DNA of 64,000 nucleotides. It comes from Halomarina salina (lineage in GTDB: Archaea; Halobacteriota; Halobacteria; Halobacteriales; Haloarculaceae). A program made the translations under genes and the position numbers. The stretch is taken from positions 2,108,001 through 2,172,000 of the forward strand of contig NZ_JALLGW010000001.1 of NCBI RefSeq assembly GCF_023074835.1, written 5' to 3'. Within the stretch, counting starts at the first letter, position 1, and the number at the start of each line of letters is the position of its first letter. Below are positions 1 through 64,000 of this stretch, piece after piece. The notes beneath the pieces are model-generated. The model saw only the letters and a program-made list of their open reading frames with translations. It did not search any database and was not told the DNA's origin.

Positions 1-157
1 CGAACGAACAGAGCGCGACCGGGTAGGGCAGGGCCTTGCCGGTCGCGACGACGACCGGTTCCGGCCACTCCCGGAGCGGCGTCATGACGCGGGGGTCGAC
101 GGCCCCCTCGCCGTCGGTCAGCGTGCCGTCGATGTCGACGGCCAGCGGTGGAGTCAT
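1..157 (-). CDS. HAD-family phosphatase, phosphoglycolate phosphatase-like (5' part only)
   Basis: Only the first 52 codons are inside the window; the gene runs off the left edge. The protein begins MTPPLAVDIDGTLTDGEG, with the HAD motif I DxDGT (nucleophile D8, acid D10) almost at the N-terminus. This is typical of the archaeal phosphoglycolate phosphatase and sugar-phosphatase subfamily. The following GAVDPRVM and a T-G-K stretch match the start of the cap-containing archaeal type. The start is the ATG read from 157 down; the next gene starts divergently at 211. HAD membership is clear, but the substrate is inferred from family resemblance because the cap and motifs II to IV are outside the window. 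Confidence 0.75.
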   Translation of the reverse strand, partial: MTPPLAVDIDGTLTDGEGAVDPRVMTPLREWPEPVVVATGKALPYPVALCSF

Positions 158-210
158 GGTGGCGATGGACGCGCCGGGAGAATCAAGCCACCGCTTGGCG
201 AAGGTTGGGT

Positions 211-1074
211 ATGCAGCCTCCCGTCCGACCGGTACGGGTCGCGCCCGACACGTACCTCGTCGACGCCATGCTGTTCGACACGCCCGGTGCCCTGTCGGCG
301 TACGTCCTCGACGCGGACAGGCCGGTGCTCGTCGACGCAGGCACCGCCGACCGGACCGACCGCCTCCTCGGTGCTCTCGACGCACTCACCATCGACCCGG
401 CGGATATCGAAGCGATTCTCGTCAGCCACGTCCACCTCGACCACGCCGGTGGGGCGGGCGAGCTCGCCCGTCGCTGCGAGAACGCGACCGTCTACGTCCA
501 CGAACGCGGGTACGACTACGTCACCGACGCCGCGAACCTCGACTACCTCCGCGCGAGCGTCGACGAGGTGACGGGGATGGACGACCCCTACGGCGTCCCC
601 GAGGTGGTGCCCGAGGACCGGACGGTCGCCGTCTCCGGCGGCGAGACGCTGGACCTGGGTGACCACACGCTCCGACTCGTCGACGCGCCGGGTCACGCAC
701 CCCACCACTACGCCGTCTTCGACGAGACCACTCGCGCGCTGTTCACCATCGACAGCACGGGCACCCACGTCGACGGCCGGCTCTACCCCTCGACGCCACC
801 GCCGTTCGACCTGGACGCGAACCTCGCGACCTGCGACCGACTCCGGGACCTCGACCCGTCGGTGAACCTCTACGGTCACTTCGGGCCGGGCGGTGACGAC
901 CCCGTCTCGGAACTCGACGCGTACGCGGCGCTCCTCCCGGAGTGGGTCGAACTGGTCGGCGACCTCGCGGCCGAGCGCGGCGAGGACGTCGGCGCCATCG
1001 TCGACGCGCTCGACGAGCGCTGGCGCTCGCCGACGACCGAACGCGACGTCGCAGGGGTGCTGGCGAACCGGTAG
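211..1074 (+). CDS. MBL-fold metallo-hydrolase
   Basis: A 287-residue metallo-beta-lactamase-fold hydrolase. The metal-binding motif HVHLDH is at residues 73-78. A later GHAPHH segment and a conserved aspartate in FTIDSTG supply the remaining ligands expected for a two-metal site. The N-terminus (RVAPDTYLVDA) is the usual first beta strand of the family. The frame stays open upstream to 148, but the ATG at 211 sits where family members begin, so I chose it. The C-terminal ~70 residues form a helical extension seen in glyoxalase II-like MBL proteins. It is divergent from the HAD gene and convergent with the J-domain gene. The substrate cannot be told from sequence. Confidence 0.85.
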   Translation: MQPPVRPVRVAPDTYLVDAMLFDTPGALSAYVLDADRPVLVDAGTADRTDRLLGALDALTIDPADIEAILVSHVHLDHAGGAGELARRCENATVYVHERGYDYVTDAANLDYLRASVDEVTGMDDPYGVPEVVPEDRTVAVSGGETLDLGDHTLRLVDAPGHAPHHYAVFDETTRALFTIDSTGTHVDGRLYPSTPPPFDLDANLATCDRLRDLDPSVNLYGHFGPGGDDPVSELDAYAALLPEWVELVGDLAAERGEDVGAIVDALDERWRSPTTERDVAGVLANR

Positions 1075-1133
1075 GTCGTCGGTCGGTGTCACCGAACGCG
1101 CTCCTCGGTCGTGGTCCAGTCAGAAGTGGGAAG

Positions 1134-1234
1134 GAAGGTGGAAGTGTTCCCGACACGCTCACGGGCGAGCATGCCTCAGCCACGCGAGGTCCGCACTCGG
1201 CCACGGGCGACCTCGCGTTCCGTCGCGTGGCCTC
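1134..1234. repeat. Dispersed structured element, copy A (ncRNA or palindromic repeat)
   Basis: A ~100-nt element in the gap between the convergent MBL and J-domain genes, with a second copy at 54861-54958. Shared blocks are GAAGGTGGAAG, a GTTCC(C)GACA segment, a small GCTC...GAGC hairpin (1157-1160 with 1167-1170) and a long stem GCCACGCGA/TCGCGTGGC (1179-1187 with 1223-1231). Read on the minus strand it ends in a pyrimidine-rich CTTCCACCTTCCTTCCC run, which could serve as a terminator or 3' tail. Strand and function are unknown. The remainder of the 248-base gap shows nothing recognisable. Confidence 0.6.
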
Positions 1235-1322
1235 GGACGAGCCAACGAACAGGACCGATTTGAATCTTCCGTGAACGTGTGTAGTGTCGGGACCGACAGA
1301 CTGTGCCAGAACGCCGACAACG

Positions 1323-1904
1323 TCACTCCGAGAGGCGTTCGTACGCCGCGGTGACGCGCTTGAACTCCTCCTCGTCCCCGCCGCGGTCCGGGTGCGTCTC
1401 CTTCACCCGTTCGCGGTAGGCCCGTCTGACCGCCGACTGGTCGGCCGACGGGTCCAGGTCGAGGATACCGTACGCCTCCCGCGGGGTCGGTCCGGGGTCT
1501 GGCTCCGGCGGTCTGCGCTGGCGGCGACGCCGCTGGTCACCGGCCCGACGTTCCTGCCCGGTCGCGCGTCGGCGTCGCCCCCGGCCGCTCGCGGTCCGGC
1601 TTCGAGCGTCGCGCGGCCCCGCCCCGAACCCGCCCCGGCCACCGTCTGCCTCCGCCGTCTCTCGTCTCGTCCGCCGGGTTCTGCCGCGGTCGTCGATGCG
1701 TGCGCGTCGCTCCACGCTGGCGTACACTCGCTCGACGAGTCGTCCGGACGCCTGGTACCACATCAGGTACGCGACGACCCCGAACGGCACCGCCAGCAGC
1801 AGCGCTAGCGGTTCGAGCAGGACGGCGAACAGGGTGAGGAGGACGGCCATCCCGCCGAACGTGGCCGCGAGCGCCGACACCAGTTCGGGGCGTGAGCGGT
1901 TCAC
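1323..1904 (-). CDS. Membrane-anchored J-domain protein
   Basis: A 193-residue protein with a hydrophobic N-terminus (about residues 10-50, probably two membrane segments) and a C-terminal J domain. The diagnostic HPD is at 171-173, within KETHPDRGG, preceded by a helix II of the AYRERV type. J domains stimulate the ATPase of DnaK/Hsp70 partners. The middle (about 60-125) is an Arg-rich, low-complexity linker. There is no Gly/Phe region and no zinc domain, so this is a type III J protein rather than DnaJ itself. An AT-rich GGTTTAG box about 27 bases upstream supports a leaderless start at 1904. It probably recruits Hsp70 to the membrane, which is an inference. Confidence 0.85.
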   Translation of the reverse strand: MNRSRPELVSALAATFGGMAVLLTLFAVLLEPLALLLAVPFGVVAYLMWYQASGRLVERVYASVERRARIDDRGRTRRTRRETAEADGGRGGFGAGPRDARSRTASGRGRRRRATGQERRAGDQRRRRQRRPPEPDPGPTPREAYGILDLDPSADQSAVRRAYRERVKETHPDRGGDEEEFKRVTAAYERLSE

Positions 1905-1988
1905 GACTCGACTAACGGCCGCGCGGGCCTAAACCCCTCGGCGGTGCAGGCCGTACGGTTATCCCGCGCCAGTGGCTACCCGACGAGT

Positions 1989-2195
1989 ATGAGTGTCTCC
2001 GGCCTGTGTGAACTCTGTTCGACGAACGAGATCGTCGACGGCTGTGACCGCTGTGGCCGACTCGCCTGCGAGGTCCACTACGACAGGGAGACCGGCCTCT
2101 GTACCGACTGCCTGAAGGAGTCGGGCGGGACGCCGGACGACGAACCAGAGCGCCAACCGGACGGTCCGGACGGCGTGGATACCTACCAGTTCTGA
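1989..2195 (+). CDS. Small zinc-finger protein (68 aa)
   Basis: A compact 68-residue protein. Residues 1-45 carry CELC, CDRC, a single Cys followed by a His, and CTDC, giving eight possible ligands for two zinc ions in a B-box-like cross-brace. The C-terminal ~25 residues are an acidic tail ending DTYQF. The start at 1989 is favoured because a GGTTATCC promoter box lies about 27 bases upstream, which suits a leaderless transcript. Haloarchaea encode many such zinc micro-proteins with regulatory or interaction roles. The function of this one is unknown. Confidence 0.8.
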   Translation: MSVSGLCELCSTNEIVDGCDRCGRLACEVHYDRETGLCTDCLKESGGTPDDEPERQPDGPDGVDTYQF

Positions 2196-2265
2196 AGCCG
2201 GACTCCCCGAAATCGAACGACTCGGCGACAGTAGCGGCGGTGTAGCGACCGACGCTCGCCTCCGT

Positions 2266-2388
2266 CCTAATCTATTAGGTGGAACCATGAGGTGAGAACC
2301 CCGTGTTCTCTCGGACGAAGCAGGCGGGGTCAATTCCGTTCGTGGGCACGATATGGAAGGCTTACCTGCCTGCTTCTTTCCTCACGCC
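2266..2388 (+). ncRNA. Candidate structured RNA with possible pseudoknot
   Basis: Non-coding gap between the convergent zinc-finger and pyrF genes. An AT-rich palindrome CCTAATCTATTAGG (2266-2279) could serve as a promoter for a transcript starting near 2297-2300. Complementary segments are ACCCCG (2298-2303) with CGGGGT (2325-2330), GAAGCAGGC (2317-2325) with GCCTGCTTC (2368-2376), and an inner hairpin 2334-2358 with a GGGC loop. The first two interleave, giving an H-type pseudoknot. A rival hairpin GAGAAC/GTTCTC (2294-2310) excludes the first stem. The 3' end is pyrimidine-rich (TTCTTTCC). Existence, strand and ends are inferred from complementarity only. Confidence 0.45.
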
Positions 2389-2439
2389 GCTACGACCCGT
2401 GAGCGGGCGCGCCGAGGGGCGTTCGACGCTCCCGGCCGT

Positions 2440-3231
2440 TCACCGGTGACGGTTGAGTCGCTTCTTGAGCCGTTTCGCCGCCTGTCCGGCCGCCTTGTCG
2501 AAGGTCTCTCCCTCGCCCGCGAAGATGATGCCGCGCGACGAGTTGACCAGACCGACGCCGTCCGCGAGGCCGAACTCGGCGGCCGCCTCCGCGTCGCCGC
2601 CCTGCGCACCCACACCGGGGACGAGGAACGGGAGGTCCGGGACGAGTTCGCGGACGCGTTCGAGTTCCTCGGGCGTCGTCGCGCCGACGACGAGGCCGAC
2701 GTTCCCGTGGACGTTCCACTCGTTGGCACGCTGGGCGACGTACTCGTAGAGGCGCTTGTCCGTGCCGACCTCGAGGTTCTGGAAGTCCGACCCACCGGGG
2801 TTGGAGGTGCGACAGAGGACGAACACGCCCTTCTCCTCGCGCGAGAGGAACGGTTCGAGCGCGTCTCTGCCGAGGTACGGGTTGACCGTAATCGCGTCCA
2901 CGTAGTCGAGGAGGTTCGCGTACTGACGCGCCGTGTTGCCGATGTCGGCGCGCTTCGCGTCGAGCAGGACGGGGACGTCCTTCCCCTCGGCGTAGGCGAC
3001 CGTCTCCCGGAGCGACCGCCAGCCGTCGCTGTCCTCGTAGAACGCCGCGTTGGGTTTGTAACACGCGGCGTGTTCGTGGGTCGCGTCGATGATGCGTCGG
3101 TTGAACGCCCAGCGCGGCAGGTCGTGGTCGCGCAGGTGGTCGGGCAGTCGCTTCGGGTCGGGGTCGAGGCCGACGCTCACGACGCTGTCGACGGCGTCGA
3201 TGCGCTCGCCGAGTCGCTCGAAGAAGCTCAT
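2440..3231 (-). CDS. pyrF: Orotidine 5'-phosphate decarboxylase
   Basis: A 263-residue TIM-barrel enzyme that decarboxylates OMP to UMP, the last step of de novo pyrimidine synthesis. The catalytic DxKxxD signature is LLDAKRADIG, giving D91, K93 and D96. GLDPDPKRLP near residue 21 and the phosphate-binding end (VPGVGAQGGD, then SSRGIIFAG) are also present. Length and these motifs place it in the longer type 2 PyrF subfamily. The ATG at 3231 (MSFFERLGE) is preferred over an ATG seven codons upstream, because family members start here. No other pyrimidine gene is adjacent. Confidence 0.95.
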   Translation of the reverse strand: MSFFERLGERIDAVDSVVSVGLDPDPKRLPDHLRDHDLPRWAFNRRIIDATHEHAACYKPNAAFYEDSDGWRSLRETVAYAEGKDVPVLLDAKRADIGNTARQYANLLDYVDAITVNPYLGRDALEPFLSREEKGVFVLCRTSNPGGSDFQNLEVGTDKRLYEYVAQRANEWNVHGNVGLVVGATTPEELERVRELVPDLPFLVPGVGAQGGDAEAAAEFGLADGVGLVNSSRGIIFAGEGETFDKAAGQAAKRLKKRLNRHR

Positions 3232-3308
3232 TGCCGGGCGTGGCGCGCCCACCGAATAGAGTGTTACTATCCGAAATAGCTACGTTCGTGAGAATCGTTC
3301 TCGAAGCC

Positions 3309-3764
3309 ATGTCCTCCCCGCCGCAGTCACCCTCGTACCGTGACGACCGGTACGCTGGCTACGGCGCCGGTCTCGTGGTGTTCGGTCTCGCGGTCGTCGC
3401 GGCCGTATTCTCCCGGACCGCGACCGGAGCGTACGCGACGCTCGCCGGGCGGTTCGTCGGTCTCATCGTCCTCGGCAGCGTCGGTGTGTTCGCGGTGGCT
3501 GCCGGGTCGGAATCGTCTCCCGTCCATCGGCGCGTCGTTTCGGACACTCGCGGTCGTCGGTTGCTCCTGAAGACGGGCGGGTTGGCCCTCTGGACACCGG
3601 CGCTGACGTCGCTCGCGACGGTCGTCTCCGGCGGGGTGGCGACCGACCTCTCCTCCTCGGTGCATGTCGGTGCGGTGGGCCTCGGTCTCCTCGGACTGGC
3701 GGTCTGCTGGCGTGCGCTCGACGCGGTCCTCGACCGGGCACGCGACGGTCGCACGGGCCGGTGA
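3309..3764 (+). CDS. Haloarchaeal membrane protein, unknown function
   Basis: A 151-residue protein with about four hydrophobic segments: roughly residues 19-37, 46-66, 90-110 and 118-137. It has a short hydrophilic N-terminus and an Arg-rich C-terminal tail. There are no catalytic motifs, and I do not recognise a family. It is divergent from pyrF (77 bases between starts) and followed 66 bases later by the first PHP gene on the same strand. The ATG at 3309 was chosen because the upstream in-frame codons overlap the pyrF start region. Confidence 0.65.
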   Translation: MSSPPQSPSYRDDRYAGYGAGLVVFGLAVVAAVFSRTATGAYATLAGRFVGLIVLGSVGVFAVAAGSESSPVHRRVVSDTRGRRLLLKTGGLALWTPALTSLATVVSGGVATDLSSSVHVGAVGLGLLGLAVCWRALDAVLDRARDGRTGR

Positions 3765-3830
3765 ACCGTCGAACCACCGACTGGTCGGGTTACGGGGAGT
3801 TTTAACCGCTCGCGCCCCAAGTCAGGGGCG

Positions 3831-4574
3831 ATGGATGACGGTGTGACGGTCGCGGTCGACCCGCACGTGCACTCGGCCGCGTCCTACGACGGCCACGACC
3901 CCGTCGACCTGTTGCTCGAACAGGCCGCAGCGGTCGGACTGGACGGTATCGTCGTCACCGACCACGACACCATCGAGGCGTCACTGCGCGCCGCCGACAT
4001 CGCAGACGACTACGGGTTAGTGGGCATCCCCGGCGTGGAGGTGTCGACCGCTCAGGGCCACCTGCTGGCCATCGGCGTCGAGGACTGTCCGCCGCCGCGT
4101 CGCTCGCTCGACGAGACGGTCGACATCGTCCGGGACATGGGTGGCGTCGCCGTCGTCCCGCACCCCTTCCAGCGCACCCGACACGGCGTCCGTCGTCGGT
4201 TCATCGACGACTGTGACGGCCTCGAGGTGTACAACTCGTGGGTGTTCACGGGCTACCGCAACCGCCGCGCACGCCGGTTCGCGAGCGAGAAGGGCTACAC
4301 GCCGGTCGCCGCCAGCGACGCCCACGTCGCACCCTTCATCGGGCGAGCGTACACCGAACTCGCCGTCGAGGACGTCGACTCGCCCGCGGAGGTGGACCAG
4401 GAGGACGTCCTCGACGCGCTGGACGAGGGGGCGACGGCGACGACGGGTCGGCGGCAGCCGCTCCACCGGAGCGCCTCCCACTACCTGTCCGGGGCGGCCC
4501 GGAAGGCGGGCTACGCGCTTCGACAGCGACTTCCGGGGATCGGCTCGGTCCCTACCCCGGCCGACTCCTCGTAG
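3831..4574 (+). CDS. PHP-domain metal-dependent phosphoesterase, copy 1
   Basis: A 247-residue PHP-domain protein. The N-terminal metal motif is DPHVHSAASYDGH (H12, H14), followed by VTDHDTIE, GVEVS, a VVPHPFQ histidine and the late ASDAH motif. These are the conserved metal ligands of PHP phosphoesterases, which often hydrolyse nucleotide or 3',5'-bisphosphate substrates. A TTTTAACC box about 27 bases upstream supports a leaderless start. The C-terminal ~60 residues (HRSASHYLSGAARKAG) are basic and may contact nucleic acid or membrane. A paralogue with strong protein and DNA similarity follows at 4692. The substrate is unknown. Confidence 0.85.
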   Translation: MDDGVTVAVDPHVHSAASYDGHDPVDLLLEQAAAVGLDGIVVTDHDTIEASLRAADIADDYGLVGIPGVEVSTAQGHLLAIGVEDCPPPRRSLDETVDIVRDMGGVAVVPHPFQRTRHGVRRRFIDDCDGLEVYNSWVFTGYRNRRARRFASEKGYTPVAASDAHVAPFIGRAYTELAVEDVDSPAEVDQEDVLDALDEGATATTGRRQPLHRSASHYLSGAARKAGYALRQRLPGIGSVPTPADSS

Positions 4575-4691
4575 AGCGGAGCCGTTCACGCGAGTTCGGT
4601 CGCCGTCGCTGGGTCCGACGCGCCGACCTGCCCTCCCGGCTTATAAGTATAGCCCGCTTTCCTATCCTGAACGGCAGTATAGGGGACAGTC

Positions 4692-5474
4692 ATGGGAAGA
4701 GAGGTGTCCGTGGCCATCGACCCGCACGTCCATTCGGAGGGGTCGTACGACGGACACGAGCCGGTCGAGCGGCTCCTCGAACGCGCGGTCGAGGTCGGAC
4801 TGGACGGCATCGTCGTCACCGACCACGACACCATCGAGGAGTCGCTGCGTGCTGCCGATCTCGCCGCCGACTACGGGTTAGTGGGGATTCCGGGTGTGGA
4901 GGTGTCGACCGCCCAGGGCCACCTGCTGGCCATCGGCGTCGAGCAGCGTCCCCCGCCCGGCGACCCGTTCGACGAGACTGTCGAACGGGTCCGAGAACTG
5001 GGCGGCGTCGCCGTCGTCCCCCACCCGTTCCAGCGCACCCGACACGGCGTCGGGAAGCGGTCGGTCGGCGACTGCGACGCGGTCGAGGTGTACAACGCGT
5101 GGGTGTTCACGGGCTACCGCAACCGTCGTGCCCGTCGGTTCGCGGACGCGAACGGCTACCCCGGCGTCGCCGCGAGCGACGCCCACTCGGCGGCGTACGT
5201 CGGCCGAGCGTACACCGAACTGCTGCTCGACGTGGACTCGCTGGACGACCTCACCGCAGAGCGCATCGTCGACGAACTCGCTGCCGGGAGCGCCACCATC
5301 GAGGGTCGCCGCCAGCCGCTCTGGCGGAGCGCGAGCCACTACGCCTCGTGTACGGGCCGACGAGCACGCGGGGTCGACCCGCGACGACCGTCGCTCCGCA
5401 CGCTCGGAGCGGTCGCCGGCGGTGCGGTCGTGGGGAGCGTCGCGCGCGCTGGCGTCGCGCAGTTCCGCTCGTAA
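4692..5474 (+). CDS. PHP-domain metal-dependent phosphoesterase, copy 2
   Basis: A 260-residue tandem paralogue of the preceding gene with the same ligands (DPHVHSEGSYDGH, VTDHDTIE, GVEVS, VVPHPFQRTRHGV, ASDAH). The two copies share long near-identical DNA stretches, including the region coding for GVEVSTAQGHLLAIGVE, and diverge mainly in the C-terminal tail. The 117-base gap holds its own AT-rich boxes (CTTATAAGTATAG near 4640 and AGTATAGGGG near 4675), so it may be transcribed separately. It is convergent with the reductase gene, 42 bases away. The duplication looks relatively recent. Functional divergence is possible but not visible in the active site. Confidence 0.85.
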   Translation: MGREVSVAIDPHVHSEGSYDGHEPVERLLERAVEVGLDGIVVTDHDTIEESLRAADLAADYGLVGIPGVEVSTAQGHLLAIGVEQRPPPGDPFDETVERVRELGGVAVVPHPFQRTRHGVGKRSVGDCDAVEVYNAWVFTGYRNRRARRFADANGYPGVAASDAHSAAYVGRAYTELLLDVDSLDDLTAERIVDELAAGSATIEGRRQPLWRSASHYASCTGRRARGVDPRRPSLRTLGAVAGGAVVGSVARAGVAQFRS

Positions 5475-5516
5475 CTCGGGGGTCTCCGACCCAGCGCGCG
5501 CGGGTCCAGTCGTCGC

Positions 5517-6836
5517 TCAGTCCAGTTCGCGCCGTCCGTACGCGCCCTCCCGTTCGAGTTCGCCACGCTGGCGGAGCACCGGTGGCGTCCGGCACATCCC
5601 CGGCGCGCCGGCCGCCTGCGGGACGATGCAGTTGTTGCAGTCCGCACAGAGCGCCTCGCTCTCGGCGTCGGCGAGCAGTCGCGCCGGCAGTTCCGGTTCG
5701 GCGTAGAACGGCCGACCGAGACCGACCGCGTCGCAGGCCGCCGTCGCCACGTCGTCGCCGAGCAGTCGGTCTATCTGTGGGCGCTCCCTGATACCGCCCT
5801 CACAGAGGACGGGGACGTCGACGCGCTCGCTGACCCGACGACAGAGGTCGGCGTTCCAGCCGCGAGCGGGCGGATTCCGGGCCGCCTCGACGCGCGTCGC
5901 GGCCGCGACGGCGCGGGCGCGCCAGCGACTCCCGAACGCCGCCGCGTAGCCGGACTGGAACTGGCCGGCCGACCAGCCGCGTGCCGGGTACTGGCCACGG
6001 ATGAGGCTCATGTCCCAGAACGTCGAGCCGTGGACCGGGGCGAGCGCGTCGTAACCGTACTCCGCCAGTCGGACCGCGAGGTCCACCGCGTCGTCTGCAG
6101 AGAGGCCCGTGCGGACGAACGGCGGTCGCTCCTCCTCGGTCGGGACCTTGGTGAACAGCGGGACGTCGCCGGCCCGTTCTCGTATCTCGTCGTGGACGAG
6201 TTCGAGGAACCGGCCGCCGTCGTCGAACTCGTCGTCCCGGTCGTTGTAGTACGGCGAGCAGAACTGCTGGACGATACCCATGTTGGCGCTCGAGAGGTGG
6301 ATTCCGTCGTAGCCCACCTCGACGGCGCGCCGTGCCGCGCGCCCGAAGTCCGCCGCGAGGTCGTACACCTCCGCGGTCGTCAGGACGTGCGGGTCGTACG
6401 AGAGAAAGCCAGTCCGCGCGGCGGCGCGGAGGTGGACCGGAGGCAGCGAGACGGCGAGTTGCTGGAGGTCGGGATGGGCAGCACGGTACTCCCGGTGCCA
6501 CGTCTCCAGACTGCGGAGGCCGCCGTGGTCGAGCTGGACGACGATTCGACCGTCGTGGTCGTGGACGGCGTCGACGACGGGTCGCAGGCGCTCGGCCTTC
6601 GCGTCGGTGTCGATGCGGGTCATGTTCGGCGCGACGGCCCCGCCCTCGCCGCGGACGAGCGTCGCTCCCTGGAAGACCAGTCCTGCTCCGGCGCGGGCGG
6701 CGGGTTCGAGTTCGTCCGCGAGGTGCTCGCCCGCGTCCGCACCGTCGCCCGCGCACTCCAGCAGCGGCGCGCGATAGAGGCGGTTCGGGAGGGTCAGCCC
6801 ACCTACGTCGAGCGGTTCGCCGAGCGTCGCGGTCAT
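5517..6836 (-). CDS. NADH:flavin oxidoreductase, Old Yellow Enzyme family
   Basis: A 439-residue FMN-binding TIM-barrel protein. It begins with the family strand GGLTLPNRLYRAPL and has GRIVVQLDHGG, a GYDGIHLSSANMG segment and a late VLCEGGI stretch. Near the C-terminus CADCNNC followed by GMC resembles the 4Fe-4S cluster motif of 2,4-dienoyl-CoA reductase-type enzymes. The FAD/NAD-binding second half of those reductases is absent. It may therefore need a separate electron donor. The ATG at 6836 (MTATLGEP) is chosen over an earlier ATG because the preceding Arg-rich residues are not family-like. It probably reduces an enoyl or enone substrate; the identity is unknown. Confidence 0.85.
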   Translation of the reverse strand: MTATLGEPLDVGGLTLPNRLYRAPLLECAGDGADAGEHLADELEPAARAGAGLVFQGATLVRGEGGAVAPNMTRIDTDAKAERLRPVVDAVHDHDGRIVVQLDHGGLRSLETWHREYRAAHPDLQQLAVSLPPVHLRAAARTGFLSYDPHVLTTAEVYDLAADFGRAARRAVEVGYDGIHLSSANMGIVQQFCSPYYNDRDDEFDDGGRFLELVHDEIRERAGDVPLFTKVPTEEERPPFVRTGLSADDAVDLAVRLAEYGYDALAPVHGSTFWDMSLIRGQYPARGWSAGQFQSGYAAAFGSRWRARAVAAATRVEAARNPPARGWNADLCRRVSERVDVPVLCEGGIRERPQIDRLLGDDVATAACDAVGLGRPFYAEPELPARLLADAESEALCADCNNCIVPQAAGAPGMCRTPPVLRQRGELEREGAYGRRELD

Positions 6837-6904
6837 CGACGGAGCGTGGCGACGACTGGAGAAAAGCCTGCGGACTACGCGGTAGGGTCGCCCCAATCCG
6901 CGGA

Positions 6905-7375
6905 CTACGTGTCCTCGCCGTCGAGTCCGTCGAGCGCCGCCGTCACGACCCGGAGCACGCGCTTCACGTCGGCTCCGTCCTCGACGAACACGAGGACCCG
7001 CGGCGGGTCGACGGCCTTCGGTCGCACTCGCAGGTCGGCGTCCTGCGCGGCCCCGGGGACCGCGTCGAGGCCTGCGCGGAACTCGACGCGCGCCCGGTCG
7101 TCGTGGGCGTACACGTCCGCGAGACGGACTGTTCCCCCCTGTTCGTCGTCATCTCCGGCTAGCCCGCTGGCGACGACGCCGTACGCTCGCTCCCCGAACT
7201 CGTCGGGGTCGAGCGATTCGGCGTCCTGCACGTCGACCAGTTCGAGGTTGGCCAGCGGGCCGTCGGAGCGGGCGACGAGTTCGCTGGCGAGGAGCTGGGC
7301 GAGTCGGACGCCGGAGGCGGTGCGGTCTGACTCCTCGCTTCCTCCTGCACCGTCGCCGTCGCGCTGGTCGGTCAC
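6905..7375 (-). CDS. Conserved haloarchaeal protein, unknown function
   Basis: A 156-residue acidic protein starting at a GTG that overlaps the stop of the upstream DUF2240 gene (GTGA), so the two are translationally coupled. It has an Asp/Gly/Glu-rich N-terminus, a helical middle (LAQLLASELVAR) and a beta-rich end (PRVLVFVEDGADVKRVLRVV). There are no cysteines, membrane segments or catalytic motif. The coupling suggests a shared role with the DUF2240 protein, which is itself uncharacterised. I do not recognise the family. Confidence 0.7.
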   Translation of the reverse strand: MTDQRDGDGAGGSEESDRTASGVRLAQLLASELVARSDGPLANLELVDVQDAESLDPDEFGERAYGVVASGLAGDDDEQGGTVRLADVYAHDDRARVEFRAGLDAVPGAAQDADLRVRPKAVDPPRVLVFVEDGADVKRVLRVVTAALDGLDGEDT

Positions 7376-7818
7376 GACGAGAGGTCCGCCCGCGCTCGTT
7401 CGGCGTGAGCGGCCACGTCGACGCCGTTCTTGTGGGCGTAGAGGACGGCCGCGGCCTCGATGGTGACGCCCGCCTCGGACTGGAGGGCGTTGATGGCGGC
7501 GACGGCCTCCTGCTTCTCGGTCCCCGCGTCGACGAGGGCGTCGAGGATGCGCTGGAACGTCGAGCGCTCCTGGATGATGGACTCGTCGGGTCGGAACCCC
7601 TCCGGGATGGGTTCGTCGTCGGGGTCGAACTCGACGGCGAGGTCGCCGTCGTCGCGGGCGACGAGGCCCTCGCTGACGGCCACGTCGATGAGCCGCTTCG
7701 CCTGGTCGGGGGAGAACCAGTCGCGGTCGAGACTCAGCGCGACGACGAACTCGCTCTCGGCGACCCGCTCCCGGCCCTTCGCGCGGAACGGCGCGGCCAC
7801 CGCTTTCCGGAGACTCAT
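7372..7818 (-). CDS. DUF2240 family protein
   Basis: A 148-residue protein matching my knowledge of the archaeal DUF2240 family. It starts MSLRKAVAAPFRAKG, followed by a winged-helix-like segment (LDRDWFSPDQAKRLIDVAVSEGLV). The C-terminal helical part reads FQRILDALVDAG and AAAVLYAHKNGVDV. The first half looks like a small nucleic-acid-binding wHTH, suggesting a link to DNA or RNA, but no function is established. It is the first gene of a two-gene unit with a 4-base overlap to the next. It is divergent from rps8e, whose start lies 93 bases away. Confidence 0.8.
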   Translation of the reverse strand: MSLRKAVAAPFRAKGRERVAESEFVVALSLDRDWFSPDQAKRLIDVAVSEGLVARDDGDLAVEFDPDDEPIPEGFRPDESIIQERSTFQRILDALVDAGTEKQEAVAAINALQSEAGVTIEAAAVLYAHKNGVDVAAHAERARADLSS

Positions 7819-7911
7819 CGACGGATGGGCGGCCCCGGAGGGCTAAAGCCCTGCGGACCGGCACGGCCCCGCATCGAAGCCTTTAGGTCCGTCTCGGGGC
7901 TGGTTCACCGT

Positions 7912-8283
7912 ATGAAATTCCAAGGGCGCTCGGAGAAGAAGCGAACCGGGGGACGACGACGACCCATCCGCAAGAAGCGCAAACACCAGCTCGGTCGGCA
8001 GGCGACCGAGACGCGCGTCGGCGAACCGAAGCTGAAGGCCGTCGAGTCGTGGGGCGGCAACACGAAGACCCGCGCCATCCAGACCGACTCCGCGAACGTC
8101 GCCACGGACGACGGCGTCGTGCAGGCGACCATCGAGACGGTCGCCGAGAACGGCGCGAACCCGAACTACGCACGCCGGAACATCATCACGCGCGGCGCGC
8201 TCATCGAGACGTCCGAGGGGACCGCCCGCGTCACCTCCCGCCCCGGTCAGGACGGGCAGGTCAACGCCGTCCTCGAAGAGTAA
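7912..8283 (+). CDS. rps8e: 30S ribosomal protein S8e
   Basis: A 123-residue archaeal/eukaryotic-type small-subunit ribosomal protein. It opens with the basic rRNA-binding segment MKFQGRSEKKRTGGRRR, followed by KRKHQLGRQATETRVGE. The conserved YARRNIITRGA occurs near residues 84-94. Length is normal for archaeal S8e. A TTTAGG promoter box about 27 bases upstream of the ATG supports a leaderless mRNA. It stands alone rather than in a ribosomal operon and is convergent with the AbrB-PhoU gene. Confidence 0.97.
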   Translation: MKFQGRSEKKRTGGRRRPIRKKRKHQLGRQATETRVGEPKLKAVESWGGNTKTRAIQTDSANVATDDGVVQATIETVAENGANPNYARRNIITRGALIETSEGTARVTSRPGQDGQVNAVLEE

Positions 8284-8360
8284 CCACGCTGGCAGCTCGT
8301 TTCTCCCGTACTCGCAGCCGTGAGCGGCAGCGACGTCGCTCGGCGACTGGAGCGAACGTT

Positions 8361-8381
8361 GAGAACTGGTCGAGAACTGGT
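8361..8381. repeat. Short tandem direct repeat
   Basis: GAGAACTGGT occurs twice, at 8361-8370 and 8372-8381, separated by one base. It lies in the 114-base gap between the convergent rps8e and AbrB-PhoU genes, just 3' of the latter's stop. It may be chance or a 3'UTR element. Confidence 0.4.
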
Positions 8382-8397
8382 GAGGTGACCGGAGCAG

Positions 8398-9393
8398 TTA
8401 CGGTTTCGGTGCGGCCTTCTGCAGCGCCGTCTCGGCGATGTTGCCGCCGTAGTCGGAGGCCCGTGAGAGTGAGTCGACGACCAGACCCAGTAGCTGGGCC
8501 TGCTGTGGGTCGAGTTCGCGGACGCGGTTGTCGACCTCGCGGGAGTAGTCGTCGATGTCGTCGACCTCCCGACGAGCGGCGTTCGCGTTGCGGTTGGCGA
8601 CCTCGCTCTCCTCTTCGAGCAGCGCGTCCATCGACGTCTCGATGACCTCGTTGGCACGGGAGAGCAGCTCTTCGAGCCCGTTGGCGGCCTCCTCCGGAAT
8701 CTCGTCGAGGTCGAGTGCGAGTTCGGCGATCTTCGTCGCGTGGTCGGCGACGCGCTCTAGCTGTCGCGCGCTGGTGTGGTAGTCGAAACAGACCTCGCGA
8801 CCGAGACCGACCTCCGTGGCGGTCGAGGGGTCCCGGAGCACGCCACGGAACACCCGCGAGGTCATGTACCAGAGGCGGTCGACGTCGTCGTCTCGCTCGA
8901 TGACGTCGCTTGCGAGGTCGTCGTCGTCCTCGACGAGCGCCGTGATGGAGTCGGTGAGCATCGACAGGGCGACCAGCCGCATCCGCGTGATGGCGTTGAC
9001 GATGGAGAGCTCCGAGGAGTCGAGCAGGTCCTGCAGGATGACCGTCTCGCCCGTCTCGCCGATGACCTCCAGGCCGACGAGGCGCTGGGCGGCCTCGCGG
9101 ATGGCCCGGCGCTGGCTGGCGGTGACACGCGACGTCTCCAGATTGATGATGTCGAAGCCGCTGACGTACATCGTCACGACGGCGCGCATCAGCTGCTCGC
9201 CTTCGAGTTCGGTGATGTCCAGCGTCCCTTCGGTGCGGTCCTCCTCGCCCTGCGGGGTCAGCAACAGCGCGTCCTCCTCCGGATAGAACTCGACGACGCT
9301 CCCGGCGCTGATACCGTTGTCCGTCGCCCACGTCTTCGGCAGCGATACGGTGTACGTCGACCCGCCGGTCACCTGCACCTTCCGGGTTTCCAT
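8398..9393 (-). CDS. AbrB/SpoVT-PhoU fusion regulator
   Basis: A 331-residue protein combining an N-terminal AbrB/SpoVT swapped-hairpin DNA-binding domain (residues ~1-47) with two PhoU-like three-helix repeats. The first part reads METRKVQVTGGSTYTVSLPKTW. The PhoU repeats carry E/DxxxD-type helices, for example ERVADHATKIAEL near the middle and SRASDYGGNIAET near the end. AbrB-PhoU fusions are known in haloarchaea and are thought to link phosphate or metal status to transcription. A CATATAAAT box about 27 bases upstream gives a leaderless start at 9393. The divergent neighbour is a stand-alone phoU, suggesting a phosphate-related regulatory pair. Confidence 0.9.
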   Translation of the reverse strand: METRKVQVTGGSTYTVSLPKTWATDNGISAGSVVEFYPEEDALLLTPQGEEDRTEGTLDITELEGEQLMRAVVTMYVSGFDIINLETSRVTASQRRAIREAAQRLVGLEVIGETGETVILQDLLDSSELSIVNAITRMRLVALSMLTDSITALVEDDDDLASDVIERDDDVDRLWYMTSRVFRGVLRDPSTATEVGLGREVCFDYHTSARQLERVADHATKIAELALDLDEIPEEAANGLEELLSRANEVIETSMDALLEEESEVANRNANAARREVDDIDDYSREVDNRVRELDPQQAQLLGLVVDSLSRASDYGGNIAETALQKAAPKP

Positions 9394-9661
9394 ACTGGTG
9401 GTTCTCCCGTCCTACCATATAAATCGAACTATCTCTATATACATCGCGTGAGCACCACGGTCCACGCTCGTCTTCTCCCGAAGCTACGTGACACCGGTGC
9501 AATTTTTGGAATCTTCCGACCGCCGTTCGAGGACTCCCGGTTCGGACTCCCTGGAGCCGGTGTGCGGCTGCTTGTTAGTTATATATAGCTATAGTGTGAT
9601 AGAAATTCGCATAGTGTTGGCAGGGGACAGCTATTTTAGCATCGACCGTCAACGGGCGTCC
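9394..9661. promoter_or_regulatory. Divergent promoter region between two PhoU genes
   Basis: No gene is seen here apart from control signals. For the minus-strand gene there is a TATA box CATATAAAT at 9416-9424, plus a second AT patch CTATATACAT near 9435-9444. For the plus strand there is CTATTTTAG at 9631-9639, centred 27 bases before 9662. Between them lies a perfect 10-base palindrome TATAGCTATA (9584-9593) inside the AT-rich run TTATATATAGCTATAGTG. It could be an operator or an additional promoter. Haloarchaeal phosphate genes are known to carry upstream P-box-type control sites; a match to those was not tested. Confidence 0.65.
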
Positions 9662-9697
9662 ATGAAGCAGTGCCACTCACAGCAGGTGACCGCCTGA
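9662..9697 (+). CDS. Candidate 11-residue leader peptide upstream of phoU
   Basis: An ATG at 9662 lies exactly where a leaderless transcript from the 9631-9639 TATA box should begin. It opens an 11-codon frame, MKQCHSQQVTA. Its stop overlaps the phoU ATG as TGATG. Inside its last codons lies AGGTGA (9684-9689), an excellent Shine-Dalgarno sequence for phoU with 7-base spacing. Translation of the leader should therefore couple to phoU by re-initiation, or the leader may simply be a short 5'UTR with a chance ORF. The arrangement is visible; the regulatory role is inferred. Confidence 0.45.
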   Translation: MKQCHSQQVTA

Positions 9698-10368
9698 TGG
9701 CCCGGCAGACCTTCCAGGCGAGTCTCGACGACCTCGAAGAGAACGTGCTCTACATGAGCGAACTCGTCTCCGAACGCCTCCGGATGGGACTGAGTGCGCT
9801 CGAGCAGAAGGACCGCGACCTCGCGATGGACGTCATCGAGGGCGACGACGAGATCAACCAGCTGTACCTCGACCTCGAGGGCGACTGCATCGACCTGCTG
9901 GCGCTCCAGCAGCCCGTCGCGGGCGACCTTCGCTTCGTCGCCTCCTCGTTCAAGATCATCACCGACCTCGAACGCATCGGTGACCTCGCCACGAACCTCG
10001 GCACGTACACGCTCGACGCCGAGCGCGACGTCTTCCCGGACGTCGACGTCCAGTCCATCGGCGACATGACGCTCTCGATGGTCGAGGAGGCGATGAACGC
10101 CTACGAGCAGCGGGACGCCGACGCCTGTTTCGACATCGCCGAACGCGACAACGAACTCGACCACATGTGCGAACGCGCCTCCGAAATCGTCGTCCGCGAC
10201 CTCATCGAGACGGAGATCGCCGAGGGCGAGGACATCGAGTCGCTGATGACCGACGTCTCGCGACTCCTGCTGACGATCCGCGACCTCGAACGCGTCGGCG
10301 ACCACGCGGTCAACATCGCCGCACGGACGCTCTACATGACCGAGAACAGCGACGAACTGATCTACTGA
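9697..10368 (+). CDS. phoU: Phosphate signalling protein PhoU
   Basis: A 223-residue all-helical protein with two PhoU repeats. Each carries the metal-binding ExxxD pattern, in KIITDLERIGDLATN and again in TIRDLERVGDHAVN. PhoU proteins restrain phosphate uptake through the Pst transporter and influence phosphate-dependent gene control. No pst genes are in the window, so the partner transporter must be elsewhere. The ATG at 9697 is supported by the AGGTGA ribosome site 7 bases upstream. An in-frame GTG at 9670 would add nine residues but lacks such support. It is convergent with the DUF892 gene. Confidence 0.95.
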   Translation: MARQTFQASLDDLEENVLYMSELVSERLRMGLSALEQKDRDLAMDVIEGDDEINQLYLDLEGDCIDLLALQQPVAGDLRFVASSFKIITDLERIGDLATNLGTYTLDAERDVFPDVDVQSIGDMTLSMVEEAMNAYEQRDADACFDIAERDNELDHMCERASEIVVRDLIETEIAEGEDIESLMTDVSRLLLTIRDLERVGDHAVNIAARTLYMTENSDELIY

Positions 10369-10451
10369 CTCCCCCTTCGCGAGACACCCACTGACCGCGC
10401 GTCCTGCATCGAAGCGTGGCCCGGCGACGCCGCGGTGAACGCGCTCCCGTC

Positions 10452-10955
10452 TCAGTCGTCGAGGCCGAGCATCGACTTCAGCTTCGACCCCTTCGAGAGG
10501 CCCTCGAGTTCGCGGAGCGCCGACTTCTCCTCCGAGAGGTTGTCCTCGAGCGGGTCGGTGACGTCGTCGTCGAGGTCGAGTTCCTTCGCCAGCACGAGCA
10601 ACCCCTCGTAGCTGGTGATCTCGAAGCGTTCGGTCTTCATCCCGGCCTGCATGTCGAACAGGTCGTGGAGGTGCGGGTCCGACGACTCCTCGACGAACTC
10701 ATCGTGTTCGGTGCGGAGTGCGTCGAGCACGTGGCTCTGGCTCTCCTCGGGTTCGTGACCGAGTGCCCGGAACGCGTCTTCGAGGCGCTGGACCTGCTCG
10801 TGGGTCTCGTCGCGGTGCTCGGCGAACCCGCGCTGGAGTTTGTCGTTGTCGGCCTCCCGGGACATCTCCTCGAGCGTGTCGACGAGTCGCTTCTCGGTGT
10901 AGTACATCTGTTCGAGCTGGTGGCGGAACATGTCCTCCACGTCGGTTATCGTCAT
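10452..10955 (-). CDS. DUF892 (YciE/YciF-like) ferritin-fold protein
   Basis: A 167-residue acidic helical protein with the DUF892 signature: an N-terminal helix MFRHQLEQMYYTEKRLVD, then a helix with paired His (AEHRDETHEQVQRLE) and a later KTERFEITSYEGL helix. The family folds as a ferritin-like four-helix bundle with Glu/His metal ligands and is induced by stress in bacteria. The substrate and metal are not established. The C-terminal tail SKGSKLKSMLGLDD is the usual family ending. A CTTATTC promoter box lies about 38 bases upstream. The gene stands alone between phoU and the Cdc48-type gene. Confidence 0.85.
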   Translation of the reverse strand: MTITDVEDMFRHQLEQMYYTEKRLVDTLEEMSREADNDKLQRGFAEHRDETHEQVQRLEDAFRALGHEPEESQSHVLDALRTEHDEFVEESSDPHLHDLFDMQAGMKTERFEITSYEGLLVLAKELDLDDDVTDPLEDNLSEEKSALRELEGLSKGSKLKSMLGLDD

Positions 10956-11151
10956 GGTGTAATCCCGTCTGGAGGGTGGAGTGGTAGCTGAATAAGTAGC
11001 GGCTCGGCGTACGCAGGCGGGTCTGGAGTGGTCCTCGCCGAGCGAGGCCCGGTTCGTCGCTACCGCGAGACGAGCGTCTCGGCGAGTGGGACGCGAGAAC
11101 GAAGTCCGAGCGGCCCCCGAGACCGCTCGCCGCTGTGTGGTCCGTCGAGCG

Positions 11152-13374
11152 TTACTGGAAGCCGATGCGGCCGGTCGAGGACTGCTCCGGGCCGCGCGTG
11201 CCGCCGCGGAACTGGTCGGCGATCTCCTCGTAGTACGCTCGGATGTCGTCGTTGATGGTCGGCCGGACCGACTCCATCGCGGTCCGGAAGTGACGCATCT
11301 CGACCTCCTCGGCGTCGTGGTCCTCGCGCAGGGCCTCGATGGCCGCCTCGCGGGCGATGGACTCGATGTCCGACCCGACGTAGCCCGCCGTCAGTTCGGC
11401 GAGCTCACGGAGGCTCACGTCCGGCGCGAGCGGCGAGTCGTCGGTGTGGATGCGGAGGATCTGCTCGCGGCCCTCGAGTTCGGGTTCGCCGATGAACACG
11501 AGGCGGTCGAACCGACCCGAGCGGATGAGCGCGGGGTCGATCATGTCCGGCCGGTTGGTCGCGCCGATGACCATCACGTTCTCCATCTCCTCCAGCCCGT
11601 CGAGTTCGGTCAGGAGCTGGTTGACGACGCGCTCGGAGACGTTCGACCCGATGTCGCCGCCACGGCCGGGCGCGAGCGAGTCGAGTTCGTCGAAGAAGAT
11701 GACCGTCGGGGCCACCTGTCGGGCCTTCCGGAACGTCTGCCGGATGGCCTTCTCGGACTCACCGACCCACTTCGACAGCAGCTGCGGGCCGCGCACCGAG
11801 ATGAAGTTCGCGTTCGTCTCGTTGGCGACGGCCTTCGCCATCAGCGTCTTCCCGGTGCCCGGCGGGCCGTAGAGCAGGACGCCCGACGGCGGGCTGACGC
11901 CCATCCGCTCGAAGCGCTCGGGGGAGTTCATCGGCCACTCGACGGACTCCTGGACCTGCTGTTTGGCGTCGTCGAGCCCGCCGACGTGGTCCCACGTTAT
12001 CTTCGGGAGTTCGACGAGCACCTCGCGCATCGCCGACGGATCGACCTCCGAGAGCGCCCCGCGGAAGTCGTTCCGTTTGATGATCATCTTGTCGATGAGG
12101 CTCGGCGGGATGTCCTCCTGATCGAGGTCGATCTCGGGGAGGTACCGCCGGAGGGCCTTCATCGCGGCCTCCTTCGTCAGGGACTCGATGTCCGCGCCGA
12201 CGAAGCCGTGGGTCTCGTCGGCGAGGTGGTCGAGGCTCACGTCGTCCGAGAGCGGCATGCCCCGCGTGTGGATCTGGAGGATCTCCTTGCGACCCACCTC
12301 GTCGGGGACGCCGATCTCGATCTCGCGGTCGAACCGACCTGGACGCCGGAGTGCCGGGTCGACGCTGTCGACGCGGTTGGTCGCCGCGATGACGATGACC
12401 TGGCCGCGCGATTCGAGGCCGTCCATCATCGTCAGCAACTGGGCGACGACGCGGCGTTCGACCTCGCCGGTGACGTCCTCGCGTTTCGGCGCGATGGAGT
12501 CGAGTTCGTCGATGAAGATGATGGAGGGCGACTCCTCGCTGGCGTCCTCGAATATCTCGCGTAACTGCTGTTCGGACTCGCCGTAGTACTTCGAGATGAT
12601 CTCCGGGCCGGCGATGGAGAAGAAACTCGCAGACGTCTCGTTGGCGACGGCCTTCGCCAGCAGCGTCTTCCCGGTGCCGGGCGGACCGTGGAGAAGCACC
12701 CCCTGTGGCGGCTCGATGCCGAGTTTCTTGAATATCTGGGGGTGTTTCATCGGCAGTTCGACCATCTCGCGGACGCGCTGAATCTCGCCCTGGAGGCCGC
12801 CGATGTCCTCGTAGGTGATGCCGCCGCCGGTCTTCTCGAAGCCCGATATCGGCTCCTCGCGGAGTTCGACCTCGGTGTCCTCGGTGATGAGACAGACGCC
12901 CTCCGGGTCGGTCTCGACGGCGATGAGCGGAATCGCCTGACCGGGCGAGCGCATGAACGGGTGGTTCGTGGAGGACATCACCGGCACGATGTCGCGCTCG
13001 ACGACGGGTCGCTTGAGAATCTGGCGTTTGACCATGCCCGCGGCGTCGGACCCGAACTGGACCGACGCCTCCTCGGGTGGCGCGAGGGTGAGCTTCTCGG
13101 CCTTCGTCGCGTCGGCCTTCCGAATCGTGACGCGTTCGCCGATGCCCACGTCGGCGTTCTGCCGCGTGAACCCGTCGATGCGGACGGTGTCGGTGTTCCA
13201 GTCCTGGCGGTCCGCGCGCCAGACCTTGGCGGCGGTGCGCTCGCCGCCCTCGATCTCGATGATGTCTCCTGGACTCAGCTTCAGGTGCAACAGCGTATCC
13301 GGGTCGAGGCGTGCGATGCCGCGGCCCGAGTCGTTCGGGTACGCCTTCGCCACCTCCAGTTGGACTTCGTTCAT
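11152..13374 (-). CDS. cdc48: Cdc48/VAT-type AAA ATPase
   Basis: A 740-residue double-ring AAA+ unfoldase. An N-terminal substrate-binding domain (about 1-180: double-psi barrel then four-stranded part) precedes two ATPase domains. D1 has Walker A GPPGTGKT at 230-237 and Walker [14 protein letters not shown]2 has Walker A GPPGTGKT near 500 and Walker [15 protein letters not shown], with Arg-finger regions in both. Cdc48/VAT extracts and unfolds proteins, in archaea probably feeding the proteasome. Haloarchaea usually have several paralogues; I cannot say which this is. The start at 13374 (MNEVQLEV) matches the family. The frame is open further upstream, but that part is promoter. Confidence 0.95.
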
Positions 13375-13698
13375 TACGGGGTTGTGTGGTGGGGTCCGGT
13401 TTCGCCGGACATATCCCTTTTGCTCATGTGTCACACACGTACTGCGTGCGACTGACGATACGTGGCAGAGGACCGTCTCCAGCCTTGTAATACGGTCGCT
13501 ACTGCCAGGAACGTTTCGCGGGTGGTCGCCCGCGCTGACCACGCGCGCTCTCACGGACTCTCACGAGCGGCCTGTCAACACGGTTCGTGAGTGGTAATGA
13601 CACGCTACCGGGCCGAAACGCTCGCGTTCGTCTCCCGGCCGACACTCGTTCCGCCGTGTGTCGCGTAGCTTTACCCCCTCCACTCCGGAGACCACACC
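13375..13698. promoter_or_regulatory. Divergent promoter region between Cdc48-type gene and larC
   Basis: A 324-base gap with no convincing gene. For the Cdc48-type gene, ATATCCCTTTTG (13411-13422, read in reverse) is a TATA-like box placing the transcript start about 10-15 bases before the ATG. Next to it a perfect hairpin GTCCGG-TTTCG-CCGGAC spans 13394-13410, between the box and the expected transcription start. For larC, CTTTACC near 13670 lies 27 bases before the ATG. In the middle are an inverted repeat GTGGTC...GACCAC near 13520-13540 and a repeated CTCTCACG. Nothing else is recognisable. Confidence 0.6.
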
Positions 13699-15096
13699 AT
13701 GCGCACGCTCGCCTTCGACGGTCGGATGGGTGCCAGCGGCGACATGCTCCTCGGCGCACTCCTCGCCGCGGGTGCCGACCGGAGCGTCCTCGACCCGGTC
13801 GAAGACGCCCTGCCGGTCCGCTACGATGTCGACGAGACCGAGAAGAACGGTATCGTCGCGACCCGCGTCGTCGTCCGCCTGACCGACCAGGCCGACGAGG
13901 ACGGACCGACCGACGACTCCCCCCACGACGAGGGCGGGGGAGACGGCCACGACCATCACCACCACGACGACCACGAACACGGAGCGTCACAGCACCACGG
14001 GCGCGACCACGACGGTTCTCACAGCGATGGCAGCCACGACTCCCACCACGGCGACCCCTCGGACACCCACGACCACGAGGACCACCATCACGACCACGCA
14101 GAGGGAGCGGGGCGACTCCGGACGTACCCGGAGGTCGTCGAACTGGTCGAGGGGATGGGACTGCCCCCCGAGGTCGAACGGGACGCGCTTGCCGTCTTCG
14201 AACTGCTCGGCGAGGCCGAGGCGCGGGTCCACGGCACCGATCTCGACGAGACGCACTTCCACGAGGTCGGCGCGGACGACGCCGTCGCGGACGTCGTCGG
14301 GGTCTGTCTCCTCCTCTCGGACCTCGGCGTCGACCGCGTCGTGACGACGCCGCTCGCGACCGGTGGCGGCGAGGTGTCGATGAGCCACGGCACCTACCCC
14401 GTGCCGACGCCCGCGACGCTCAACCTCGCCCAGGACGCGTCGTGGTCGCTGCGCGGCGGTCCCGTCGAGATGGAACTGCTCACGCCGACCGGCGCGGCGT
14501 TGCTCGCACACCTCGCGGAGGGGGTCGAGCACCTCCCGCCCATCGACGTCGCGTCGTCGGGCTACGGCGCGGGCGGCTACGACGTGCCCGAGTACCCGAA
14601 CGTCCTCCGGGCCGTCGTCGGCGAGACGCGCGACGGCCTCCGCCGCGAGTCGACTCGACTGCTGGAGACGAACGTCGACGACGTGGCTCCCGAGGTGCTC
14701 GGGAGCCTCCACGACACGCTCGCGGAGGTCGGCGCACGCGACGTGTCGGTACTCCCGACGACGATGAAGAAGTCCCGACCGGGCCACCTCGTCAAGGTCG
14801 TCGTGAGTGCCGAGGACGCCGCGCGGGTCGCCCGGCGACTCGCCGAGGAGACGGGGACGCTCGGCGTACGCGAGACGGGCGTCCGTCACCGGTTCGTCGC
14901 CGACCGGTCGTTCGAGACCGTGACGCTGCAGGTCGAGGGCGAGTCCTACGAGGTGTCCGTGAAGGTCGCCAGCGCGGGCGACGAGCGGTTCGACGTGAGC
15001 GCGGAGTTCGACGACGCGCGAGCGGTCGCCCGCGAGACGGGTCTCCCCGTCCGTGAAGTTCTCCGCCGTGCAGAGCAGGCGTTCGAGACGGAGTAG
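13699..15096 (+). CDS. larC: LarC-like nickel-insertion protein with His-rich segment
   Basis: A 465-residue protein of the LarC/DUF111 family, which inserts nickel into the pincer cofactor of lactate racemase-type enzymes using CTP. It opens with AFDGRMGASGDMLLGAL, and has the family THFHEVGADDAVADVVG and ATGGGEVSMSHGTYPVPTPATL motifs, then ETNVDDVAPE in the C-terminal half. Residues about 66-136 are a low-complexity His/Asp insertion that probably binds nickel. Both halves lie in one continuous frame, unlike the split larC1/larC2 of Lactobacillus. larB, larE and larA are not in the window. The start is leaderless. It is convergent with the next gene, 6 bases apart. Confidence 0.9.
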   Translation: MRTLAFDGRMGASGDMLLGALLAAGADRSVLDPVEDALPVRYDVDETEKNGIVATRVVVRLTDQADEDGPTDDSPHDEGGGDGHDHHHHDDHEHGASQHHGRDHDGSHSDGSHDSHHGDPSDTHDHEDHHHDHAEGAGRLRTYPEVVELVEGMGLPPEVERDALAVFELLGEAEARVHGTDLDETHFHEVGADDAVADVVGVCLLLSDLGVDRVVTTPLATGGGEVSMSHGTYPVPTPATLNLAQDASWSLRGGPVEMELLTPTGAALLAHLAEGVEHLPPIDVASSGYGAGGYDVPEYPNVLRAVVGETRDGLRRESTRLLETNVDDVAPEVLGSLHDTLAEVGARDVSVLPTTMKKSRPGHLVKVVVSAEDAARVARRLAEETGTLGVRETGVRHRFVADRSFETVTLQVEGESYEVSVKVASAGDERFDVSAEFDDARAVARETGLPVREVLRRAEQAFETE

Positions 15097-15102
15097 GTGA
15101 AC

Positions 15103-15879
15103 CTACCCCTCGTCCGTCGTCGTGTCGCGCCCGTCCCCCCGGTGTTCGTCTAGCGCCTCCTCCATCGTCAGGTCGCCGCGAGCGACGCGCCGGGCGAGGC
15201 CCTCGGTGATGGTCCGGTCGCCCTCGCTCCGCTCGCGGGAGCGCCGTTTGATGACCTGTATCTCCCCCTTCGTCGGCGTGATGTCGCGGCCCTCGATGCG
15301 CTCGCCCGAACGTCGGGCGATGTTGACGGCGGCGAGGACGTCGCCCATACCGCGCGCACCCGTCCCGAGGTAGGGCGTCGTCCCCGTCTCGTCGACGAGT
15401 TCCAGCGGCACGTCGGCCAGGTCGTCGACGATGCGCGACCCGTTCAACCGCGCACCGTCGCCGATTCGCACGGTCGGGTCGACGGCGTCCTCCAGTTCGC
15501 GTTCGACTACCGTCCCGACCTCGGAGACGGGCACCTGGAACGCGGCGACGACGGTGTCGCCCACGAGGACGGCGACGCCCGGCCTGTCGCCGGGGTCGAT
15601 GCCGACGACCATCCGTTCGTCGCCACCGCGGATGAGCGCGAGCGCCTCCTCGACGGCGCGTCGCGGGTCCTCCGGGTCCGCGCGGACCACGTCGACCGAC
15701 ACCTGCTCGGGGTAGACGTCGTCGTCGGGGCCGGTGACGAGCAGCGTCGTCGCCTCGGGCAGCTCCTCGTCCGGTTCCTGCGTGGTGAACTCGACGCTCC
15801 GCTCGCGCAACTCGTTGACGACGCCGTGGTACACCTCGAAGTCCGTCGTGGCGACGACTATCACGGGCGACGTTGCCAC
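15103..15879 (-). CDS. RuvC/RNase H-like fold protein encoded after radB
   Basis: A 258-residue protein. After an N-terminal domain (about 1-85), residues 92-190 read like an RNase H/RuvC-type nuclease. GIDPGDRPGVAV (D95) is the first acidic strand, VDETGTTP (D163, E164) resembles the DE-TT motif of RuvC/YqgF proteins, and MGDVLAAVNIA (D180) resembles the final Asp helix of RuvC. The C-terminal ~70 residues are highly charged (IKRRSRERSE) and may bind DNA. It lies 60 bases downstream of radB on the same strand, suggesting a recombination or repair role. The fold assignment is mine from motifs; activity is unproven. Confidence 0.65.
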   Translation of the reverse strand: MATSPVIVVATTDFEVYHGVVNELRERSVEFTTQEPDEELPEATTLLVTGPDDDVYPEQVSVDVVRADPEDPRRAVEEALALIRGGDERMVVGIDPGDRPGVAVLVGDTVVAAFQVPVSEVGTVVERELEDAVDPTVRIGDGARLNGSRIVDDLADVPLELVDETGTTPYLGTGARGMGDVLAAVNIARRSGERIEGRDITPTKGEIQVIKRRSRERSEGDRTITEGLARRVARGDLTMEEALDEHRGDGRDTTTDEG

Positions 15880-15939
15880 CGCGAGCTAAAAAGTCTCTCC
15901 TGTCCCCGGGTCGGTCGTGACGCGACGGTTCGTACCCGC

Positions 15940-16632
15940 TCAGGGCTCTTCTGCCCCGACGAGTCCGTCGTCGGTGATGCGGAACCGTGCGTTCCCGCCT
16001 GCCTGTTTCGAGCGGTGCTTCTCCAGCGTCGCACGGCGGTTCCCGCCGCGGAACCGTTCCAGTCGGAGGACCACCGCCGACCAGTGACTGAGCGTGTGCC
16101 CACCCAGCCCGCGCGACCGGTCGCTGTCGGGGTCGGTGAACACCTGGTTCGTGATGAGCACCGCGATGTCGTGGCGACGGGCGAGGCTCAGCAGGTGGGT
16201 GATCTGTCGGACGACCTGCCGGAGCACCGCACCCTCGTCGTCGTTGTCGCGTTCGAGGCGGTAGAACCCCGTCGCGCTGTCGAGGACGATGAGGTCGACC
16301 TGCGACGCGAAGTCCGCCGCGTCCTTGACGGCCTCCTCCTGTTCGGCGAAGTCCAGCGCCTCGCTGATGATGACCCGCGAGGCGAGGTCGTCGACCGACT
16401 CCTCGTCGCCCACCGCCCGCGCCAGTTGCTCGAATCGGTCCGGCGAGATTCCCTCCGTGTCGATGTAGAGCGCGCTCGACCCCGACGCCGCGACGCCGAC
16501 GGCCGCCGAGAGGGCGATGTTCGTCTTCCCGGCCGCGGGTGCGCCGTACACCTGCGTCACCGCGCCGCGTTCGAGGCCGCCGCCCAGCAGGTCGTCGACG
16601 GGACCACAGCCGGTCGAGATGTAGTCGCTCAC
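15940..16632 (-). CDS. radB: DNA repair and recombination protein RadB
   Basis: A 230-residue RecA-family core without the N-terminal HhH domain of RadA, which is the hallmark of RadB. Walker A is GAPAAGKT (residues 30-37). The Walker B strand is VDLIVLDSATG, and a VLITNQVF strand follows. RadB is an archaeal recombination mediator acting with RadA. The start is a GTG at 16632 (VSDYISTGCGPVDDLLGGG), chosen because an AGTAAAAC box (TTTTACT in reverse) sits 27 bases upstream, so this looks like a leaderless GTG start. Upstream in-frame codons lie before that promoter. The RuvC-like gene follows downstream. Confidence 0.93.
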   Translation of the reverse strand: MSDYISTGCGPVDDLLGGGLERGAVTQVYGAPAAGKTNIALSAAVGVAASGSSALYIDTEGISPDRFEQLARAVGDEESVDDLASRVIISEALDFAEQEEAVKDAADFASQVDLIVLDSATGFYRLERDNDDEGAVLRQVVRQITHLLSLARRHDIAVLITNQVFTDPDSDRSRGLGGHTLSHWSAVVLRLERFRGGNRRATLEKHRSKQAGGNARFRITDDGLVGAEEP

Positions 16633-16752
16633 TGCCAGCGGGTTCGTAACCGGCCAGTAAAACCTCCCCGGTCCGGCGCGTCGAGCGCTGCTCAGCGAGC
16701 GCCCCGCCGCTCCGGACGCCACGGCTTTGGTGGTGCCGCGCCCCTCCTCGGC

Positions 16753-17454
16753 ATGGACCCCCGACGAACGCTCGCCCAGCAGATGGCCGGCGAGGTGGTG
16801 ATGAGCGACGACCCCGGCGGGACGCTCCGGAAGTGGCGCTCTGACTTCGGCGTCGCGCAGACCGACCTCGCCGACCGGCTCGACGTCTCGCCGTCGGTCG
16901 TCTCGGACTACGAGTCGGGTCGTCGACAGAACCCCGGTATCGGCGTCGTCCGACGACTCGTCGACGGCTTACTGGACATCGACGAGGCCCGCGGCGGCGG
17001 CCGCATCCGCCAGCACGCTCGCGTCCTCTCGGCCGGCTTCGACAGCGACGCGGTGCTCGACCTGCGCGAGTACCCCACCGCGGTCCAGCTCTCGCGGTTC
17101 TACGACGCCATCGACGCGACCGAACTCGTCGACGGTCGGTCGGCGACCATTGCCGGCCACACCGTCATCGACTCCATCGAGGCCATCACGCGGCTCTCCT
17201 CCGAGGAGTTCTACCGCCTGTACGGCCAGTCGACGAACCGCGCGCTCGTGTTCACGAACGTCACGCGAGGCGAGTCGCCGCTCGTCGCGCTGCGAGTCGT
17301 GACGCCGACGCCGACGGCGGTGGTCCTCCACGGTATCGACCCGGAAGACCTCTGGGAGCACGCGCCTGCGCTCGCACGCGCGGAGGGCTACTCGCTGGCG
17401 GTGACCGGACTGGAGAACGCCGAGATGCTGGACGCGTTGCGTGACGTCGCCTGA
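16753..17454 (+). CDS. XRE-family HTH transcriptional regulator
   Basis: A 233-residue regulator with an N-terminal Cro/C1-type helix-turn-helix (about residues 25-62: LRKWRSDFGVAQTDLADRL then SPSVVSDYESGRR). A C-terminal domain of ~150 residues follows, in which FTNVTRGESPLVALRVV and VVLHG form beta strands. This two-domain layout is known in archaeal regulators (COG1709 type), where the C-terminal part may bind a ligand. It is divergent from radB, with 120 bases between starts. A role in controlling radB is possible but not shown. Confidence 0.85.
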   Translation: MDPRRTLAQQMAGEVVMSDDPGGTLRKWRSDFGVAQTDLADRLDVSPSVVSDYESGRRQNPGIGVVRRLVDGLLDIDEARGGGRIRQHARVLSAGFDSDAVLDLREYPTAVQLSRFYDAIDATELVDGRSATIAGHTVIDSIEAITRLSSEEFYRLYGQSTNRALVFTNVTRGESPLVALRVVTPTPTAVVLHGIDPEDLWEHAPALARAEGYSLAVTGLENAEMLDALRDVA

Positions 17455-17511
17455 TTCGTGCCCCCGGTAGCTCCGCTGACAGCTGAGAATTCCGAGACGA
17501 CGACCGACAGG

Positions 17512-17862
17512 TCAGAGCGAGGGGGGCGTCGTCTCGTCCACTGCGAGTCGCAGGCCCTCCTCGGTGGCGCGGACGTACCCCTCGTGGACGAGTTTCGGGA
17601 GGTGAGCGTGGTGCAGCGCGATTGCGACCGGTTTCCGTTCCGACTCGTCGAGTGAATCCGGGGCACATCCGTTCTCGGCGGCCGCAACCGCGACGACTAC
17701 CTCGTCGAACGAGACCGGTCCGTCGCTCTCCGCGAGGTAGGCGACGACCCGTCGACGCCGCTCGTCGGTGAACACGTCGAGGCGGCCACCCGACTGGAGG
17801 TCGTCGTGCGGTCGGTCGTCGAACGTCGCCGTGGACCGGGCCTGTTTCTCTGTCTCCGACAT
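17512..17862 (-). CDS. Winged-helix domain protein (haloarchaeal DUF7344-like)
   Basis: A 116-residue protein with one winged-helix domain (about 28-105: LDVFTDERRRRVVAYLAES, then HHAHLPKLVHEGYV). This is the common haloarchaeal small wHTH architecture, often placed beside sensor genes. The ATG at 17862 (MSETEKQ) is preferred to an upstream TTG. It follows the PAS/GAF/HTH-10 gene by 49 bases on the same strand and may be cotranscribed with it. DNA binding is likely; target genes are unknown. Confidence 0.8.
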   Translation of the reverse strand: MSETEKQARSTATFDDRPHDDLQSGGRLDVFTDERRRRVVAYLAESDGPVSFDEVVVAVAAAENGCAPDSLDESERKPVAIALHHAHLPKLVHEGYVRATEEGLRLAVDETTPPSL

Positions 17863-17911
17863 CACGAGCAATGATTACGAGCAGACCGACGTGAACTGAA
17901 GGGCTAGACAG

Positions 17912-19975
17912 TTAATCCTCGCCAGCCGACAGGTCGGGACGTTCGAGGAGTTGCTCCAGGATGCGCTGGTGTGCGCGCCTGAGGTGCTTGTGCGTCGTCG
18001 GCGAGGAGACGCCCAACGAGTCGGCGACGTCCTCGGCGGTCGAGTCCCGCGGCCACTCGAAGTACCCCGCGTAGTACGCGACCTCCAGCGCGGCCTGTTG
18101 CCGGTCGCTCAGGGTGTCTTCGAGGGAGATGCGCGCCCGGTCAGGGTGGTCCGACCGGGGTACGGTTCGCTGGGCGACGAGTTCGATGTCGCTGTTGCTG
18201 TCACCGAGCGCTTCGACGAGTCCCCGAACGTCCGCGTCGTCCGGCAGCTCCGCCACGATGCGGAACGCCCCGTCCTCGACGACGGCCGACCGGATTCGAC
18301 CGCCCAGCGAGTAGAGCTGGGAGGTGAGGTCCAGGTGGGTCGCCCGCAGTTCGTACACCGCGGGGTCGGCGTCGCGGACGCGGCGGAACTCCCGGCACCA
18401 CTCGTAGCCGTCGAGTAGCTCCTCGAACCGCTCGGTCGACACGTTCTCGACGCGCACGTACTGCAGGTGGTCGTTCGTCGTGGGAATCGTGCGCTCGAAC
18501 GTCACGCGCCCCTCCTCGCCCACCTCCTCGATGAGGGTCGGGACGTGGTCGGTCGTTCGCAACTCCACTTCGAGGAGGCTGTCGCCCATCAGTGCTACCT
18601 TCCGTTCGAGCGCGTTCAGCGCGTGCCCGAGCGCACCGCCGAGGTCCGAGAGGACGGCGCACTCCCGCGCGTCGAACCCGGCCACCTCGTCGGAGTACAC
18701 CGTGAGGACACCGAACCGACGCCCGTCGTGGACGATGGGTATCGCCGCACAGGAGCGGAACCCCTCCGCGAGGGCGTCCGTCCGCCAGTCGTCCTCGTCG
18801 GTCGCCGTCGCCTCCAGGTCCTCGACAACCTCGACCGACCGGGTCGTCAGCGCGCGCCGTATCGGGCAGTCCAGGTCCGCGTCGAGTTCGAGGACGGTGT
18901 CGCCGTCGACGAACCCGCCACCGTCTCCCGCGTGGGCGCGTGCGGGGAGGACCGACCGACCCGGCGCGAGTTCACCCATCCAGGCGAAGACGTACGGTTC
19001 GGCGTCGACGAGGCGCTCACAGACGGTCTGTTCGACCTCGTCGCGCGTCTCCGCGTCGACCAGCGCCTGGACGATCTCCCGGATGACCTTGTTGACGCGG
19101 TTGAGACGAGCCAGTTCGTCGCGGTGTGCGGCGAGTTCGCGCTGGCGACGGTTCCGCTCGCTGACGTCCCTGAAGATACCCTGGACGACGCTCCCGCTGG
19201 GGAGGTCCGTCACGCCCGCTCGTATCTCGACCGGGACTCGTGTGCCGTCGCGTCGAACGACCTCTCGAATCTGCTCTTCTTCGAGGACGCCACCGATCTC
19301 GGCGTGTTCGTCGAATATCTCCCGGTACCGGTCGGCCTCCTCTGGTGGGTGGAGGTCCGTCTGGGGGCGGCCGACGAGGTCCTCGTAGGGTCGGTCGAAC
19401 AGGTCGACTGCCGCCTCGTTCACGTCCAGAATCTCGCCGGTCTCGGCGTCGGCGGCCACGATGGCGTCCGGCGCGGCGTCGACCAGTCGACGGTAGCGCT
19501 CCCGCGACGCCCGCAGTTCGGCGTCCTGGTCGTCCGTCGTCGTCTCCGTCCGCGTCTCGGTTTCGAGTTCCCCCGACCCGTCGTCCGGAGATCCGCTGCC
19601 GGTTCGACGGAGCGTCACCACCGTCAGACGATGCCCCGCCTGCTCGACGTCCCTCGCGACGACGCGGACCGCTGCTCCCTCCTCGACGCGTGCAGTCGCG
19701 TCACACTCCCGGTCGCCGTCACCAGCGGCTGTCGACGGCAGCACACCTCCCTCGACGAACGCCTCGTACGGTTCGCCTCGCACCGATTCGGGGGGCCGGT
19801 CGAACAGTTCACCGAACTGGTCGTTGGCGAAGACGACGGTTCGGTCGCAGTCGAGGACGGCCAGCGGGTCGCTCGTCGTCGCCGCGACCGCTCGGAACAG
19901 TGTCGCCTCGTCGAGCAACGGAGCGGTCGAGTCGCCGTCCGTGGTATCGTCGTACGCCGGCGGCTCACGGCTCAC
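17912..19975 (-). CDS. PAS-PAS-GAF-HTH-10 (Bat-like) sensor regulator
   Basis: A 687-residue regulator. Its order is PAS (about 22-110, LFRAVAATTSDPLAVLD), a second PAS with PAC-type end (about 155-275, LVDAAPDAIVAADAETGEI), GAF (about 290-440, CAAIPIVHDGRRFGVLTVY), a bacterio-opsin-activator linker domain (about 450-610) and a C-terminal HTH-10 (about 620-675, LSDRQQAALEVAYYAGYF). There is no kinase domain, so signals reach DNA within one protein, as in Bat, the bacterio-opsin activator. The sensed cue is unknown: redox, light or small molecule. A GGAATTAAAG box 27 bases upstream marks a leaderless start. Confidence 0.9.
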   Translation of the reverse strand: MSREPPAYDDTTDGDSTAPLLDEATLFRAVAATTSDPLAVLDCDRTVVFANDQFGELFDRPPESVRGEPYEAFVEGGVLPSTAAGDGDRECDATARVEEGAAVRVVARDVEQAGHRLTVVTLRRTGSGSPDDGSGELETETRTETTTDDQDAELRASRERYRRLVDAAPDAIVAADAETGEILDVNEAAVDLFDRPYEDLVGRPQTDLHPPEEADRYREIFDEHAEIGGVLEEEQIREVVRRDGTRVPVEIRAGVTDLPSGSVVQGIFRDVSERNRRQRELAAHRDELARLNRVNKVIREIVQALVDAETRDEVEQTVCERLVDAEPYVFAWMGELAPGRSVLPARAHAGDGGGFVDGDTVLELDADLDCPIRRALTTRSVEVVEDLEATATDEDDWRTDALAEGFRSCAAIPIVHDGRRFGVLTVYSDEVAGFDARECAVLSDLGGALGHALNALERKVALMGDSLLEVELRTTDHVPTLIEEVGEEGRVTFERTIPTTNDHLQYVRVENVSTERFEELLDGYEWCREFRRVRDADPAVYELRATHLDLTSQLYSLGGRIRSAVVEDGAFRIVAELPDDADVRGLVEALGDSNSDIELVAQRTVPRSDHPDRARISLEDTLSDRQQAALEVAYYAGYFEWPRDSTAEDVADSLGVSSPTTHKHLRRAHQRILEQLLERPDLSAGED

Positions 19976-20111
19976 GCCCGCCAGTTGGACCGAGTGGAAT
20001 TAAAGACGTTGGCCGGCCGATTTGCTATCGCAGCATATCGTTTACGAGGTATGGTCGGCAGCACAGCCGCTCGGCGGCCAGCGTCTCGGAAAACGCGTGT
20101 TCGGCGGCGTT

Positions 20112-20495
20112 TCAGTCGATCTGCTCCGCGTACGCGTCGGCGCCGAGCAGTGCGTCGAGTTCGTCCTCGTCGACGTCGGTCAGTTCGAGCATCCAGCCGT
20201 CGCCGTAGGGGTCCTCGTTGACGAGTTCTGGTTCGTCGAACAGGTTCTCGTTGACGGCGCTGACGGTCCCCGACAGCGGCGAGTAGAGGTCGGAGACGGC
20301 CTTGATGGACTCGACGACGCCGAACTCGGCGTCCTGTTCGACCGAGTCTCCCTCCTCCGGGAGTTCGACGAAGACGACGTCGCCCAGTTCGTCCTGTGCG
20401 AAGTCGGAGATGCCGATTCGAGCGGTGTGGTCGTCGTAACGTGCCCACTCGTGCGTTTCCAGGTATCGAAGGTCGTCGGGTGTCTCGAAGCTCAT
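20112..20495 (-). CDS. gcvH: Glycine cleavage system H protein
   Basis: A 127-residue lipoyl carrier. The lipoylation site is K65 in [14 protein letters not shown], followed by [11 protein letters not shown], both standard. It shuttles the aminomethyl group between the P, T and L proteins. It overlaps the end of gcvT by 4 bases (ATGA), indicating translational coupling, and is the second gene of the gcvT-gcvH unit. The P-protein subunits are about 11 kb away on the other strand. Length and C-terminus ([10 protein letters not shown]) are normal. Confidence 0.96.
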
Positions 20496-21571
20496 TGGAA
20501 GGGTGTGTCCGCGATGCGTGCCTGCTTGTGTTGCCCGCGAACCACGACCTGCACGCTCGTGTCGGGGTCCGCGTACTCGCTCGGGACGTACCCGAGGCCG
20601 ATCGGTCGGTCGAGGGTGGGACTCATCGTCCCGCTGGTGAGGTGGCCGACGACCTCTCCGTCCTCGTTCGCGACCTCGTAGCCGTGCCGGGGGACGCCCC
20701 GGTCGAGCAGTTCGACGCCGACGAACCGGACCGCCGGGTCACGCGCGTCCGCGAGTGCGTCGCGACCGACGAACGACGGTTCGGCGTCGAGTTTCACGAC
20801 GAACCCCACGCCCGCCTCGTAGGGCGTCCGGGGTTCGTCGTCGGGGTCGAAGTCCTGTCCCGAGAGGAGGAAGCCGTGTTCGATGCGGAGCGTGTCGCGC
20901 GCGCCGAGGCCGCAGGGCTGGCAGTCGAACTCGCGCCAGACCGTCTCGGCGTCGTCGCTGGGACAGAGCAGTTCGAAGCCGTCCTCGCCGGTGTAGCCGG
21001 TGCGGGCCGCCAGCACCGGTACGCCCGCGACCGACGTTTCTGCGATCTCGAACCGGCCGACCTCGCGGACCGCCTCTCCGGCGGCCTCGGCGACGAGGTC
21101 CTCGCTCCCCGGCCCCTGGACCGCGAACATGGCGTACGCGTCGGTCGCGTTCTCGACCTCGCAGTCGAGCCCCCACTCGTCGCGGTGGGTCGTCCACCGG
21201 TCGTACGTCTGCTCGTCGTGTCCCGCGTTCGGGACGAACAGGTAGCCCGACTCGTCGGGCAGGTCGTAGACGACGGTGTCGTCTAGCATGACCCCACGCT
21301 CGTCGACGATGGCCGAGTACTGGCCCTCGCCCGGCGAGAGTCGCGACACGTCGTTGGTCGTCAGCCGTTGCATCAGGTCGAACGCGTCGGGGCCGGTCAC
21401 TCGAATCTCGCCCATGTGCGAGACGTCGAAGATGCCCGCGCCCTCCCGGACGGCGGTGTGTTCGGTCCGGATGGAGTCGAACTCCACCGGCATATCCCAC
21501 CCGCCGAACTCCGTGAACGACGCGCCGCGCTCGGCGTGAACCTCGCGCAACGGCGGTGTTCGAAGGGCCAT
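20492..21571 (-). CDS. gcvT: Glycine cleavage system T protein (aminomethyltransferase)
   Basis: A 359-residue tetrahydrofolate-dependent aminomethyltransferase. Family motifs are [13 protein letters not shown] near residue 15, [11 protein letters not shown], the catalytic-region [23 protein letters not shown] and the C-terminal [21 protein letters not shown]. It converts H-protein-bound aminomethyl to methylene-THF and ammonia. The ATG at 21571 (MALRTPPL) fits the family; upstream codons cross an AT-rich promoter (GGTAATC about 35 bases upstream). It is divergent from the CBS gene. I saw no glycine-riboswitch-like tandem aptamer upstream. Confidence 0.96.
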
Positions 21572-21824
21572 ATCGCCCACCTCGGGGCGAGTGACGTAAT
21601 GATTTGGTAATCGAGGTCGCGACAGTGATGAATCGTATGTTGCGATATAGAACAGTCGCCGTTTCGTCATGAGATATCGTGCGTGGAAGTCGCTGAACGC
21701 CCGTCGGGGTGGATATCCCGTCAGATTCGGTACTCGACTGGCTGTCCCCCACGTCCGGTCGCGACGGCGGACTCATGAACGTCCATGATAATCCTTATCC
21801 TCCGAGCCCTGCTTGGTGGGACTG

Positions 21825-22226
21825 ATGGACGATGTCTTCGTCGGGAGCGTGATGTCCTCTCCCGTACACACGGTGCGCGCCGACACGGCGCTCGGGACCG
21901 CTGGTGAACTGATGCTCGAACACGGAATCGGGTCGGTCATCGTCGTCGACGAGGACGACAAACTGGAGGGAATCCTGACCGCGACCGACTTCGTTCGGGT
22001 CGTCGCGGAGGCCGAGACGGACTCGAGTGCCCCGGTCTCCACCGAGATGAGTACCGATATCACGACGACGACAGCCGACCAATCCATCCAGAGTGTCGCG
22101 AACGTGATGCTGGACCACGAGTTCCACCACGTGCCGGTCGTCGACGACGGGACCGTCATCGGTGTCGTGACGACGACCGACCTGACGGCGTACCTCTCCA
22201 CCCGAGAAGCGCCGACGCCGGCCTGA
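21825..22226 (+). CDS. CBS-domain pair protein
   Basis: A 133-residue stand-alone Bateman module with two CBS repeats. The first (about 6-60) includes VGSVMSSPVHTVRADT and LEGILTATDFVRVV. The second (about 72-125) includes MLDHEFHHVPVVDDG and VIGVVTTTDLTAYL. Such pairs bind adenosine nucleotides and act as energy or SAM sensors. No effector domain is attached, so it must act on another protein. A CCTTATCC box 27 bases upstream supports the start at 21825 rather than an upstream TTG. The ligand is unknown. Confidence 0.9.
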   Translation: MDDVFVGSVMSSPVHTVRADTALGTAGELMLEHGIGSVIVVDEDDKLEGILTATDFVRVVAEAETDSSAPVSTEMSTDITTTTADQSIQSVANVMLDHEFHHVPVVDDGTVIGVVTTTDLTAYLSTREAPTPA

Positions 22227-22370
22227 GTACGAGCGAACCCGACCGTGTGGGTCGTTCTCTCGAATGCCCACGCGTCGCTATCCTGTGGTGTCTCCGACCG
22301 CTCGTCGTTCGGGTCAAGCCGCGCCGTCGCTCGGCGCTCAGCTCTGCGAAAAACTGGTGTAGTACCGGTC

Positions 22371-22389
22371 GCCACCGCGGCGCGGTGGC
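22371..22389. terminator. Perfect hairpin between convergent CBS and cold-shock genes
   Basis: GCCACCGC-GGC-GCGGTGGC forms an 8-bp perfect stem in the 174-base convergent gap, 11 bases beyond the cspA stop. The opposite side has a GCGAAAAAC run. It may serve as a bidirectional 3'-end structure. Confidence 0.4.
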
Positions 22390-22400
22390 CGTCGGTGGTC

Positions 22401-22595
22401 TTACGTTCGGACGACGTTCGTCGCGCGCGGGCCCTTGGGGGCCTGTTCGATGTCGAACTCGATGTCCGTCCCCTCGGTGAGGTCCTCGCCGCCGACGTCC
22501 TCCATGTGGAAGAACACGTCGTCGTCAGCATCCTCGGTGGAAATGAAACCGTAGCCGCCCGTGTCGTTGAAGAAATCAACCGTACCGTTTGCCAT
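22401..22595 (-). CDS. cspA: Cold-shock domain protein
   Basis: A 64-residue single cold-shock domain. It has both RNA-binding motifs in near-standard form: GYGFIST (RNP1-like) and DVFFHMEDV (RNP2-like), after MANGTVDFFNDTG. It binds single-stranded RNA or DNA and probably acts as an RNA chaperone. Length is typical of haloarchaeal CspA. The ATG at 22595 matches family starts. No strong TATA box lies 27 bases upstream, so this mRNA may carry a 5'UTR, as cold-shock mRNAs often do. Confidence 0.96.
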   Translation of the reverse strand: MANGTVDFFNDTGGYGFISTEDADDDVFFHMEDVGGEDLTEGTDIEFDIEQAPKGPRATNVVRT

Positions 22596-22712
22596 TACGA
22601 ACAACCGTCGACGCCACCCACGGATAGCGCTTGCGAGGGTCGCGCTACCACGACTGCCGGCGCCCGGCAGTCCGAGCCTCGCTCCATCGGGTCATCACTG
22701 CTCGGCCGCTGT

Positions 22713-22937
22713 TCAGCTCTCGAACGGTTCGTCGTCGCGGTGGTTGTCGACGTTCTCCTGTTCGGCGGCCTCCTCCTCGCGGACCTCCGACTTGCGCTCG
22801 ACCTCCTCCTCTATCTCCTCGTTGCGCTGTTCGCGGGCGGCCTCCTTGGCCTCCGCTTCGGCCTCGTCGACGTCCTCGGCGTCCTCCTCCTCTTTCTCCT
22901 TGGCCATCGTCCGGTCTCGTTCGTGCTCGTCGGACAT
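22713..22937 (-). CDS. Small highly charged coiled-coil protein
   Basis: A 74-residue protein dominated by Glu, Asp, Lys and Arg (KEKEEEDAEDVDEAEAEA). It is predicted to be one long helix or to be disordered, with no hydrophobic core or cysteines. The start at 22937 (MSDEHERD) has an in-frame ATG ten codons later as an alternative. It lies 117 bases upstream of cspA on the same strand. Function is unknown; such proteins in haloarchaea are often conserved but uncharacterised. Confidence 0.6.
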   Translation of the reverse strand: MSDEHERDRTMAKEKEEEDAEDVDEAEAEAKEAAREQRNEEIEEEVERKSEVREEEAAEQENVDNHRDDEPFES

Positions 22938-23054
22938 AGCTCGCGGTTCGAAGGGCGACGGCATATGTCTGGGGGCGGCCACGGCAAGTCCGTCCGGTAC
23001 TCCCTCCGGTCGCCCGCCTGATCGTCGGTTCGAGCGGTCACCGGGGGTCGGTAC

Positions 23055-24854
23055 TCAGTCGCCGAGGCGCGTCTCGCCCTCCGGTTCCACGTCGAGACCG
23101 AACTCGTGGGCTCGGGTACGCCAGAACTCGGCGAACCCCTCTTCACCGGTCTCGACGGTCGACTCGCCGCTGTGGACCTGATCGAGTTTCAGGTCGACCT
23201 CGTCCATCAGGCGGTCGCCCACGTCGTCGGTGATGACCCCCGACCGGACGGCGTCGAGGACGGCGCTCTTCTCCTGCTGGAGGACCTGTCGCTCCCCGAC
23301 CAGCAGTCGCTCGCGGCGGAGTTCGGGGTTCTTCGACAGCAGCGACGCGATGGTCTCCTGAAGCTCCTGCTGTTCGCGTTCGTACTCGTTGGTGAAGTCC
23401 TGATACACCTCTCGGGGCAGGTCGCCGTTCCGCTTGAGGCGCTCGGCGGCGTCGAGCGCCGCGTTCACCGCCCGTCGCCGCCCGACGAGGAGTTCGTAGA
23501 GCTCCTCCGCGTCCGAGCGGGTGATGACGCCGAGTCCGTCGAGCAGGCGCTCCATCGAGAGCCCCTGGACGACCAGCGAGAACGCGGCGACGCCGAACAC
23601 CATCGCCCGGAGTTCCTCGCGGAAGGGGAACGGCCCACCGGACTCGACGGTGGCCGGCAACCCGAGGACGAGCGCGATGGGAATCGAGCCGTGGAGGCCG
23701 CCCCACAGCATCACGTGCTGGTACGAGCGCGAGATGGTCGGTTCCTGGACGCGGTTCGCGATGGCGGTGATGGGGTAGACGACCGCCGCACGCGCGAGGA
23801 GGACGAGCGGGATGGCGACGAGGATGAGCCATCCGTGTTGAACCACCTGATTGATGGGCGTCGTGAGGCCGATCATCAGGAAGATGAAGGTGTTGACGAG
23901 GAAGGCGAGCGTCTCCAGCGAGTTGAACACGGATATCTTCGTCCGGGGGCTCATCGCGTACTCCGCGCCGCGGTTCCCGATGAACAGGCCCGCGACGACG
24001 GTGGCGATGACGCCCGAGACGTGGAGGTAGTGCTCGGCGACGAGGAACGACCCGTACGCGAGGATGAGCGTCAGGACGATCTCGGTCATGTGGTCGTCGA
24101 GATTGTACATCACGCTGTACACCGCGTAGCCGAGCACCAGCCCGACGACGAGCCCGCCGATGCTCACGAGGACGACGTCGACGAGCAGCCCTCCCATGCC
24201 ACTCGGGGTGAACAGGTCCTCGGCAGAGGAGTCACTCGCGACGAGCGCGAGGAGCGCCGAGAACAGCACGACGCCGACGCCGTCGTTGACGAGGCTCTCC
24301 CCCTCGACGAGGACGGCGAGCCGGTCGGGCGCGCCGAGTTCCTTGAACAGCGCCAGCACGCTCACGGGATCGGTGGGGAGGATCATCGCCGCGAACAGCA
24401 GCGAGACGAGCAACGGGAACCCGAAGGCGTACACGCCGGCGGCTCCCAGCAGCGCGACCGAGACGAGGAGGCCGACGACCGCCAGTGCGAGTACCGGGCC
24501 GAGGTTCCGCCGGAGGCGTTCGAAGTCGGTCGTCGCCGCCCCCTCGAACAGGAGCGGTGGCAGGAGGACGAGCAGGATGAGGTCGTGTGAGAGGCCGAAC
24601 GGGACGTGGAACGCGTCGGTCGCGTACCGGACGATAGAGAGTCCGATACCGGCCATCAGGAGGGCGACGGTGTAGGGGAAGCGGCCGACCTTGGCGACGA
24701 ACACACCGACTGCCGCGGCGATGAGCGCTATCGGCAGCAGGTCGATGAGGATCTCCTCGATGGTCGGTGCCTGCTCCCCCGCCTGGAGGAGCAGCGGAGC
24801 GACCACCGATGCGAATCCGAGTTCCATATCCGTCTCCACTCGGGCATCGTTCAT
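23055..24854 (-). CDS. Na+/H+ antiporter, CPA1 (NhaP-like)
   Basis: A 599-residue protein with about 12-13 membrane segments from residue ~35 to ~440, then a ~150-residue charged cytoplasmic C-terminus. Diagnostic pieces are LPPLLFEGAATTDFERLRRN (the TM4 region of CPA1 exchangers), ILPTDPVSVLALFKELGAP (the proton/cation-site ND/DP segment) and LVEGESLVNDGVGVVLF. It exchanges Na+ (or K+) for H+ across the cell membrane, useful for salt and pH balance. The tail contains coiled-coil helices (YEREQQELQETIASLL) that may regulate it. The first Met or one nine residues later could be the true start. Confidence 0.93.
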   Translation of the reverse strand: MNDARVETDMELGFASVVAPLLLQAGEQAPTIEEILIDLLPIALIAAAVGVFVAKVGRFPYTVALLMAGIGLSIVRYATDAFHVPFGLSHDLILLVLLPPLLFEGAATTDFERLRRNLGPVLALAVVGLLVSVALLGAAGVYAFGFPLLVSLLFAAMILPTDPVSVLALFKELGAPDRLAVLVEGESLVNDGVGVVLFSALLALVASDSSAEDLFTPSGMGGLLVDVVLVSIGGLVVGLVLGYAVYSVMYNLDDHMTEIVLTLILAYGSFLVAEHYLHVSGVIATVVAGLFIGNRGAEYAMSPRTKISVFNSLETLAFLVNTFIFLMIGLTTPINQVVQHGWLILVAIPLVLLARAAVVYPITAIANRVQEPTISRSYQHVMLWGGLHGSIPIALVLGLPATVESGGPFPFREELRAMVFGVAAFSLVVQGLSMERLLDGLGVITRSDAEELYELLVGRRRAVNAALDAAERLKRNGDLPREVYQDFTNEYEREQQELQETIASLLSKNPELRRERLLVGERQVLQQEKSAVLDAVRSGVITDDVGDRLMDEVDLKLDQVHSGESTVETGEEGFAEFWRTRAHEFGLDVEPEGETRLGD

Positions 24855-24914
24855 AAGCGACGGGCTGTCGTGCTGGGAAATGCGCCGACAGCTGTCGGTC
24901 GGGTGGCACGAATC

Positions 24915-24935
24915 CGGCGCGAAAAAGCGCCTCGG
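24915..24935 (-). terminator. T-rich terminator after the halolysin gene
   Basis: Read on the minus strand, about 25 bases after the protease stop codon, GGCGCTTTTTCGCGC gives a T5 run flanked by GCGC repeats that can pair. Archaeal transcription commonly ends at such short T runs. It lies before the antiporter gene on the same strand, so the two are probably separate transcripts. Confidence 0.5.
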
Positions 24936-24950
24936 GAACCGACTGCGCGA

Positions 24951-26567
24951 CTACTGGAACTCGGTGATGGTCACCGTGTACGAGCCGCCGCCGCTGTAGG
25001 AGTCGACCAGGACGGTGAGGTCCGTCGACGTGTCCGGGTCGTCGATGGTGATACTCTCCTGGCTGTTCGCGGTCCACGACCGGTAGTCGTAGCTCGACGT
25101 GGTCGGGCAGCTCCCCGACCCCTCGCTGGCGTAGAGGTCGAAGTCCGCGCTCGACGGCCCGGACAGTTCGAGGACGACCTGGCTCGGCGAGGAGTACTCG
25201 AACCCGTAGCTGTAACACTGGCTGTCGTAGGAACTCGACAGCGACCCGCTGGCGCTGGAGGAGGTGGAGTCGCCGCTCCCACCGTCGTCACCGCCGTCGT
25301 CCCCGCCGCCGCCACTGCCCGGCGTCGTGGTGACGGCGTTCCCGGCGTCGACGCGACCGCTCCCCTGTTCGTCCGAGGAGAGGCCCACGTCGACGGCCGT
25401 CGCCTTCAGGTGACTGCGCAGTTCCGCGTTCGTCAGGTCGTGGGCGGCGAGCGTGAGGCCCGCGACGCCCGCCACCACGGGCGTCGCCATCGAGGTGCCC
25501 GATATCTTCTCGTAGCCGTCGTCGGTCCACGTCGAGAGGACGTTCGTCCCCGGCGCGGCGAGCTCTATCTCGGAGCCGACGTTCGAGTAGTTCGCGAGGC
25601 TCTCGTCGGGGTCGAGCGCGGAGACGGCGAGACACTCGGAGTACGCGGCCGGGTACGACACCGGCTGTCCGTAGTCGTTGCCGGCCGCGGCGACGACGAG
25701 CGACCCCTGGTTGGTCGCGTAGCTGACGGCGTTCTGCATCGTGGACGTCGAGCCGCCACCGCCCAGCGAGAGGTTGATGACGTCCGCGCCCTGGTCGGCC
25801 GCCCACTGGATGGCGTCGGCGATGTCGGCCGTGGACCCGGACCCGGTCTCCGAGAGCGCCCGCCCGGAGATGATGGTCGAGTTGCCGATGCCGGAGACGC
25901 CCTCGCCGTTGTCCACCTCGGCGGCCGCGATGCCCGCCACGTGGGTGCCGTGGATCTCGGCCTCGCCGTCGCCGTTCTGGTCGGTCAGTTCGTCGGGGTA
26001 CGGGTCGGAGTCGCCGTCGACGAAGTCGTAGCCGGGGTTCGACGCCATATTACCGTCGAGGTCCGGGTGGTCGTACTTCACGCCCTGGTCGACGACGGCG
26101 ATGGTGACGCCCGAGTCGCCGAACGTCGTGTCCCACGCCTCTGGGGCGTTGACCTGCTGGTCGGCGTACTGGTCGCCGAACCGCGGGTCGTTGGGGACCT
26201 GCAGCGACTGGTAGGTCGCGTTCCGTTCGACGTACTTCACCTTGTCCTGCTTCTCCAGTCGCTTCTTCAGCTTCCGCCGGTTCTTCTCGGAGGCCTCGCT
26301 GGTGTCGAACGCGACGTACCGGAGTTCCTCGTTGTGGTGGCGCAGGTCCACCTCGATGTTCGTCTTCTTCTCTATCTTGCGCTTGATCTTCTGGGCGCGC
26401 TTCTCGACGTGTTTCCCGTCGGCGGAGATGCCGACGAGCAGTTCGTCCTCCTTCGGTCCCGGCGACCGACCGGGGGTCGCGCTCGCTACACCTGTCAGAC
26501 CCACAGCCCCTGCCAGCCCGGAGAGACGCAGGAACGTGCGACGGTCGAACATGTTATCTTCTCCCAT
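24951..26567 (-). CDS. Halolysin-type subtilase (secreted serine protease)
   Basis: A 538-residue S8 protease. The twin-arginine signal is DRRTFLRLSGLAGAVGLTG, so it is exported folded. A propeptide (about 38-125) precedes the catalytic domain with D160 (VVDQGVKYD), H206 (HGTHVAGIAA), oxyanion N297 (AAAGND) and S359 (GTSMATPVVAG). After a Gly/Asp/Ser linker near 425-440, the C-terminal ~100 residues form a PPC-like beta domain carrying two cysteines, as in known halolysins. A TATTTCAAA box centred 27 bases before 26567 favours that start; an ATG five codons later also keeps the signal. It probably degrades extracellular protein. Confidence 0.95.
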   Translation of the reverse strand: MGEDNMFDRRTFLRLSGLAGAVGLTGVASATPGRSPGPKEDELLVGISADGKHVEKRAQKIKRKIEKKTNIEVDLRHHNEELRYVAFDTSEASEKNRRKLKKRLEKQDKVKYVERNATYQSLQVPNDPRFGDQYADQQVNAPEAWDTTFGDSGVTIAVVDQGVKYDHPDLDGNMASNPGYDFVDGDSDPYPDELTDQNGDGEAEIHGTHVAGIAAAEVDNGEGVSGIGNSTIISGRALSETGSGSTADIADAIQWAADQGADVINLSLGGGGSTSTMQNAVSYATNQGSLVVAAAGNDYGQPVSYPAAYSECLAVSALDPDESLANYSNVGSEIELAAPGTNVLSTWTDDGYEKISGTSMATPVVAGVAGLTLAAHDLTNAELRSHLKATAVDVGLSSDEQGSGRVDAGNAVTTTPGSGGGGDDGGDDGGSGDSTSSSASGSLSSSYDSQCYSYGFEYSSPSQVVLELSGPSSADFDLYASEGSGSCPTTSSYDYRSWTANSQESITIDDPDTSTDLTVLVDSYSGGGSYTVTITEFQ

Positions 26568-26720
26568 GCGAGAGGACCCAGTACGAGATACTATTTCAAA
26601 CTTATCATCTCGGAATTAATCCAAAATATTATACTAGTATCTATATGATTCAAGGTGTTAGACAGTGGGTTCTAGACTCCGAATCAGTACGCTTTCGAAC
26701 GTGGCCGTCCACCAGCGGGC

Positions 26721-27179
26721 ATGAGCGGGCTTCGAGACTGGTTTTCGTCGGGCACGCGTGGCGGTGGACGGTCGGTCGGCCTGTTCGTCGACGGCCCGAA
26801 CGTGTTCCGCGAGGAGTTCGACGTCGACCTGACGGACCTCAGGGGCGTCGCAGAGGAGCGTGGCCGGGTCGCCGTCGCCCGACTGTACGTCAACGAGCAG
26901 GCCCCCGCCGGACTCATCCAGGCCGCCGAGGCCCACGGCTACGAGGTGGTGACGACGAGCGGCGACGTGGACGTGAAGCTGGCCGTCGACGCCGTCGAGG
27001 GAACCGTCTCGGGCCAGTTCGACGTGCTCGCCGTCGCCTCCCGCGACATGGACTTCAAACCCGCCCTCGAAACCGCCGCCCGCCACGGCGTCACGACGCT
27101 CGCAATCGCCCCCGGTACGCACGGTCGGTCGGACGCACTCCAGCGAACTGCGCACGAGGCGGTCACGCTCGGGGACTGA
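26721..27179 (+). CDS. NYN-domain (PIN-like) protein
   Basis: A 152-residue single NYN domain. The first catalytic strand is GLFVDGPNVF, followed by VDVKLAVDAVEG and VASRDMDFKPALE. Together these give the cluster of conserved aspartates expected of PIN-like metal-dependent RNases. NYN proteins usually cleave or process RNA. The C-terminal SDALQRTAHEAVTL helix completes the fold. The gene is divergent from the halolysin gene, with an unusually AT-rich promoter region (26580-26660) between them. The target is unknown. Confidence 0.85.
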   Translation: MSGLRDWFSSGTRGGGRSVGLFVDGPNVFREEFDVDLTDLRGVAEERGRVAVARLYVNEQAPAGLIQAAEAHGYEVVTTSGDVDVKLAVDAVEGTVSGQFDVLAVASRDMDFKPALETAARHGVTTLAIAPGTHGRSDALQRTAHEAVTLGD

Positions 27180-27272
27180 CGGCGCGACCGTCGGGAGGTC
27201 GTCCTCGCGTCGTGCGGTATCACCCTCCACGGTTCCTCAAGACACTTGTTCCAGGGCACGAACCGTCCGGCC

Positions 27273-27830
27273 ATGCCCGGTCCCGTCTTCCTCGAAGGGG
27301 ACGCCGTCGCGCTCCGTCCGCCCGAACGCGAGGACGTCGAGTTCCTCCAGCGCTGCATGAACGACCCTCGCGTCTGGCGGCCCGCCCTCGACGTGAACCC
27401 GATGAACCGTGAACTGGGGACGGAGTTCTTCGAGGACGTCCTCTCGTCGGAGGAGGGCGTCCACTGTCTCGCGTGTGCGGACGCGGAACCGCTCGGCATC
27501 GTCTCGCTCACCGGGTCGCAGTACGGCCCGAGCGAGACATCGCGCGCCCGTTCGATGGAACTCGCCTACTGGTTCGCCCCCGAGCACCACGGGCAGGGCT
27601 ACGGCTCGGACGCCGCCGCACGGCTGGTCCAGTACGCCTTCGAGGACCGGAACCTGCGGCGGGTGAGCGCGCGCGTCGGCGGGTTCAACGACGCCTCGGT
27701 GGGCCTGCTCGAATCGCTCGGCTTCGAACACGAGGGGACCCAGCGCGAGGCGGCGTGGTTCCGCGGCGAGTACCACGACATGCTGTGGTACGGTCTGCTC
27801 CGTAGGGAGTGGGAGCCGAGCCCGGAGTGA
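27273..27830 (+). CDS. GNAT acetyltransferase, RimJ/RimL-like
   Basis: A 185-residue N-acetyltransferase. It has the substrate strand ALRPPEREDVEFLQRCMND, then MELAYWFAPEHHGQGYGSDAAA, where Q/RxxGxG/A binds acetyl-CoA. Near the end ARVGGFNDASVGLLESLGFEHEG is the N-x-x-S motif typical of the RimJ/RimL type. It may acetylate a protein N-terminus or a small amine; the sequence cannot decide. The start at 27273 is chosen over an upstream ATG, because the family begins at this point. Confidence 0.9.
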   Translation: MPGPVFLEGDAVALRPPEREDVEFLQRCMNDPRVWRPALDVNPMNRELGTEFFEDVLSSEEGVHCLACADAEPLGIVSLTGSQYGPSETSRARSMELAYWFAPEHHGQGYGSDAAARLVQYAFEDRNLRRVSARVGGFNDASVGLLESLGFEHEGTQREAAWFRGEYHDMLWYGLLRREWEPSPE

Positions 27831-27895
27831 CGACGGTCGGTCGATACCGACGGCGAACCGCCCTCGTTTTGGCCCGCGCGCTCGCAGTCGGTCCC

Positions 27896-28735
27896 ATGAG
27901 CGACACCGACCCCGTCCTCGACGACCACCTCCACCTCGACCCGGTGAACGGCCGTGGCGTCGAGGCGGCCGAGGAGTTCGCCGACAACGGCGGGACGCAC
28001 CTGCTCGTGCTCAACAAGCCCTCGTGGCACTACGACGTGCAGGTGAGCGACGCCGAGGACTTCCGGGTCGCCTACGACCACACGCTCGACGTGGTCGGGG
28101 ACTCGAACGACGTGTTGCCTGGGAGCGCGTGGCCCGTCCTCGGCGTCCACCCGGCGCTCGTCTCGCAACTGGTGGACCGCGGGTTCGCGCCCGAGGAGGC
28201 GCGCGACCTGATGCAGACCGGCCTCGACGTGGCGGCGGAGTACGTCGCGTCGGGAGACGCGCTCGCCATCAAGTCCGGGCGACCGCACTACGACGTCGAC
28301 GAGGCGGTGTGGGACGCCTCGAACGAGGTGATGCGCCACGCGTTCGCGCTCGGCGCGCGCGAGGACTGCGCCGTCCAGTTGCACACGGAGGGCGGCGAGG
28401 ACTTCGAGGACGTGGCGCAGTGGGCCGAGGCGGAGGGGATGGACCGCGAACACGTCGTGAAACACTACTCGACGGGCGGCGTCGAGGGACCGACGCCGAG
28501 CGTCCTCGCGGACAAGGACGAACTGGTGCGTGCCATCGACCGGGACGTCCCGTTCATGATGGAGACGGACTTCATCGACGACTCCGACCGGCCGGGGGCG
28601 GTCCTGGGGCCGAAGACGGTCCCGCGCCGAACGCGGTGGCTCCGCGAGGAGGGGTACGACGCGGCGCTGGAGCGTGCGCACGTCGAGACGCCGCGTCTGG
28701 TGTACGATATCGACACACGGGAGACGCTCGACTGA
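27896..28735 (+). CDS. TatD-related metal-dependent hydrolase
   Basis: A 279-residue TIM-barrel hydrolase of the TatD/amidohydrolase-like group found in archaea. The metal site starts with DDHLHLDP (HxH); later elements are LGVHPALV, AIKSGRPHYDV, AVQLHTEGGED, VVKHYSTGG and FMMETDFIDD. Together these are a plausible set of His, Glu and Asp ligands. TatD proteins are often DNases, but archaeal members are uncharacterised. A CGTTTTGG box 27 bases upstream marks a leaderless start at 27896. It follows the acetyltransferase gene by 65 bases. Confidence 0.85.
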   Translation: MSDTDPVLDDHLHLDPVNGRGVEAAEEFADNGGTHLLVLNKPSWHYDVQVSDAEDFRVAYDHTLDVVGDSNDVLPGSAWPVLGVHPALVSQLVDRGFAPEEARDLMQTGLDVAAEYVASGDALAIKSGRPHYDVDEAVWDASNEVMRHAFALGAREDCAVQLHTEGGEDFEDVAQWAEAEGMDREHVVKHYSTGGVEGPTPSVLADKDELVRAIDRDVPFMMETDFIDDSDRPGAVLGPKTVPRRTRWLREEGYDAALERAHVETPRLVYDIDTRETLD

Positions 28736-28802
28736 GCCGTCCCGTGGCGACCCCATTCGAGCAACGAAAAGGCCTATCACCAGTCGCTCGTACGGGAGAG
28801 GT

Positions 28803-29387
28803 ATGAGCACCCCCGAGGGCGAGTTCTACACCGACGAACGGTGGCAGAACTGGCTCGACAGACTCGACGAGGAGGGCGTTGACCTCGAAGACGAGGACTC
28901 CGCACGCCTGCGACTGAACATGCAGGACGACGTCGTCATCGCCGTCGCCAAGATCGTCTCCGCGTACGACGAGGGCGACCTCCCCCAGGAGGAGGCGATG
29001 GGCGAACTGGAGGACGTGAGCGCCATCGTCCTCACCGAGGTCGACCGATTCGACGACGAGGACACGCTGATGCTCGTCGACGCCGTCCAGACCGCGATGG
29101 TCTGCGTGTTCCACGCCGCCCAGGAGTTCGTCGCCGCCGGCCCCGCCGACGAGGGTGGCATCGAGGGACACGTCGACGCGGCCCGCGCGGCCGAGGCCGA
29201 GGAGGACCTGGACACCGCCCACGTCCACTGCGTGAAGGCGGGCACGCTCATTCTGGACGGCGAGGAGTTCGACATGGACAACCTCGAAGAGATGGACTAC
29301 GGCCTCGTCGCGGAGTGGGTCAACGGCCTCGACAGCCTCTACGAGGCGATGCGCGACCCCGAGGTCATCGAGGAAGAAGACGAGTAG
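28803..29387 (+). CDS. DUF2150 family protein
   Basis: A 194-residue very acidic helical protein of the archaeal DUF2150 family: EFYTDERWQNWLDRLDEEG at the N-terminus, then RLRLNMQDDVVIAVAKIV, and near the end DYGLVAEWVNGLDSLYEAMRDP. There are no enzyme motifs and no membrane segments. The family is widespread in haloarchaea without a known function. An AAAAGG box about 30 bases upstream of the ATG serves as promoter. It follows the TatD-like gene by 67 bases on the same strand. Confidence 0.82.
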   Translation: MSTPEGEFYTDERWQNWLDRLDEEGVDLEDEDSARLRLNMQDDVVIAVAKIVSAYDEGDLPQEEAMGELEDVSAIVLTEVDRFDDEDTLMLVDAVQTAMVCVFHAAQEFVAAGPADEGGIEGHVDAARAAEAEEDLDTAHVHCVKAGTLILDGEEFDMDNLEEMDYGLVAEWVNGLDSLYEAMRDPEVIEEEDE

Positions 29388-29427
29388 CGCGGTTCGCCGT
29401 GGGCGAGACAAACGAGAACGACGGATT

Positions 29428-29453
29428 CCGAACGGCCACCGAGAGCCGTTCGG
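29428..29453. other. Strong hairpin in 3' region of the DUF2150 gene
   Basis: CCGAACGGC-CACCGAGA-GCCGTTCGG is a perfect 9-bp stem with an 8-base loop, 40 bases after the DUF2150 stop. No T run follows, so it is not a classic terminator. It may stabilise the mRNA 3' end or belong to an RNA. The rest of the 274-base gap up to hmgB holds only the hmgB promoter (CTTATACC at 29634-29641, about 25 bases before the ATG). Confidence 0.45.
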
Positions 29454-29661
29454 TGCCGAACTCTCGGGAGTCGCCCGAAACCGCTGGAAGTCACCGACGA
29501 GACGCAGCGCATCCTCCGAGCGCCGATGAAGACCGAGGGCGGACGATTTTCTTCGGTCGCTGAACGACGGACCGCCGACGGGCACGACCGACCCGTGGAT
29601 TTCGACAGTTGACGAACTCGTCGTCGTCAAACACTTATACCAGAGAGTCAACCCGTCAGTA

Positions 29662-31002
29662 ATGACAGCCGTCGGCATCGACGCAATCGAGATTCACGCG
29701 GGCAAGCTCAAACTCGACCTGGCCGAGACGTTCGCACCGGCCAAGAACGAGTCGCCGGAGAAGTACACGAAGGGACTGGGCCTCGCGGCCTCCTCGTTCC
29801 CGGACACCTACGAGGACATCGTCACGATGGGCGCGAACGCCGCCCACCGACTGATGGAACGACGGGGCCTGACCCCGCAGGACATCGGCCGCATCGACGT
29901 GGCGACGGAGTCGTCGTTCGACAACTCCAAACCCGTCTCGACGTACATCGCGGGCTGCCTCGAACAGGTGTACGACGGCGACTTCCACCACGCCAACAAG
30001 GGCGAGCGGAAGTTCGCGTGCATCTCGGGCACCCAGAGCCTCGACGACGCGTACAACTGGATTCGGGCGGGTCGCAACCGCGGGCGCTCGGCGCTCGTAG
30101 TCGCCACGGACACGGCGCTGTACGCCCGCGGCGACGCTGGTGAAGCGACGCAGGGCGCTGGCGCGGTCGCCATGCTCATCAGCGAGAACCCGCGCCTGCT
30201 CGAACTCTCGACGGAGCAGGGTTACGGGAGCGCCGACGAGACGGACTTCCTCAAGCCCAACCAGCAGTTCCCGAGCGTCGACGGCAAGCGCTCGGTGCAG
30301 GTCTACCTCGCACGCATGCGCGAGGCGCTGGAGGACTTCGAGTCCGTCGCGGGCGACACCCACCCCGACGACTTCGTCCTCGGTCCGTTCCACACGCCGT
30401 TCCCCGGCATGGTCCGGAAGGCGGCGCTGCTCGCCTACCGGCACATGATCCGTGACACGGAGATCGAGGAGCGACTCGCCGACGAGGTGGGTCGCCAGCC
30501 CCGCCCCGAGGCGTTCGACAGCGACGAGGAGTACGTCGAGGCGATGGGCGACTACACCGACCTCCTGAAGGAGACCAGCGACTACCAGAACTGGTACGAC
30601 GCCACCATCGCGCCGACGCTGGAGATCTCGCGCGAGGTCGGCAACTGGTACACCGGGTCGGTCCACATCGCCCGAGCCAGCGGCCTGAAACACGCGCTCG
30701 AAGAGGGCATGGACCTCACCGGCGAGCGACTCCTCGTCGGGTCGTACGGGTCGGGCGCGCAGGCCGAGATTCACGCCGAGACCCTCCAGGACGAGTGGGA
30801 GGAGGAGATAGCCGCGCTCACCATCGACGAGCAGATCGCGTCCCGACGCGACATCACCTACGAGGAGTACGAGCACGTCCACGACGTCCACAACCACGAC
30901 AAGCAGGCGGACGACGTCGAGGAGTTCACCACCCCCGACGCCGAGTTCGTCTTCGAGGGCTGGGGCCGGATGGGCGAGCGGAAGTACCGCTACGTCGAGT
31001 AA
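29662..31002 (+). CDS. hmgB: Hydroxymethylglutaryl-CoA synthase
   Basis: A 446-residue thiolase-fold enzyme that condenses acetyl-CoA with acetoacetyl-CoA to HMG-CoA, an early step of the mevalonate route to archaeal isoprenoid lipids. Catalytic residues are E83 (TESSFDNSK), C120 (KFACISGTQS) and H244 (GPFHTPFPGM), matching the Glu-Cys-His triad. The start MTAVGIDAIEIH is standard. Length fits haloarchaeal enzymes. A CTTATACC box about 25 bases upstream suggests a leaderless mRNA. It is not in an operon with other mevalonate genes here. Confidence 0.97.
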   Translation: MTAVGIDAIEIHAGKLKLDLAETFAPAKNESPEKYTKGLGLAASSFPDTYEDIVTMGANAAHRLMERRGLTPQDIGRIDVATESSFDNSKPVSTYIAGCLEQVYDGDFHHANKGERKFACISGTQSLDDAYNWIRAGRNRGRSALVVATDTALYARGDAGEATQGAGAVAMLISENPRLLELSTEQGYGSADETDFLKPNQQFPSVDGKRSVQVYLARMREALEDFESVAGDTHPDDFVLGPFHTPFPGMVRKAALLAYRHMIRDTEIEERLADEVGRQPRPEAFDSDEEYVEAMGDYTDLLKETSDYQNWYDATIAPTLEISREVGNWYTGSVHIARASGLKHALEEGMDLTGERLLVGSYGSGAQAEIHAETLQDEWEEEIAALTIDEQIASRRDITYEEYEHVHDVHNHDKQADDVEEFTTPDAEFVFEGWGRMGERKYRYVE

Positions 31003-31152
31003 AACCGTCAGCGACCACCGATTCTGCAGCGAGATGCCCACGTTCGTGCATCGTTTCGTCGCCCTCGGGCGGTAATCGAGGGTATGATATGCATCCCTTC
31101 GGTAGCGTGACGTAGCCGATGTCTCGTCGACGGACCCCCACTTCTCCCCACC

Positions 31153-32487
31153 ATGAGCAGTAACGACAGCCGGGGCAGCCCGTACGCCCCACACACCACA
31201 GCCGAGACGGCCGCGATGCTCGACGCAGTGGGCGTCGACAGCGAGGAGGACCTGTTCGACATCCCGGACGCCGTCAGGTTCGACGGTGCGTTCGGAATCC
31301 CCGAACGGAGCGAGCGCGAGACGCGCCGCCACCTCGAGGCGATGCTCTCGCGCAACGAGAGCGTCGTCGAGTTCCTCGGTCGCGGCCACTACGACCACTA
31401 CGTCCCGTCGCTGGTCGACGCGCTCTCGCTGCGCTCGGAGTTCCTCACCAGCTACACGCAGTACCAGCCCGAAGTCGCACAGGGCTTCCTCCAGGCGCTG
31501 TTCGAGTACCAGTCGATGCTCGTCGAGTTGACGGGACTCGACGTCGCCAACTGCTCGATGTACGACGCCGCGACGGCGCTGGGCGAGGCGGCGACGCTCG
31601 CCGCCCGCGTCCGGAGCGTCTCCGGGTCGGTCGTGCTCGTCCCCGAACTCCTCCACGAGCGACGCCGGAGCACGCTGGAGAACTACGTCGCCGGGACCGA
31701 CCTCACCGTCGAGTCGTACCCGATGGCCGACGCGAACGCCGACATCGACGCCCTGAGCGACCGGATGGCCGACGACGTCGTGATGGTGTACGCCGAGAAC
31801 CCGACCGTCCGCGGGACCGTCGAGGAGCGCCTCGCCGATATCGGTGCCCTCGCGGACGACCACGACGCGCTGTTCTGTCTCGGGACGGACGTCGTCCCGC
31901 TCGCCCTCCTGCAGGAACCCGCGAGCGTCGGCGCGGACGTGGTCGTCGGCGAGGCCGCCTCGCTCGGGATGGGCTACGCCGACGGGATGGGGATGGGGCT
32001 GTTCGCCTGCGACGAGTCGTTCCTCCGGCAGGTGCCCGGTCGCCTCGTCGGCGCGAGCGAGGACTCCGCGGGCAAGCGCGCCTACACGCTGACGCTCCAG
32101 ACCCGCGAACAGCACATCCGCCGCGAGCGAGCCACGTCGAACATCTGTACGAACCAGGCGTGGGTCGCGCTCCGGACCGCCATCCACGCCGCCTCGCTCG
32201 GCCCCGACGGCCTCGTCGACCTCGCGAACGACTGCGTGACCGGTGCGCGTGACCTCGCCGACCGCGTCGACTCGATACAGGGCATCCGCGCGCCGGTCCA
32301 CGACCGTCACCACGTCCGGGAGTTCGTCGCCCACACCGACCAGCCAGCGCAGGCGGTCGCGTCGGACCTCGCCGGCGAGGGGTTCGCGGTCCACGTCGTC
32401 GGCGAGCACGAGATTCAGCTCTGCACGACGGAACGGAACGAGACGAGACGAGACGCGCTGGTGGAGGCGCTGGAGGGAGTCGCATGA
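31153..32487 (+). CDS. gcvPA: Glycine dehydrogenase (decarboxylating), subunit 1
   Basis: A 444-residue subunit 1 of the two-part P protein of the glycine cleavage system. It shows [15 protein letters not shown] at the start, [34 protein letters not shown], and late [22 protein letters not shown]. It pairs with subunit 2 to decarboxylate glycine and load H protein. The PLP lysine is in subunit 2. A GGTATGATATG promoter box lies near 31082-31092, so the mRNA has a ~45-base leader. Its stop codon overlaps a 42-codon ORF that leads into gcvPB. Confidence 0.96.
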
Positions 32488-32612
32488 GCCGCGCGGGACC
32501 AGCGGTCCCGCTGGAAACCGGCGACCGTGTCGCCGGTGACGAGTATCACGAGCGAGTGAGATCACGCGAGCGACCGCAGGGAGCGAGTGTGAAACCGGAG
32601 GGTTCGGCATGA
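32484..32612 (+). CDS. 42-codon ORF bridging gcvPA and gcvPB
   Basis: This small frame starts [14 protein letters not shown] and ends KPEGSA. Its ATG overlaps the gcvPA stop (ATGA, 32484-32487), and its stop overlaps the gcvPB start (ATGA, 32609-32612). Ribosomes could thus pass from gcvPA through it to gcvPB. Part of it (about 32560-32590) is CGCGAGCGACCGCAGGGAGC, a GAGCGA-type sequence that recurs in haloarchaeal gaps. The peptide may therefore be a by-product. Whether it is translated is unknown; the double overlap is visible. Confidence 0.4.
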
Positions 32613-34030
32613 AGTACGAACAAGCGCGCTGGACCGACGACTCCGAGGAGCTGTACGAACCGCTGCTCTCGGAGAAGAACAGCCGGGAGGTCGAGGTGGA
32701 GTCGGACCTGCCCGACGACCTGACCCGCGACTCGCTCGAACTCCCCGACCTCTCGGAACCGGAACTCGCGCGCCACTACACGCGCCTGTCGCAGATGAAC
32801 TACGGCGTCGAGTCGGGGCCGTTCCCGCTCGGGTCGTGCACGATGAAGTACAACCCGAAGTTCACCGACGACGTGGCCGCCCACCCGAAGGCGGCGACCC
32901 ACCCCGACCGCCCCACCGCGGCGCGGCAGGGGACGCTCGAACTCAGGTATCAGTTACAGGACGTGCTCGGGCGCATCGGCGGGATGGACGCGGTGACGCT
33001 CCAGCCCCCCGCGGGTGCGGCCGGCGAGTTCACGGGTATCCTCGTCGCGAAGGCGTACCACGAGTCCCGCGGCGACGAGCGCTCTGAGGTGATCGTCCCG
33101 GACTCCGCGCACGGGACGAACTTCGCTACCGCGGCGATGGCGGGCTACGACGTGGTCGAACTGCCCGCCGACGAGGACGGCCGCGTCGACGTCGAGGCGC
33201 TGGAGGCGGCCGTGAGCGAGGAGACGGCCGCGTTGATGCTGACCAACCCCAACACGCTCGGCCTGTTCGAGCGCGACATCGAGCACATCGCCGACCTCGT
33301 CCACGACGCGGGCGGGTTGCTCTACTACGACGGTGCCAACCTGAACGCGCTGCTCGGACGCGCGCGTCCCGGCGACATGGGGTTCGACGTGATGCACTAC
33401 AACGTCCACAAGACGTTCGCGACGCCCCACGGCGGCGGCGGCCCCGGCGCGGGGCCGGTCGGCGTCACCGAGGACCTCGCCGAGTTCCTCCCGGACCCGC
33501 ACGTCCGCAAGACGAACGGCGGGTTCGAGGAGTACACCCCGGAGCGGTCCATCGGGACCGTCCACGGCTTCGGCGGGAACTGGCAGGTGCTCGTCCGCGC
33601 GTACGCGTACATCGCGCGACTGGGCGACGCGGGCCTCGCCGACGCCTCGGCGAAGGCCGTGCTCAACGCGAACTACCTCGCCTCGCAGATCGACTACGAC
33701 ATCCCGTTCGGGCCGTTCCACCACGAGTTCGTCGCGAGCGCCGACGAGGACGCCGCCGACGTGGCGAAGCGGATGCTCGACTACGGCGTCCACCCGCCGA
33801 CGACGAAGTGGCCCGAGGCGGTCCCGGAGGCGCTGATGACCGAACCGACCGAGGTGGAGAACCGACGGTCGCTCGACCAGCTCGCGACCGCGTTCGACGC
33901 CGTCGCGGGCGAGGACGTCGACACCATCGAGCGCGCCCCCGAGAACACCGCCGCACGCCGCATCGACCAGGTGTCGGCCGCACGCTCGCCACGACTGTCG
34001 TGGCAGGCGCTGGACGCTGATAGCGAGTAG
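32609..34030 (+). CDS. gcvPB: Glycine dehydrogenase (decarboxylating), subunit 2
   Basis: A 473-residue PLP subunit of the P protein. The PLP-binding lysine is K268 in YNVHKTFATPHGGGGPG. Other family elements are GSCTMKYNPK (about 75-84), PPAGAAGEFTG, PDSAHGTNFATAAMAG and LTNPNTLGLFE. With subunit 1 it decarboxylates glycine and transfers aminomethyl to GcvH. It is coupled to the bridging ORF by a 4-base overlap. The Ala-Arg-rich end is slightly extended relative to bacterial homologues. Confidence 0.97.
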   Translation: MKYEQARWTDDSEELYEPLLSEKNSREVEVESDLPDDLTRDSLELPDLSEPELARHYTRLSQMNYGVESGPFPLGSCTMKYNPKFTDDVAAHPKAATHPDRPTAARQGTLELRYQLQDVLGRIGGMDAVTLQPPAGAAGEFTGILVAKAYHESRGDERSEVIVPDSAHGTNFATAAMAGYDVVELPADEDGRVDVEALEAAVSEETAALMLTNPNTLGLFERDIEHIADLVHDAGGLLYYDGANLNALLGRARPGDMGFDVMHYNVHKTFATPHGGGGPGAGPVGVTEDLAEFLPDPHVRKTNGGFEEYTPERSIGTVHGFGGNWQVLVRAYAYIARLGDAGLADASAKAVLNANYLASQIDYDIPFGPFHHEFVASADEDAADVAKRMLDYGVHPPTTKWPEAVPEALMTEPTEVENRRSLDQLATAFDAVAGEDVDTIERAPENTAARRIDQVSAARSPRLSWQALDADSE

Positions 34031-34165
34031 CGAGCGACCGCCCGTGCGCCTCTGCGGCAGCTCCCGAACGGTCGGCTGAATCCGATGCAACCGACGAAAC
34101 GGTCGGAACCCGAGCGCGACGGTGTTCACTCGTTATCTCGGTCTGACCTGTACGGGGAGGTGACC

Positions 34166-34315
34166 ATGGGGATACTCAGTCGCGTCATGGGTGGTGCGGA
34201 ATCGGCACCGAAGTACCAGTGCTCGGCCTGTCGCGAGGTGTTCGAGGCGGACACCGAGGCGAACAGCGTACTCACCTGCCCGGTGTGTGGCGACCGGAAC
34301 GTCAACCCGCTCTGA
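34166..34315 (+). CDS. Small zinc-ribbon protein (49 aa)
   Basis: A 49-residue protein: a short N-terminus MGILSRVMGG, then a zinc ribbon with CSAC and CPVC knuckles about 23 residues apart, ending DRNVNPL. Immediately upstream is GGAGGTGA (34156-34163), a perfect Shine-Dalgarno sequence, so unlike many neighbours this mRNA is led. The spacing to ATG is very short (2 bases). It is one of several zinc micro-proteins in the window. Function is unknown. Confidence 0.8.
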   Translation: MGILSRVMGGAESAPKYQCSACREVFEADTEANSVLTCPVCGDRNVNPL

Positions 34316-34451
34316 ATCTGCTCTCCAGCCCCGTCCTCTCCAGGGTACTGCGGTGTAGCGTCGCTCCGACGGTCGTGCGTGGACGCCCACTGGCCGCAGT
34401 CAGCGCGCGCTCCGCACGTACACCTATCGGCCTCGCGTTCGTGGAGGGACC

Positions 34452-35129
34452 ATGTTCGACGCCGACCTGGGTGCGGTCACCTTCGACTCGTACAGCACGC
34501 TCGTCGACGTCGATTCGGTCGAGCGGGCGCTCGCCGACCGTGTCGACGACCCGGAACCCGTCTCCCGACTCTGGCGGTCGCGCTCCCTGGAGTACACGAT
34601 GGTCGCCAACCACACCGACAGCTACCAGCCGTTCTACGAGATGAACCGCGACGCGTTGACGTACGCGCTCGCTGTCCACGACGCCGACGTGAGCGACGAA
34701 GAGCGAGACGAGATTCTCGCCACCTACCACGAACTCGACGTGTTCGACGACGTGCGCCGGAGCATCGAACGCCTCGGCGACGCGGGCTACCCGTGCTACG
34801 TCGTCTCGAACGGCGACCCCGAGATGCTCGACTCGATGGTCGACCACGCCGACATCGGCGACCTGCTCGACGGCGTGGTGAGCGCCGACGAGGTCGAGCA
34901 GTTCAAACCCGACGCCGAACTGTACCACCACGCCGCGGAGCGAATCGGCGAACCGCCCGAGGACCTCGCCCACGTGAGCGCACTGTGGCTGGACGTGCAG
35001 GGTGCCCAGCACGCCGGACTCCAGGGCGTGTGGTTGAACCGAGACGACGACCCCTGGGAACCGTTCGGAGCGGAACCGGACCTCGAAGTAGCCTCTATCG
35101 ACGGGTTCGTCGACGAACTCCTCGACTGA
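34452..35129 (+). CDS. HAD hydrolase, haloacid dehalogenase type II-like
   Basis: A 225-residue HAD enzyme. Motif I is VTFDSYSTLVDVD (D12 nucleophile), with Ser-Tyr in place of the acid D+2, the hallmark of the 2-haloacid dehalogenase type II branch. Motif II is YVVSNGDPEML, motif III FKPDAELYHHA, and the last motif HVSALWLDVQGAQHAG. True dehalogenases use a water-attacked aspartyl ester without needing the second Asp. Many archaeal members have unknown substrates. The ATG at 34452 lies directly before motif I, as is usual. Confidence 0.88.
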   Translation: MFDADLGAVTFDSYSTLVDVDSVERALADRVDDPEPVSRLWRSRSLEYTMVANHTDSYQPFYEMNRDALTYALAVHDADVSDEERDEILATYHELDVFDDVRRSIERLGDAGYPCYVVSNGDPEMLDSMVDHADIGDLLDGVVSADEVEQFKPDAELYHHAAERIGEPPEDLAHVSALWLDVQGAQHAGLQGVWLNRDDDPWEPFGAEPDLEVASIDGFVDELLD

Positions 35130-35187
35130 CGTACCGGTCGCTACGCAGCCTGTGTGGGTCGAGGGGTCGATGGCCCACCTCAGGGTG

Positions 35188-35322
35188 TCAGTGGACCAGT
35201 CCGACGTCCCGGACGTGCCTGTCGCGGGCGGCCTCGCTCTCGAACGTTCGCTCGCACGCGACACAGACGAACTCGGCGTTCTCCGTGTGGTCGTCGCTAT
35301 CTCCGGTGTGCTCCCCACCCAT
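35188..35322 (-). CDS. Small C2H2 zinc-finger protein (44 aa)
   Basis: A 44-residue protein with one classical C2H2-like finger at its end: CVAC, twelve residues, His, seven residues, His, with the Phe of ERTFES in place. The N-terminus is acidic (HTGDSDDHTEN). It begins MGGEHTGDS at 35322, followed upstream by an AT-rich promoter (ATATTTGTGTC, ATATAAC). It is convergent with the HAD gene. Possibly binds DNA or protein. Confidence 0.75.
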   Translation of the reverse strand: MGGEHTGDSDDHTENAEFVCVACERTFESEAARDRHVRDVGLVH

Positions 35323-35426
35323 ATTTGTGTCTACGCATCCGACGGATATAACGGCTGTCCCGTCAGTCACGTTGCCCTGAAAAAGGTTCTTGTCGGCCCG
35401 CACCTCGCACCCCTAGTGAGGACAGA

Positions 35427-35996
35427 ATGGGAGCTACCAGCGAACGTGAGCGGCGCATCGAACTGTACGTTCGGTCGCTCGCCCCCGGCGGGACGCATCG
35501 CCAGCAAGACACCGTCGTCCGGCGTCTCGACGACCTCCTCCGAGAGAGCGCCATCGACGACTACGACGTTCGCGTCTGGGGCGACCGCATCTGTCACGCC
35601 TCGGCGAGCGCCCGGACGGCCGACGGGCGGCACGTCCAGGACCGACTCGCGCGCATCGAGCGCTGGGCCGACGAGGAAGGGCGGTCGCTCGACGGCGTCT
35701 ACCGCGAGGTCCACTGCGACTCCGCCATCACCGAGGAGTCGTGGACCGAGGTCCGGTTCCCGGAGATAGCGCTCGCGGAGTTCGTCGACGACCAACTGGT
35801 CCACCTCGCTCCTTCCCACGACGAGGACGCCGACGAACTCGTCCGCGTCACCGACCGCCTCGCGGACCTCGCCGACGAGACGCCGGTCGATGTCTCAGGG
35901 ACGACGGCGCGCGAGGACGAAGCGAGCGACGGCGGCGGGGACTCCCCCGACGACCAGGAGCGAAGGCGTATCGAGGCCGGGCACGTCGACCACTGA
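35427..35996 (+). CDS. Haloarchaeal protein of unknown function (189 aa)
   Basis: A 189-residue acidic protein. The first 110 residues form a mixed alpha/beta domain: RIELYVRSLAPGGTHRQQDTVVRRLDDLLRE in pieces, then YDVRVWGDRICHAS. This is followed by VRFPEIALAEFVDDQLVHLAPS and a helical, low-complexity tail rich in Asp and Gly. No enzyme motif or membrane segment is seen. The layout resembles conserved haloarchaeal proteins often annotated only as HTH or hypothetical; I cannot name the family. It is convergent with the flavoprotein gene, 45 bases away. Confidence 0.65.
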   Translation: MGATSERERRIELYVRSLAPGGTHRQQDTVVRRLDDLLRESAIDDYDVRVWGDRICHASASARTADGRHVQDRLARIERWADEEGRSLDGVYREVHCDSAITEESWTEVRFPEIALAEFVDDQLVHLAPSHDEDADELVRVTDRLADLADETPVDVSGTTAREDEASDGGGDSPDDQERRRIEAGHVDH

Positions 35997-36041
35997 CGAC
36001 AGACGACAGACCGACGACACGCCGACCGCTCCGTCCGGCAG

Positions 36042-37463
36042 TCACTCGTCGCTGGCGTCGAGTTCTTCCTTCGCCGCCCGGAACAGGCCGTCGAGGATCT
36101 CGGGCGTCGTCGGGTGGTAGGCCCGGTCGGGGATCGCCCGAACGTCCATCCCACCTTCCACGACCACCTGCATCGTCTTCGCCATCGTGTCCGCCTGGTA
36201 GTGGAGTCCCTGATAGCCGAGGACGGTGCCGTCGGTGCCGACGACCAGTCGGGCCAGCCCCCTCGCGGCGTCCTTCGTCGCGAAGACACCGTCCTGATCG
36301 GCCTCGCGCGTGACGCTGACGTAGTCGAGACCCGCCTCCTCGGCGGCCGCTTCGGAGTGGCCGACGCGGGCGTACGGGTAGACCCCGAGTCCGGAGAAGA
36401 CGACGTGGTGGTGCGTGTTGTGGTACTCGGCGAGCGACTCGCCGTCGCGGTGGCGCAGGACGTTCTCAGCGGCGACCTGCGCCTGCTCCTTGGCGACGTG
36501 GAGGATGGGTTCGCGTCCGTTGGCGTCGCCGACGACGAACACTCGCTCGTCGTCGCGGGCCTGCATCGACGGGCCGACCCACTCGTCGTCGGTGTCGATA
36601 CCGCGCGCGTCCAGACCGAGGCCGTCGAGCGCCGGGCGTCGCCCGGTGAACAGGAAGAGGTCGTCGGCCTCGACCTGTCGGTCTTCGCCGTCCTGCTCGT
36701 ACGTGAGTCGGACGCCGTCGTGTTCGCCGTCGGCCCCGACCGGTGCGACCGACTGCTCGTGGGCGTTCGTCAGCACCTCCACGTCGAACTCCTCGCGGTA
36801 CATGTCGAGTATCTCGTCGCCGAACGGGGTGTCGGCCTCGTCGAGCGGCCGGTCGTCGTGTTCGACGACGGTGACGTCCATCCCGCCAGCCTCAGAGAGG
36901 TACGGGACCATCTCCAGGCCGATGTAGCCGAAGCCCATGACGACGGCCGAGTCGCCGAAGGAGGTGGCGTCGAGCACGTCCGCGCTGGTCAGGTACTCCA
37001 CCGAGTCGAGTCCCGGCACGTCGGGGAGGTTCGCGGTGGACCCCGTCGCGACGACGACGTAGTCCGCGTCGACTCGCTCGTCGCCGACCTGGACCGAGCC
37101 GTCGTCTTCGAGCGTCGCCGTCTCGTGGTGGAAGGTGACGTTCTCCCGCTCGGCGAGCTCCTCGACCGCCGCGCGGCGGTGGGCCGCGAAGTTCGAGACG
37201 TGCTCGTCCTTCGTGGCGACGACGCGTTCGAGGTCCAGGTCGGGGACCTCGCCGGGCAGTCGGTCGTCGACGCGTGTCTGGTAGTGGTGAGCGGCGGCGG
37301 AGTAGACGTCCTTCGATGGCATACAGCCCCGGAGGATACAGAGACCGCCACCCGGGTCGCCGTTGTCCGCGAGGACGAGTTCGACGTCCGGTTCGTCGGC
37401 GAGGGCGTCAGCGACGGCGACGCCCGCGCTCCCGTAGGCTCCGATGACGACGACGCGTAGCAT
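36042..37463 (-). CDS. Dihydrolipoamide dehydrogenase-like flavoprotein
   Basis: A 473-residue class I pyridine nucleotide-disulfide oxidoreductase. The redox-active pair is C42/C47 in GGGLCILRGCMPSK. The C-terminal active-site base is in HPTTPE (H450, E455). GFGYIGLEMVPYL is the NAD(P)H fold and FVVGDANGREP the second FAD motif. The first FAD loop reads VVIGAYGSAG instead of the usual GxGxxG, with Tyr-Gly-Ser. It could be an L protein (E3) or a mercuric/other reductase relative. It lies 2 kb from gcvPB, which hints at, but does not prove, a glycine-cleavage role. Confidence 0.85.
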   Translation of the reverse strand: MLRVVVIGAYGSAGVAVADALADEPDVELVLADNGDPGGGLCILRGCMPSKDVYSAAAHHYQTRVDDRLPGEVPDLDLERVVATKDEHVSNFAAHRRAAVEELAERENVTFHHETATLEDDGSVQVGDERVDADYVVVATGSTANLPDVPGLDSVEYLTSADVLDATSFGDSAVVMGFGYIGLEMVPYLSEAGGMDVTVVEHDDRPLDEADTPFGDEILDMYREEFDVEVLTNAHEQSVAPVGADGEHDGVRLTYEQDGEDRQVEADDLFLFTGRRPALDGLGLDARGIDTDDEWVGPSMQARDDERVFVVGDANGREPILHVAKEQAQVAAENVLRHRDGESLAEYHNTHHHVVFSGLGVYPYARVGHSEAAAEEAGLDYVSVTREADQDGVFATKDAARGLARLVVGTDGTVLGYQGLHYQADTMAKTMQVVVEGGMDVRAIPDRAYHPTTPEILDGLFRAAKEELDASDE

Positions 37464-37648
37464 ACGACAGTACCCGTCGGGCACCCGCTTAGCGCTTCGG
37501 CTCTCTGTAGCGGTTCCGCACACCGGAGTGCTTCGACGCTCCCCCCACGACGCCGTGAGTCCGAGCAGGGGTGAGCGGGGTGACCGAGCGGTCGCTCGTC
37601 GTCACGTGGGGGCCGTCGAAAATTCTGGAGGAAGTGGGGCGGGAACCG

Positions 37649-37822
37649 TCAGGCGTCCTGCTGGCTCTCGCGTTCGATGGGATAGGCGACGTCGGACTGG
37701 ATCCACGCCCCGTTCCCCTCGGGGTCGTAGAGGATGACCTGTCCGTCCTCCAGTTCGAGGGCGACGCAGTCCGGTTCCGTCGTCGATTCCGTCTCCGACT
37801 CGTCGTACGTCCGTGTGCTCAT
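37649..37822 (-). CDS. Small acidic protein (57 aa), haloarchaeal
   Basis: A 57-residue protein, MSTRTYDESETESTTEPD followed by a compact beta segment CVALELEDGQVILYDPEG and NGAWIQSDVAYPIE. Codon use and acidic composition match neighbours. It resembles a family of short haloarchaeal proteins (I believe DUF7331) of unknown function. CATAAGTC near 37884 could be its promoter. It lies 185 bases upstream of the flavoprotein gene on the same strand; that gap shows nothing else. Confidence 0.7.
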   Translation of the reverse strand: MSTRTYDESETESTTEPDCVALELEDGQVILYDPEGNGAWIQSDVAYPIERESQQDA

Positions 37823-38078
37823 TGTTGGGTTCGTTCTCCGTGGTCGTACCGTTCGACAATCGATGGCATGACATGGAGTAGCATAAGTCTTCTACACGCT
37901 TGCGAACGGCGTACACACGACCGAAATAGCTTCACACGCCGAGCTACAGGCCGGAGACAGTTCTACCGGGCCAGAGGAGTTCGGTCACGCCACGGCGACC
38001 TCTCTCGGAGAGCGTGGTCAGGAGAGCAGGTGCGTCGGTCGGTCAGTTCTCGGCTGCTGAGGTGCTGCAGTCGGCCGT

Positions 38079-38252
38079 TCAGGCCTGTACGTCCGCGTCG
38101 CTCTCGATACCGTCGATGCGGACGAAGCCGTAGTCGCACTCGCTACACTGCCACTTCGTCTTCTCGCCCAGGTGGACGAGCGTGCTCGCCGTCCGCCAGA
38201 ACGTCTGCTCGCCACCGCAGTCGGGACAGTAGTGCTGGGTCTCGAGGCTCAT
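38079..38252 (-). CDS. Small zinc-ribbon protein (57 aa)
   Basis: A 57-residue protein with two knuckles, CPDC near residue 9 and CSEC near residue 37, separated by a beta region (TFWRTASTLVHLGEKTKWQ). It ends YGFVRIDGIESDADVQA. This is a classic zinc ribbon like those in transcription factor S or Rpo subunits, but too short for either. Start at 38252 (MSLETQHY). Function is unknown. The 256-base gap to the previous gene contains a promoter-like CATAAGTC and nothing else I can identify. Confidence 0.78.
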   Translation of the reverse strand: MSLETQHYCPDCGGEQTFWRTASTLVHLGEKTKWQCSECDYGFVRIDGIESDADVQA

Positions 38253-38362
38253 AGCTCCGACTCTACCCGCCGTCCACTTCACGCTTCGCTTTCGGGGGAG
38301 CGTTGCACCGCCGTCACCAACACGCGACCGGCTATAAGTCGCTGGCCGCCGGACGGCCCGGT

Positions 38363-38896
38363 GTGAAGATCTACACCGGTCGTGGCGACGAGGGGATGAC
38401 CGACCTGCGGAACATGGACCGCGTCTCCAAGACGGACGCCCGTATCGAGGCCTACGGGACCGTGGACGAGGCGAACGCGCTCGTCGGCGTCATCCGACCG
38501 TCGGGACACGACGACATCGACGACCACCTGCGGGCCGTCCAGAACCACCTCCACGTCGTCCAGGCGGACTTCGCCGACCCGGAGGACGACAGCGACGTTC
38601 CCCGCATCGACGAGTCCGACGTCGAGCAGCTGGAGTCGTGGATGGACGCCTACGACGAGGAACTCGACCCGCTGCAGTCGTTCATCCTCCCCAGCGGGAG
38701 CGAACCGGGGGCTAAACTCCACCACGCCCGCGCGGTGGTCCGCCGGGCCGAGCGGCGGGCGGTGGACCTGGCGAACGAGGAACCGGTCAACGCCGAGGCT
38801 ATCGCGTACCTGAACCGCCTCTCGGACGCGCTGTTCGTGTTCGGTCGCGTCGTCAACAAGCGCGAAGGCGTCCCCGAGGAGTCACCGACGTACTGA
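38363..38896 (+). CDS. pduO: Cob(I)alamin adenosyltransferase, PduO type
   Basis: A 177-residue PduO-type ATP:cob(I)alamin adenosyltransferase. It opens VKIYTGRGDEGMTDLRNMDRVSK in family style and has RIEAYGTVDEANALVG, FILPSGSEPGAKLHHARAVVRRAER (ATP and cobalamin site) and LNRLSDALFVFGRVVNK. It makes adenosylcobalamin, the cofactor of methylmalonyl-CoA mutase, linking it to the pcc genes in this window. The start is GTG at 38363, 27 bases after the box TATAAG, indicating a leaderless GTG mRNA. It is followed by tRNA-Val. Confidence 0.95.
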   Translation: MKIYTGRGDEGMTDLRNMDRVSKTDARIEAYGTVDEANALVGVIRPSGHDDIDDHLRAVQNHLHVVQADFADPEDDSDVPRIDESDVEQLESWMDAYDEELDPLQSFILPSGSEPGAKLHHARAVVRRAERRAVDLANEEPVNAEAIAYLNRLSDALFVFGRVVNKREGVPEESPTY

Positions 38897-38958
38897 GTGT
38901 CGAACGGGTCACCCGACAAGGGAATCGTTAAGTCCCGCGACCGATTTTCTGGAGGTGC

Positions 38959-39033
38959 GGGTTGGTGATCTAGGCCGGTTATGATACCTCCTTCACACGG
39001 AGGAAGTCGGCGGTTCAAATCCGCCCCAACCCA
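38959..39033 (+). tRNA. tRNA-Val (anticodon CAC)
   Basis: A 75-nt tRNA. Acceptor stem GGGTTGG (38959-38965) pairs with CCAACCC (39026-39032), with A as discriminator base. The anticodon arm is CCTCC-TTCACAC-GGAGG (38987-39003), anticodon CAC at 38994-38996, reading GUG. The T arm is GGCGG-TTCAAAT-CCGCC. There is no encoded CCA and no intron. A GTTAAGT promoter box centred near 38931 lies about 27 bases upstream. Confidence 0.96.
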
Positions 39034-39180
39034 CTTCTGATTCCTCGCACCGACGAGAGGTCACGAGGAGTCCGTGAAATCGAAATGGAATCGGAAGGAT
39101 TTGAACCAGGGAGCGAGCGTAGCGAGCGACCGCGATTCACAGTCCGCTACAGCCCACTTCTGCTGGCGCACTGCGACGAA
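39030..39180. repeat. tRNA-derived fragments downstream of tRNA-Val
   Basis: CCCACTTCTG, starting in the tRNA 3' end (39030-39039), recurs at 39153-39162. The bases before it are also similar: TTCAAATCCGCCCCAA in the tRNA against TTCACAGTCCGCTACAG in the copy. After both copies, CGCAC and CGACGA recur. Between them GGATTTGAACC (39097-39107) is the exact reverse complement of the tRNA T arm GGTTCAAATCC (39012-39022). Such duplicated tRNA 3' ends are the footprint of site-specific integration. No integrase is present, so this would be a scar. Confidence 0.45.
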
Positions 39181-39252
39181 CTCGTGGAAACGGACGACAG
39201 CTACGACGCGGTCGACACGGTCGTCTCGCTCGGACCTGCAGCGAGCGACTGA
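39085..39252 (+). CDS. Small ORF (55 codons) downstream of tRNA-Val, doubtful
   Basis: An open frame starting MESEGFEPGSERSERPRF and ending LGPAASD. Its second half (LLLAHCDELVETDDSYDAVD) has acidic haloarchaeal composition, so it may be the remnant of a larger gene. It overlaps the tRNA-like fragments and the GAGCGA-type repeat GAGCGAGCGTAGCGAGCG (39110-39127), which argues against an intact gene. No clear promoter precedes it. From 39253 to 39450 I see only the MATE promoter region (TTTGAAAC near 39419). Confidence 0.25.
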   Translation: MESEGFEPGSERSERPRFTVRYSPLLLAHCDELVETDDSYDAVDTVVSLGPAASD

Positions 39253-39450
39253 GTCGGGATTCCACTGAATCCTCTCGCGCTGCCGCCTCCGTCAGCCGGT
39301 CTCGTGGCTCGGCGTCCCACCACGATATCGAGGACACTCTGGTTTGATATAGCGACAGTCACTACATCGACACACTGTCCGCTGGTCGATTTCCCCTCGC
39401 CCTTGCTCCTTTCCGCCGTTTGAAACCGGGTCTCCCCGTTGATTCTGTAG

Positions 39451-40836
39451 ATGGTCGCGTTCTCGGGTCGGCTCCGGTCCATCTGGCGGCAGACGTTCGA
39501 CCTGGGCTGGCCCATCGCCGTTCAGCAGACGCTCACGACGCTGATGCGGACGGTGGACATCGTCGTCACCGGGCTGTTCTCACCAGCCGCGGTGGCCGCC
39601 ATCGGGCTCGCCGACCTCTACGCCCAGTTCCCGCTCCGCATCGGACTCGGGTTCGGTGCCGGTGCCATCGCGCTCTCCAGTCAGGATACGGGCCGTGGGG
39701 CGGCGGCGACGCGTGACCGGGCGGTGACGCAGGCACTGGTCCTGGGGGCGCTCTGTGGCGTCCCGCTCGTCGCGGTCGGACTCCTGTTCAGCGAGACGCT
39801 GATTCGACTGCTGGGCGCGGACCCGGGGGTGGTTCGACTCGGGGGTGCGTACCTGCTCCTCGTGTTCGCCGCAGCGCCGTTCCGTATCGTCGGACTGGTC
39901 GGCGCCCGCTCGTTGCAGGGTGCGGGAGACACACGTACGCCGATGCTCGTCAACGGCGGTACGAACCTCCTCAACGTCGGGTTGACGGTGGCGCTGGGGC
40001 TGGGTGTCGGCGTCGCGCCACGACTCGGCATCGTCGGCGTTGGAATCGCCACGGCGGTCAGCCGACTGGTCGAGTCCGGAGCGATACTGAGCGCGATGGT
40101 GAGCGACCGGACGTCAGTCTCGCTCGCTCGGCCCCGTGACCTCGCGATAACCCGGCAACTGGTGGCCGTGAGCGTGCCGACGTTCGCCGAGGGGATGAGC
40201 AACTCGCTGGCGAACTTCCCGTTCAACGCGTTGCTCGTGACGTTCGGTACCGAGGTCGCCGCGGCGTACCACATCGGACGCCGAATCTACCAGCAGCTCA
40301 GCGGGCCACTGTACCGCTCATTCAGTACCGTCACGAGCATCGTCGTCGGGCAGCGGTTGGGCGACGGCGACCCCGAGGAGGCCCGGTTCGCCGCGACGGC
40401 GATCCTCGGACTCAGCGTCGTCGCCCTGACCACCGCCGGTGGCGTCCTGGTCTTCGGTGCCGGGCCGCTGGCATCGGTGTTCACCGACGACGCAGCCACG
40501 CTCGCGTACGCGGTGGAGTTCACTCGGGTGTTCGGCGTCTCGATGGTCTTCTTCGGCGTCTTCTTCCCGCTCTCCGGTGCACTGCGCGGGGCGGGAGAGA
40601 CGCGAATCCCGTTCTACGCTCGGCTGCTCGGGTCGTTCGCGTTCATGGTCGGCCTCTCGTACCTCCTCGGCGTGACGCTGGGGTACGGCCTCCAGGGAAT
40701 CTACGTCGGACTGGCGCTCTCGTACGCCTGCTGGGCGGTCGTCGTCAGCGTCGGCTTCGTCTGGGGCGACTGGGCGGAGACGGCCGCGTCCATGATGGCC
40801 GAGCGAGCGGAGCGGGAGTCGGCGGTTCAGCAGTGA
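39451..40836 (+). CDS. MATE family efflux transporter
   Basis: A 461-residue protein with about twelve membrane segments in two homologous halves. MATE features are GWPIAVQQTLTTLMRTVDI at TM1, the first-half loop IGLADLYAQFPLRIGLGFG, and in the second half TFAEGMSNSLANFPFN and GRRIYQQLSGPLYRSFS. MATE proteins export cationic drugs or metabolites using Na+ or H+. The C-terminus is short (ERAERESAVQQ). It stands alone. The substrate is unknown. Confidence 0.92.
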   Translation: MVAFSGRLRSIWRQTFDLGWPIAVQQTLTTLMRTVDIVVTGLFSPAAVAAIGLADLYAQFPLRIGLGFGAGAIALSSQDTGRGAAATRDRAVTQALVLGALCGVPLVAVGLLFSETLIRLLGADPGVVRLGGAYLLLVFAAAPFRIVGLVGARSLQGAGDTRTPMLVNGGTNLLNVGLTVALGLGVGVAPRLGIVGVGIATAVSRLVESGAILSAMVSDRTSVSLARPRDLAITRQLVAVSVPTFAEGMSNSLANFPFNALLVTFGTEVAAAYHIGRRIYQQLSGPLYRSFSTVTSIVVGQRLGDGDPEEARFAATAILGLSVVALTTAGGVLVFGAGPLASVFTDDAATLAYAVEFTRVFGVSMVFFGVFFPLSGALRGAGETRIPFYARLLGSFAFMVGLSYLLGVTLGYGLQGIYVGLALSYACWAVVVSVGFVWGDWAETAASMMAERAERESAVQQ

Positions 40837-40933
40837 GCGCGTGGCCGAAGCCATCGACTGTCGTGAAGAGGCCATAAACACCGTTTTCAGCACCCCTACC
40901 GAGTTATCCGCCGTTTCGTGTCTGATGCCGATG

Positions 40934-40948
40934 TAGCGTCCGACGCTA
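40934..40948. terminator. Small hairpin between convergent MATE and SDR genes
   Basis: TAGCGT-CCG-ACGCTA is a perfect 6-bp inverted repeat in the 247-base gap between convergent genes; it may mark the 3' ends of one or both. Apart from a TTTT run near 40885 the gap shows nothing further. Confidence 0.3.
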
Positions 40949-41083
40949 TACAGAACCCGAACGCACTGTCCCGCAGCGACGTGGCCCGAAGCGACCGACC
41001 GCTCGTCGGTGACGGCGTTCGAGAGGACAGACCGCGAGGTGAGGGGCCAGGGCTGGTGTCTGCGTGATCGTGCGGTCCCCCGC

Positions 41084-41872
41084 TCAGAGGTTCGACCGCG
41101 ACGCCCCACCGTCCACCATCACCGCCTCGCCGGTGATGAACGAGGCCCGGTCAGAACAGAGGAAGGCGACGACGTTACCGAACTCGCCGGGATCGCCGAG
41201 TTCGCCGGTCGGGATGTCATCGGCCCAGGCCGCTTTCCCGGCCTCGTAGGAGTCGTACTCGCCGCGCTCGACGCCCTGTTCGACGAGGTCGACCATCCGG
41301 TCGGTCTCGTGGGACCCCGGCATGACGGCGTTGACGCGAACGTCCGGTGCGAGTTCGCGCGAGAGGGTCTTCTCCAGTCCGACGACGCTCATGCGAACCG
41401 AGTTCGAGAGCACGAGGCCGTCGATGGCCTCCTTGACGCTCTTGGACGTCGAGGTGACGATGCTGCCGCCGCCGTCGCGGAGGTGTGGAATCGCCTCCCG
41501 GACGAGGCGGACCGTGCTCATCACGAGCAGGTCGTACGCCTCGTACCACTCCTCGTCGGTCGTCTCCTCGAACGACTTGCTCGGAGGACCGCCCGCGTTC
41601 GTCACGAGGTGGTCGAGGTCGCCGAACTCCTCGACCGCCCGCTGGACCAGGCCCTCTGCCTCCGCCTTCTCCGTGAGGTCCGCGGCGTGGCCGACGACCT
41701 CACCGTCCGCCACCTCGCGGATGTCCGCGACGGCGGCGTCGAGTCGGTCCTCGTCCCTCCCGTTGACGACGACGTCCGCGCCCTCGCGTGCCAGCGCCGT
41801 CGCGGCCGCCTTTCCGAGGCCACTACTCGATGCCGCCACGACCGCCGCGTCGCCCGAGAGTCCGAGATTCAT
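41084..41872 (-). CDS. SDR-family protein lacking the canonical YxxxK
   Basis: A 262-residue Rossmann-fold short-chain dehydrogenase-like protein. The cofactor loop is AASSSGLGKA, the NNAG-equivalent is VTNAGGPP, and the strand IVTSTSKSV holds the serine position. Where the catalytic YxxxK should stand, the sequence reads LVLSNSVRMSVVGLEK, so Tyr is replaced (Ser-Asn) and Lys by Arg. This pattern occurs in an atypical SDR group. C-terminal AVMVDGGASRSNL is normal. An ATTAAATC box 27 bases upstream marks a leaderless start. It may bind a nucleotide without classic catalysis. Confidence 0.85.
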   Translation of the reverse strand: MNLGLSGDAAVVAASSSGLGKAAATALAREGADVVVNGRDEDRLDAAVADIREVADGEVVGHAADLTEKAEAEGLVQRAVEEFGDLDHLVTNAGGPPSKSFEETTDEEWYEAYDLLVMSTVRLVREAIPHLRDGGGSIVTSTSKSVKEAIDGLVLSNSVRMSVVGLEKTLSRELAPDVRVNAVMPGSHETDRMVDLVEQGVERGEYDSYEAGKAAWADDIPTGELGDPGEFGNVVAFLCSDRASFITGEAVMVDGGASRSNL

Positions 41873-42071
41873 ATGTTGGCCTCTCGGCAGTCCACATTAA
41901 ATCGTTCCCACCGGCACCGTCGATCGACGGCTCGACCAGCACCTGACCGCCTCGAATCGCTGACGCAGACGGAGTGGTCGCGTCGAATCGCTACGCCCTG
42001 CCCGCGCTACTACCGAACGTCTCGATGTCGTCGAAAAGAGTCTCGAAGCGGTCGACGCTGTGAGCGCGTGA

Positions 42072-44462
42072 TTACCGTCTGAACCGGGCGAACAGGGTCG
42101 CTGCGACGAGAGCGACCAGGGCAGCGACGACGCCGAATCCGGGGCCACTGCCGCCGGAGTCGTCGGTAGTGCTGCCGCCACTGACGACGGCATCGCTACC
42201 GTTCGTCGAGTTGTTCACCGGGGCTGCGGGTCCAGCGGCCACCTCGGTGCCACCGTCGGTGGTCTCGACGACGGTGACCTCCTCGGTCGTCGTCTCACCG
42301 GCGGAGTCGGTGGTGGTCGCGCCGTCGGTCGACGGTGCTGGCGTGTCGGTCGGAGCGGTCGTGGTGGTGTCCGAGGACTCGTCGATACCGCCGTCGTCGG
42401 CGGTGTCGTCCGAGCTATCGTCGTCTCCAGTGCTCGCGCCGTCGGAGTCACTCGACGTGTCGGAGTCGGTGTCGTCCGAGTCGCTCGACGTGTCGGAGCC
42501 ATCCGAACCGTCGTCCGTCGCGTCGTCGCCGCTCGAATCGGAGTCGTCGGTCGAGTCCGAGGTGTCGTCGGAGTCGCCCTGGTCGGAGCTACTCTGGTCC
42601 GAGTCCGGGGAGCCGATGGTCTCGTCCGGGGTCTCTGTCGAGTCGTCGGACTCGTCGGTCGTGTCGTCGGTCCCGCTATCGTCCGTCGAATCGGACGTGT
42701 CGTCCGAGGACCCGGAATCGTCGGAGTCGCCCTGGTCGGAGTCCGGTGCTTCCGTCGTGTCGTCGGGCGAATCGGTCTCGTCGGGCGTCTCGGTGCTTTC
42801 GTCCGGGGTCTCGGTGTCGTCGGGTGCTTCGGTCGTGTCGTCAGGGGTTTCGGTGCTTTCGTCCGGGGACTCCGTCGTCTCGGTGTCGTCGGGCGTCTCG
42901 GTGTCCTGTGTCGGTGCCTCCGAGTCGACTGAGAGCGAGTAGTCGCTGTACCCGGTGATGCCGCCGGTCACCAGGACGTAGTACTCACCGTCCTCGGGTG
43001 CGGTCACCGAGAGGTCCTCGGGGTCACAGAACGTGCCGGGGGTACAGCGTGCGCTGGATTCGGCGAGGACGTTCCCGCCGTCGTCGAGCACCTGCAGGGT
43101 GAACGCGTTCGTGATGACGCTCGGTTTGTCGATGCTCGCGGCGATGGTCGACCCTTCGGCGGCGGAGACGACGTAGTAGTCGTCGTCGCCCTCACCGAGG
43201 ACGGCGTCGGCCGACCCGGACGAGAGCGACGTCGCCGCTCCGGGGTCGTCGTTCGACTCGTACTGGTCGGGGGAGGCGACGTTGACCGTGAAGTCGTAGT
43301 CTTCGGGGTCGTCGCTGGGTCGGTCACCGCTGTAGGTGAACTCGACGCGGTACTCTCCGCTCTCGGGGGCCTGTCCCCCGACGAGCACCGTCTCCACGTA
43401 GCCGTCGGCGGAGTCGATGGCGTCACCCGAGGGGCCGTAGAGCGTCGCCTCGACGGTGTCCGGACTCCCGACCTGGAAGTCCGTACGGATGTAGTCGCCC
43501 TGCTCGGCGTCGAAGGTGAACGCGTCCGTCGAGTCACTCGTGTCGAGTGTCTCGGTGTACTCCGTACCGGTCTCGACGGGGCGCGGGTCGCCGTCGCCGT
43601 CCTGCCCCGACTGCTGGGAGGGCGACTGGAAGTCCGTCGTCAGCGAGTAGTCGTTGAACCCGGTGATGCCACCGGTCACGTGGACGTAGTACTCGCCGTC
43701 CTCGGGCGCAGTCGCCGAGAGGTCGGCGGGACCGCAAGTCGTGCCGGGGGTACAGCGCGCGCTGGACTCCGCGAGGACGTTCCCGTCGCCGTCGAGTATC
43801 TCGAGCGCGAATCCGTTGGTGATGACGTTCGGTTTGTCGATGCTCGCGGCGATGGTCGCGCCCTCGGCGGCCGAGATGGCGTAGTAGTCGTCGTCGCTAC
43901 CGCCGAGCGTGGCGTCGACCGTACCGGGCTCCGAGAGGCCCGCGGCACTGTCGATCCCGTCGTTGGATTCGTAGCTATCCGGGGCCGAGCGCTGGACGGA
44001 GAAGGTGTACTCCAGCGGGTCGCTACTCGGCCGCGTCCCGCTGTAGGTGAACTCGACGCTGTACTGACCGTCCTCGGGGGCCTGGCCCCCGAGCAACACC
44101 GTATCCGGACCGCCCGCTGCCGAGTCGAGTTCGGCTCCGGACGGACCGTAGAGTGTCGCGCCGGTCACGTCGGGGGTCCCTGCGAGGAAGTCGACGCGGA
44201 CGTAGTCACCCTGTTCGACGTCGAACGTGAACACGTCTATCGAGTCGTCGACGTCGAGCGTGTCGGTGACCTCGGACCCGAGTTCGACGCTCTGTGGGTC
44301 CTCGTCGCCGGACTCCTGGAGGGTGGGACTCGCGGCGACGCTGGCAGCACCGACCGCACTCCCGGTGACCACGACGAGAGCGAAGACGAGGGCAGCGATG
44401 CGGGGAAGGGCAGTACGTACGCGGGGACTGTCCGGCCTGTCGGCCGGTCTCCTTGAACGCAT
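42072..44462 (-). CDS. PGF-CTERM surface protein with PPC-like repeats and acidic stalk
   Basis: A 796-residue secreted protein. A Sec-type signal (about 20-45, IAALVFALVVVTGSAVGA) leads into two similar ~180-residue units, each made of two PPC-like beta domains (GDYVRVDFLAG..., then ESNDG and DDDYYAISAAEG). Each unit holds one Cys pair in SARCTPGT-C-P. Then comes a ~230-residue Asp/Ser/Thr/Glu stalk (TETPDDT and SDSTDD repeats). The end GPGFGVVAALVALVAATL-FARFRR is a PGF-CTERM tail, cleaved and lipid-attached by archaeosortase A. The start is supported by TATATA 27 bases upstream. Role: cell-surface binding or S-layer-associated. Confidence 0.88.
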   Translation of the reverse strand: MRSRRPADRPDSPRVRTALPRIAALVFALVVVTGSAVGAASVAASPTLQESGDEDPQSVELGSEVTDTLDVDDSIDVFTFDVEQGDYVRVDFLAGTPDVTGATLYGPSGAELDSAAGGPDTVLLGGQAPEDGQYSVEFTYSGTRPSSDPLEYTFSVQRSAPDSYESNDGIDSAAGLSEPGTVDATLGGSDDDYYAISAAEGATIAASIDKPNVITNGFALEILDGDGNVLAESSARCTPGTTCGPADLSATAPEDGEYYVHVTGGITGFNDYSLTTDFQSPSQQSGQDGDGDPRPVETGTEYTETLDTSDSTDAFTFDAEQGDYIRTDFQVGSPDTVEATLYGPSGDAIDSADGYVETVLVGGQAPESGEYRVEFTYSGDRPSDDPEDYDFTVNVASPDQYESNDDPGAATSLSSGSADAVLGEGDDDYYVVSAAEGSTIAASIDKPSVITNAFTLQVLDDGGNVLAESSARCTPGTFCDPEDLSVTAPEDGEYYVLVTGGITGYSDYSLSVDSEAPTQDTETPDDTETTESPDESTETPDDTTEAPDDTETPDESTETPDETDSPDDTTEAPDSDQGDSDDSGSSDDTSDSTDDSGTDDTTDESDDSTETPDETIGSPDSDQSSSDQGDSDDTSDSTDDSDSSGDDATDDGSDGSDTSSDSDDTDSDTSSDSDGASTGDDDSSDDTADDGGIDESSDTTTTAPTDTPAPSTDGATTTDSAGETTTEEVTVVETTDGGTEVAAGPAAPVNNSTNGSDAVVSGGSTTDDSGGSGPGFGVVAALVALVAATLFARFRR

Positions 44463-44705
44463 AGTCGCGGGTTCATTACCAAACCGTATATATGTTGACA
44501 AAAAATCATATTATAAAGAGTTTCACGAGTGTATGTATGTGTCCCACTCGAACCAGAGCGTGGCCGTTCCGTCGGACGGTTAGCGAGGTTCGTTCCACTC
44601 CCGATTCTACGTCGGAGAACTGACCCGGTGACGTTTCAGATTTCACTCACGTTACGACGATGCGGGCAGTGAGGGAGGAGGATTCGTCGGGTGCGACGAG
44701 GTTCG

Positions 44706-45086
44706 CTACGACTCGTCGTGACTCCGACCGCCCCACACGGCCTTCTCGGGGGTGCGGACGCGCGCGTCCCGGGTCACCGTCAGCTGGCACGAGAGACGGG
44801 GGTAGCCGAAACGGGCGGCGAGGCGGTCGTGCCAATGTTCGGGCGCACGGGGTGTCAGCAGTCGCACGCCACAGGTCGCACACAGCCCGCGCCCGCCGCA
44901 GTTCGCCCGTTCGGTGAGTGCGGTGTACGGCGAGATACCGGCGTTGAGCAACGCTTTTCGGAGATTCGTGCCGGGGGGAACCGACAGCACGGACGTCCCC
45001 TCGCCGTGTTCGACGGTGAGTTCCACCCGCTCCGGGTCGTCGTCCTCGGCTCCCTCCTCCCCCACGCCGGACTCGTCGGTCGCCAT
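44706..45086 (-). CDS. 2Fe-2S plant-type ferredoxin-like protein
   Basis: A 126-residue protein with a plant-type ferredoxin domain. Cluster ligands are C63, C69, C72 (CGGRGLCATC) and C100 (RLSC). This is CxxxxxCxxC rather than the CxxxxCxxC of plant ferredoxins, as found in adrenodoxin- and putidaredoxin-like or other variants. It also shows VPPGTNLRKALLNAGIS before the cluster. The ~20-residue N-terminus is acidic (haloarchaeal). It may carry electrons to an oxygenase, such as the P450 1.1 kb away, but that partnership is a guess. It is divergent from the acetyltransferase. Confidence 0.88.
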   Translation of the reverse strand: MATDESGVGEEGAEDDDPERVELTVEHGEGTSVLSVPPGTNLRKALLNAGISPYTALTERANCGGRGLCATCGVRLLTPRAPEHWHDRLAARFGYPRLSCQLTVTRDARVRTPEKAVWGGRSHDES

Positions 45087-45188
45087 CGGTCACGGTACGT
45101 GCCGCGGACGGGTATCCGTTCGCCGAGTGGAGCGGTTCGGCAGTGCCGACCGGACGGCATTTCCTCGGACGGGTCGAACCACCAGGTG

Positions 45189-45665
45189 ATGACCGACGAG
45201 CGTGACGACGGCCGGGTCGTGGTCGCGACGACCGACGCACAGCGAGCGGACGCACTCGCCGTCCGCCGGGCCGTCTTCGTCGAGGAGCAGGACGTCCCCG
45301 AGTCCCTCGAACTGGACGACCACGACGAGGACCCGACGACCGACCACCTGGTCGCGTACGACGGCGACGACGCAGTCGGGGCGGCGCGACTTCGCCCCTA
45401 CGACGAGGGGTCGTCGTCGGAGTCGGTCGGGAAGGTACAGCGGGTCGCCGTGGTGGCCGACCGCCGGGGCGAGGATTGGGGACGGCGGCTGATGACCAGC
45501 GTCGAGGAACTCGCCCGCGAGCGCGGATACGAACGGCTCGTCCTCGACGTGCAGACCCACGCTCGGGGGTTCTACGAAGCCCTTGGCTACGTCGTGGTGG
45601 ACGAGACGGAGTTCCTCGACGCCGGGATACCCCACGTCGGGATGGAGAAACGACTGCAGTCGTGA
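45189..45665 (+). CDS. GNAT acetyltransferase (ElaA-like)
   Basis: A 158-residue acetyltransferase. VRRAVFVEEQDVPESLELDD is the ElaA-like start. VGAARLRPYDE and VQRVAVVADRRGEDWGRRLM form the acetyl-CoA-binding strand and loop, and GFYEALGYVVVDETEFLDAGIPHVGM ends the fold. AGGTGATG precedes and overlaps the start, acting as a ribosome site. It is divergent from the ferredoxin gene. The substrate is unknown. Confidence 0.9.
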   Translation: MTDERDDGRVVVATTDAQRADALAVRRAVFVEEQDVPESLELDDHDEDPTTDHLVAYDGDDAVGAARLRPYDEGSSSESVGKVQRVAVVADRRGEDWGRRLMTSVEELARERGYERLVLDVQTHARGFYEALGYVVVDETEFLDAGIPHVGMEKRLQS

Positions 45666-45691
45666 GTACGGGCGCGGTGGCCCGCGCCGAC

Positions 45692-46087
45692 TCAGCGCTC
45701 GGTGCGGATGCGGTACTCGTCGCGGGCCGACTGGAGCGCGGCCGCGAAGATGGCGAGGTAGTCGACGAGGTCGAGGTCGTCGAACCGCCCGCCGACGCCG
45801 CTCCCGCTCGACGTCTTCACCTCGAGGCTCTTGTCGCTCGACGACTCGTCGTCATCGTCGTCCGAGTCCTTCGTCGACACGGTGTCGATGCCTCGCTCGT
45901 CGTCCTCGTCGACGCGCTCGACGGAACTCGACGACTCCCCGTCGGACGACCCGCCTCGGCCGCGCAGTTTGAGCACGACGAAGAGGACGGCGAGTACGCC
46001 CAGCGCCGCGGCGACGCGCTTGATCTTCCCGCCGCCGGCTTCGACCTCCTCGATGTCGACTTCTTCGGCGATGTCTGAATCGGACAT
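45692..46087 (-). CDS. Acidic single-pass membrane protein, unknown
   Basis: A 131-residue protein: acidic N-terminus, one transmembrane segment (about 25-41, VAAALGVLAVLFVVLKLRG), then a Ser/Asp-rich linker and a short C-terminal helix (DDLDLVDYLAIFAAALQSARDEY). There are no cysteines and no catalytic motif. It is convergent with the acetyltransferase, 26 bases apart, and 84 bases upstream of the P450's stop. No family is recognised. Confidence 0.65.
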   Translation of the reverse strand: MSDSDIAEEVDIEEVEAGGGKIKRVAAALGVLAVLFVVLKLRGRGGSSDGESSSSVERVDEDDERGIDTVSTKDSDDDDDESSSDKSLEVKTSSGSGVGGRFDDLDLVDYLAIFAAALQSARDEYRIRTER

Positions 46088-46171
46088 TGTCGAGTGGGAA
46101 TTTCGCCAGCCGCGTATTTAGTCACTGAACTGCCGGAGATATTGACCTCATGTGGTCGCCGTTCGACCGGT

Positions 46172-47503
46172 TCAGGTGCGTTCGTGGAGGACGACCTCGA
46201 CGGGGTCGCGGGGGTGCATCGTCAGCGACGGCCGGAGGTCGAGGTCGGCGTCCGACGCGAGTTCCGGCGAGAAGCGACGGAGCGCGATGCTCAGGATGAT
46301 CTTCGCCTCGACGAGCGAGAACTGGCGGCCGATACACGAGCGCGGTCCCGCGCCGAACGGGAAGTACGCGTAGGGGTGGCGCTGCCGGACGCGCTCTGGC
46401 GTCCAACGGTCGGGGTCGAATCGCTCCGGCTCCTCCCAGTAGTCGGGGTGGCGGTGGAGCACCCACTGGGGGACCATCAGCAGCGAGTCCGCGGGGACGC
46501 GGTAGCCGCTCAGTCGCACGTCCACGTTCGGCTGGCGGAACATCGTGTACACGGGCGGCAGCACCCGCATCGTCTCCTTCAGCACGCGTTCGGTGTACTC
46601 CAGTTCCCGGAGGTCGGTCATCCCCGGCCGCTCGCCGGGGTCGAGGACGGCGTCGACCTCCTCGTGGAGGCGCTCCAGCACTTCGGGGTGCTGTCCGATC
46701 TGGTGGAACGCGTAGGTGAGCGTCAGCGCCGTCGTGTCGTGGCCCGCCAGCAGCATCGTCATCATCTCGTTGCGGACCTGCTCGCTCGTCTGGTCGCCGG
46801 CGGCCTCCGCGCGGAGCAGGCGCGAGAGGAAGTCCTCCGCGTCCGTGTCCACGCCGCGGCGTCTGTCCACGAGGTCCGCGACGATGCCCTCCAGCGTCTC
46901 CAGCGCCTCGCTGTACTTCTGGTTCCCGCGAGTGGGCACCCACTGGGGCGTCAGGAAGCGGATGGGGTCGGGTTCGAACCGCTCGCCCAGCGGTTCGAGG
47001 TTGTCCTGTACCTCGTACACCGTCTCCTCGTCGGGGTCGACGCCGAACATCGCGTTGACGATGACGTCCACGGTCAGCCTCGCCAGCGGTAGCTGGACGT
47101 CGAACGGCTCACCGACCGGGAACTGGTCGAGGGCGCGTTCGGTCTTCTCTCCCATCGTGTCGACCAGTCCGGCGATGCGACCCATGTTGAACGCAGGCTG
47201 GGCGATGGCGCGCTGCTGTTCCCAGTAGTCGCCCGTGCTCAGGAGCAGGCCGTCGCCGAGCAGTCCGGTGAGGGCGTCGTCCTGGAAGTCGGCCTTCCGG
47301 AACTCGGCCTCGTCGTTCATCAGCACCGTCTCCACGTCGTCGGGGTTCATCACGACGTACGTGTCCAGCGGCCCGAGCTGGAATTTCGCGATGTCGCGGT
47401 ACGCCCGCCGGACGGCGTCCATGAACCGGAACGGGTCGCGGGCGTAGTCGAACGTGCTGCCGACGACCGGCGGTTCGGGCGGTCCGGGGGGCTGCTGGCG
47501 CAT
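46172..47503 (-). CDS. Cytochrome P450
   Basis: A 443-residue heme-thiolate monooxygenase. The heme ligand is C390 in FPFGAGPRSCIGRQF. The I-helix oxygen-activation motif is AGHDTT (253-258), ExxR is E310-R313 in KETMRVLPP, and FDPDRW is the PERF region. It is soluble with no N-terminal anchor. Haloarchaeal P450s of the CYP174 type look similar, but I cannot confirm the subfamily. Possible substrates include isoprenoids or fatty acids. An AACCCTTATC box 27 bases upstream indicates a leaderless mRNA. Redox partner unknown. Confidence 0.95.
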   Translation of the reverse strand: MRQQPPGPPEPPVVGSTFDYARDPFRFMDAVRRAYRDIAKFQLGPLDTYVVMNPDDVETVLMNDEAEFRKADFQDDALTGLLGDGLLLSTGDYWEQQRAIAQPAFNMGRIAGLVDTMGEKTERALDQFPVGEPFDVQLPLARLTVDVIVNAMFGVDPDEETVYEVQDNLEPLGERFEPDPIRFLTPQWVPTRGNQKYSEALETLEGIVADLVDRRRGVDTDAEDFLSRLLRAEAAGDQTSEQVRNEMMTMLLAGHDTTALTLTYAFHQIGQHPEVLERLHEEVDAVLDPGERPGMTDLRELEYTERVLKETMRVLPPVYTMFRQPNVDVRLSGYRVPADSLLMVPQWVLHRHPDYWEEPERFDPDRWTPERVRQRHPYAYFPFGAGPRSCIGRQFSLVEAKIILSIALRRFSPELASDADLDLRPSLTMHPRDPVEVVLHERT

Positions 47504-47745
47504 GAAATAGGTAGGGGCTGGCGTTCGATAAGGGTTGGTTCTATCGGCGTTCGGTCGTGTGGTTTCGGGAACGACGGTGATTCCGCCTTCGTCACTCGTC
47601 GTCGGTCGGTCGTCACTTTCGAGATGGGTCTCGTCGACGTGGACGAAGCGTTCCGGCGAGTACAGGGGTCAGCGATGTCGAGAGGATGGTAACGCTCGAC
47701 CGACGGCCTCGGCTCGGGAGAAGAACTGCGGGGTGGCTCGGGTTC

Positions 47746-48615
47746 TTACAGCAGGTCTTCGACGTTGTCGGCGACCTCCTCGGGGGTGTCGCCGACGGGG
47801 ACGCCCGCGTCCTGCAGTGCCGAAATCTTCGACTCCGCGGTACCGGTCCCGCTGCCGGAGACGATAGCGCCCGCGTGGCCCATGCGCTTTCCGGGCGGCG
47901 CGGTGCGGCCCGCGATGAAGCCCGCGACGGGCGTGTCCATGTGCTCGCCGATGAACGCGGCGGCCTCCTCCTCGTCCTCGCCGCCGATCTCGCCGCACAT
48001 CACGACCGCGTCGGTGTCGGGGTCGGACTCGAACAGGTCCAGCGCGCCGACGAAGTCCGTCCCGATGATGGGGTCGCCGCCGATGCCGACCGCGGTGGTC
48101 TGGCCGATGCCACGCTGGGTGAGGCTGTCGACGACCTGGTAGGTGAGGGTGCCCGACCGGGAGACGAGACCGACGTTCCCCGACGAGAAGATGTTGCCCG
48201 GCAGGATGCCGAGTTTCGCCTCGCCCGGCGTGATGAGGCCGGGACAGTTGGGACCGACGAGGTGCGTGTCGGTCTCCGAGAGGCGCTTGTAGACGCGCGC
48301 CATGTCCTGCTGGGGGACGCCCTCGGTGATGGCCACGACGAGGTCGAGGTCCGTGTCGAGCGCCTCGAACATCGCGTCGCCCGCGAACGCGGGCGGGACG
48401 AACACGACGCTCGCGTCGGCGTCCTCCTCCTCGACGGCCTGCGAGACGGTGTCGTAGACGGGGATGCCCTCGACCTCGTCACCGCCCTTGCCGGGGACCG
48501 CACCCGCGACCACGTTCGTGCCGTAGTCGACCATCTGCTGGGTGTGGAACTTCCCCTCGCCACCCGTGATGCCCTGTACCACTACGCGCGTGTCGTCGTC
48601 GACTAGTATGCTCAT
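47746..48615 (-). CDS. sucD: Succinyl-CoA ligase (ADP/GDP-forming), alpha subunit
   Basis: A 289-residue alpha subunit. The phosphorylated histidine is H247 in [22 protein letters not shown]. CoA-binding [16 protein letters not shown] and [14 protein letters not shown] are present. With SucC it interconverts succinyl-CoA and succinate with substrate-level ATP formation (TCA cycle, also the end of propionyl-CoA breakdown). Its ATG overlaps the sucC stop (ATGA), so the two are translated together. Length is typical. Confidence 0.97.
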
Positions 48616-49766
48616 TGGCTCGCCTCCGTGTCCGCGTACTCGACGGCACGCTGGACGGCGTCCTCCAGCGTCCCCTCGACCGTCACGAGGTCGGTGTTCA
48701 GAATCTCCATCCCCTCCTCGGCGTTCGTCCCCGCGAGGCGGACGACGACCGGTTTGGGAATCTCGTCGAACGATTCGAGCGCCTCGTTGATACCCTTCGC
48801 CACCTCGTCACCGCGGGTGATGCCGCCGAAGATGTTGAACACGACGCTGTCGACGTTCTCGTCGGAGAACACCATGTCCAGCGCGTTCGAGACGCGTTCC
48901 GCCTTCGCGCCCCCGCCGATGTCGAGGAAGTTGGCGGGCGACCCGCCGTAGTGGTCGACGAGGTCCAGCGTCGTCATGACGAGGCCCGCGCCGTTGCCGA
49001 TGATGCCGACGTTGCCCGAGAGGCGGACGTAGTCGAAGCCGTACTCGTCGGCCTTCGCCTCCAGGTCGTCCCCCGCGACGCCGCCCTCCTCCTCCATCTC
49101 CTGGAGGTCCGAGTGGCGGAACAGCGCGTCGTCGTCGATGTTCATCACGGCGTCCGCGCAGACGACCTCGCGGTCGCTCGTGATCATGACCGGGTTGACC
49201 TCGATGTCGGTCGAGTCCTTCTCGTCCCAGAGGTCGTACAGCGTCGTCAGGACGTTCGCGACGTCCATCGCCACGTCACGCTCGACGCCCGCGTCGTAGA
49301 CCGCCTTGCGGGCCTGGAACGGGTGCATCCCGAACGACGGGTCGACGTGGACCCGCGAGATGGCCTCCGGCGTCTCCTCGGCGACCGACTCGATGTCGAC
49401 ACCACCCTTCGTGGAGACCATCGCGACGGGCTTGCCCTCCCCGCGGTCCATCGTGACGCCGACGTACAGTTCGTTGACGAAGTCGACGGCCGCCTCGACG
49501 AGCACCCGGTCGACGTGCAGTCCCTTCAGGTCCATCCCGAGGATGTTGTCGGCCGCCTCGCGGGCCTCCTCCTCGTCCTCGACGAGTTCGATGCCGCCCG
49601 CCTTGCCACGCCCCCCGACCTGTACCTGGGCCTTGATGGCGACCGGGTAGCCGACCCGCTCGGCGGCCTCGACGACCTCGTCGACGCTCGCGGCGAGTTC
49701 CGAATCGGGTACCGGAAGCCCCGCGTCGGCGAAGACCTGCTTCGCCTGATACTCGTGGAGTTTCAT
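48612..49766 (-). CDS. sucC: Succinyl-CoA ligase, beta subunit
   Basis: A 384-residue ATP-grasp subunit. It starts [20 protein letters not shown], has [20 protein letters not shown] for nucleotide binding, [12 protein letters not shown] for metal binding, and [19 protein letters not shown] in the CoA/succinyl domain. It forms the heterodimer or heterotetramer with SucD, encoded immediately downstream with a 4-base overlap. The start at 49766 is the normal family start; the frame is open upstream but that part belongs to other gene space. Confidence 0.97.
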
Positions 49767-49864
49767 CGCCTGTAGCCGCGTCCGGGCCGCGCTTAAATCC
49801 CGCCGGTTCCGGTATCGTTCGCCCCCTCGGCCGGCGACGGGAATCGTCCGTGTCGGCGTGTGGC

Positions 49865-50575
49865 TCACCGACTCGCTACGCGGTCGGTCATCCGGTCGGC
49901 GAGCTGGTCGGAGACGCCCGCGAGTCGCGACGCACCGAACGTCGCCACGACGAGACCGCCCAACGTGTTGTAGAACAGGTCGAAGACGGTGTCGTCCAGG
50001 CCGTACTGGGTGAGCACGTCGCCGGTGCCGAGGAGCTGTGCGGAGACTCCGATGTAGAACTCGACGAGTTCCCAGACGACGCCGAACGCCATCACGAACA
50101 GCAGGATGGTGACGAACATGAACCGGGGCGGGAGTCTGACGGCCGCGGAGTACTGCTGGAGCGCCAGCAGCGTCGCGAACGCGGCCCCCGCGACCAGCGA
50201 CGAGGACATCGCGTGGGTCAGGTGGTCCCACCACCACGTGCCGGAGTAGAGCGAGACGTCGAGGCCGGGTATCGGGAGGGTCCCGAGCGCGTGGAGGAAC
50301 ATCGCCGTCGTTATCCAGAGGACGAGGCCGACGTTCAGCGTCACCGCGAACCGTCGGGAGAGCAGGTTCGGCAGGAACGTGACGAGCAGTCCGACGCCCG
50401 CGTTGACCGCGACCCCGCCGTTGCCCGCGAGGATGCCAGCGGCGAACACGACGCCGATGGCGACCTGGAGGGCGCGAACCAGCGCGCGCTCTCGGCCCGG
50501 CGTCAGCCGCCGGTTCGAGGCGACTGACTCCTGGGACTGTGTGTCCTGGACGCGGGTTCGTTCGCCAGCGCTCAT
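49865..50575 (-). CDS. Multi-pass membrane protein, DUF2238/YjdF-like
   Basis: A 236-residue protein with about six membrane segments after a 30-residue hydrophilic N-terminus. Characteristic polar signatures inside membrane regions are WWWDHLTHAMSSSLVAG, VMAFGVVWELVEFY and YGLDDTVFDLFYNTLGG. Conserved Asp, His and Glu here resemble the DUF2238 family (YjdF in E. coli), of unknown function. Its start overlaps the upstream membrane gene by 4 bases (ATGA), so they form a coupled pair. Confidence 0.75.
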   Translation of the reverse strand: MSAGERTRVQDTQSQESVASNRRLTPGRERALVRALQVAIGVVFAAGILAGNGGVAVNAGVGLLVTFLPNLLSRRFAVTLNVGLVLWITTAMFLHALGTLPIPGLDVSLYSGTWWWDHLTHAMSSSLVAGAAFATLLALQQYSAAVRLPPRFMFVTILLFVMAFGVVWELVEFYIGVSAQLLGTGDVLTQYGLDDTVFDLFYNTLGGLVVATFGASRLAGVSDQLADRMTDRVASR

Positions 50576-51177
50576 GCCGTGACCCCCTCCACTCCGGTCG
50601 CCTCGCGTGCCGCGCGAAGCTTCCGCCGGAAGTACCAGCGGAAGACGCCACCGGCGAGGACTCCGCCGAGGAGTGCCGCGGTGAACACGACCATCAACTG
50701 GTCGTTGGTCTCGAGGAACGACGTTCCGAGGTACCGTGCGGAGGCGGCCGACCCGAGCGCCCAGAACCCCGCCGTGGCGAGCGTCGTGAGCACCACGAAC
50801 ACGACGGCGACGTCGGGCGTCATCCGGAGGTCGGTCGTCAGCTGCAACGCGGCGACGGCGAGCAACGCGAGCGTGGCGATGCCGACGCCGTTCGCGACGT
50901 CGTCGAGGAACGACGGTCCGTACGCGCCCGCCCCGACGGGAATCGCGGCGACGAACAGCAACAGCCACGGGACCGTCCGTCTCCACGACCGGTAGACGAC
51001 CGGCGGCACGAGCGAAACGGCCGCCGCGGCGACCGCGAGCGCCGTGTCGACGAGCAACCCCTCGAGGAGGTAGCCGACCGCGCCGAGGACGAGCATCAGT
51101 GTGAAGAACCACGCGACGACGGCGTTCACTCGACGGTCCCTGACGAACCACGCTTCCGGTAACTGCTGTTGACTCAT
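50572..51177 (-). CDS. Multi-pass membrane protein, unknown
   Basis: A 201-residue protein with about six predicted membrane helices (for example VVAWFFTLMLVLGAVGYLLEG near the N-terminus and VVFTAALLGGVLAGGVFRWYF near the C-terminus), ending in a basic, Arg-rich tail. No motif is recognised. It is first in a two-gene unit with the DUF2238-like gene; the 4-base overlap suggests the products are made in fixed ratio and may form one complex. There is no sign of transport signatures. Confidence 0.7.
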   Translation of the reverse strand: MSQQQLPEAWFVRDRRVNAVVAWFFTLMLVLGAVGYLLEGLLVDTALAVAAAAVSLVPPVVYRSWRRTVPWLLLFVAAIPVGAGAYGPSFLDDVANGVGIATLALLAVAALQLTTDLRMTPDVAVVFVVLTTLATAGFWALGSAASARYLGTSFLETNDQLMVVFTAALLGGVLAGGVFRWYFRRKLRAAREATGVEGVTA

Positions 51178-51317
51178 GACTGCCTCTCCGGAGCGCGACC
51201 TCCCGCGAGTTCCGACCGCAGCGCTCTGCGCGCTCCGAACGGTGAAGATTCGGTACCGACCGTCAATAACCTGTCGTCAGAGTGACTCGAACCCCGACTG
51301 GTCGGGGTTCGGGGTCG

Positions 51318-51536
51318 TCAGTCGTCGACGTCCGCGTACAGCAGCACCCTGGCGCACTCCGGACAGACGTACGGCCGAATCAGGTGTTTCTCCTTCATGC
51401 CGAGACTGCCGAGCAGGCCCTCGCGGTTCTCGTCGGAGATGGCGCGGACCTTGTGTCCGCCGTCGGTCTGGAGTGCCATCGCTTCGAGCGTCACGCCACA
51501 GTCGGGGCAGCGTCGGTTGCTCGGTTCGGTGTCCAT
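51318..51536 (-). CDS. Small zinc-ribbon protein (72 aa)
   Basis: A 72-residue protein with CPDC (about 10-13) and CPEC (about 58-61) knuckles bracketing a middle segment LQTDGGHKVRAISDENREG. It ends ARVLLYADVDD. The long insert between knuckles differs from a simple ribbon, and the motif layout looks like conserved haloarchaeal zinc proteins. The start is at 51536 (MDTEPSNRRCPDC). It is divergent from the quinone oxidoreductase gene. Function is unknown. Confidence 0.8.
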   Translation of the reverse strand: MDTEPSNRRCPDCGVTLEAMALQTDGGHKVRAISDENREGLLGSLGMKEKHLIRPYVCPECARVLLYADVDD

Positions 51537-51641
51537 GGCAGCCCGTATCGAGCGAGTCGCCTTCAGCGTGCTGGATACGTCACTTCGTCGCGGGCGGCCG
51601 TCGCCACCTACGCTTTTGGCGTCGGCCGACCACCCACGGGT

Positions 51642-52595
51642 ATGCGAGCCGTACGCTATCACGAGACGGGTGGGCCGGACGTGCTGCAGGTAGACGACGT
51701 CGAACCGCCGGAGCCCGGTCACGGCGAGGTGGTCGTCGACGTCCACGCCGCTGGCGTCAACCCGGTCGACACGTACTTCAGGACCGGCGAGTACCCGGTT
51801 CCCGAGTTCCCGTGGGTTCCGGGGTCGGACCTCGCGGGCGTCGTCGGCGCGGTCGGTCCCGACGTCGACGAGTTCGCGGTCGGCGACCGGGTGTTCGGGA
51901 CGGGTCTCGGTCGGACCGTGTCGGGCACCCACGCCGAGCAGGTCACCGCGCCGGTCGACCTGCTCGCGCGACTCCCCGACGACGCGTCGTTCCTCGAAGG
52001 CGCGGCCGTCGCCCTCGTCGGCGTGACGGCGTGGCAGGCGCTGGTGGGCTACGCGGACCTCGAACCCGCCGAGACCTGCCTCGTCCACGGCGGCAGCGGC
52101 GGCGTCGGCCACGTCGCGGTGCAGCTCGCCGAGGCGACCGGTGCGACGGTGGTGACCACCGCGAGCGAGCAGTACCACGACCACCTGCGCGACCTCGGGG
52201 CGGACGTGGTGCTCGACTACCGCCGCGACGACCTGGAGACCGCCATCGTCGACGCGGGACGGCCGGACGTCGTCCTCGACACGTTCATGAACGAGTACTT
52301 CCCGCTCGACGCTCGCGTCGCCGCTCCCGGCGGGCGCATCGTCGGCATCGGGAACACGGCCGACGAGGCGCGCGTGCCGCTCGGCCCGGCGAAGTCGAAG
52401 GACCTGCGCTATCAGGTGATGTCGATGTTCAACGTCGAGGAGTACGGGCCGGTTCTCGACCGCCTGGGCCGACTCGTCGTCAAGGGCGAGGTGGTGCCCG
52501 AGGTCGCGCGGACCTTCCCGCTGGAGGAGACGGCCGACGCTCACCGGACGGTGCTGGAGGAGTCGTTCCTCGGCAAGGTCGTCGTCGAGCCCTGA
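51642..52595 (+). CDS. Zinc-independent quinone oxidoreductase (MDR family)
   Basis: A 317-residue MDR-family NADPH:quinone reductase-like enzyme. Start MRAVRYHETGGPDVLQVDDV is typical. AAGVNPVDTYFRTGEYP (no zinc ligands) and GSDLAGVVGAVGPDVDEF are in the catalytic half. Cofactor binding is HGGSGGVGHVAVQLAEATGA. It has no catalytic or structural zinc cysteines. It reduces quinones or enones with NAD(P)H; the substrate is unknown. A CTTTTGG box 27 bases upstream supports a leaderless start at 51642. Confidence 0.93.
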   Translation: MRAVRYHETGGPDVLQVDDVEPPEPGHGEVVVDVHAAGVNPVDTYFRTGEYPVPEFPWVPGSDLAGVVGAVGPDVDEFAVGDRVFGTGLGRTVSGTHAEQVTAPVDLLARLPDDASFLEGAAVALVGVTAWQALVGYADLEPAETCLVHGGSGGVGHVAVQLAEATGATVVTTASEQYHDHLRDLGADVVLDYRRDDLETAIVDAGRPDVVLDTFMNEYFPLDARVAAPGGRIVGIGNTADEARVPLGPAKSKDLRYQVMSMFNVEEYGPVLDRLGRLVVKGEVVPEVARTFPLEETADAHRTVLEESFLGKVVVEP

Positions 52596-52745
52596 CCGAG
52601 TCCGACTGGACGTTCAGTCGCAAATTGACGGACAGTTTACTCCACTGGCCGTCGTAATCCTGTTCGTACCCCGATAGTTGTGTGATTCCGAGGCGACAAC
52701 TATCAGTGTGTTTATTGTCGGGGGGAGAGTCGGCTCAGCGCACAC

Positions 52746-54119
52746 ATGGTAGAACGTGAGACGTGGGCGACGCGTGTGGGGTTCATCCTCGCGGCCATCG
52801 GGAGCGCCGTCGGACTGGGGAACATCTGGCGGTTCCCGTTCCAGACGGCGACCAACGGTGGGTCGGCGTTTCTGGTGGTGTACCTCGTCGCGGTGCTGGT
52901 CATCGGCATCCCGGCGCTGCTCGGCGAGTTCGTCATCGGTCGGCGCGCGAACATCAACGCCATCGAGGCGTTCAACAAGCTCGGTCGTCCGCAGTGGGCG
53001 TTCATCGGCGCTATCGGCGTCATCGGGAGCTTCTGGACGCTCTCGTACTACAGCGTCGTCGGCGGCTGGGTCATCCGCTTCGTCTACGGGTTCGGGTCGG
53101 GCGTCGTCCTGGAGCAGCCACAGACGTACTTCACCGAGGTCGCCGCGACGGGGCCGGACGCGGTCGCACTCCACGCCGTGTTCATGCTCATCACGGTCGG
53201 AATCGTCGCGCTCGGAATCGAGGACGGCATCGAACTGGCGACGAAGTTCATGGTCCCCAGCATCGTCGTGCTCCTGGTCGCCCTCGCGGTGTACGCGGCC
53301 ACCCTCTCCGGGGCGGGCGCGGGCTACGAGTTCTACCTCACGCCCGACTTCGGGACCGTCGCCGACAACGCGGCGAGCGTCGTCCCGGCCGCGGCAGGAC
53401 AGGCGCTGTTCAGCCTCTCCGTCGGGTTCAGCGTGATGATAACGTACGCCTCCTACCTCGGGAAGGACGACAGCCTCGCCGCCGACGGCCTCACAATCGC
53501 CGTGTCGAACACGTTCGTCGGCGTGCTGGCCGGTCTCGTCGTCATCCCGCTGCTGTTCGCCGCGAACATCGAGATCGGCGGTGAACTCGTCGGGAGCGAA
53601 GGCGGGGCTGGGGCGGTGTTCGTCGGTGTGACGTCGGCGCTCACGAACCTCCCCGGCGGTGCTGCGCGGGTCGTCGGCGTCATCTTCTTCGGCACCGTCC
53701 TCATCGCGGCGCTCTCCTCCTCGATCAGCCTGCTGGAGGCGGTCGTCTCCTACCTCGTGGACAACTACTCGCTGTCGCGCGCGCCGACCGCGGCCGGTCT
53801 CGGGTCGGTCGTCTTCCTGCTCGGCGTCCCGTCGGCGTTGAGTCTGGAGTGGCTCGACTGGTTCGACGGCATCGGCGTCACCCTGTTCCTCCCGCTGGCC
53901 GTGCTGTTCGTCGTCCTGTTCGTCGGCTGGGTGCTCGGACAGGAAGCCGTCGACGAACTCAGGCAGGGCACCAGCGGCGGGGCGACGCTCTCGATGGTCT
54001 GGCTCTGGAGCCTCCGGACCGTCGTCCTGCTGGCCATCCTCGTCGTCGTCGGCCTGAACTTCTACGACCTGTTCCTGACGCCCGACTCCGGCTACTACAT
54101 CGTCCCGCCGGGGTTCTGA
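52746..54119 (+). CDS. Sodium-dependent transporter, NSS family
   Basis: A 457-residue symporter with about 11-12 membrane segments. The first helix signature is GFILAAIGSAVGLGNIWRFPFQTATNGGSAFL (TM1 with the Na+ and substrate site), followed by GIPALLGEFVIGRR. SLSVGFSVMITYASYLGKDD is the TM6 region and SSSISLLEAVVSYLVD the TM8 region. NSS proteins take up amino acids or compatible solutes with Na+. A TGTTTATTG box lies ~32 bases upstream of the ATG. Substrate unknown. Confidence 0.95.
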   Translation: MVERETWATRVGFILAAIGSAVGLGNIWRFPFQTATNGGSAFLVVYLVAVLVIGIPALLGEFVIGRRANINAIEAFNKLGRPQWAFIGAIGVIGSFWTLSYYSVVGGWVIRFVYGFGSGVVLEQPQTYFTEVAATGPDAVALHAVFMLITVGIVALGIEDGIELATKFMVPSIVVLLVALAVYAATLSGAGAGYEFYLTPDFGTVADNAASVVPAAAGQALFSLSVGFSVMITYASYLGKDDSLAADGLTIAVSNTFVGVLAGLVVIPLLFAANIEIGGELVGSEGGAGAVFVGVTSALTNLPGGAARVVGVIFFGTVLIAALSSSISLLEAVVSYLVDNYSLSRAPTAAGLGSVVFLLGVPSALSLEWLDWFDGIGVTLFLPLAVLFVVLFVGWVLGQEAVDELRQGTSGGATLSMVWLWSLRTVVLLAILVVVGLNFYDLFLTPDSGYYIVPPGF

Positions 54120-54232
54120 CCACCAGCAACCGGTCACCCTGTCCCCGTTCCTCGCGGTCTGTCGTCGTTCGTCACGACCGGCCCTGCCGGGGCCGAGCGA
54201 CCTAAATTCACGACCGACCTAACCCGGCCGAG

Positions 54233-54676
54233 ATGAATCCCGCTAGCTCCCGGTATCGCGCGTCAGGAGACGACCCGCCGCCGACACGGCCGACGTCGTA
54301 CCGCCCCGGCGTCTGCAACATCGGACGGACCGAGCAGCGCAGACGGTACCGGTACGCGAGCGTCGGTCTGGTCGCTACCGCCGTCTACCTCGCGGCGGTG
54401 GTGACTGCCAGCGCTCCCACGGCGCTCGTCCTCGGGGCGTTCCCGCCGCTGGCACTCGCCGTCGAGTTCTTCGTGCAGGCGCGGACGCGGTTCTGCGTGA
54501 AGTTCGCCCTCCTCGGCCGGTACGACTTCTCCGCCTCGGGTGGCGAAGCCGGACCGGTCACCGACGCGGCCTCGAGGCGGGCCGACGCCACCTTCGCGCT
54601 CCGAATCACCGTCGTCTCCCTCGTCACCGCGGCCGTCACGACGGGACTGCTGTACGCCGTCGTCCGCTTCGTCTGA
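54233..54676 (+). CDS. Membrane protein, unknown (147 aa)
   Basis: A 147-residue protein. The N-terminal ~40 residues are polar with CNIGRTEQRRRYRY, followed by two adjacent membrane segments (about 45-62 and 64-78), a cytosolic loop with one Cys, and a final helix (about 123-145, ALRITVVSLVTAAVTTGLLYAVVRFV in pieces). The CTAAATT box 27 bases upstream indicates a leaderless start. No family motif is evident. It follows the NSS gene by 113 bases on the same strand. Confidence 0.65.
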   Translation: MNPASSRYRASGDDPPPTRPTSYRPGVCNIGRTEQRRRYRYASVGLVATAVYLAAVVTASAPTALVLGAFPPLALAVEFFVQARTRFCVKFALLGRYDFSASGGEAGPVTDAASRRADATFALRITVVSLVTAAVTTGLLYAVVRFV

Positions 54677-54860
54677 CCCCGGCCTCCGCTCGTCGCGATG
54701 CACGTCGAGCAGGGCGACGGGACACTTCGAAACGGTCGACAGTCAGCGTTCGTCTAGCGTCGTTTCGGCCTGGTATGCCAAGATAAAAAGTCAAGACCAG
54801 CTAGCCACCAGTTGACGGTGGACACGCTCGCCCCGTTCTCGCGACACGGGGACTGGAACC

Positions 54861-54958
54861 GAAGGTGGAAGCGTTCCGACATGCTCCGGGCGAGCGGGTC
54901 CGGCCACGCGACGACGCACCTGGCCTCTGACAGCCTCGAAACCCGTCGCGTGGCCCTC
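54861..54958. repeat. Dispersed structured element, copy B (ncRNA or palindromic repeat)
   Basis: Second copy of the element at 1134-1234, again in a convergent gap (54677-55082, 406 bases). It keeps GAAGGTGGAAG, GTTCC-GACA, the GCTC...GAGC hairpin (54883-54886 with 54892-54895) and a longer stem GCCACGCGACG/CGTCGCGTGGC (54903-54913 with 54944-54954, 11 bp). The long stem is therefore kept, and two pairs longer, while the loop sequence differs. On the minus strand it ends CTTCCACCTTCGG. An AT patch AGATAAAAAGTC lies near 54780-54790. Nothing else is seen in the gap. Confidence 0.6.
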
Positions 54959-55082
54959 CTCTCTATCAGACGGCTCGTGACGCACTGCGTGGCTTCGAGT
55001 CCCGTGACTCGCCCGCACAGCACGTTCCGTACGACACGTCTGGTGCAGCACGACCTGCGTAGAAGCCCTTGTGCGCTGCGCT

Positions 55083-55478
55083 TCAGTGAGGGTACACGGA
55101 CACGCTCCGTTCTCGGGGGCCGTCGCACTCGACGAGCAACACCGACTGCCACGTCCCGAGGTCCGTCGTCCCCTCGCGGACGGGAACCGTCACGTCGCGC
55201 CCGAGGAGCATCGAGCGCAGGTGTGCGTCGGCGTTCCCGTCGAGTTCGTCGTGCGCCCAGTCCTTCTCGGGAGCGAGCGCCTCCACGAACCGCTCGACGT
55301 CGCGGACGAGTCGCGGTTCGAACTCGTTGAGCGTCACGCCCGCCGTCGTGTGGCGGACGAACACCGTCGCGAGGCCGTCGTAGCCCGTCGGGAGTGCCTC
55401 GTCGACGCGGTCGGTCACGTCCCGTACGTCGATGCGGTCGCCGGTCTGGACGGTGAACTCGGTGTGGGCGGGGCTCAT
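55083..55478 (-). CDS. YjbQ/UPF0047 family protein
   Basis: A 131-residue member of the YjbQ (UPF0047) family. Family marks are TVFVRHTTAGVTLNE (His and Asn/Glu of the active site), AHDELDGNADAHLRSMLLG and GTWQSVLLVECDGPRERSV. Some YjbQ proteins show thiamine-phosphate-synthase-like activity, but the physiological role is uncertain. Start at 55478 (MSPAHTEF). It lies 86 bases downstream of the uracil-DNA glycosylase-like gene on the same strand. Confidence 0.92.
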   Translation of the reverse strand: MSPAHTEFTVQTGDRIDVRDVTDRVDEALPTGYDGLATVFVRHTTAGVTLNEFEPRLVRDVERFVEALAPEKDWAHDELDGNADAHLRSMLLGRDVTVPVREGTTDLGTWQSVLLVECDGPRERSVSVYPH

Positions 55479-55564
55479 AGGGGCACGTTCGCACGCGCGG
55501 GAGAAATCGTCGTCGCCGGCGGGGCGTCGTTCCCCGCCCGCTCGGTGTCGCTCGCGTCTCCGAC

Positions 55565-56254
55565 CTACCGGACGCGGTAGGTCTCCCCGCCGGGGAGGAA
55601 CCGACCCAGGTCGACCTCGCGGCGGAAGTCCGTCGACTGGAGCGCCCGGAGCGCCTGCACGAGTCGCTGGTGGTCGCTCTCCTCCCACTCGCTCGGGTCG
55701 CGGATGGGGTAGACGAGGAAGCCGCTGCCGCGTAGCTCCGTCCCGTGGAGCGCGGCCATGTCGTACTCCACCTTCTCGGCCCGTGCGGTGTACTCCGCGA
55801 CGACGTGGCGGGTCGCTCGCTCGCCGACCGGCAGGAGGACGTGGGCGGCGATGGCGCGCAGTTCGGCGTCGAAGTAGCGCTCCATCTCGTCGTACTCGCG
55901 GTCGGTCGGCGTCCCGTCGACGACGCACATGTGCAGGTACGAGAGGAACGTCCGGGGGACCTGCGGGCGCAGTCCCGGGTCGTCCAGCAGACCGCCCTCG
56001 GCCAGCGCACGCTGGAGTCGGAGTCCCGACTCGTTCGTGAACGGCACCCCGACGCCGTCGAGGTCGGTCGCGTCCGCGTCGACCCCGTGCTCCGCGGCGA
56101 CGCCGCCGTCCGCGGTCGGTGCCCCGCCGTGGACGCCCGGGTGGTCGCCGACGACGTGGAACACGGCGTTGGCGTCACCGTACCCGGGGACGTACTGGTC
56201 GCAGGGCGGGCGCATGCCGAACGGGTTGTTCGTCCGGTCGGTGACGTTCTCCAC
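55565..56254 (-). CDS. Uracil-DNA glycosylase superfamily protein
   Basis: A 229-residue protein of the UDG superfamily. The first motif FHVVGDHPGVHGG is the family-4-like GxxPG water-activating loop. VPFTNESGLRLQRAL follows, and a YLHMCVVDG strand leads to the helix carrying HVLLPVGERATRHV. The 4Fe-4S cysteines of typical family 4 enzymes are not all apparent, so it belongs to a divergent branch. The start is GTG at 56254; a TTTTGCC box about 27 bases upstream supports a leaderless GTG start. It may repair deaminated cytosine. Substrate not proven. Confidence 0.75.
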   Translation of the reverse strand: MENVTDRTNNPFGMRPPCDQYVPGYGDANAVFHVVGDHPGVHGGAPTADGGVAAEHGVDADATDLDGVGVPFTNESGLRLQRALAEGGLLDDPGLRPQVPRTFLSYLHMCVVDGTPTDREYDEMERYFDAELRAIAAHVLLPVGERATRHVVAEYTARAEKVEYDMAALHGTELRGSGFLVYPIRDPSEWEESDHQRLVQALRALQSTDFRREVDLGRFLPGGETYRVR

Positions 56255-56479
56255 GGAGGACCGAGGTCGCCACGGGCAAAAGGCGATACGGTTCGAACGG
56301 GACGCGTTCGGCGTGGTCGGGCACAGGCGTTCGAGGCGGTCGGTCGAGGGTGGTCGCGGGTCGGCTCTGGTCGCCCCGATTCCTCGACCGACACCGTCGC
56401 CTCTGCAGTCGTTACACCGTCCGGTCCCGGGCGACGATGAAAGCCGAGACTCTTTGCCATCGCTGTACGACAGTCCAGT

Positions 56480-57145
56480 ATGGCTGTAGTCGTGGTCGGG
56501 CGCGTCCCCGTCGAGGAGTTCGCACTCGAGCAGACGCTCTCGACGGTCCCGAACGTGGATTTCAGCGGTGGACGTATCGTTCAGTCCTCCGAGGACGAGG
56601 TGGTACCCATCATCTGGGCGCGGGGCAACGAGCGTGACACCATCCACGAGGCGCTCACCGACGACCCGACGACCGAAGAGGCGACCATCCTCGCGGACCT
56701 CGACGACGAGTGGCTCTACCGGATGCGCTGGATCGACCGGGTCACCCTCGTCGTCCAGATGCTCCTCGACTCGCAGGCGACGCTCCTCGACGCCGAGGCG
56801 GCCGCGGAGAAGTCGACGTGGTCGCTGCGCGTCCTCTACCCCACCCGAGACGCCCTCTCGAAGACGTACGACTTCTGCGACGAGAACGACGTGACGTTCG
56901 ACATCAGGAAGGTCCACGAACTGGACACCGAACCGGCCGGCCAGTACGGCATCACGGAGAACCAGTACGCCGCGCTCCGCGCGGCCTGCGAGGGCGGCTA
57001 CTTCAAGATTCCACGCGAGACGAACCTCGACGTGGTCGGCGAGGAACTGGGTCTCTCCCACCAGGCCGTCTCCGAGCGCATCCGTCGCGGGACGGACCAG
57101 CTCATCAGCGAGACGCTCCTCATCGGGAACTCGCGGGACCGCTGA
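56480..57145 (+). CDS. HTH-10 (Bat-like) transcriptional regulator
   Basis: A 221-residue regulator with an N-terminal domain (about 1-150) of the bacterio-opsin-activator type and a C-terminal HTH-10 domain (about 160-215, ITENQYAALRAACEGGYFKIPR then LGLSHQAVSERIRRG). It has no PAS or GAF domain, so it lacks an obvious sensor. Such regulators are abundant in haloarchaea. A CTCTTTGCC box 27 bases upstream suggests a leaderless start. It is divergent from the glycosylase gene. Targets unknown. Confidence 0.9.
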   Translation: MAVVVVGRVPVEEFALEQTLSTVPNVDFSGGRIVQSSEDEVVPIIWARGNERDTIHEALTDDPTTEEATILADLDDEWLYRMRWIDRVTLVVQMLLDSQATLLDAEAAAEKSTWSLRVLYPTRDALSKTYDFCDENDVTFDIRKVHELDTEPAGQYGITENQYAALRAACEGGYFKIPRETNLDVVGEELGLSHQAVSERIRRGTDQLISETLLIGNSRDR

Positions 57146-57201
57146 GCGGTCCCCGGCCGCGTCCGTTCTCTCCTCCCCTCACGACACGCCGTACCGACGC
57201 G

Positions 57202-57924
57202 TCAGGACCCGCCGGCGTTCTCGCGAGTGGAGCGGTCGCCGTCCTCGTTCCGCCCGCGGCCCCTGTCGTCGTCTGTCGCGGCCGCCTCGCGCCGGTCGCG
57301 TTCGAGCGTGTCCGGCTCGGGCTCGTCGCCAGCGACCGTTCGTGGGTCGTCGGCGTCGACGGCGCTCACGGCGTAGTAGGCGGCGTCGTCCGGGACGAAG
57401 ACGGTGAGCGACACGTCGCGCTTCTCGCCCGCGTCGAGGTCGTAGGCGCGGCTCTCTACCGTCCGCGAGACGGTGCCGTCGTCGTCGTGGAACGCCGTCA
57501 GCACCGTCGCGGCGCGCGACTCGCCCTGGTTGACGAGGACGCCCTCCACGTCGACCGTCTCGCCTCGCTGCCGTTCGAGGTCGACGGCCGTCCCGTTGCG
57601 GGCGAGTCGAGGGTCGGCGATGTCGACCGTGTCGCTCGCGCTCTGCCGGGAGGTGCGGTACTGGCGGATGCGGTTCTCGACCGCTTCGGCGTACATGTCG
57701 GCGTCGCCGGAGAGGCGTTCGCGTAGCGCGAGGACGTCGTCCTCGACGTCGCTCACGACGGAGTCGCTCGCCTCGTCGTGCTCCGCGAGCCGGTCGAGGT
57801 CCGCGCGGATGGCGTCGACGTCGTCGCTCACGTCGGCGTCCGCCTCGCGTTCGATGTCGTCGAGCGCGTCGCGCACGTCGAGAAGCGGTGGCAACTGCCC
57901 CTCGTCCTCGCTGGCGTTGGACAT
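57202..57924 (-). CDS. Coiled-coil plus beta-domain protein, unknown
   Basis: A 240-residue acidic protein. The first ~90 residues are helical (VRDALDDIEREADADVSDD, then AIRADLDRLAEHDEA), probably coiled coil. Residues ~105-190 form a beta domain (TAVDLERQRGETVDVEGVLVNQG, EKRDVSLTVFVPDD) resembling an Ig-like or CARDB-type fold. The last 40 residues are charged and disordered. There is no signal peptide, so the beta domain is apparently cytosolic. Family unknown. Confidence 0.65.
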   Translation of the reverse strand: MSNASEDEGQLPPLLDVRDALDDIEREADADVSDDVDAIRADLDRLAEHDEASDSVVSDVEDDVLALRERLSGDADMYAEAVENRIRQYRTSRQSASDTVDIADPRLARNGTAVDLERQRGETVDVEGVLVNQGESRAATVLTAFHDDDGTVSRTVESRAYDLDAGEKRDVSLTVFVPDDAAYYAVSAVDADDPRTVAGDEPEPDTLERDRREAAATDDDRGRGRNEDGDRSTRENAGGS

Positions 57925-58102
57925 GGACCACGCTACTCGCGTGCGTCGGTTAGGCGTTTACCTTACCTCCCGTCGTGTACCGACCGTACCCCTTGATGTG
58001 GTACGGTACCGCACCTCTCGGTCGTGGTGCCGGCCGACCGGGTGAACTCCTCGTGCGCTCCCGGTACCCTTTTGCTCCGAGTGAGAGAACCCCCGACAAT
58101 CA

Positions 58103-59653
58103 ATGACGATGGAGGAGCGCATCGAGGAGTTGCGCGAGCGGAAACAGCGTGCCGAACTCGGCGGCGGCGAAGACCGCATCGAGTCCCAGCACGACAAGGG
58201 CAAGATGACCGCTCGCGAGCGTATCGACTACTTCCTCGACGACGGTACCTTCGAGGAGATGGACCAACTGCGGACCCACCGCGCGAAGAAGTTCGGGCTG
58301 GAGGACCGCCAGATACCGGGTGACGGCATCGTCACGGGGTACGGCGAGGTGGACGGCCGGACCGTCTTCGTGTTCGCTCACGACTTCACCGTCTTCGGCG
58401 GGTCGCTCGGCGAGGTGTTCGCCGAGAAGCAGTGCAAGGTGATGGACAAGGCGATGGAGGTGGGCGCACCCCTCGTCGGGCTGAACGACTCGGCGGGCGC
58501 GCGCATCCAGGAGGGCGTCGCCGCCCTCGGCGGCTACGCCGACGTCTTCCACCGCAACCAGCAGGCCAGCGGCGTCGTCCCGCAGATATCGTCGGTCATG
58601 GGTCCCTGCGCGGGCGGGTCGGTGTACTCCCCCGCCATCACGGACTTCATCTTCATGGTGCAGGACACCAGCCACATGTTCATCACCGGTCCGGACGTCA
58701 TCGAGACGGTCACCGGTGAGGAGGTCGGCTTCGACGAACTCGGCGGCGCGCAGACCCACACCGCGAAGTCCGGCGTGGCACACTTCTCGGAGGCGAACGA
58801 GGAGGAGGCGCTCGACGACATCCGCCACCTCCTGTCGTACCTGCCGTCGAACAACGTCGAGGACCCGCCGCGCGTCGACCCGTGGGACGACCCCGACCGG
58901 GCCGACGAGCACCTGAACGAGATCGTCCCCGACAGCCCGCAGAAACCGTACGACATGCACGAGGTCATCGACGGCGTCCTCGACGAGGGCTCCTTCTTCG
59001 GGGTCCAGGAGGAGTACGCCCGGAACATGGTCGTCGGCTTCGCCCGACTCGACGGGCACTCCGTCGGCGTCGTCGGCAACCAGCCACGGGCGAACGCCGG
59101 GACGCTGGACATCGACGCGTCGCTGAAGGGCGCGCGGTTCGTCCGGTTCTGCGACGCGTTCAATATCCCCATCGTGACGTTCGTCGACGTGCCCGGCTTC
59201 ATGCCCGGCACCGACCAGGAACACGGCGGCATCATCAAACACGGCGCGAAACTACTGTACGCCTTCTCGGAGGCGACCGTCCCGCTCATGACCGTCATCA
59301 CCCGGAAAGCCTACGGCGGCGCCTACTGCGTGATGGCCTCGAAGCACATCGGCGCGGACGTCAACTACGCCTGGCCCACCGCCGAAATCGCCGTCGTCGG
59401 ACCGCAGGGCGCGGTGAACATCCTCTACCGCGGCGAGTTGAACGAGGCAGACGACCCCGACGAGCGCCGACAGGAACTCATCGACGAGTACCGCGAGGAG
59501 TTCGCCAACCCCTACACCGCCGCCGACCGCGGCTACGTGGACGACGTCGTCGAACCGCCGAAGACGCGCCAGCGCCTCATCCGGGACCTGGAGATGCTGC
59601 GGAGCAAGCGCGTCGACGCCCCCTCGCGCAAACACGGCAACATCCCGCTGTGA
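58103..59653 (+). CDS. pccB: Acyl-CoA carboxylase, carboxyltransferase (beta) subunit
   Basis: A 516-residue carboxyltransferase that moves CO2 from biotin to propionyl-CoA (or acetyl-CoA). It has the crotonase-like [23 protein letters not shown] in the N-half and [29 protein letters not shown] in the C-half, plus the end RKHGNIPL seen in propionyl-CoA carboxylase beta. pccX follows after only 7 bases, and pccA lies 1.5 kb on. With pccA it gives methylmalonyl-CoA. A CCCTTTTG box ~32 bases upstream serves as promoter. Confidence 0.95.
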
Positions 59654-59660
59654 GGTACCG

Positions 59661-59918
59661 ATGACAGACCACCTCACCGGACTCGACGACGCCGCGGACG
59701 ACGAGGCGGCCGCCATCGTCGCCGCCGTGCGCGCACATCTCCGAGCGCAGGCCGCCGCCCGCGCCGCCGACGAGGAGACAGAGGAGACGTGGGACGGCGA
59801 GCGATGGGCGTTCGCCGGCCGACTCGACGGAACGGGGATGCGCGGCGTGCGCCGTCGCGTCCCGCTCGACGCGCCTCGCGACGCGTGGGCCGCGTCGGGT
59901 CGCTCGGACCGCTTCTGA
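59661..59918 (+). CDS. pccX: PccX-like small subunit of acyl-CoA carboxylase
   Basis: An 85-residue protein located directly after pccB (7 bases between). It has a helix ([23 protein letters not shown]) and a C-terminal segment with W-D-G-E-R-W-A and an R/L-rich end, reminiscent of the AccE/epsilon-type small subunits that steady the carboxylase. Haloferax has a pccB-pccX-pccA set in propionyl-CoA carboxylase needed for PHBV precursors, which is known for that genus. The match here is by position and composition. Confidence 0.75.
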
Positions 59919-59988
59919 CCGCTCCGCGTCGTCGTCCGACGCGACCGCGGTCGTCCGCGGTTCGTTGCTTACCGGCCCGTCGACCGAA

Positions 59989-60507
59989 TCAGAGCGGCGT
60001 CACCGGGTCGCCGCGGCCGACCGCTCCCGACTCGACGACGCGCGCCCGGATGCCGCCGCGGTGGACCAGCGCCTCGCGGACGCCCCGTTTCTCCAACAAC
60101 CCCTCCAGGTACGAGCACGGTTCGCAGCGTTCGACGCCCTCGAAAACGGCGCTCCCGACGCGGAACCGGTCGCCGACGAGGTGGTCGAGCGCGACCCCTT
60201 CGACGGTGAGGTTCCGACGGTGCTCGCCCGGTTCGAGGACGACGCCGTACTCCTCCGCGACGGCGTCGAGACTCTCCCGTTCGACGAGCGTGACGTCTCG
60301 TGGCGTCTCGCTCGCCGACGCGGAGAACGTTCCCTCGTCGGCGAAGTACCGGTCACCTCTGAGCCCCCGACCTGCCACAGCCTCGACCCGGTCGCGCGAC
60401 TCGACGGGCGCGCCCGACTCGGGTGCGACGTGGATGGCGACGACGGTCCGCGTCTCGGCGACGCCCGCCTCGGGCGCGTCCCCGTCGTCCGCGTTCACTC
60501 CGTCCAT
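59989..60507 (-). CDS. MOSC-domain protein
   Basis: A 172-residue single MOSC domain. It includes VVAIHVAPESGAPVE, GLRGDRYF, the sulfur-carrier region RRNLTVEGVALDHLVG and the conserved Cys in VERCEPCSYLEGLL. MOSC domains occur in molybdenum cofactor sulfurases and YiiM/YuaD-type proteins, carrying sulfur via the Cys. It lies between pccX and the phosphodiesterase gene, on the opposite strand to the pcc genes. Role: sulfur or Moco metabolism, exact reaction unknown. Confidence 0.85.
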   Translation of the reverse strand: MDGVNADDGDAPEAGVAETRTVVAIHVAPESGAPVESRDRVEAVAGRGLRGDRYFADEGTFSASASETPRDVTLVERESLDAVAEEYGVVLEPGEHRRNLTVEGVALDHLVGDRFRVGSAVFEGVERCEPCSYLEGLLEKRGVREALVHRGGIRARVVESGAVGRGDPVTPL

Positions 60508-60577
60508 TACGTAGCCTTCGAGGAGCAGGAGATAATCCTTCGGAAGCCGACACGCCCACCGGCCGTCCCAGGCGACC

Positions 60578-61258
60578 TCAGACGACCGCCCAGTCGTCGA
60601 CGATGAGGCCGTCGACCCCTGCCTGCCGGAGTCGCCGGGCGGTTCGCGCGCGCTTGACCGTCCAGACGTTGACCGCGAACCCCTCCTCCTGCGCGTCGAG
60701 GATGCGCTCCGGTTCGTCGGTCGCGAGGCCGACCGACGGGTGGAGCGCCGCGCAGTCGTACCGACGGCCGATGGCGAGGCCGTGTCGCCAGTCGCGCCCG
60801 AGCCGTCGCAGTTCCTGGTGGAACAGGTACGCCAGCGGGAGGTCGGAGACGTCGTACAGTTCCCGGAGCACGTCGGCCTCGAACGACGAGACCAGCACGT
60901 CGTTCGGCACGTCGTCGAGGACGGCGAGGAGGTCCGTCGCCATCCCGGCGTGTTTCAGTTCGACGTTGACCGCCACGTCGTCGGGGACGTCCGCGAGGAG
61001 GGCGGCGAGGAGCGGGACGGGTTCGCCGCTGTCGAGGACGCGGAGTGCCCGGAGCGTGCGGTAGGGGGTCTCCGAGACCCGGCCGCCAGACCCCGTGAGT
61101 CGCCGCAGGCGGTCGTCGTGGACGACGACGAGTTCGCCCGACCCGCAGCGTCGCACGTCGACCTCGACGGCGTCGACGTGCGGGGCGGCGCGCCGGACCG
61201 CGAGGCGGGTGTTCTCGGGGCCTCGGTCGGCACATCCCCGGTGCCCGATGACCTGCAT
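60578..61258 (-). CDS. Glycerophosphodiester phosphodiesterase
   Basis: A 226-residue GDPD TIM-barrel. HRGCADRGPENT (His and Glu of the catalytic pair), VEVDVRRCGSGELVVVHDD and VNVELKHAG are the three key motifs, and VNVWTVKRARTARRL closes it. It hydrolyses glycerophosphodiesters to glycerol-phosphate and an alcohol, so it may recycle phospholipid head groups. The ATG at 61258 (MQVIGHRG) puts the catalytic His at residue 6 and is preferred to one nine codons upstream. It precedes the MOSC gene on the same strand. Confidence 0.93.
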   Translation of the reverse strand: MQVIGHRGCADRGPENTRLAVRRAAPHVDAVEVDVRRCGSGELVVVHDDRLRRLTGSGGRVSETPYRTLRALRVLDSGEPVPLLAALLADVPDDVAVNVELKHAGMATDLLAVLDDVPNDVLVSSFEADVLRELYDVSDLPLAYLFHQELRRLGRDWRHGLAIGRRYDCAALHPSVGLATDEPERILDAQEEGFAVNVWTVKRARTARRLRQAGVDGLIVDDWAVV

Positions 61259-61389
61259 GGGCCGTTCGACGCGGGGGGCGGACAAATAGCTCCGTCTACC
61301 GTGGGTTCCGACAGGTGACCTGCACGCTCATCGAAGGGCACGATAGACCGATAGAAACAGGTAGCCGTTGGGAATAGTGGGCGCCAAGA

Positions 61390-63198
61390 ATGTTCGACAA
61401 GGTACTCGTCGCGAACCGAGGGGAGATCGCGGTGCGCGTGATGCGCGCCTGCGAGGAACTCGACGTCGGGACGGTCGCTATCTACTCCAAGGCGGACAAG
61501 AACGCCGGGCACGTTCGCTACGCGGACGAAGCGTACAACGTCGGTCCTGCGCGCGCGGCCGACTCCTACCTGGACCAGGAGGCCATCGTCGAAGCGGCAC
61601 AGCAGGCTGGCGCGGACGCCATCCACCCCGGCTACGGTTTCCTCGCGGAGAACGCCGACTTCGCCGCGCGCGTCGAAGAAGCGGAGGGCATCACGTGGGT
61701 CGGGCCGACGAGCGACTCGATGGAGCAGATGGGCGAGAAGACCAACGCCCGGAAGGTCATGCAGGCCGCGGACGTCCCCATCGTCCCCGGGACGACCGAC
61801 CCCGCCGAGTCCGCGCAGGAGGTCAAGGACTTCGGGAACGAGCACGGTTACCCGGTCGCGATCAAGGCGGAGGGCGGTGGCGGTGGCCGCGGGATGAAGG
61901 TCGTCTGGGACGAGAGCGAGGCCGAGGAGCAGTTCGAGACGGCCAAGCGCGAGGGCGAGGCGTACTTCGACAACGACTCGGTCTACCTCGAACGCTACCT
62001 CGACCACCCGCGGCACATCGAGGTGCAGGTCATCGCCGACCACCACGGCAACGCCCGGCACCTCGGCGAACGCGACTGCTCGCTCCAGCGCCGCCACCAG
62101 AAGGTAATCGAGGAGGGGCCATCGCCCGCCCTCGACGAGGACCTGGCCGAGGAGATCCGCGAGTCCGCCCGCCGCGGCGTCGCGGAGGCGGACTACCGCA
62201 ACGCCGGGACCGTCGAGTTCCTCGTCAGCGACGGCGAGTTCTACTTCCTGGAGGTCAACACCCGCATCCAGGTCGAGCACACCGTCACCGAGGAGATTAC
62301 GGGCATCGACATCGTGAAGTGGCAACTGCGCGTCGCCGCCGGCGAGGAACTCGGCTTCTCGCAGGACGAGGTGGAGATAGAGGGCCACGCGATGGAGTTC
62401 CGCATCAACGCCGAGAACGCGGCGAACGACTTCGCGCCCGCGACCGGGAAGCTCTCGACGTACGACCCGCCCGGCGGCATCGGCGTCCGCATGGACGACG
62501 CGCTCCGGACCGGCGACACCATCGGCGGGGACTACGACTCGATGATAGCGAAGCTCGTCGTCTACGCGAGCGACCGCGAGGAGTGCATCGCGCGCTCGAA
62601 GCGCGCGCTCGCCGAGTACGACATCGAGGGCGTCACGACCATCATCCCGTTCCACCGGCTGATGCTCACCGACGAGAAGTTCGTCGGCGGGACGCACACC
62701 ACCGACTACCTCGACGAGGAACTGGACACCTCGCGCATCGACGAGGCCCAGGAGAAGTGGGGGAAGGAGACGGACGCGAGCGAAGAGGACGAGCAGGTCG
62801 TCGAGCGCGAGTTCACCGTCGAGGTCAACGGCAAGCGCTTCGAGGTGTCGCTCGAAGAGCGCGGCGAACTCGCCGTCGCTGCCGGCGGCGACTCCGGCGG
62901 CGGGAGCCGTCCGCAGAAGCGCTCGGGTGGCTCCGGTGGCGGTGGTGGTGGCTCCTCGGGCGACTCCGACGCCACCAGCGCCGCCGGCGACACGGTCACC
63001 GCAGAGATGCAGGGCACCATCCTCTCGGTCGGCGTCGCGGAGGGCGACGAGGTCGAGGCGGGCGACGTGCTCTGCGTCCTCGAAGCGATGAAGATGGAGA
63101 ACGACATCGTCGCCGAGCGCGGCGGCACCGTCACCGAGGTCGCCATCGGCGAGGGCGAGTCGGTGAACATGGGCGACGTGCTGGTCGTCATCGACTGA
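61390..63198 (+). CDS. pccA: Acyl-CoA carboxylase, biotin carboxylase plus BCCP subunit
   Basis: A 602-residue fused subunit. The N-terminal biotin carboxylase (about 1-450) starts [20 protein letters not shown] and has the ATP-grasp loop [12 protein letters not shown], then [19 protein letters not shown] Gly/Ser-rich linker (about 500-525) leads to the biotinyl domain with [10 protein letters not shown], biotin on K568. It works with PccB. It is separated from pccB/pccX by two genes on the opposite strand. Whether it uses propionyl- or acetyl-CoA depends on PccB. A GATAGAAAC box lies ~35 bases upstream. Confidence 0.95.
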
Positions 63199-63363
63199 AC
63201 GCAGTCTCCCGCTCGTTCGTTCGCTACACGCTCTCGCTCGCGGTACAGTACGACGATTCGCTCACCGCTCAGCATCGCTCGCAGCGCAGCGCCGAACGAC
63301 CCCACCGACTGCGGGGCTCCCCGACCGTGGACGCTAAACCGCTTCGGCTCCTGTCACGAAACA

Positions 63364-63678
63364 ATGAGCACCGACGGCCAGACGGTCGACGAGAACGACC
63401 TGCGCGAACGAATCTCGACGTTCCTGATGCGCAACTTCCCGCAGATCAAGGGTCACGGCGGGAGCCACGAGATCCTCGACCTCGACGCCGAGGAGGGGTC
63501 GGTCACCATCGCGCTCGGCGGAGCGTGTGAGGGCTGTGGCGTCTCGCCGATGACCATCCAGGCGCTGGAGACGCGACTCCCCCGCGAGATACCGGAGATT
63601 CGAACGGTGCGCGCGGAGACGGGCGACTCGTTCGCGGAGGGCGGCCGCGGCTTCGACCCCGACGACGTGCCCTTCTGA
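63364..63678 (+). CDS. NifU C-terminal domain Fe-S assembly protein
   Basis: A 104-residue protein carrying the NifU C-terminal (Nfu) scaffold domain. The cluster-binding motif is GGACEGCGVSPMTIQALE with C55 and C58. Nfu proteins take a 4Fe-4S cluster from the assembly machine and pass it to targets. There is no other domain. A CTAAACC box 27 bases upstream of the ATG indicates a leaderless mRNA. The 165-base gap from pccA contains nothing else obvious. The target enzymes are unknown. Confidence 0.93.
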   Translation: MSTDGQTVDENDLRERISTFLMRNFPQIKGHGGSHEILDLDAEEGSVTIALGGACEGCGVSPMTIQALETRLPREIPEIRTVRAETGDSFAEGGRGFDPDDVPF

Positions 63679-63727
63679 CCGTCGAATCGACGGAACGCTT
63701 TTCTCTCGGCTTTCCCGACTGTTCGGT

Positions 63728-64000
63728 ATGCGAACATGGGCCGCACTGCTCGTCGTCGCGCTGGTCGTCCTGGCCGGCTGTGGGAGCAGTTCGGCGGTGG
63801 ACTCGGGCGACGGCGTCGCCGACATCACGCCGGCGTCGGTACCCACCGACCACCCGATGGACGACCGACCGCCGGGCGTCGGGCGGAGCGGGCTCAGCGA
63901 CCCCATCGCGCTGGCCGACGCCCACGCCGAGTCGCTCGTCAAGCGGAACTTCACGGTACGGACCCGCTCGGTGATTCGGGACTCGAACGGGACGGCCCTG
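63728..64000 (+). CDS. Lipoprotein, unknown (N-terminal part)
   Basis: Only the first 91 codons are inside the window. The signal peptide ends in a lipobox VVLAGCGSSS, so the Cys at residue 18 should be lipid-modified after export. The following region is Asp/Ser-rich and then helical (LADAHAESLVKRNFTVRTRS), resembling haloarchaeal surface lipoproteins with unknown ligands. A CTTTTCTC box ~27 bases upstream marks a leaderless start. The remainder lies past the right edge. Confidence 0.75.
   Translation, partial: MRTWAALLVVALVVLAGCGSSSAVDSGDGVADITPASVPTDHPMDDRPPGVGRSGLSDPIALADAHAESLVKRNFTVRTRSVIRDSNGTAL

Follow-up and report, generated by a model that had tools for sequence, protein, structure and literature searches.

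A candidate small RNA gene of a Halomarina clade and the palindrome that it shares with DUF7344 genes

The question addressed here is whether the gap that separates pyrF from a small zinc-finger-like gene in Halomarina salina harbors a gene for a structured RNA, and whether such an RNA switches between alternative folds. A preliminary description of the window, i.e., the whole stretch of 64,000 nucleotides analysed here, had read this region as a pseudoknotted RNA with two mutually exclusive folds. The strings on which that description was built are all exact, including ACCCCG and its partner CGGGGT (2325-2330), GAAGCAGGC (2317-2325) and GCCTGCTTC (2368-2376), the inner hairpin, the GAGAAC..GTTCTC pairing, and the palindrome that precedes them (Table 1). 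It was also correct that the plus strand carries no gene for some 900 bases; no convincing one is encountered until about 3.3 kb, and pyrF is encoded on the minus strand. Two adjacent related genes of the window (3831-4574 and 4692-5474) are probable genes of PHP-type metal-dependent phosphoesterases in tandem duplication.

Comparison with related genomes indicates that the element is real and strongly constrained, and that the earlier reading was right on a structured RNA and wrong on a switch. The element is probably a small non-coding RNA gene of about 65-83 nt on the plus strand, specific for one clade and belonging to a tiny, DUF7344-linked regulon. This reading is based on a near-invariant core between diverging flanks, an invariant stem, indels that break the reading frame, and a palindrome positioned 36 nt upstream.

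Table 1. Positions in the window of the element, its predicted parts and its neighbors.
Feature	Position	Strand	Remarks
Small zinc-finger-like protein gene	1989..2195	+	Upstream neighbor, not part of the element; without Pfam family
CCTAA-N4-TTAGG palindrome	2266..2279		Candidate operator/promoter element; arms conserved in three species
Spacer between palindrome and core, 36 nt	2280..2315	+	Constant length, variable sequence; putative promoter interior, presumably untranscribed
Competing hairpin GAGAAC/GTTCTC	2294..2310	+	Window genome only
5' pseudoknot arm ACCCCG	2298..2303	+	Complementarity to 2325-2330 kept in three species
Predicted transcript start	2315..2317	+	Deduced from the 36-nt spacing, which recurs between the palindrome and the start region at near-leaderless DUF7344 genes
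Predicted small RNA (conserved core and 3' tail)	2316..2396	+	95-99% identity over 2316-2389; core folding z -3.5 to -4.7
12-bp stem, 5' strand	2317..2328	+	Pairs with 2365-2376; invariant in three species
Inner hairpin, GGGC loop	2334..2358	+	Invariant except for an unpaired one-base insertion in H. rubra
12-bp stem, 3' strand	2365..2376	+	Pairs with 2317-2328; invariant in three species
Pyrimidine-rich 3' tail TTTCCTCACGCCG	2377..2396	+	Kept to about 2390, divergent beyond
pyrF, orotidine 5'-phosphate decarboxylase	2440..3252	-	Neighbor, not part of the element; Pfam PF00215, E 1.2e-33

The element occupies the same gap, between the small zinc-finger gene and pyrF, in the window genome, H. 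rubra and H. oriensis, all members of Halomarina, and these three sequences constitute the comparative evidence. A nucleotide search of 146 genomes of the family matched it only in two further genomes of the genus, which a scan of one genome per species with an exact 23-base pattern identified as H. rubra and H. oriensis; five of the eight Halomarina genomes lack it. The core (2316-2391) is about 95-99% identical across the three species, while the alignable flanking region is about 77-79% identical and the zinc-finger-like neighbor protein 61-79%. Differences within the core consist of a C/T change in the internal loop and, in H. rubra, the gain of one base next to the inner hairpin and the loss of one base from the tail; in the three-species alignment all of these fall at unpaired positions. 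A strong U-tract terminator was not found in the 3' tail.

Searches of plasmid, phage, and viral collections for the element returned nothing, and a covariance model run over the family and 392 genomes of the order recovered the three known members and otherwise isolated weak matches. The match in G030 and G093 (L050/L052) lies inside a sulfatase-like coding frame, and those at L051 and L115 have many of their pairs broken, and all of these were therefore taken as chance. An orthologous RNA that was suspected in the same gap of genomes G004 and G005 proved to be an unrelated interspersed repeat. This repeat (L038:1318-1440 and L037) is about 120 bp long and has a TATA-like box and a strong hairpin; its dispersed copies number about 40 or more in each of G004 and G005, 16 in G006, 8 in G001, and 1-2 in the window genome and its sisters.

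Folding analysis of the stretch in the preliminary description gave a z value of -2.5 relative to dinucleotide shuffles, and nearly all of this signal derives from one long hairpin, in which the 12-bp stem encloses an internal loop and the inner hairpin. The core on its own gave values of -3.5, -4.7, and -4.2 in the three species, and for a longer stretch the plus-strand value was below that of the minus strand in every one of them. In view of these values and of its invariance in the three species, the long hairpin exceeds chance. No covariation was found in the 12-bp stem, which never varies across the three sequences. The preliminary description had named conservation of the paired bases in relatives as its test, and there the long stem retains its pairs and the competing hairpin does not. 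A structured plus-strand RNA, with its long stem and inner hairpin conserved, is the likely part of the original proposal, and the mutually exclusive folds are the unsupported part.

The AT-rich sequence ahead of the element keeps both arms of its palindrome in the three species and is now read as a candidate operator or promoter element. Exactly three CCTAA-N4-TTAGG sites are present in each of the three carrier genomes, one before the element and two before genes of small proteins assigned to DUF7344 (Pfam PF24035), a domain of unknown function; the reversed control pattern had no exact match in these genomes. When one mismatch was allowed, six further sites appeared in the window genome versus 22 for the control. 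At DUF7344 genes whose start is clear, the palindrome lies 38-46 nt ahead of the start codon. Of the roughly 40 regions upstream of DUF7344 genes in the genus, only six contain the palindrome, all of them in carriers, and the remaining regions display background-level inverted repeats. The d46-type gene has the same neighborhood in all carriers. The d44-type gene has kept the palindrome next to differing neighbors, and the palindrome therefore travels with the gene rather than with its surroundings. Outside the three RNA carriers no clear d46-type orthologue is present (46-57% identity among them; next best 37%), and the d44-type subfamily (55-66%) is restricted in the same way, some members of which are without the palindrome. 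One of the six one-mismatch sites of the window genome, CCTATCTGATTAGG on the minus strand of contig C2 (L120:1501-1514), is followed at a distance of about 49 nt by yet another DUF7344-like gene, which is a possible fourth member of the regulon. Two exact copies of the pattern are also present in G004 and one in G006 (L064:1501-1514, L068:1501-1514, L065:1501-1514), where no recognised DUF7344 gene adjoins it.

In each of the three species exactly 36 nt separate the palindrome from the core, even though the intervening sequence differs. If the DUF7344 genes are near-leaderless, their spacing is the same, and from this match we infer that transcription of the RNA starts at about 2315-2317, where the long stem begins. 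With such a start, both the competing hairpin and the 5' pseudoknot arm would lie upstream of the transcript, in untranscribed promoter DNA. The main weakness of this start is that no TATA box is recognisable in the RNA promoter where the DUF7344 promoters carry a TATA-like stretch. A scan of the stretch for sigma-70-type promoters and intrinsic terminators, which is ill-suited to archaea, yielded nothing.

These observations bear on the alternative folds. The overlapping pairings that suggested a regulatory switch between two mutually exclusive folds are present in the window genome alone: of the six pairs of the competing hairpin, which is complete there, two are left in H. rubra and one in H. 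oriensis, which is no better than slid controls. Conserved alternative pairings were accordingly not found in the three species, as the competing hairpin is lost from both relatives, and the element does not sit in the leader of a gene that it could control, with the next plus-strand gene about 0.9 kb away and pyrF convergent. A switch is thus highly improbable, and already largely refuted. The variable part of the element across the three species is the stretch 2294-2313, and an apparent switch that lies in the one stretch that is not constant illustrates why alternative folds deduced from one sequence should be checked against relatives. The proposed H-type pseudoknot appears weakened rather than dismissed, because its complementarity survives sequence change: the arm remains complementary to CGGGGT at six of six positions in each species, through a one-base register shift in H. 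rubra and two G-U wobbles in H. oriensis. Both of the pseudoknot's stems need base 2325 and so cannot be complete at once. A transcript that starts further upstream (around 2280-2298), includes the variable stretch, and forms a pseudoknot of ACCCC with GGGGT beside the long stem would account for an upstream arm that has stayed complementary to GGCGGGGTC in three species through sequence changes, two of them pair-preserving wobbles, and the center of the palindrome could take the place of a TATA box for a start near 2298. Nevertheless, such a transcript is unlikely. The shuffle p-values of the arm are 0.03, 0.10, and 0.004 in C/G-rich DNA of related species, and no two-sided compensatory change was seen in its pairing in these species, one stem (B) being invariant and the other (A) kept by one-sided changes only. 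Moreover, a spacer that keeps its 36 nt while its sequence varies freely is typical of a promoter, and the palindrome of the DUF7344 genes stands 38-46 nt before the start codon and not about 26.

It is also conceivable that the conserved block does not function as a plus-strand RNA but as a DNA element, or as the 3' untranslated region or terminator of the minus-strand gene pyrF. The inverted repeat folds on both strands, and pyrF ends 44 bp from the block and is directed into it. Against this stand the palindrome, whose distance on the plus side is the same in every carrier, the better folding of the plus strand in all three species, internal loops that are conserved as much as the stem, unlike in a terminator, and the absence of the block from pyrF in the other five genomes of the genus; we consider an origin of the constraint in pyrF or in the DNA itself doubtful. 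Open reading frames also cross the core, yet the single-base insertion and deletion in H. rubra break every one of them, no start or stop codon is conserved, and the pattern of conservation is not that of third codon positions, which leaves very little room for a small encoded protein.

A candidate regulator of the small RNA gene is a DUF7344 protein. No paper naming DUF7344 was found in the literature searched. In the AlphaFold model of the d44 protein (mean pLDDT 83) the elements follow one another as in a winged helix, and Foldseek gave weak matches to winged-helix regulators such as SrnR, HlyU, and CadC (E-values of 0.05 and above), which are only suggestive; on the predicted structure, DUF7344 is a probable winged-helix fold. 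That it binds CCTAA-N4-TTAGG is a guess. In the proposed mechanism, the palindrome would be the operator of DUF7344, or of a related winged-helix regulator, which would control its own genes together with the RNA. Transcription would begin flush with the long stem, and the released hairpin RNA could then act in trans, either by way of its tail and internal loop, both invariant, or through binding to a protein. Pairing of the loops or tail of the RNA with DUF7344 mRNAs was no better than with shuffled sequences, and no target was found among them. The DUF7344 proteins are 46-66% identical between species versus 95-99% for the RNA, and the near-invariance of loops and stem beside faster-evolving proteins suggests a protein partner or several targets. 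A further-reaching possibility, to which we attach rather little weight, is that the near-invariant RNA of this one Halomarina clade and two fast-evolving DUF7344 winged-helix proteins could make up a circuit of three genes, in which the RNA would be the non-coding arm, for example as effector or RNA ligand of the proteins; if true, this would be an archaeal protein-RNA regulatory circuit of an undescribed type. To our knowledge, regulators have been identified for only a few archaeal small RNAs. The genome comparison provides a candidate RNA together with a candidate class of regulator, DUF7344, and an exact, testable putative binding site, and the palindrome common to the element and the DUF7344 genes is the part that should be of use to specialists.

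Known RNA classes and regulons offer several comparisons. Rfam 15 holds no family for the element at gathering or relaxed thresholds (the best weak match, a miRNA with an E-value of 3.7, is due to chance), and a tRNA elsewhere is the sole family match in the window. An H/ACA guide RNA was rejected for either strand on account of a misfit of pocket and box: TTC or TTT stands where the box is expected, about 14-16 nt 3' of the guide pocket, and the tail has no conserved ACA. With H-type pseudoknot riboswitches the element has in common that its complementary segments interleave on paper; it differs from them in having neither an Rfam match nor a controlled downstream gene, and in a 5' arm that is probably untranscribed. 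The putative regulon resembles that of CsmR, a 13-kDa winged-helix protein of Haloferax volcanii that binds TATCA(N4)TGATA beside the TATA box (PMC13286277), in combining a small winged-helix regulator with a 5-N4-5 palindrome beside the core promoter. The half-sites are different, however (TATCA/TGATA versus CCTAA/TTAGG), and 65 genes have CsmR peaks versus three exact sites here. The element is a conserved, structured, non-coding sequence, as expected of an archaeal intergenic small RNA, and can provisionally be filed with the haloarchaeal members of that group. Like sRNA132 and s479 of Haloferax volcanii (PMC6560208, PMC8155600), it is short, intergenic, present in one copy in a haloarchaeon, and probably equipped with its own promoter. 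Unlike these RNAs, it has different neighbors, is without a matching sequence in the other genera that were searched, and shares its putative promoter palindrome with DUF7344 genes.
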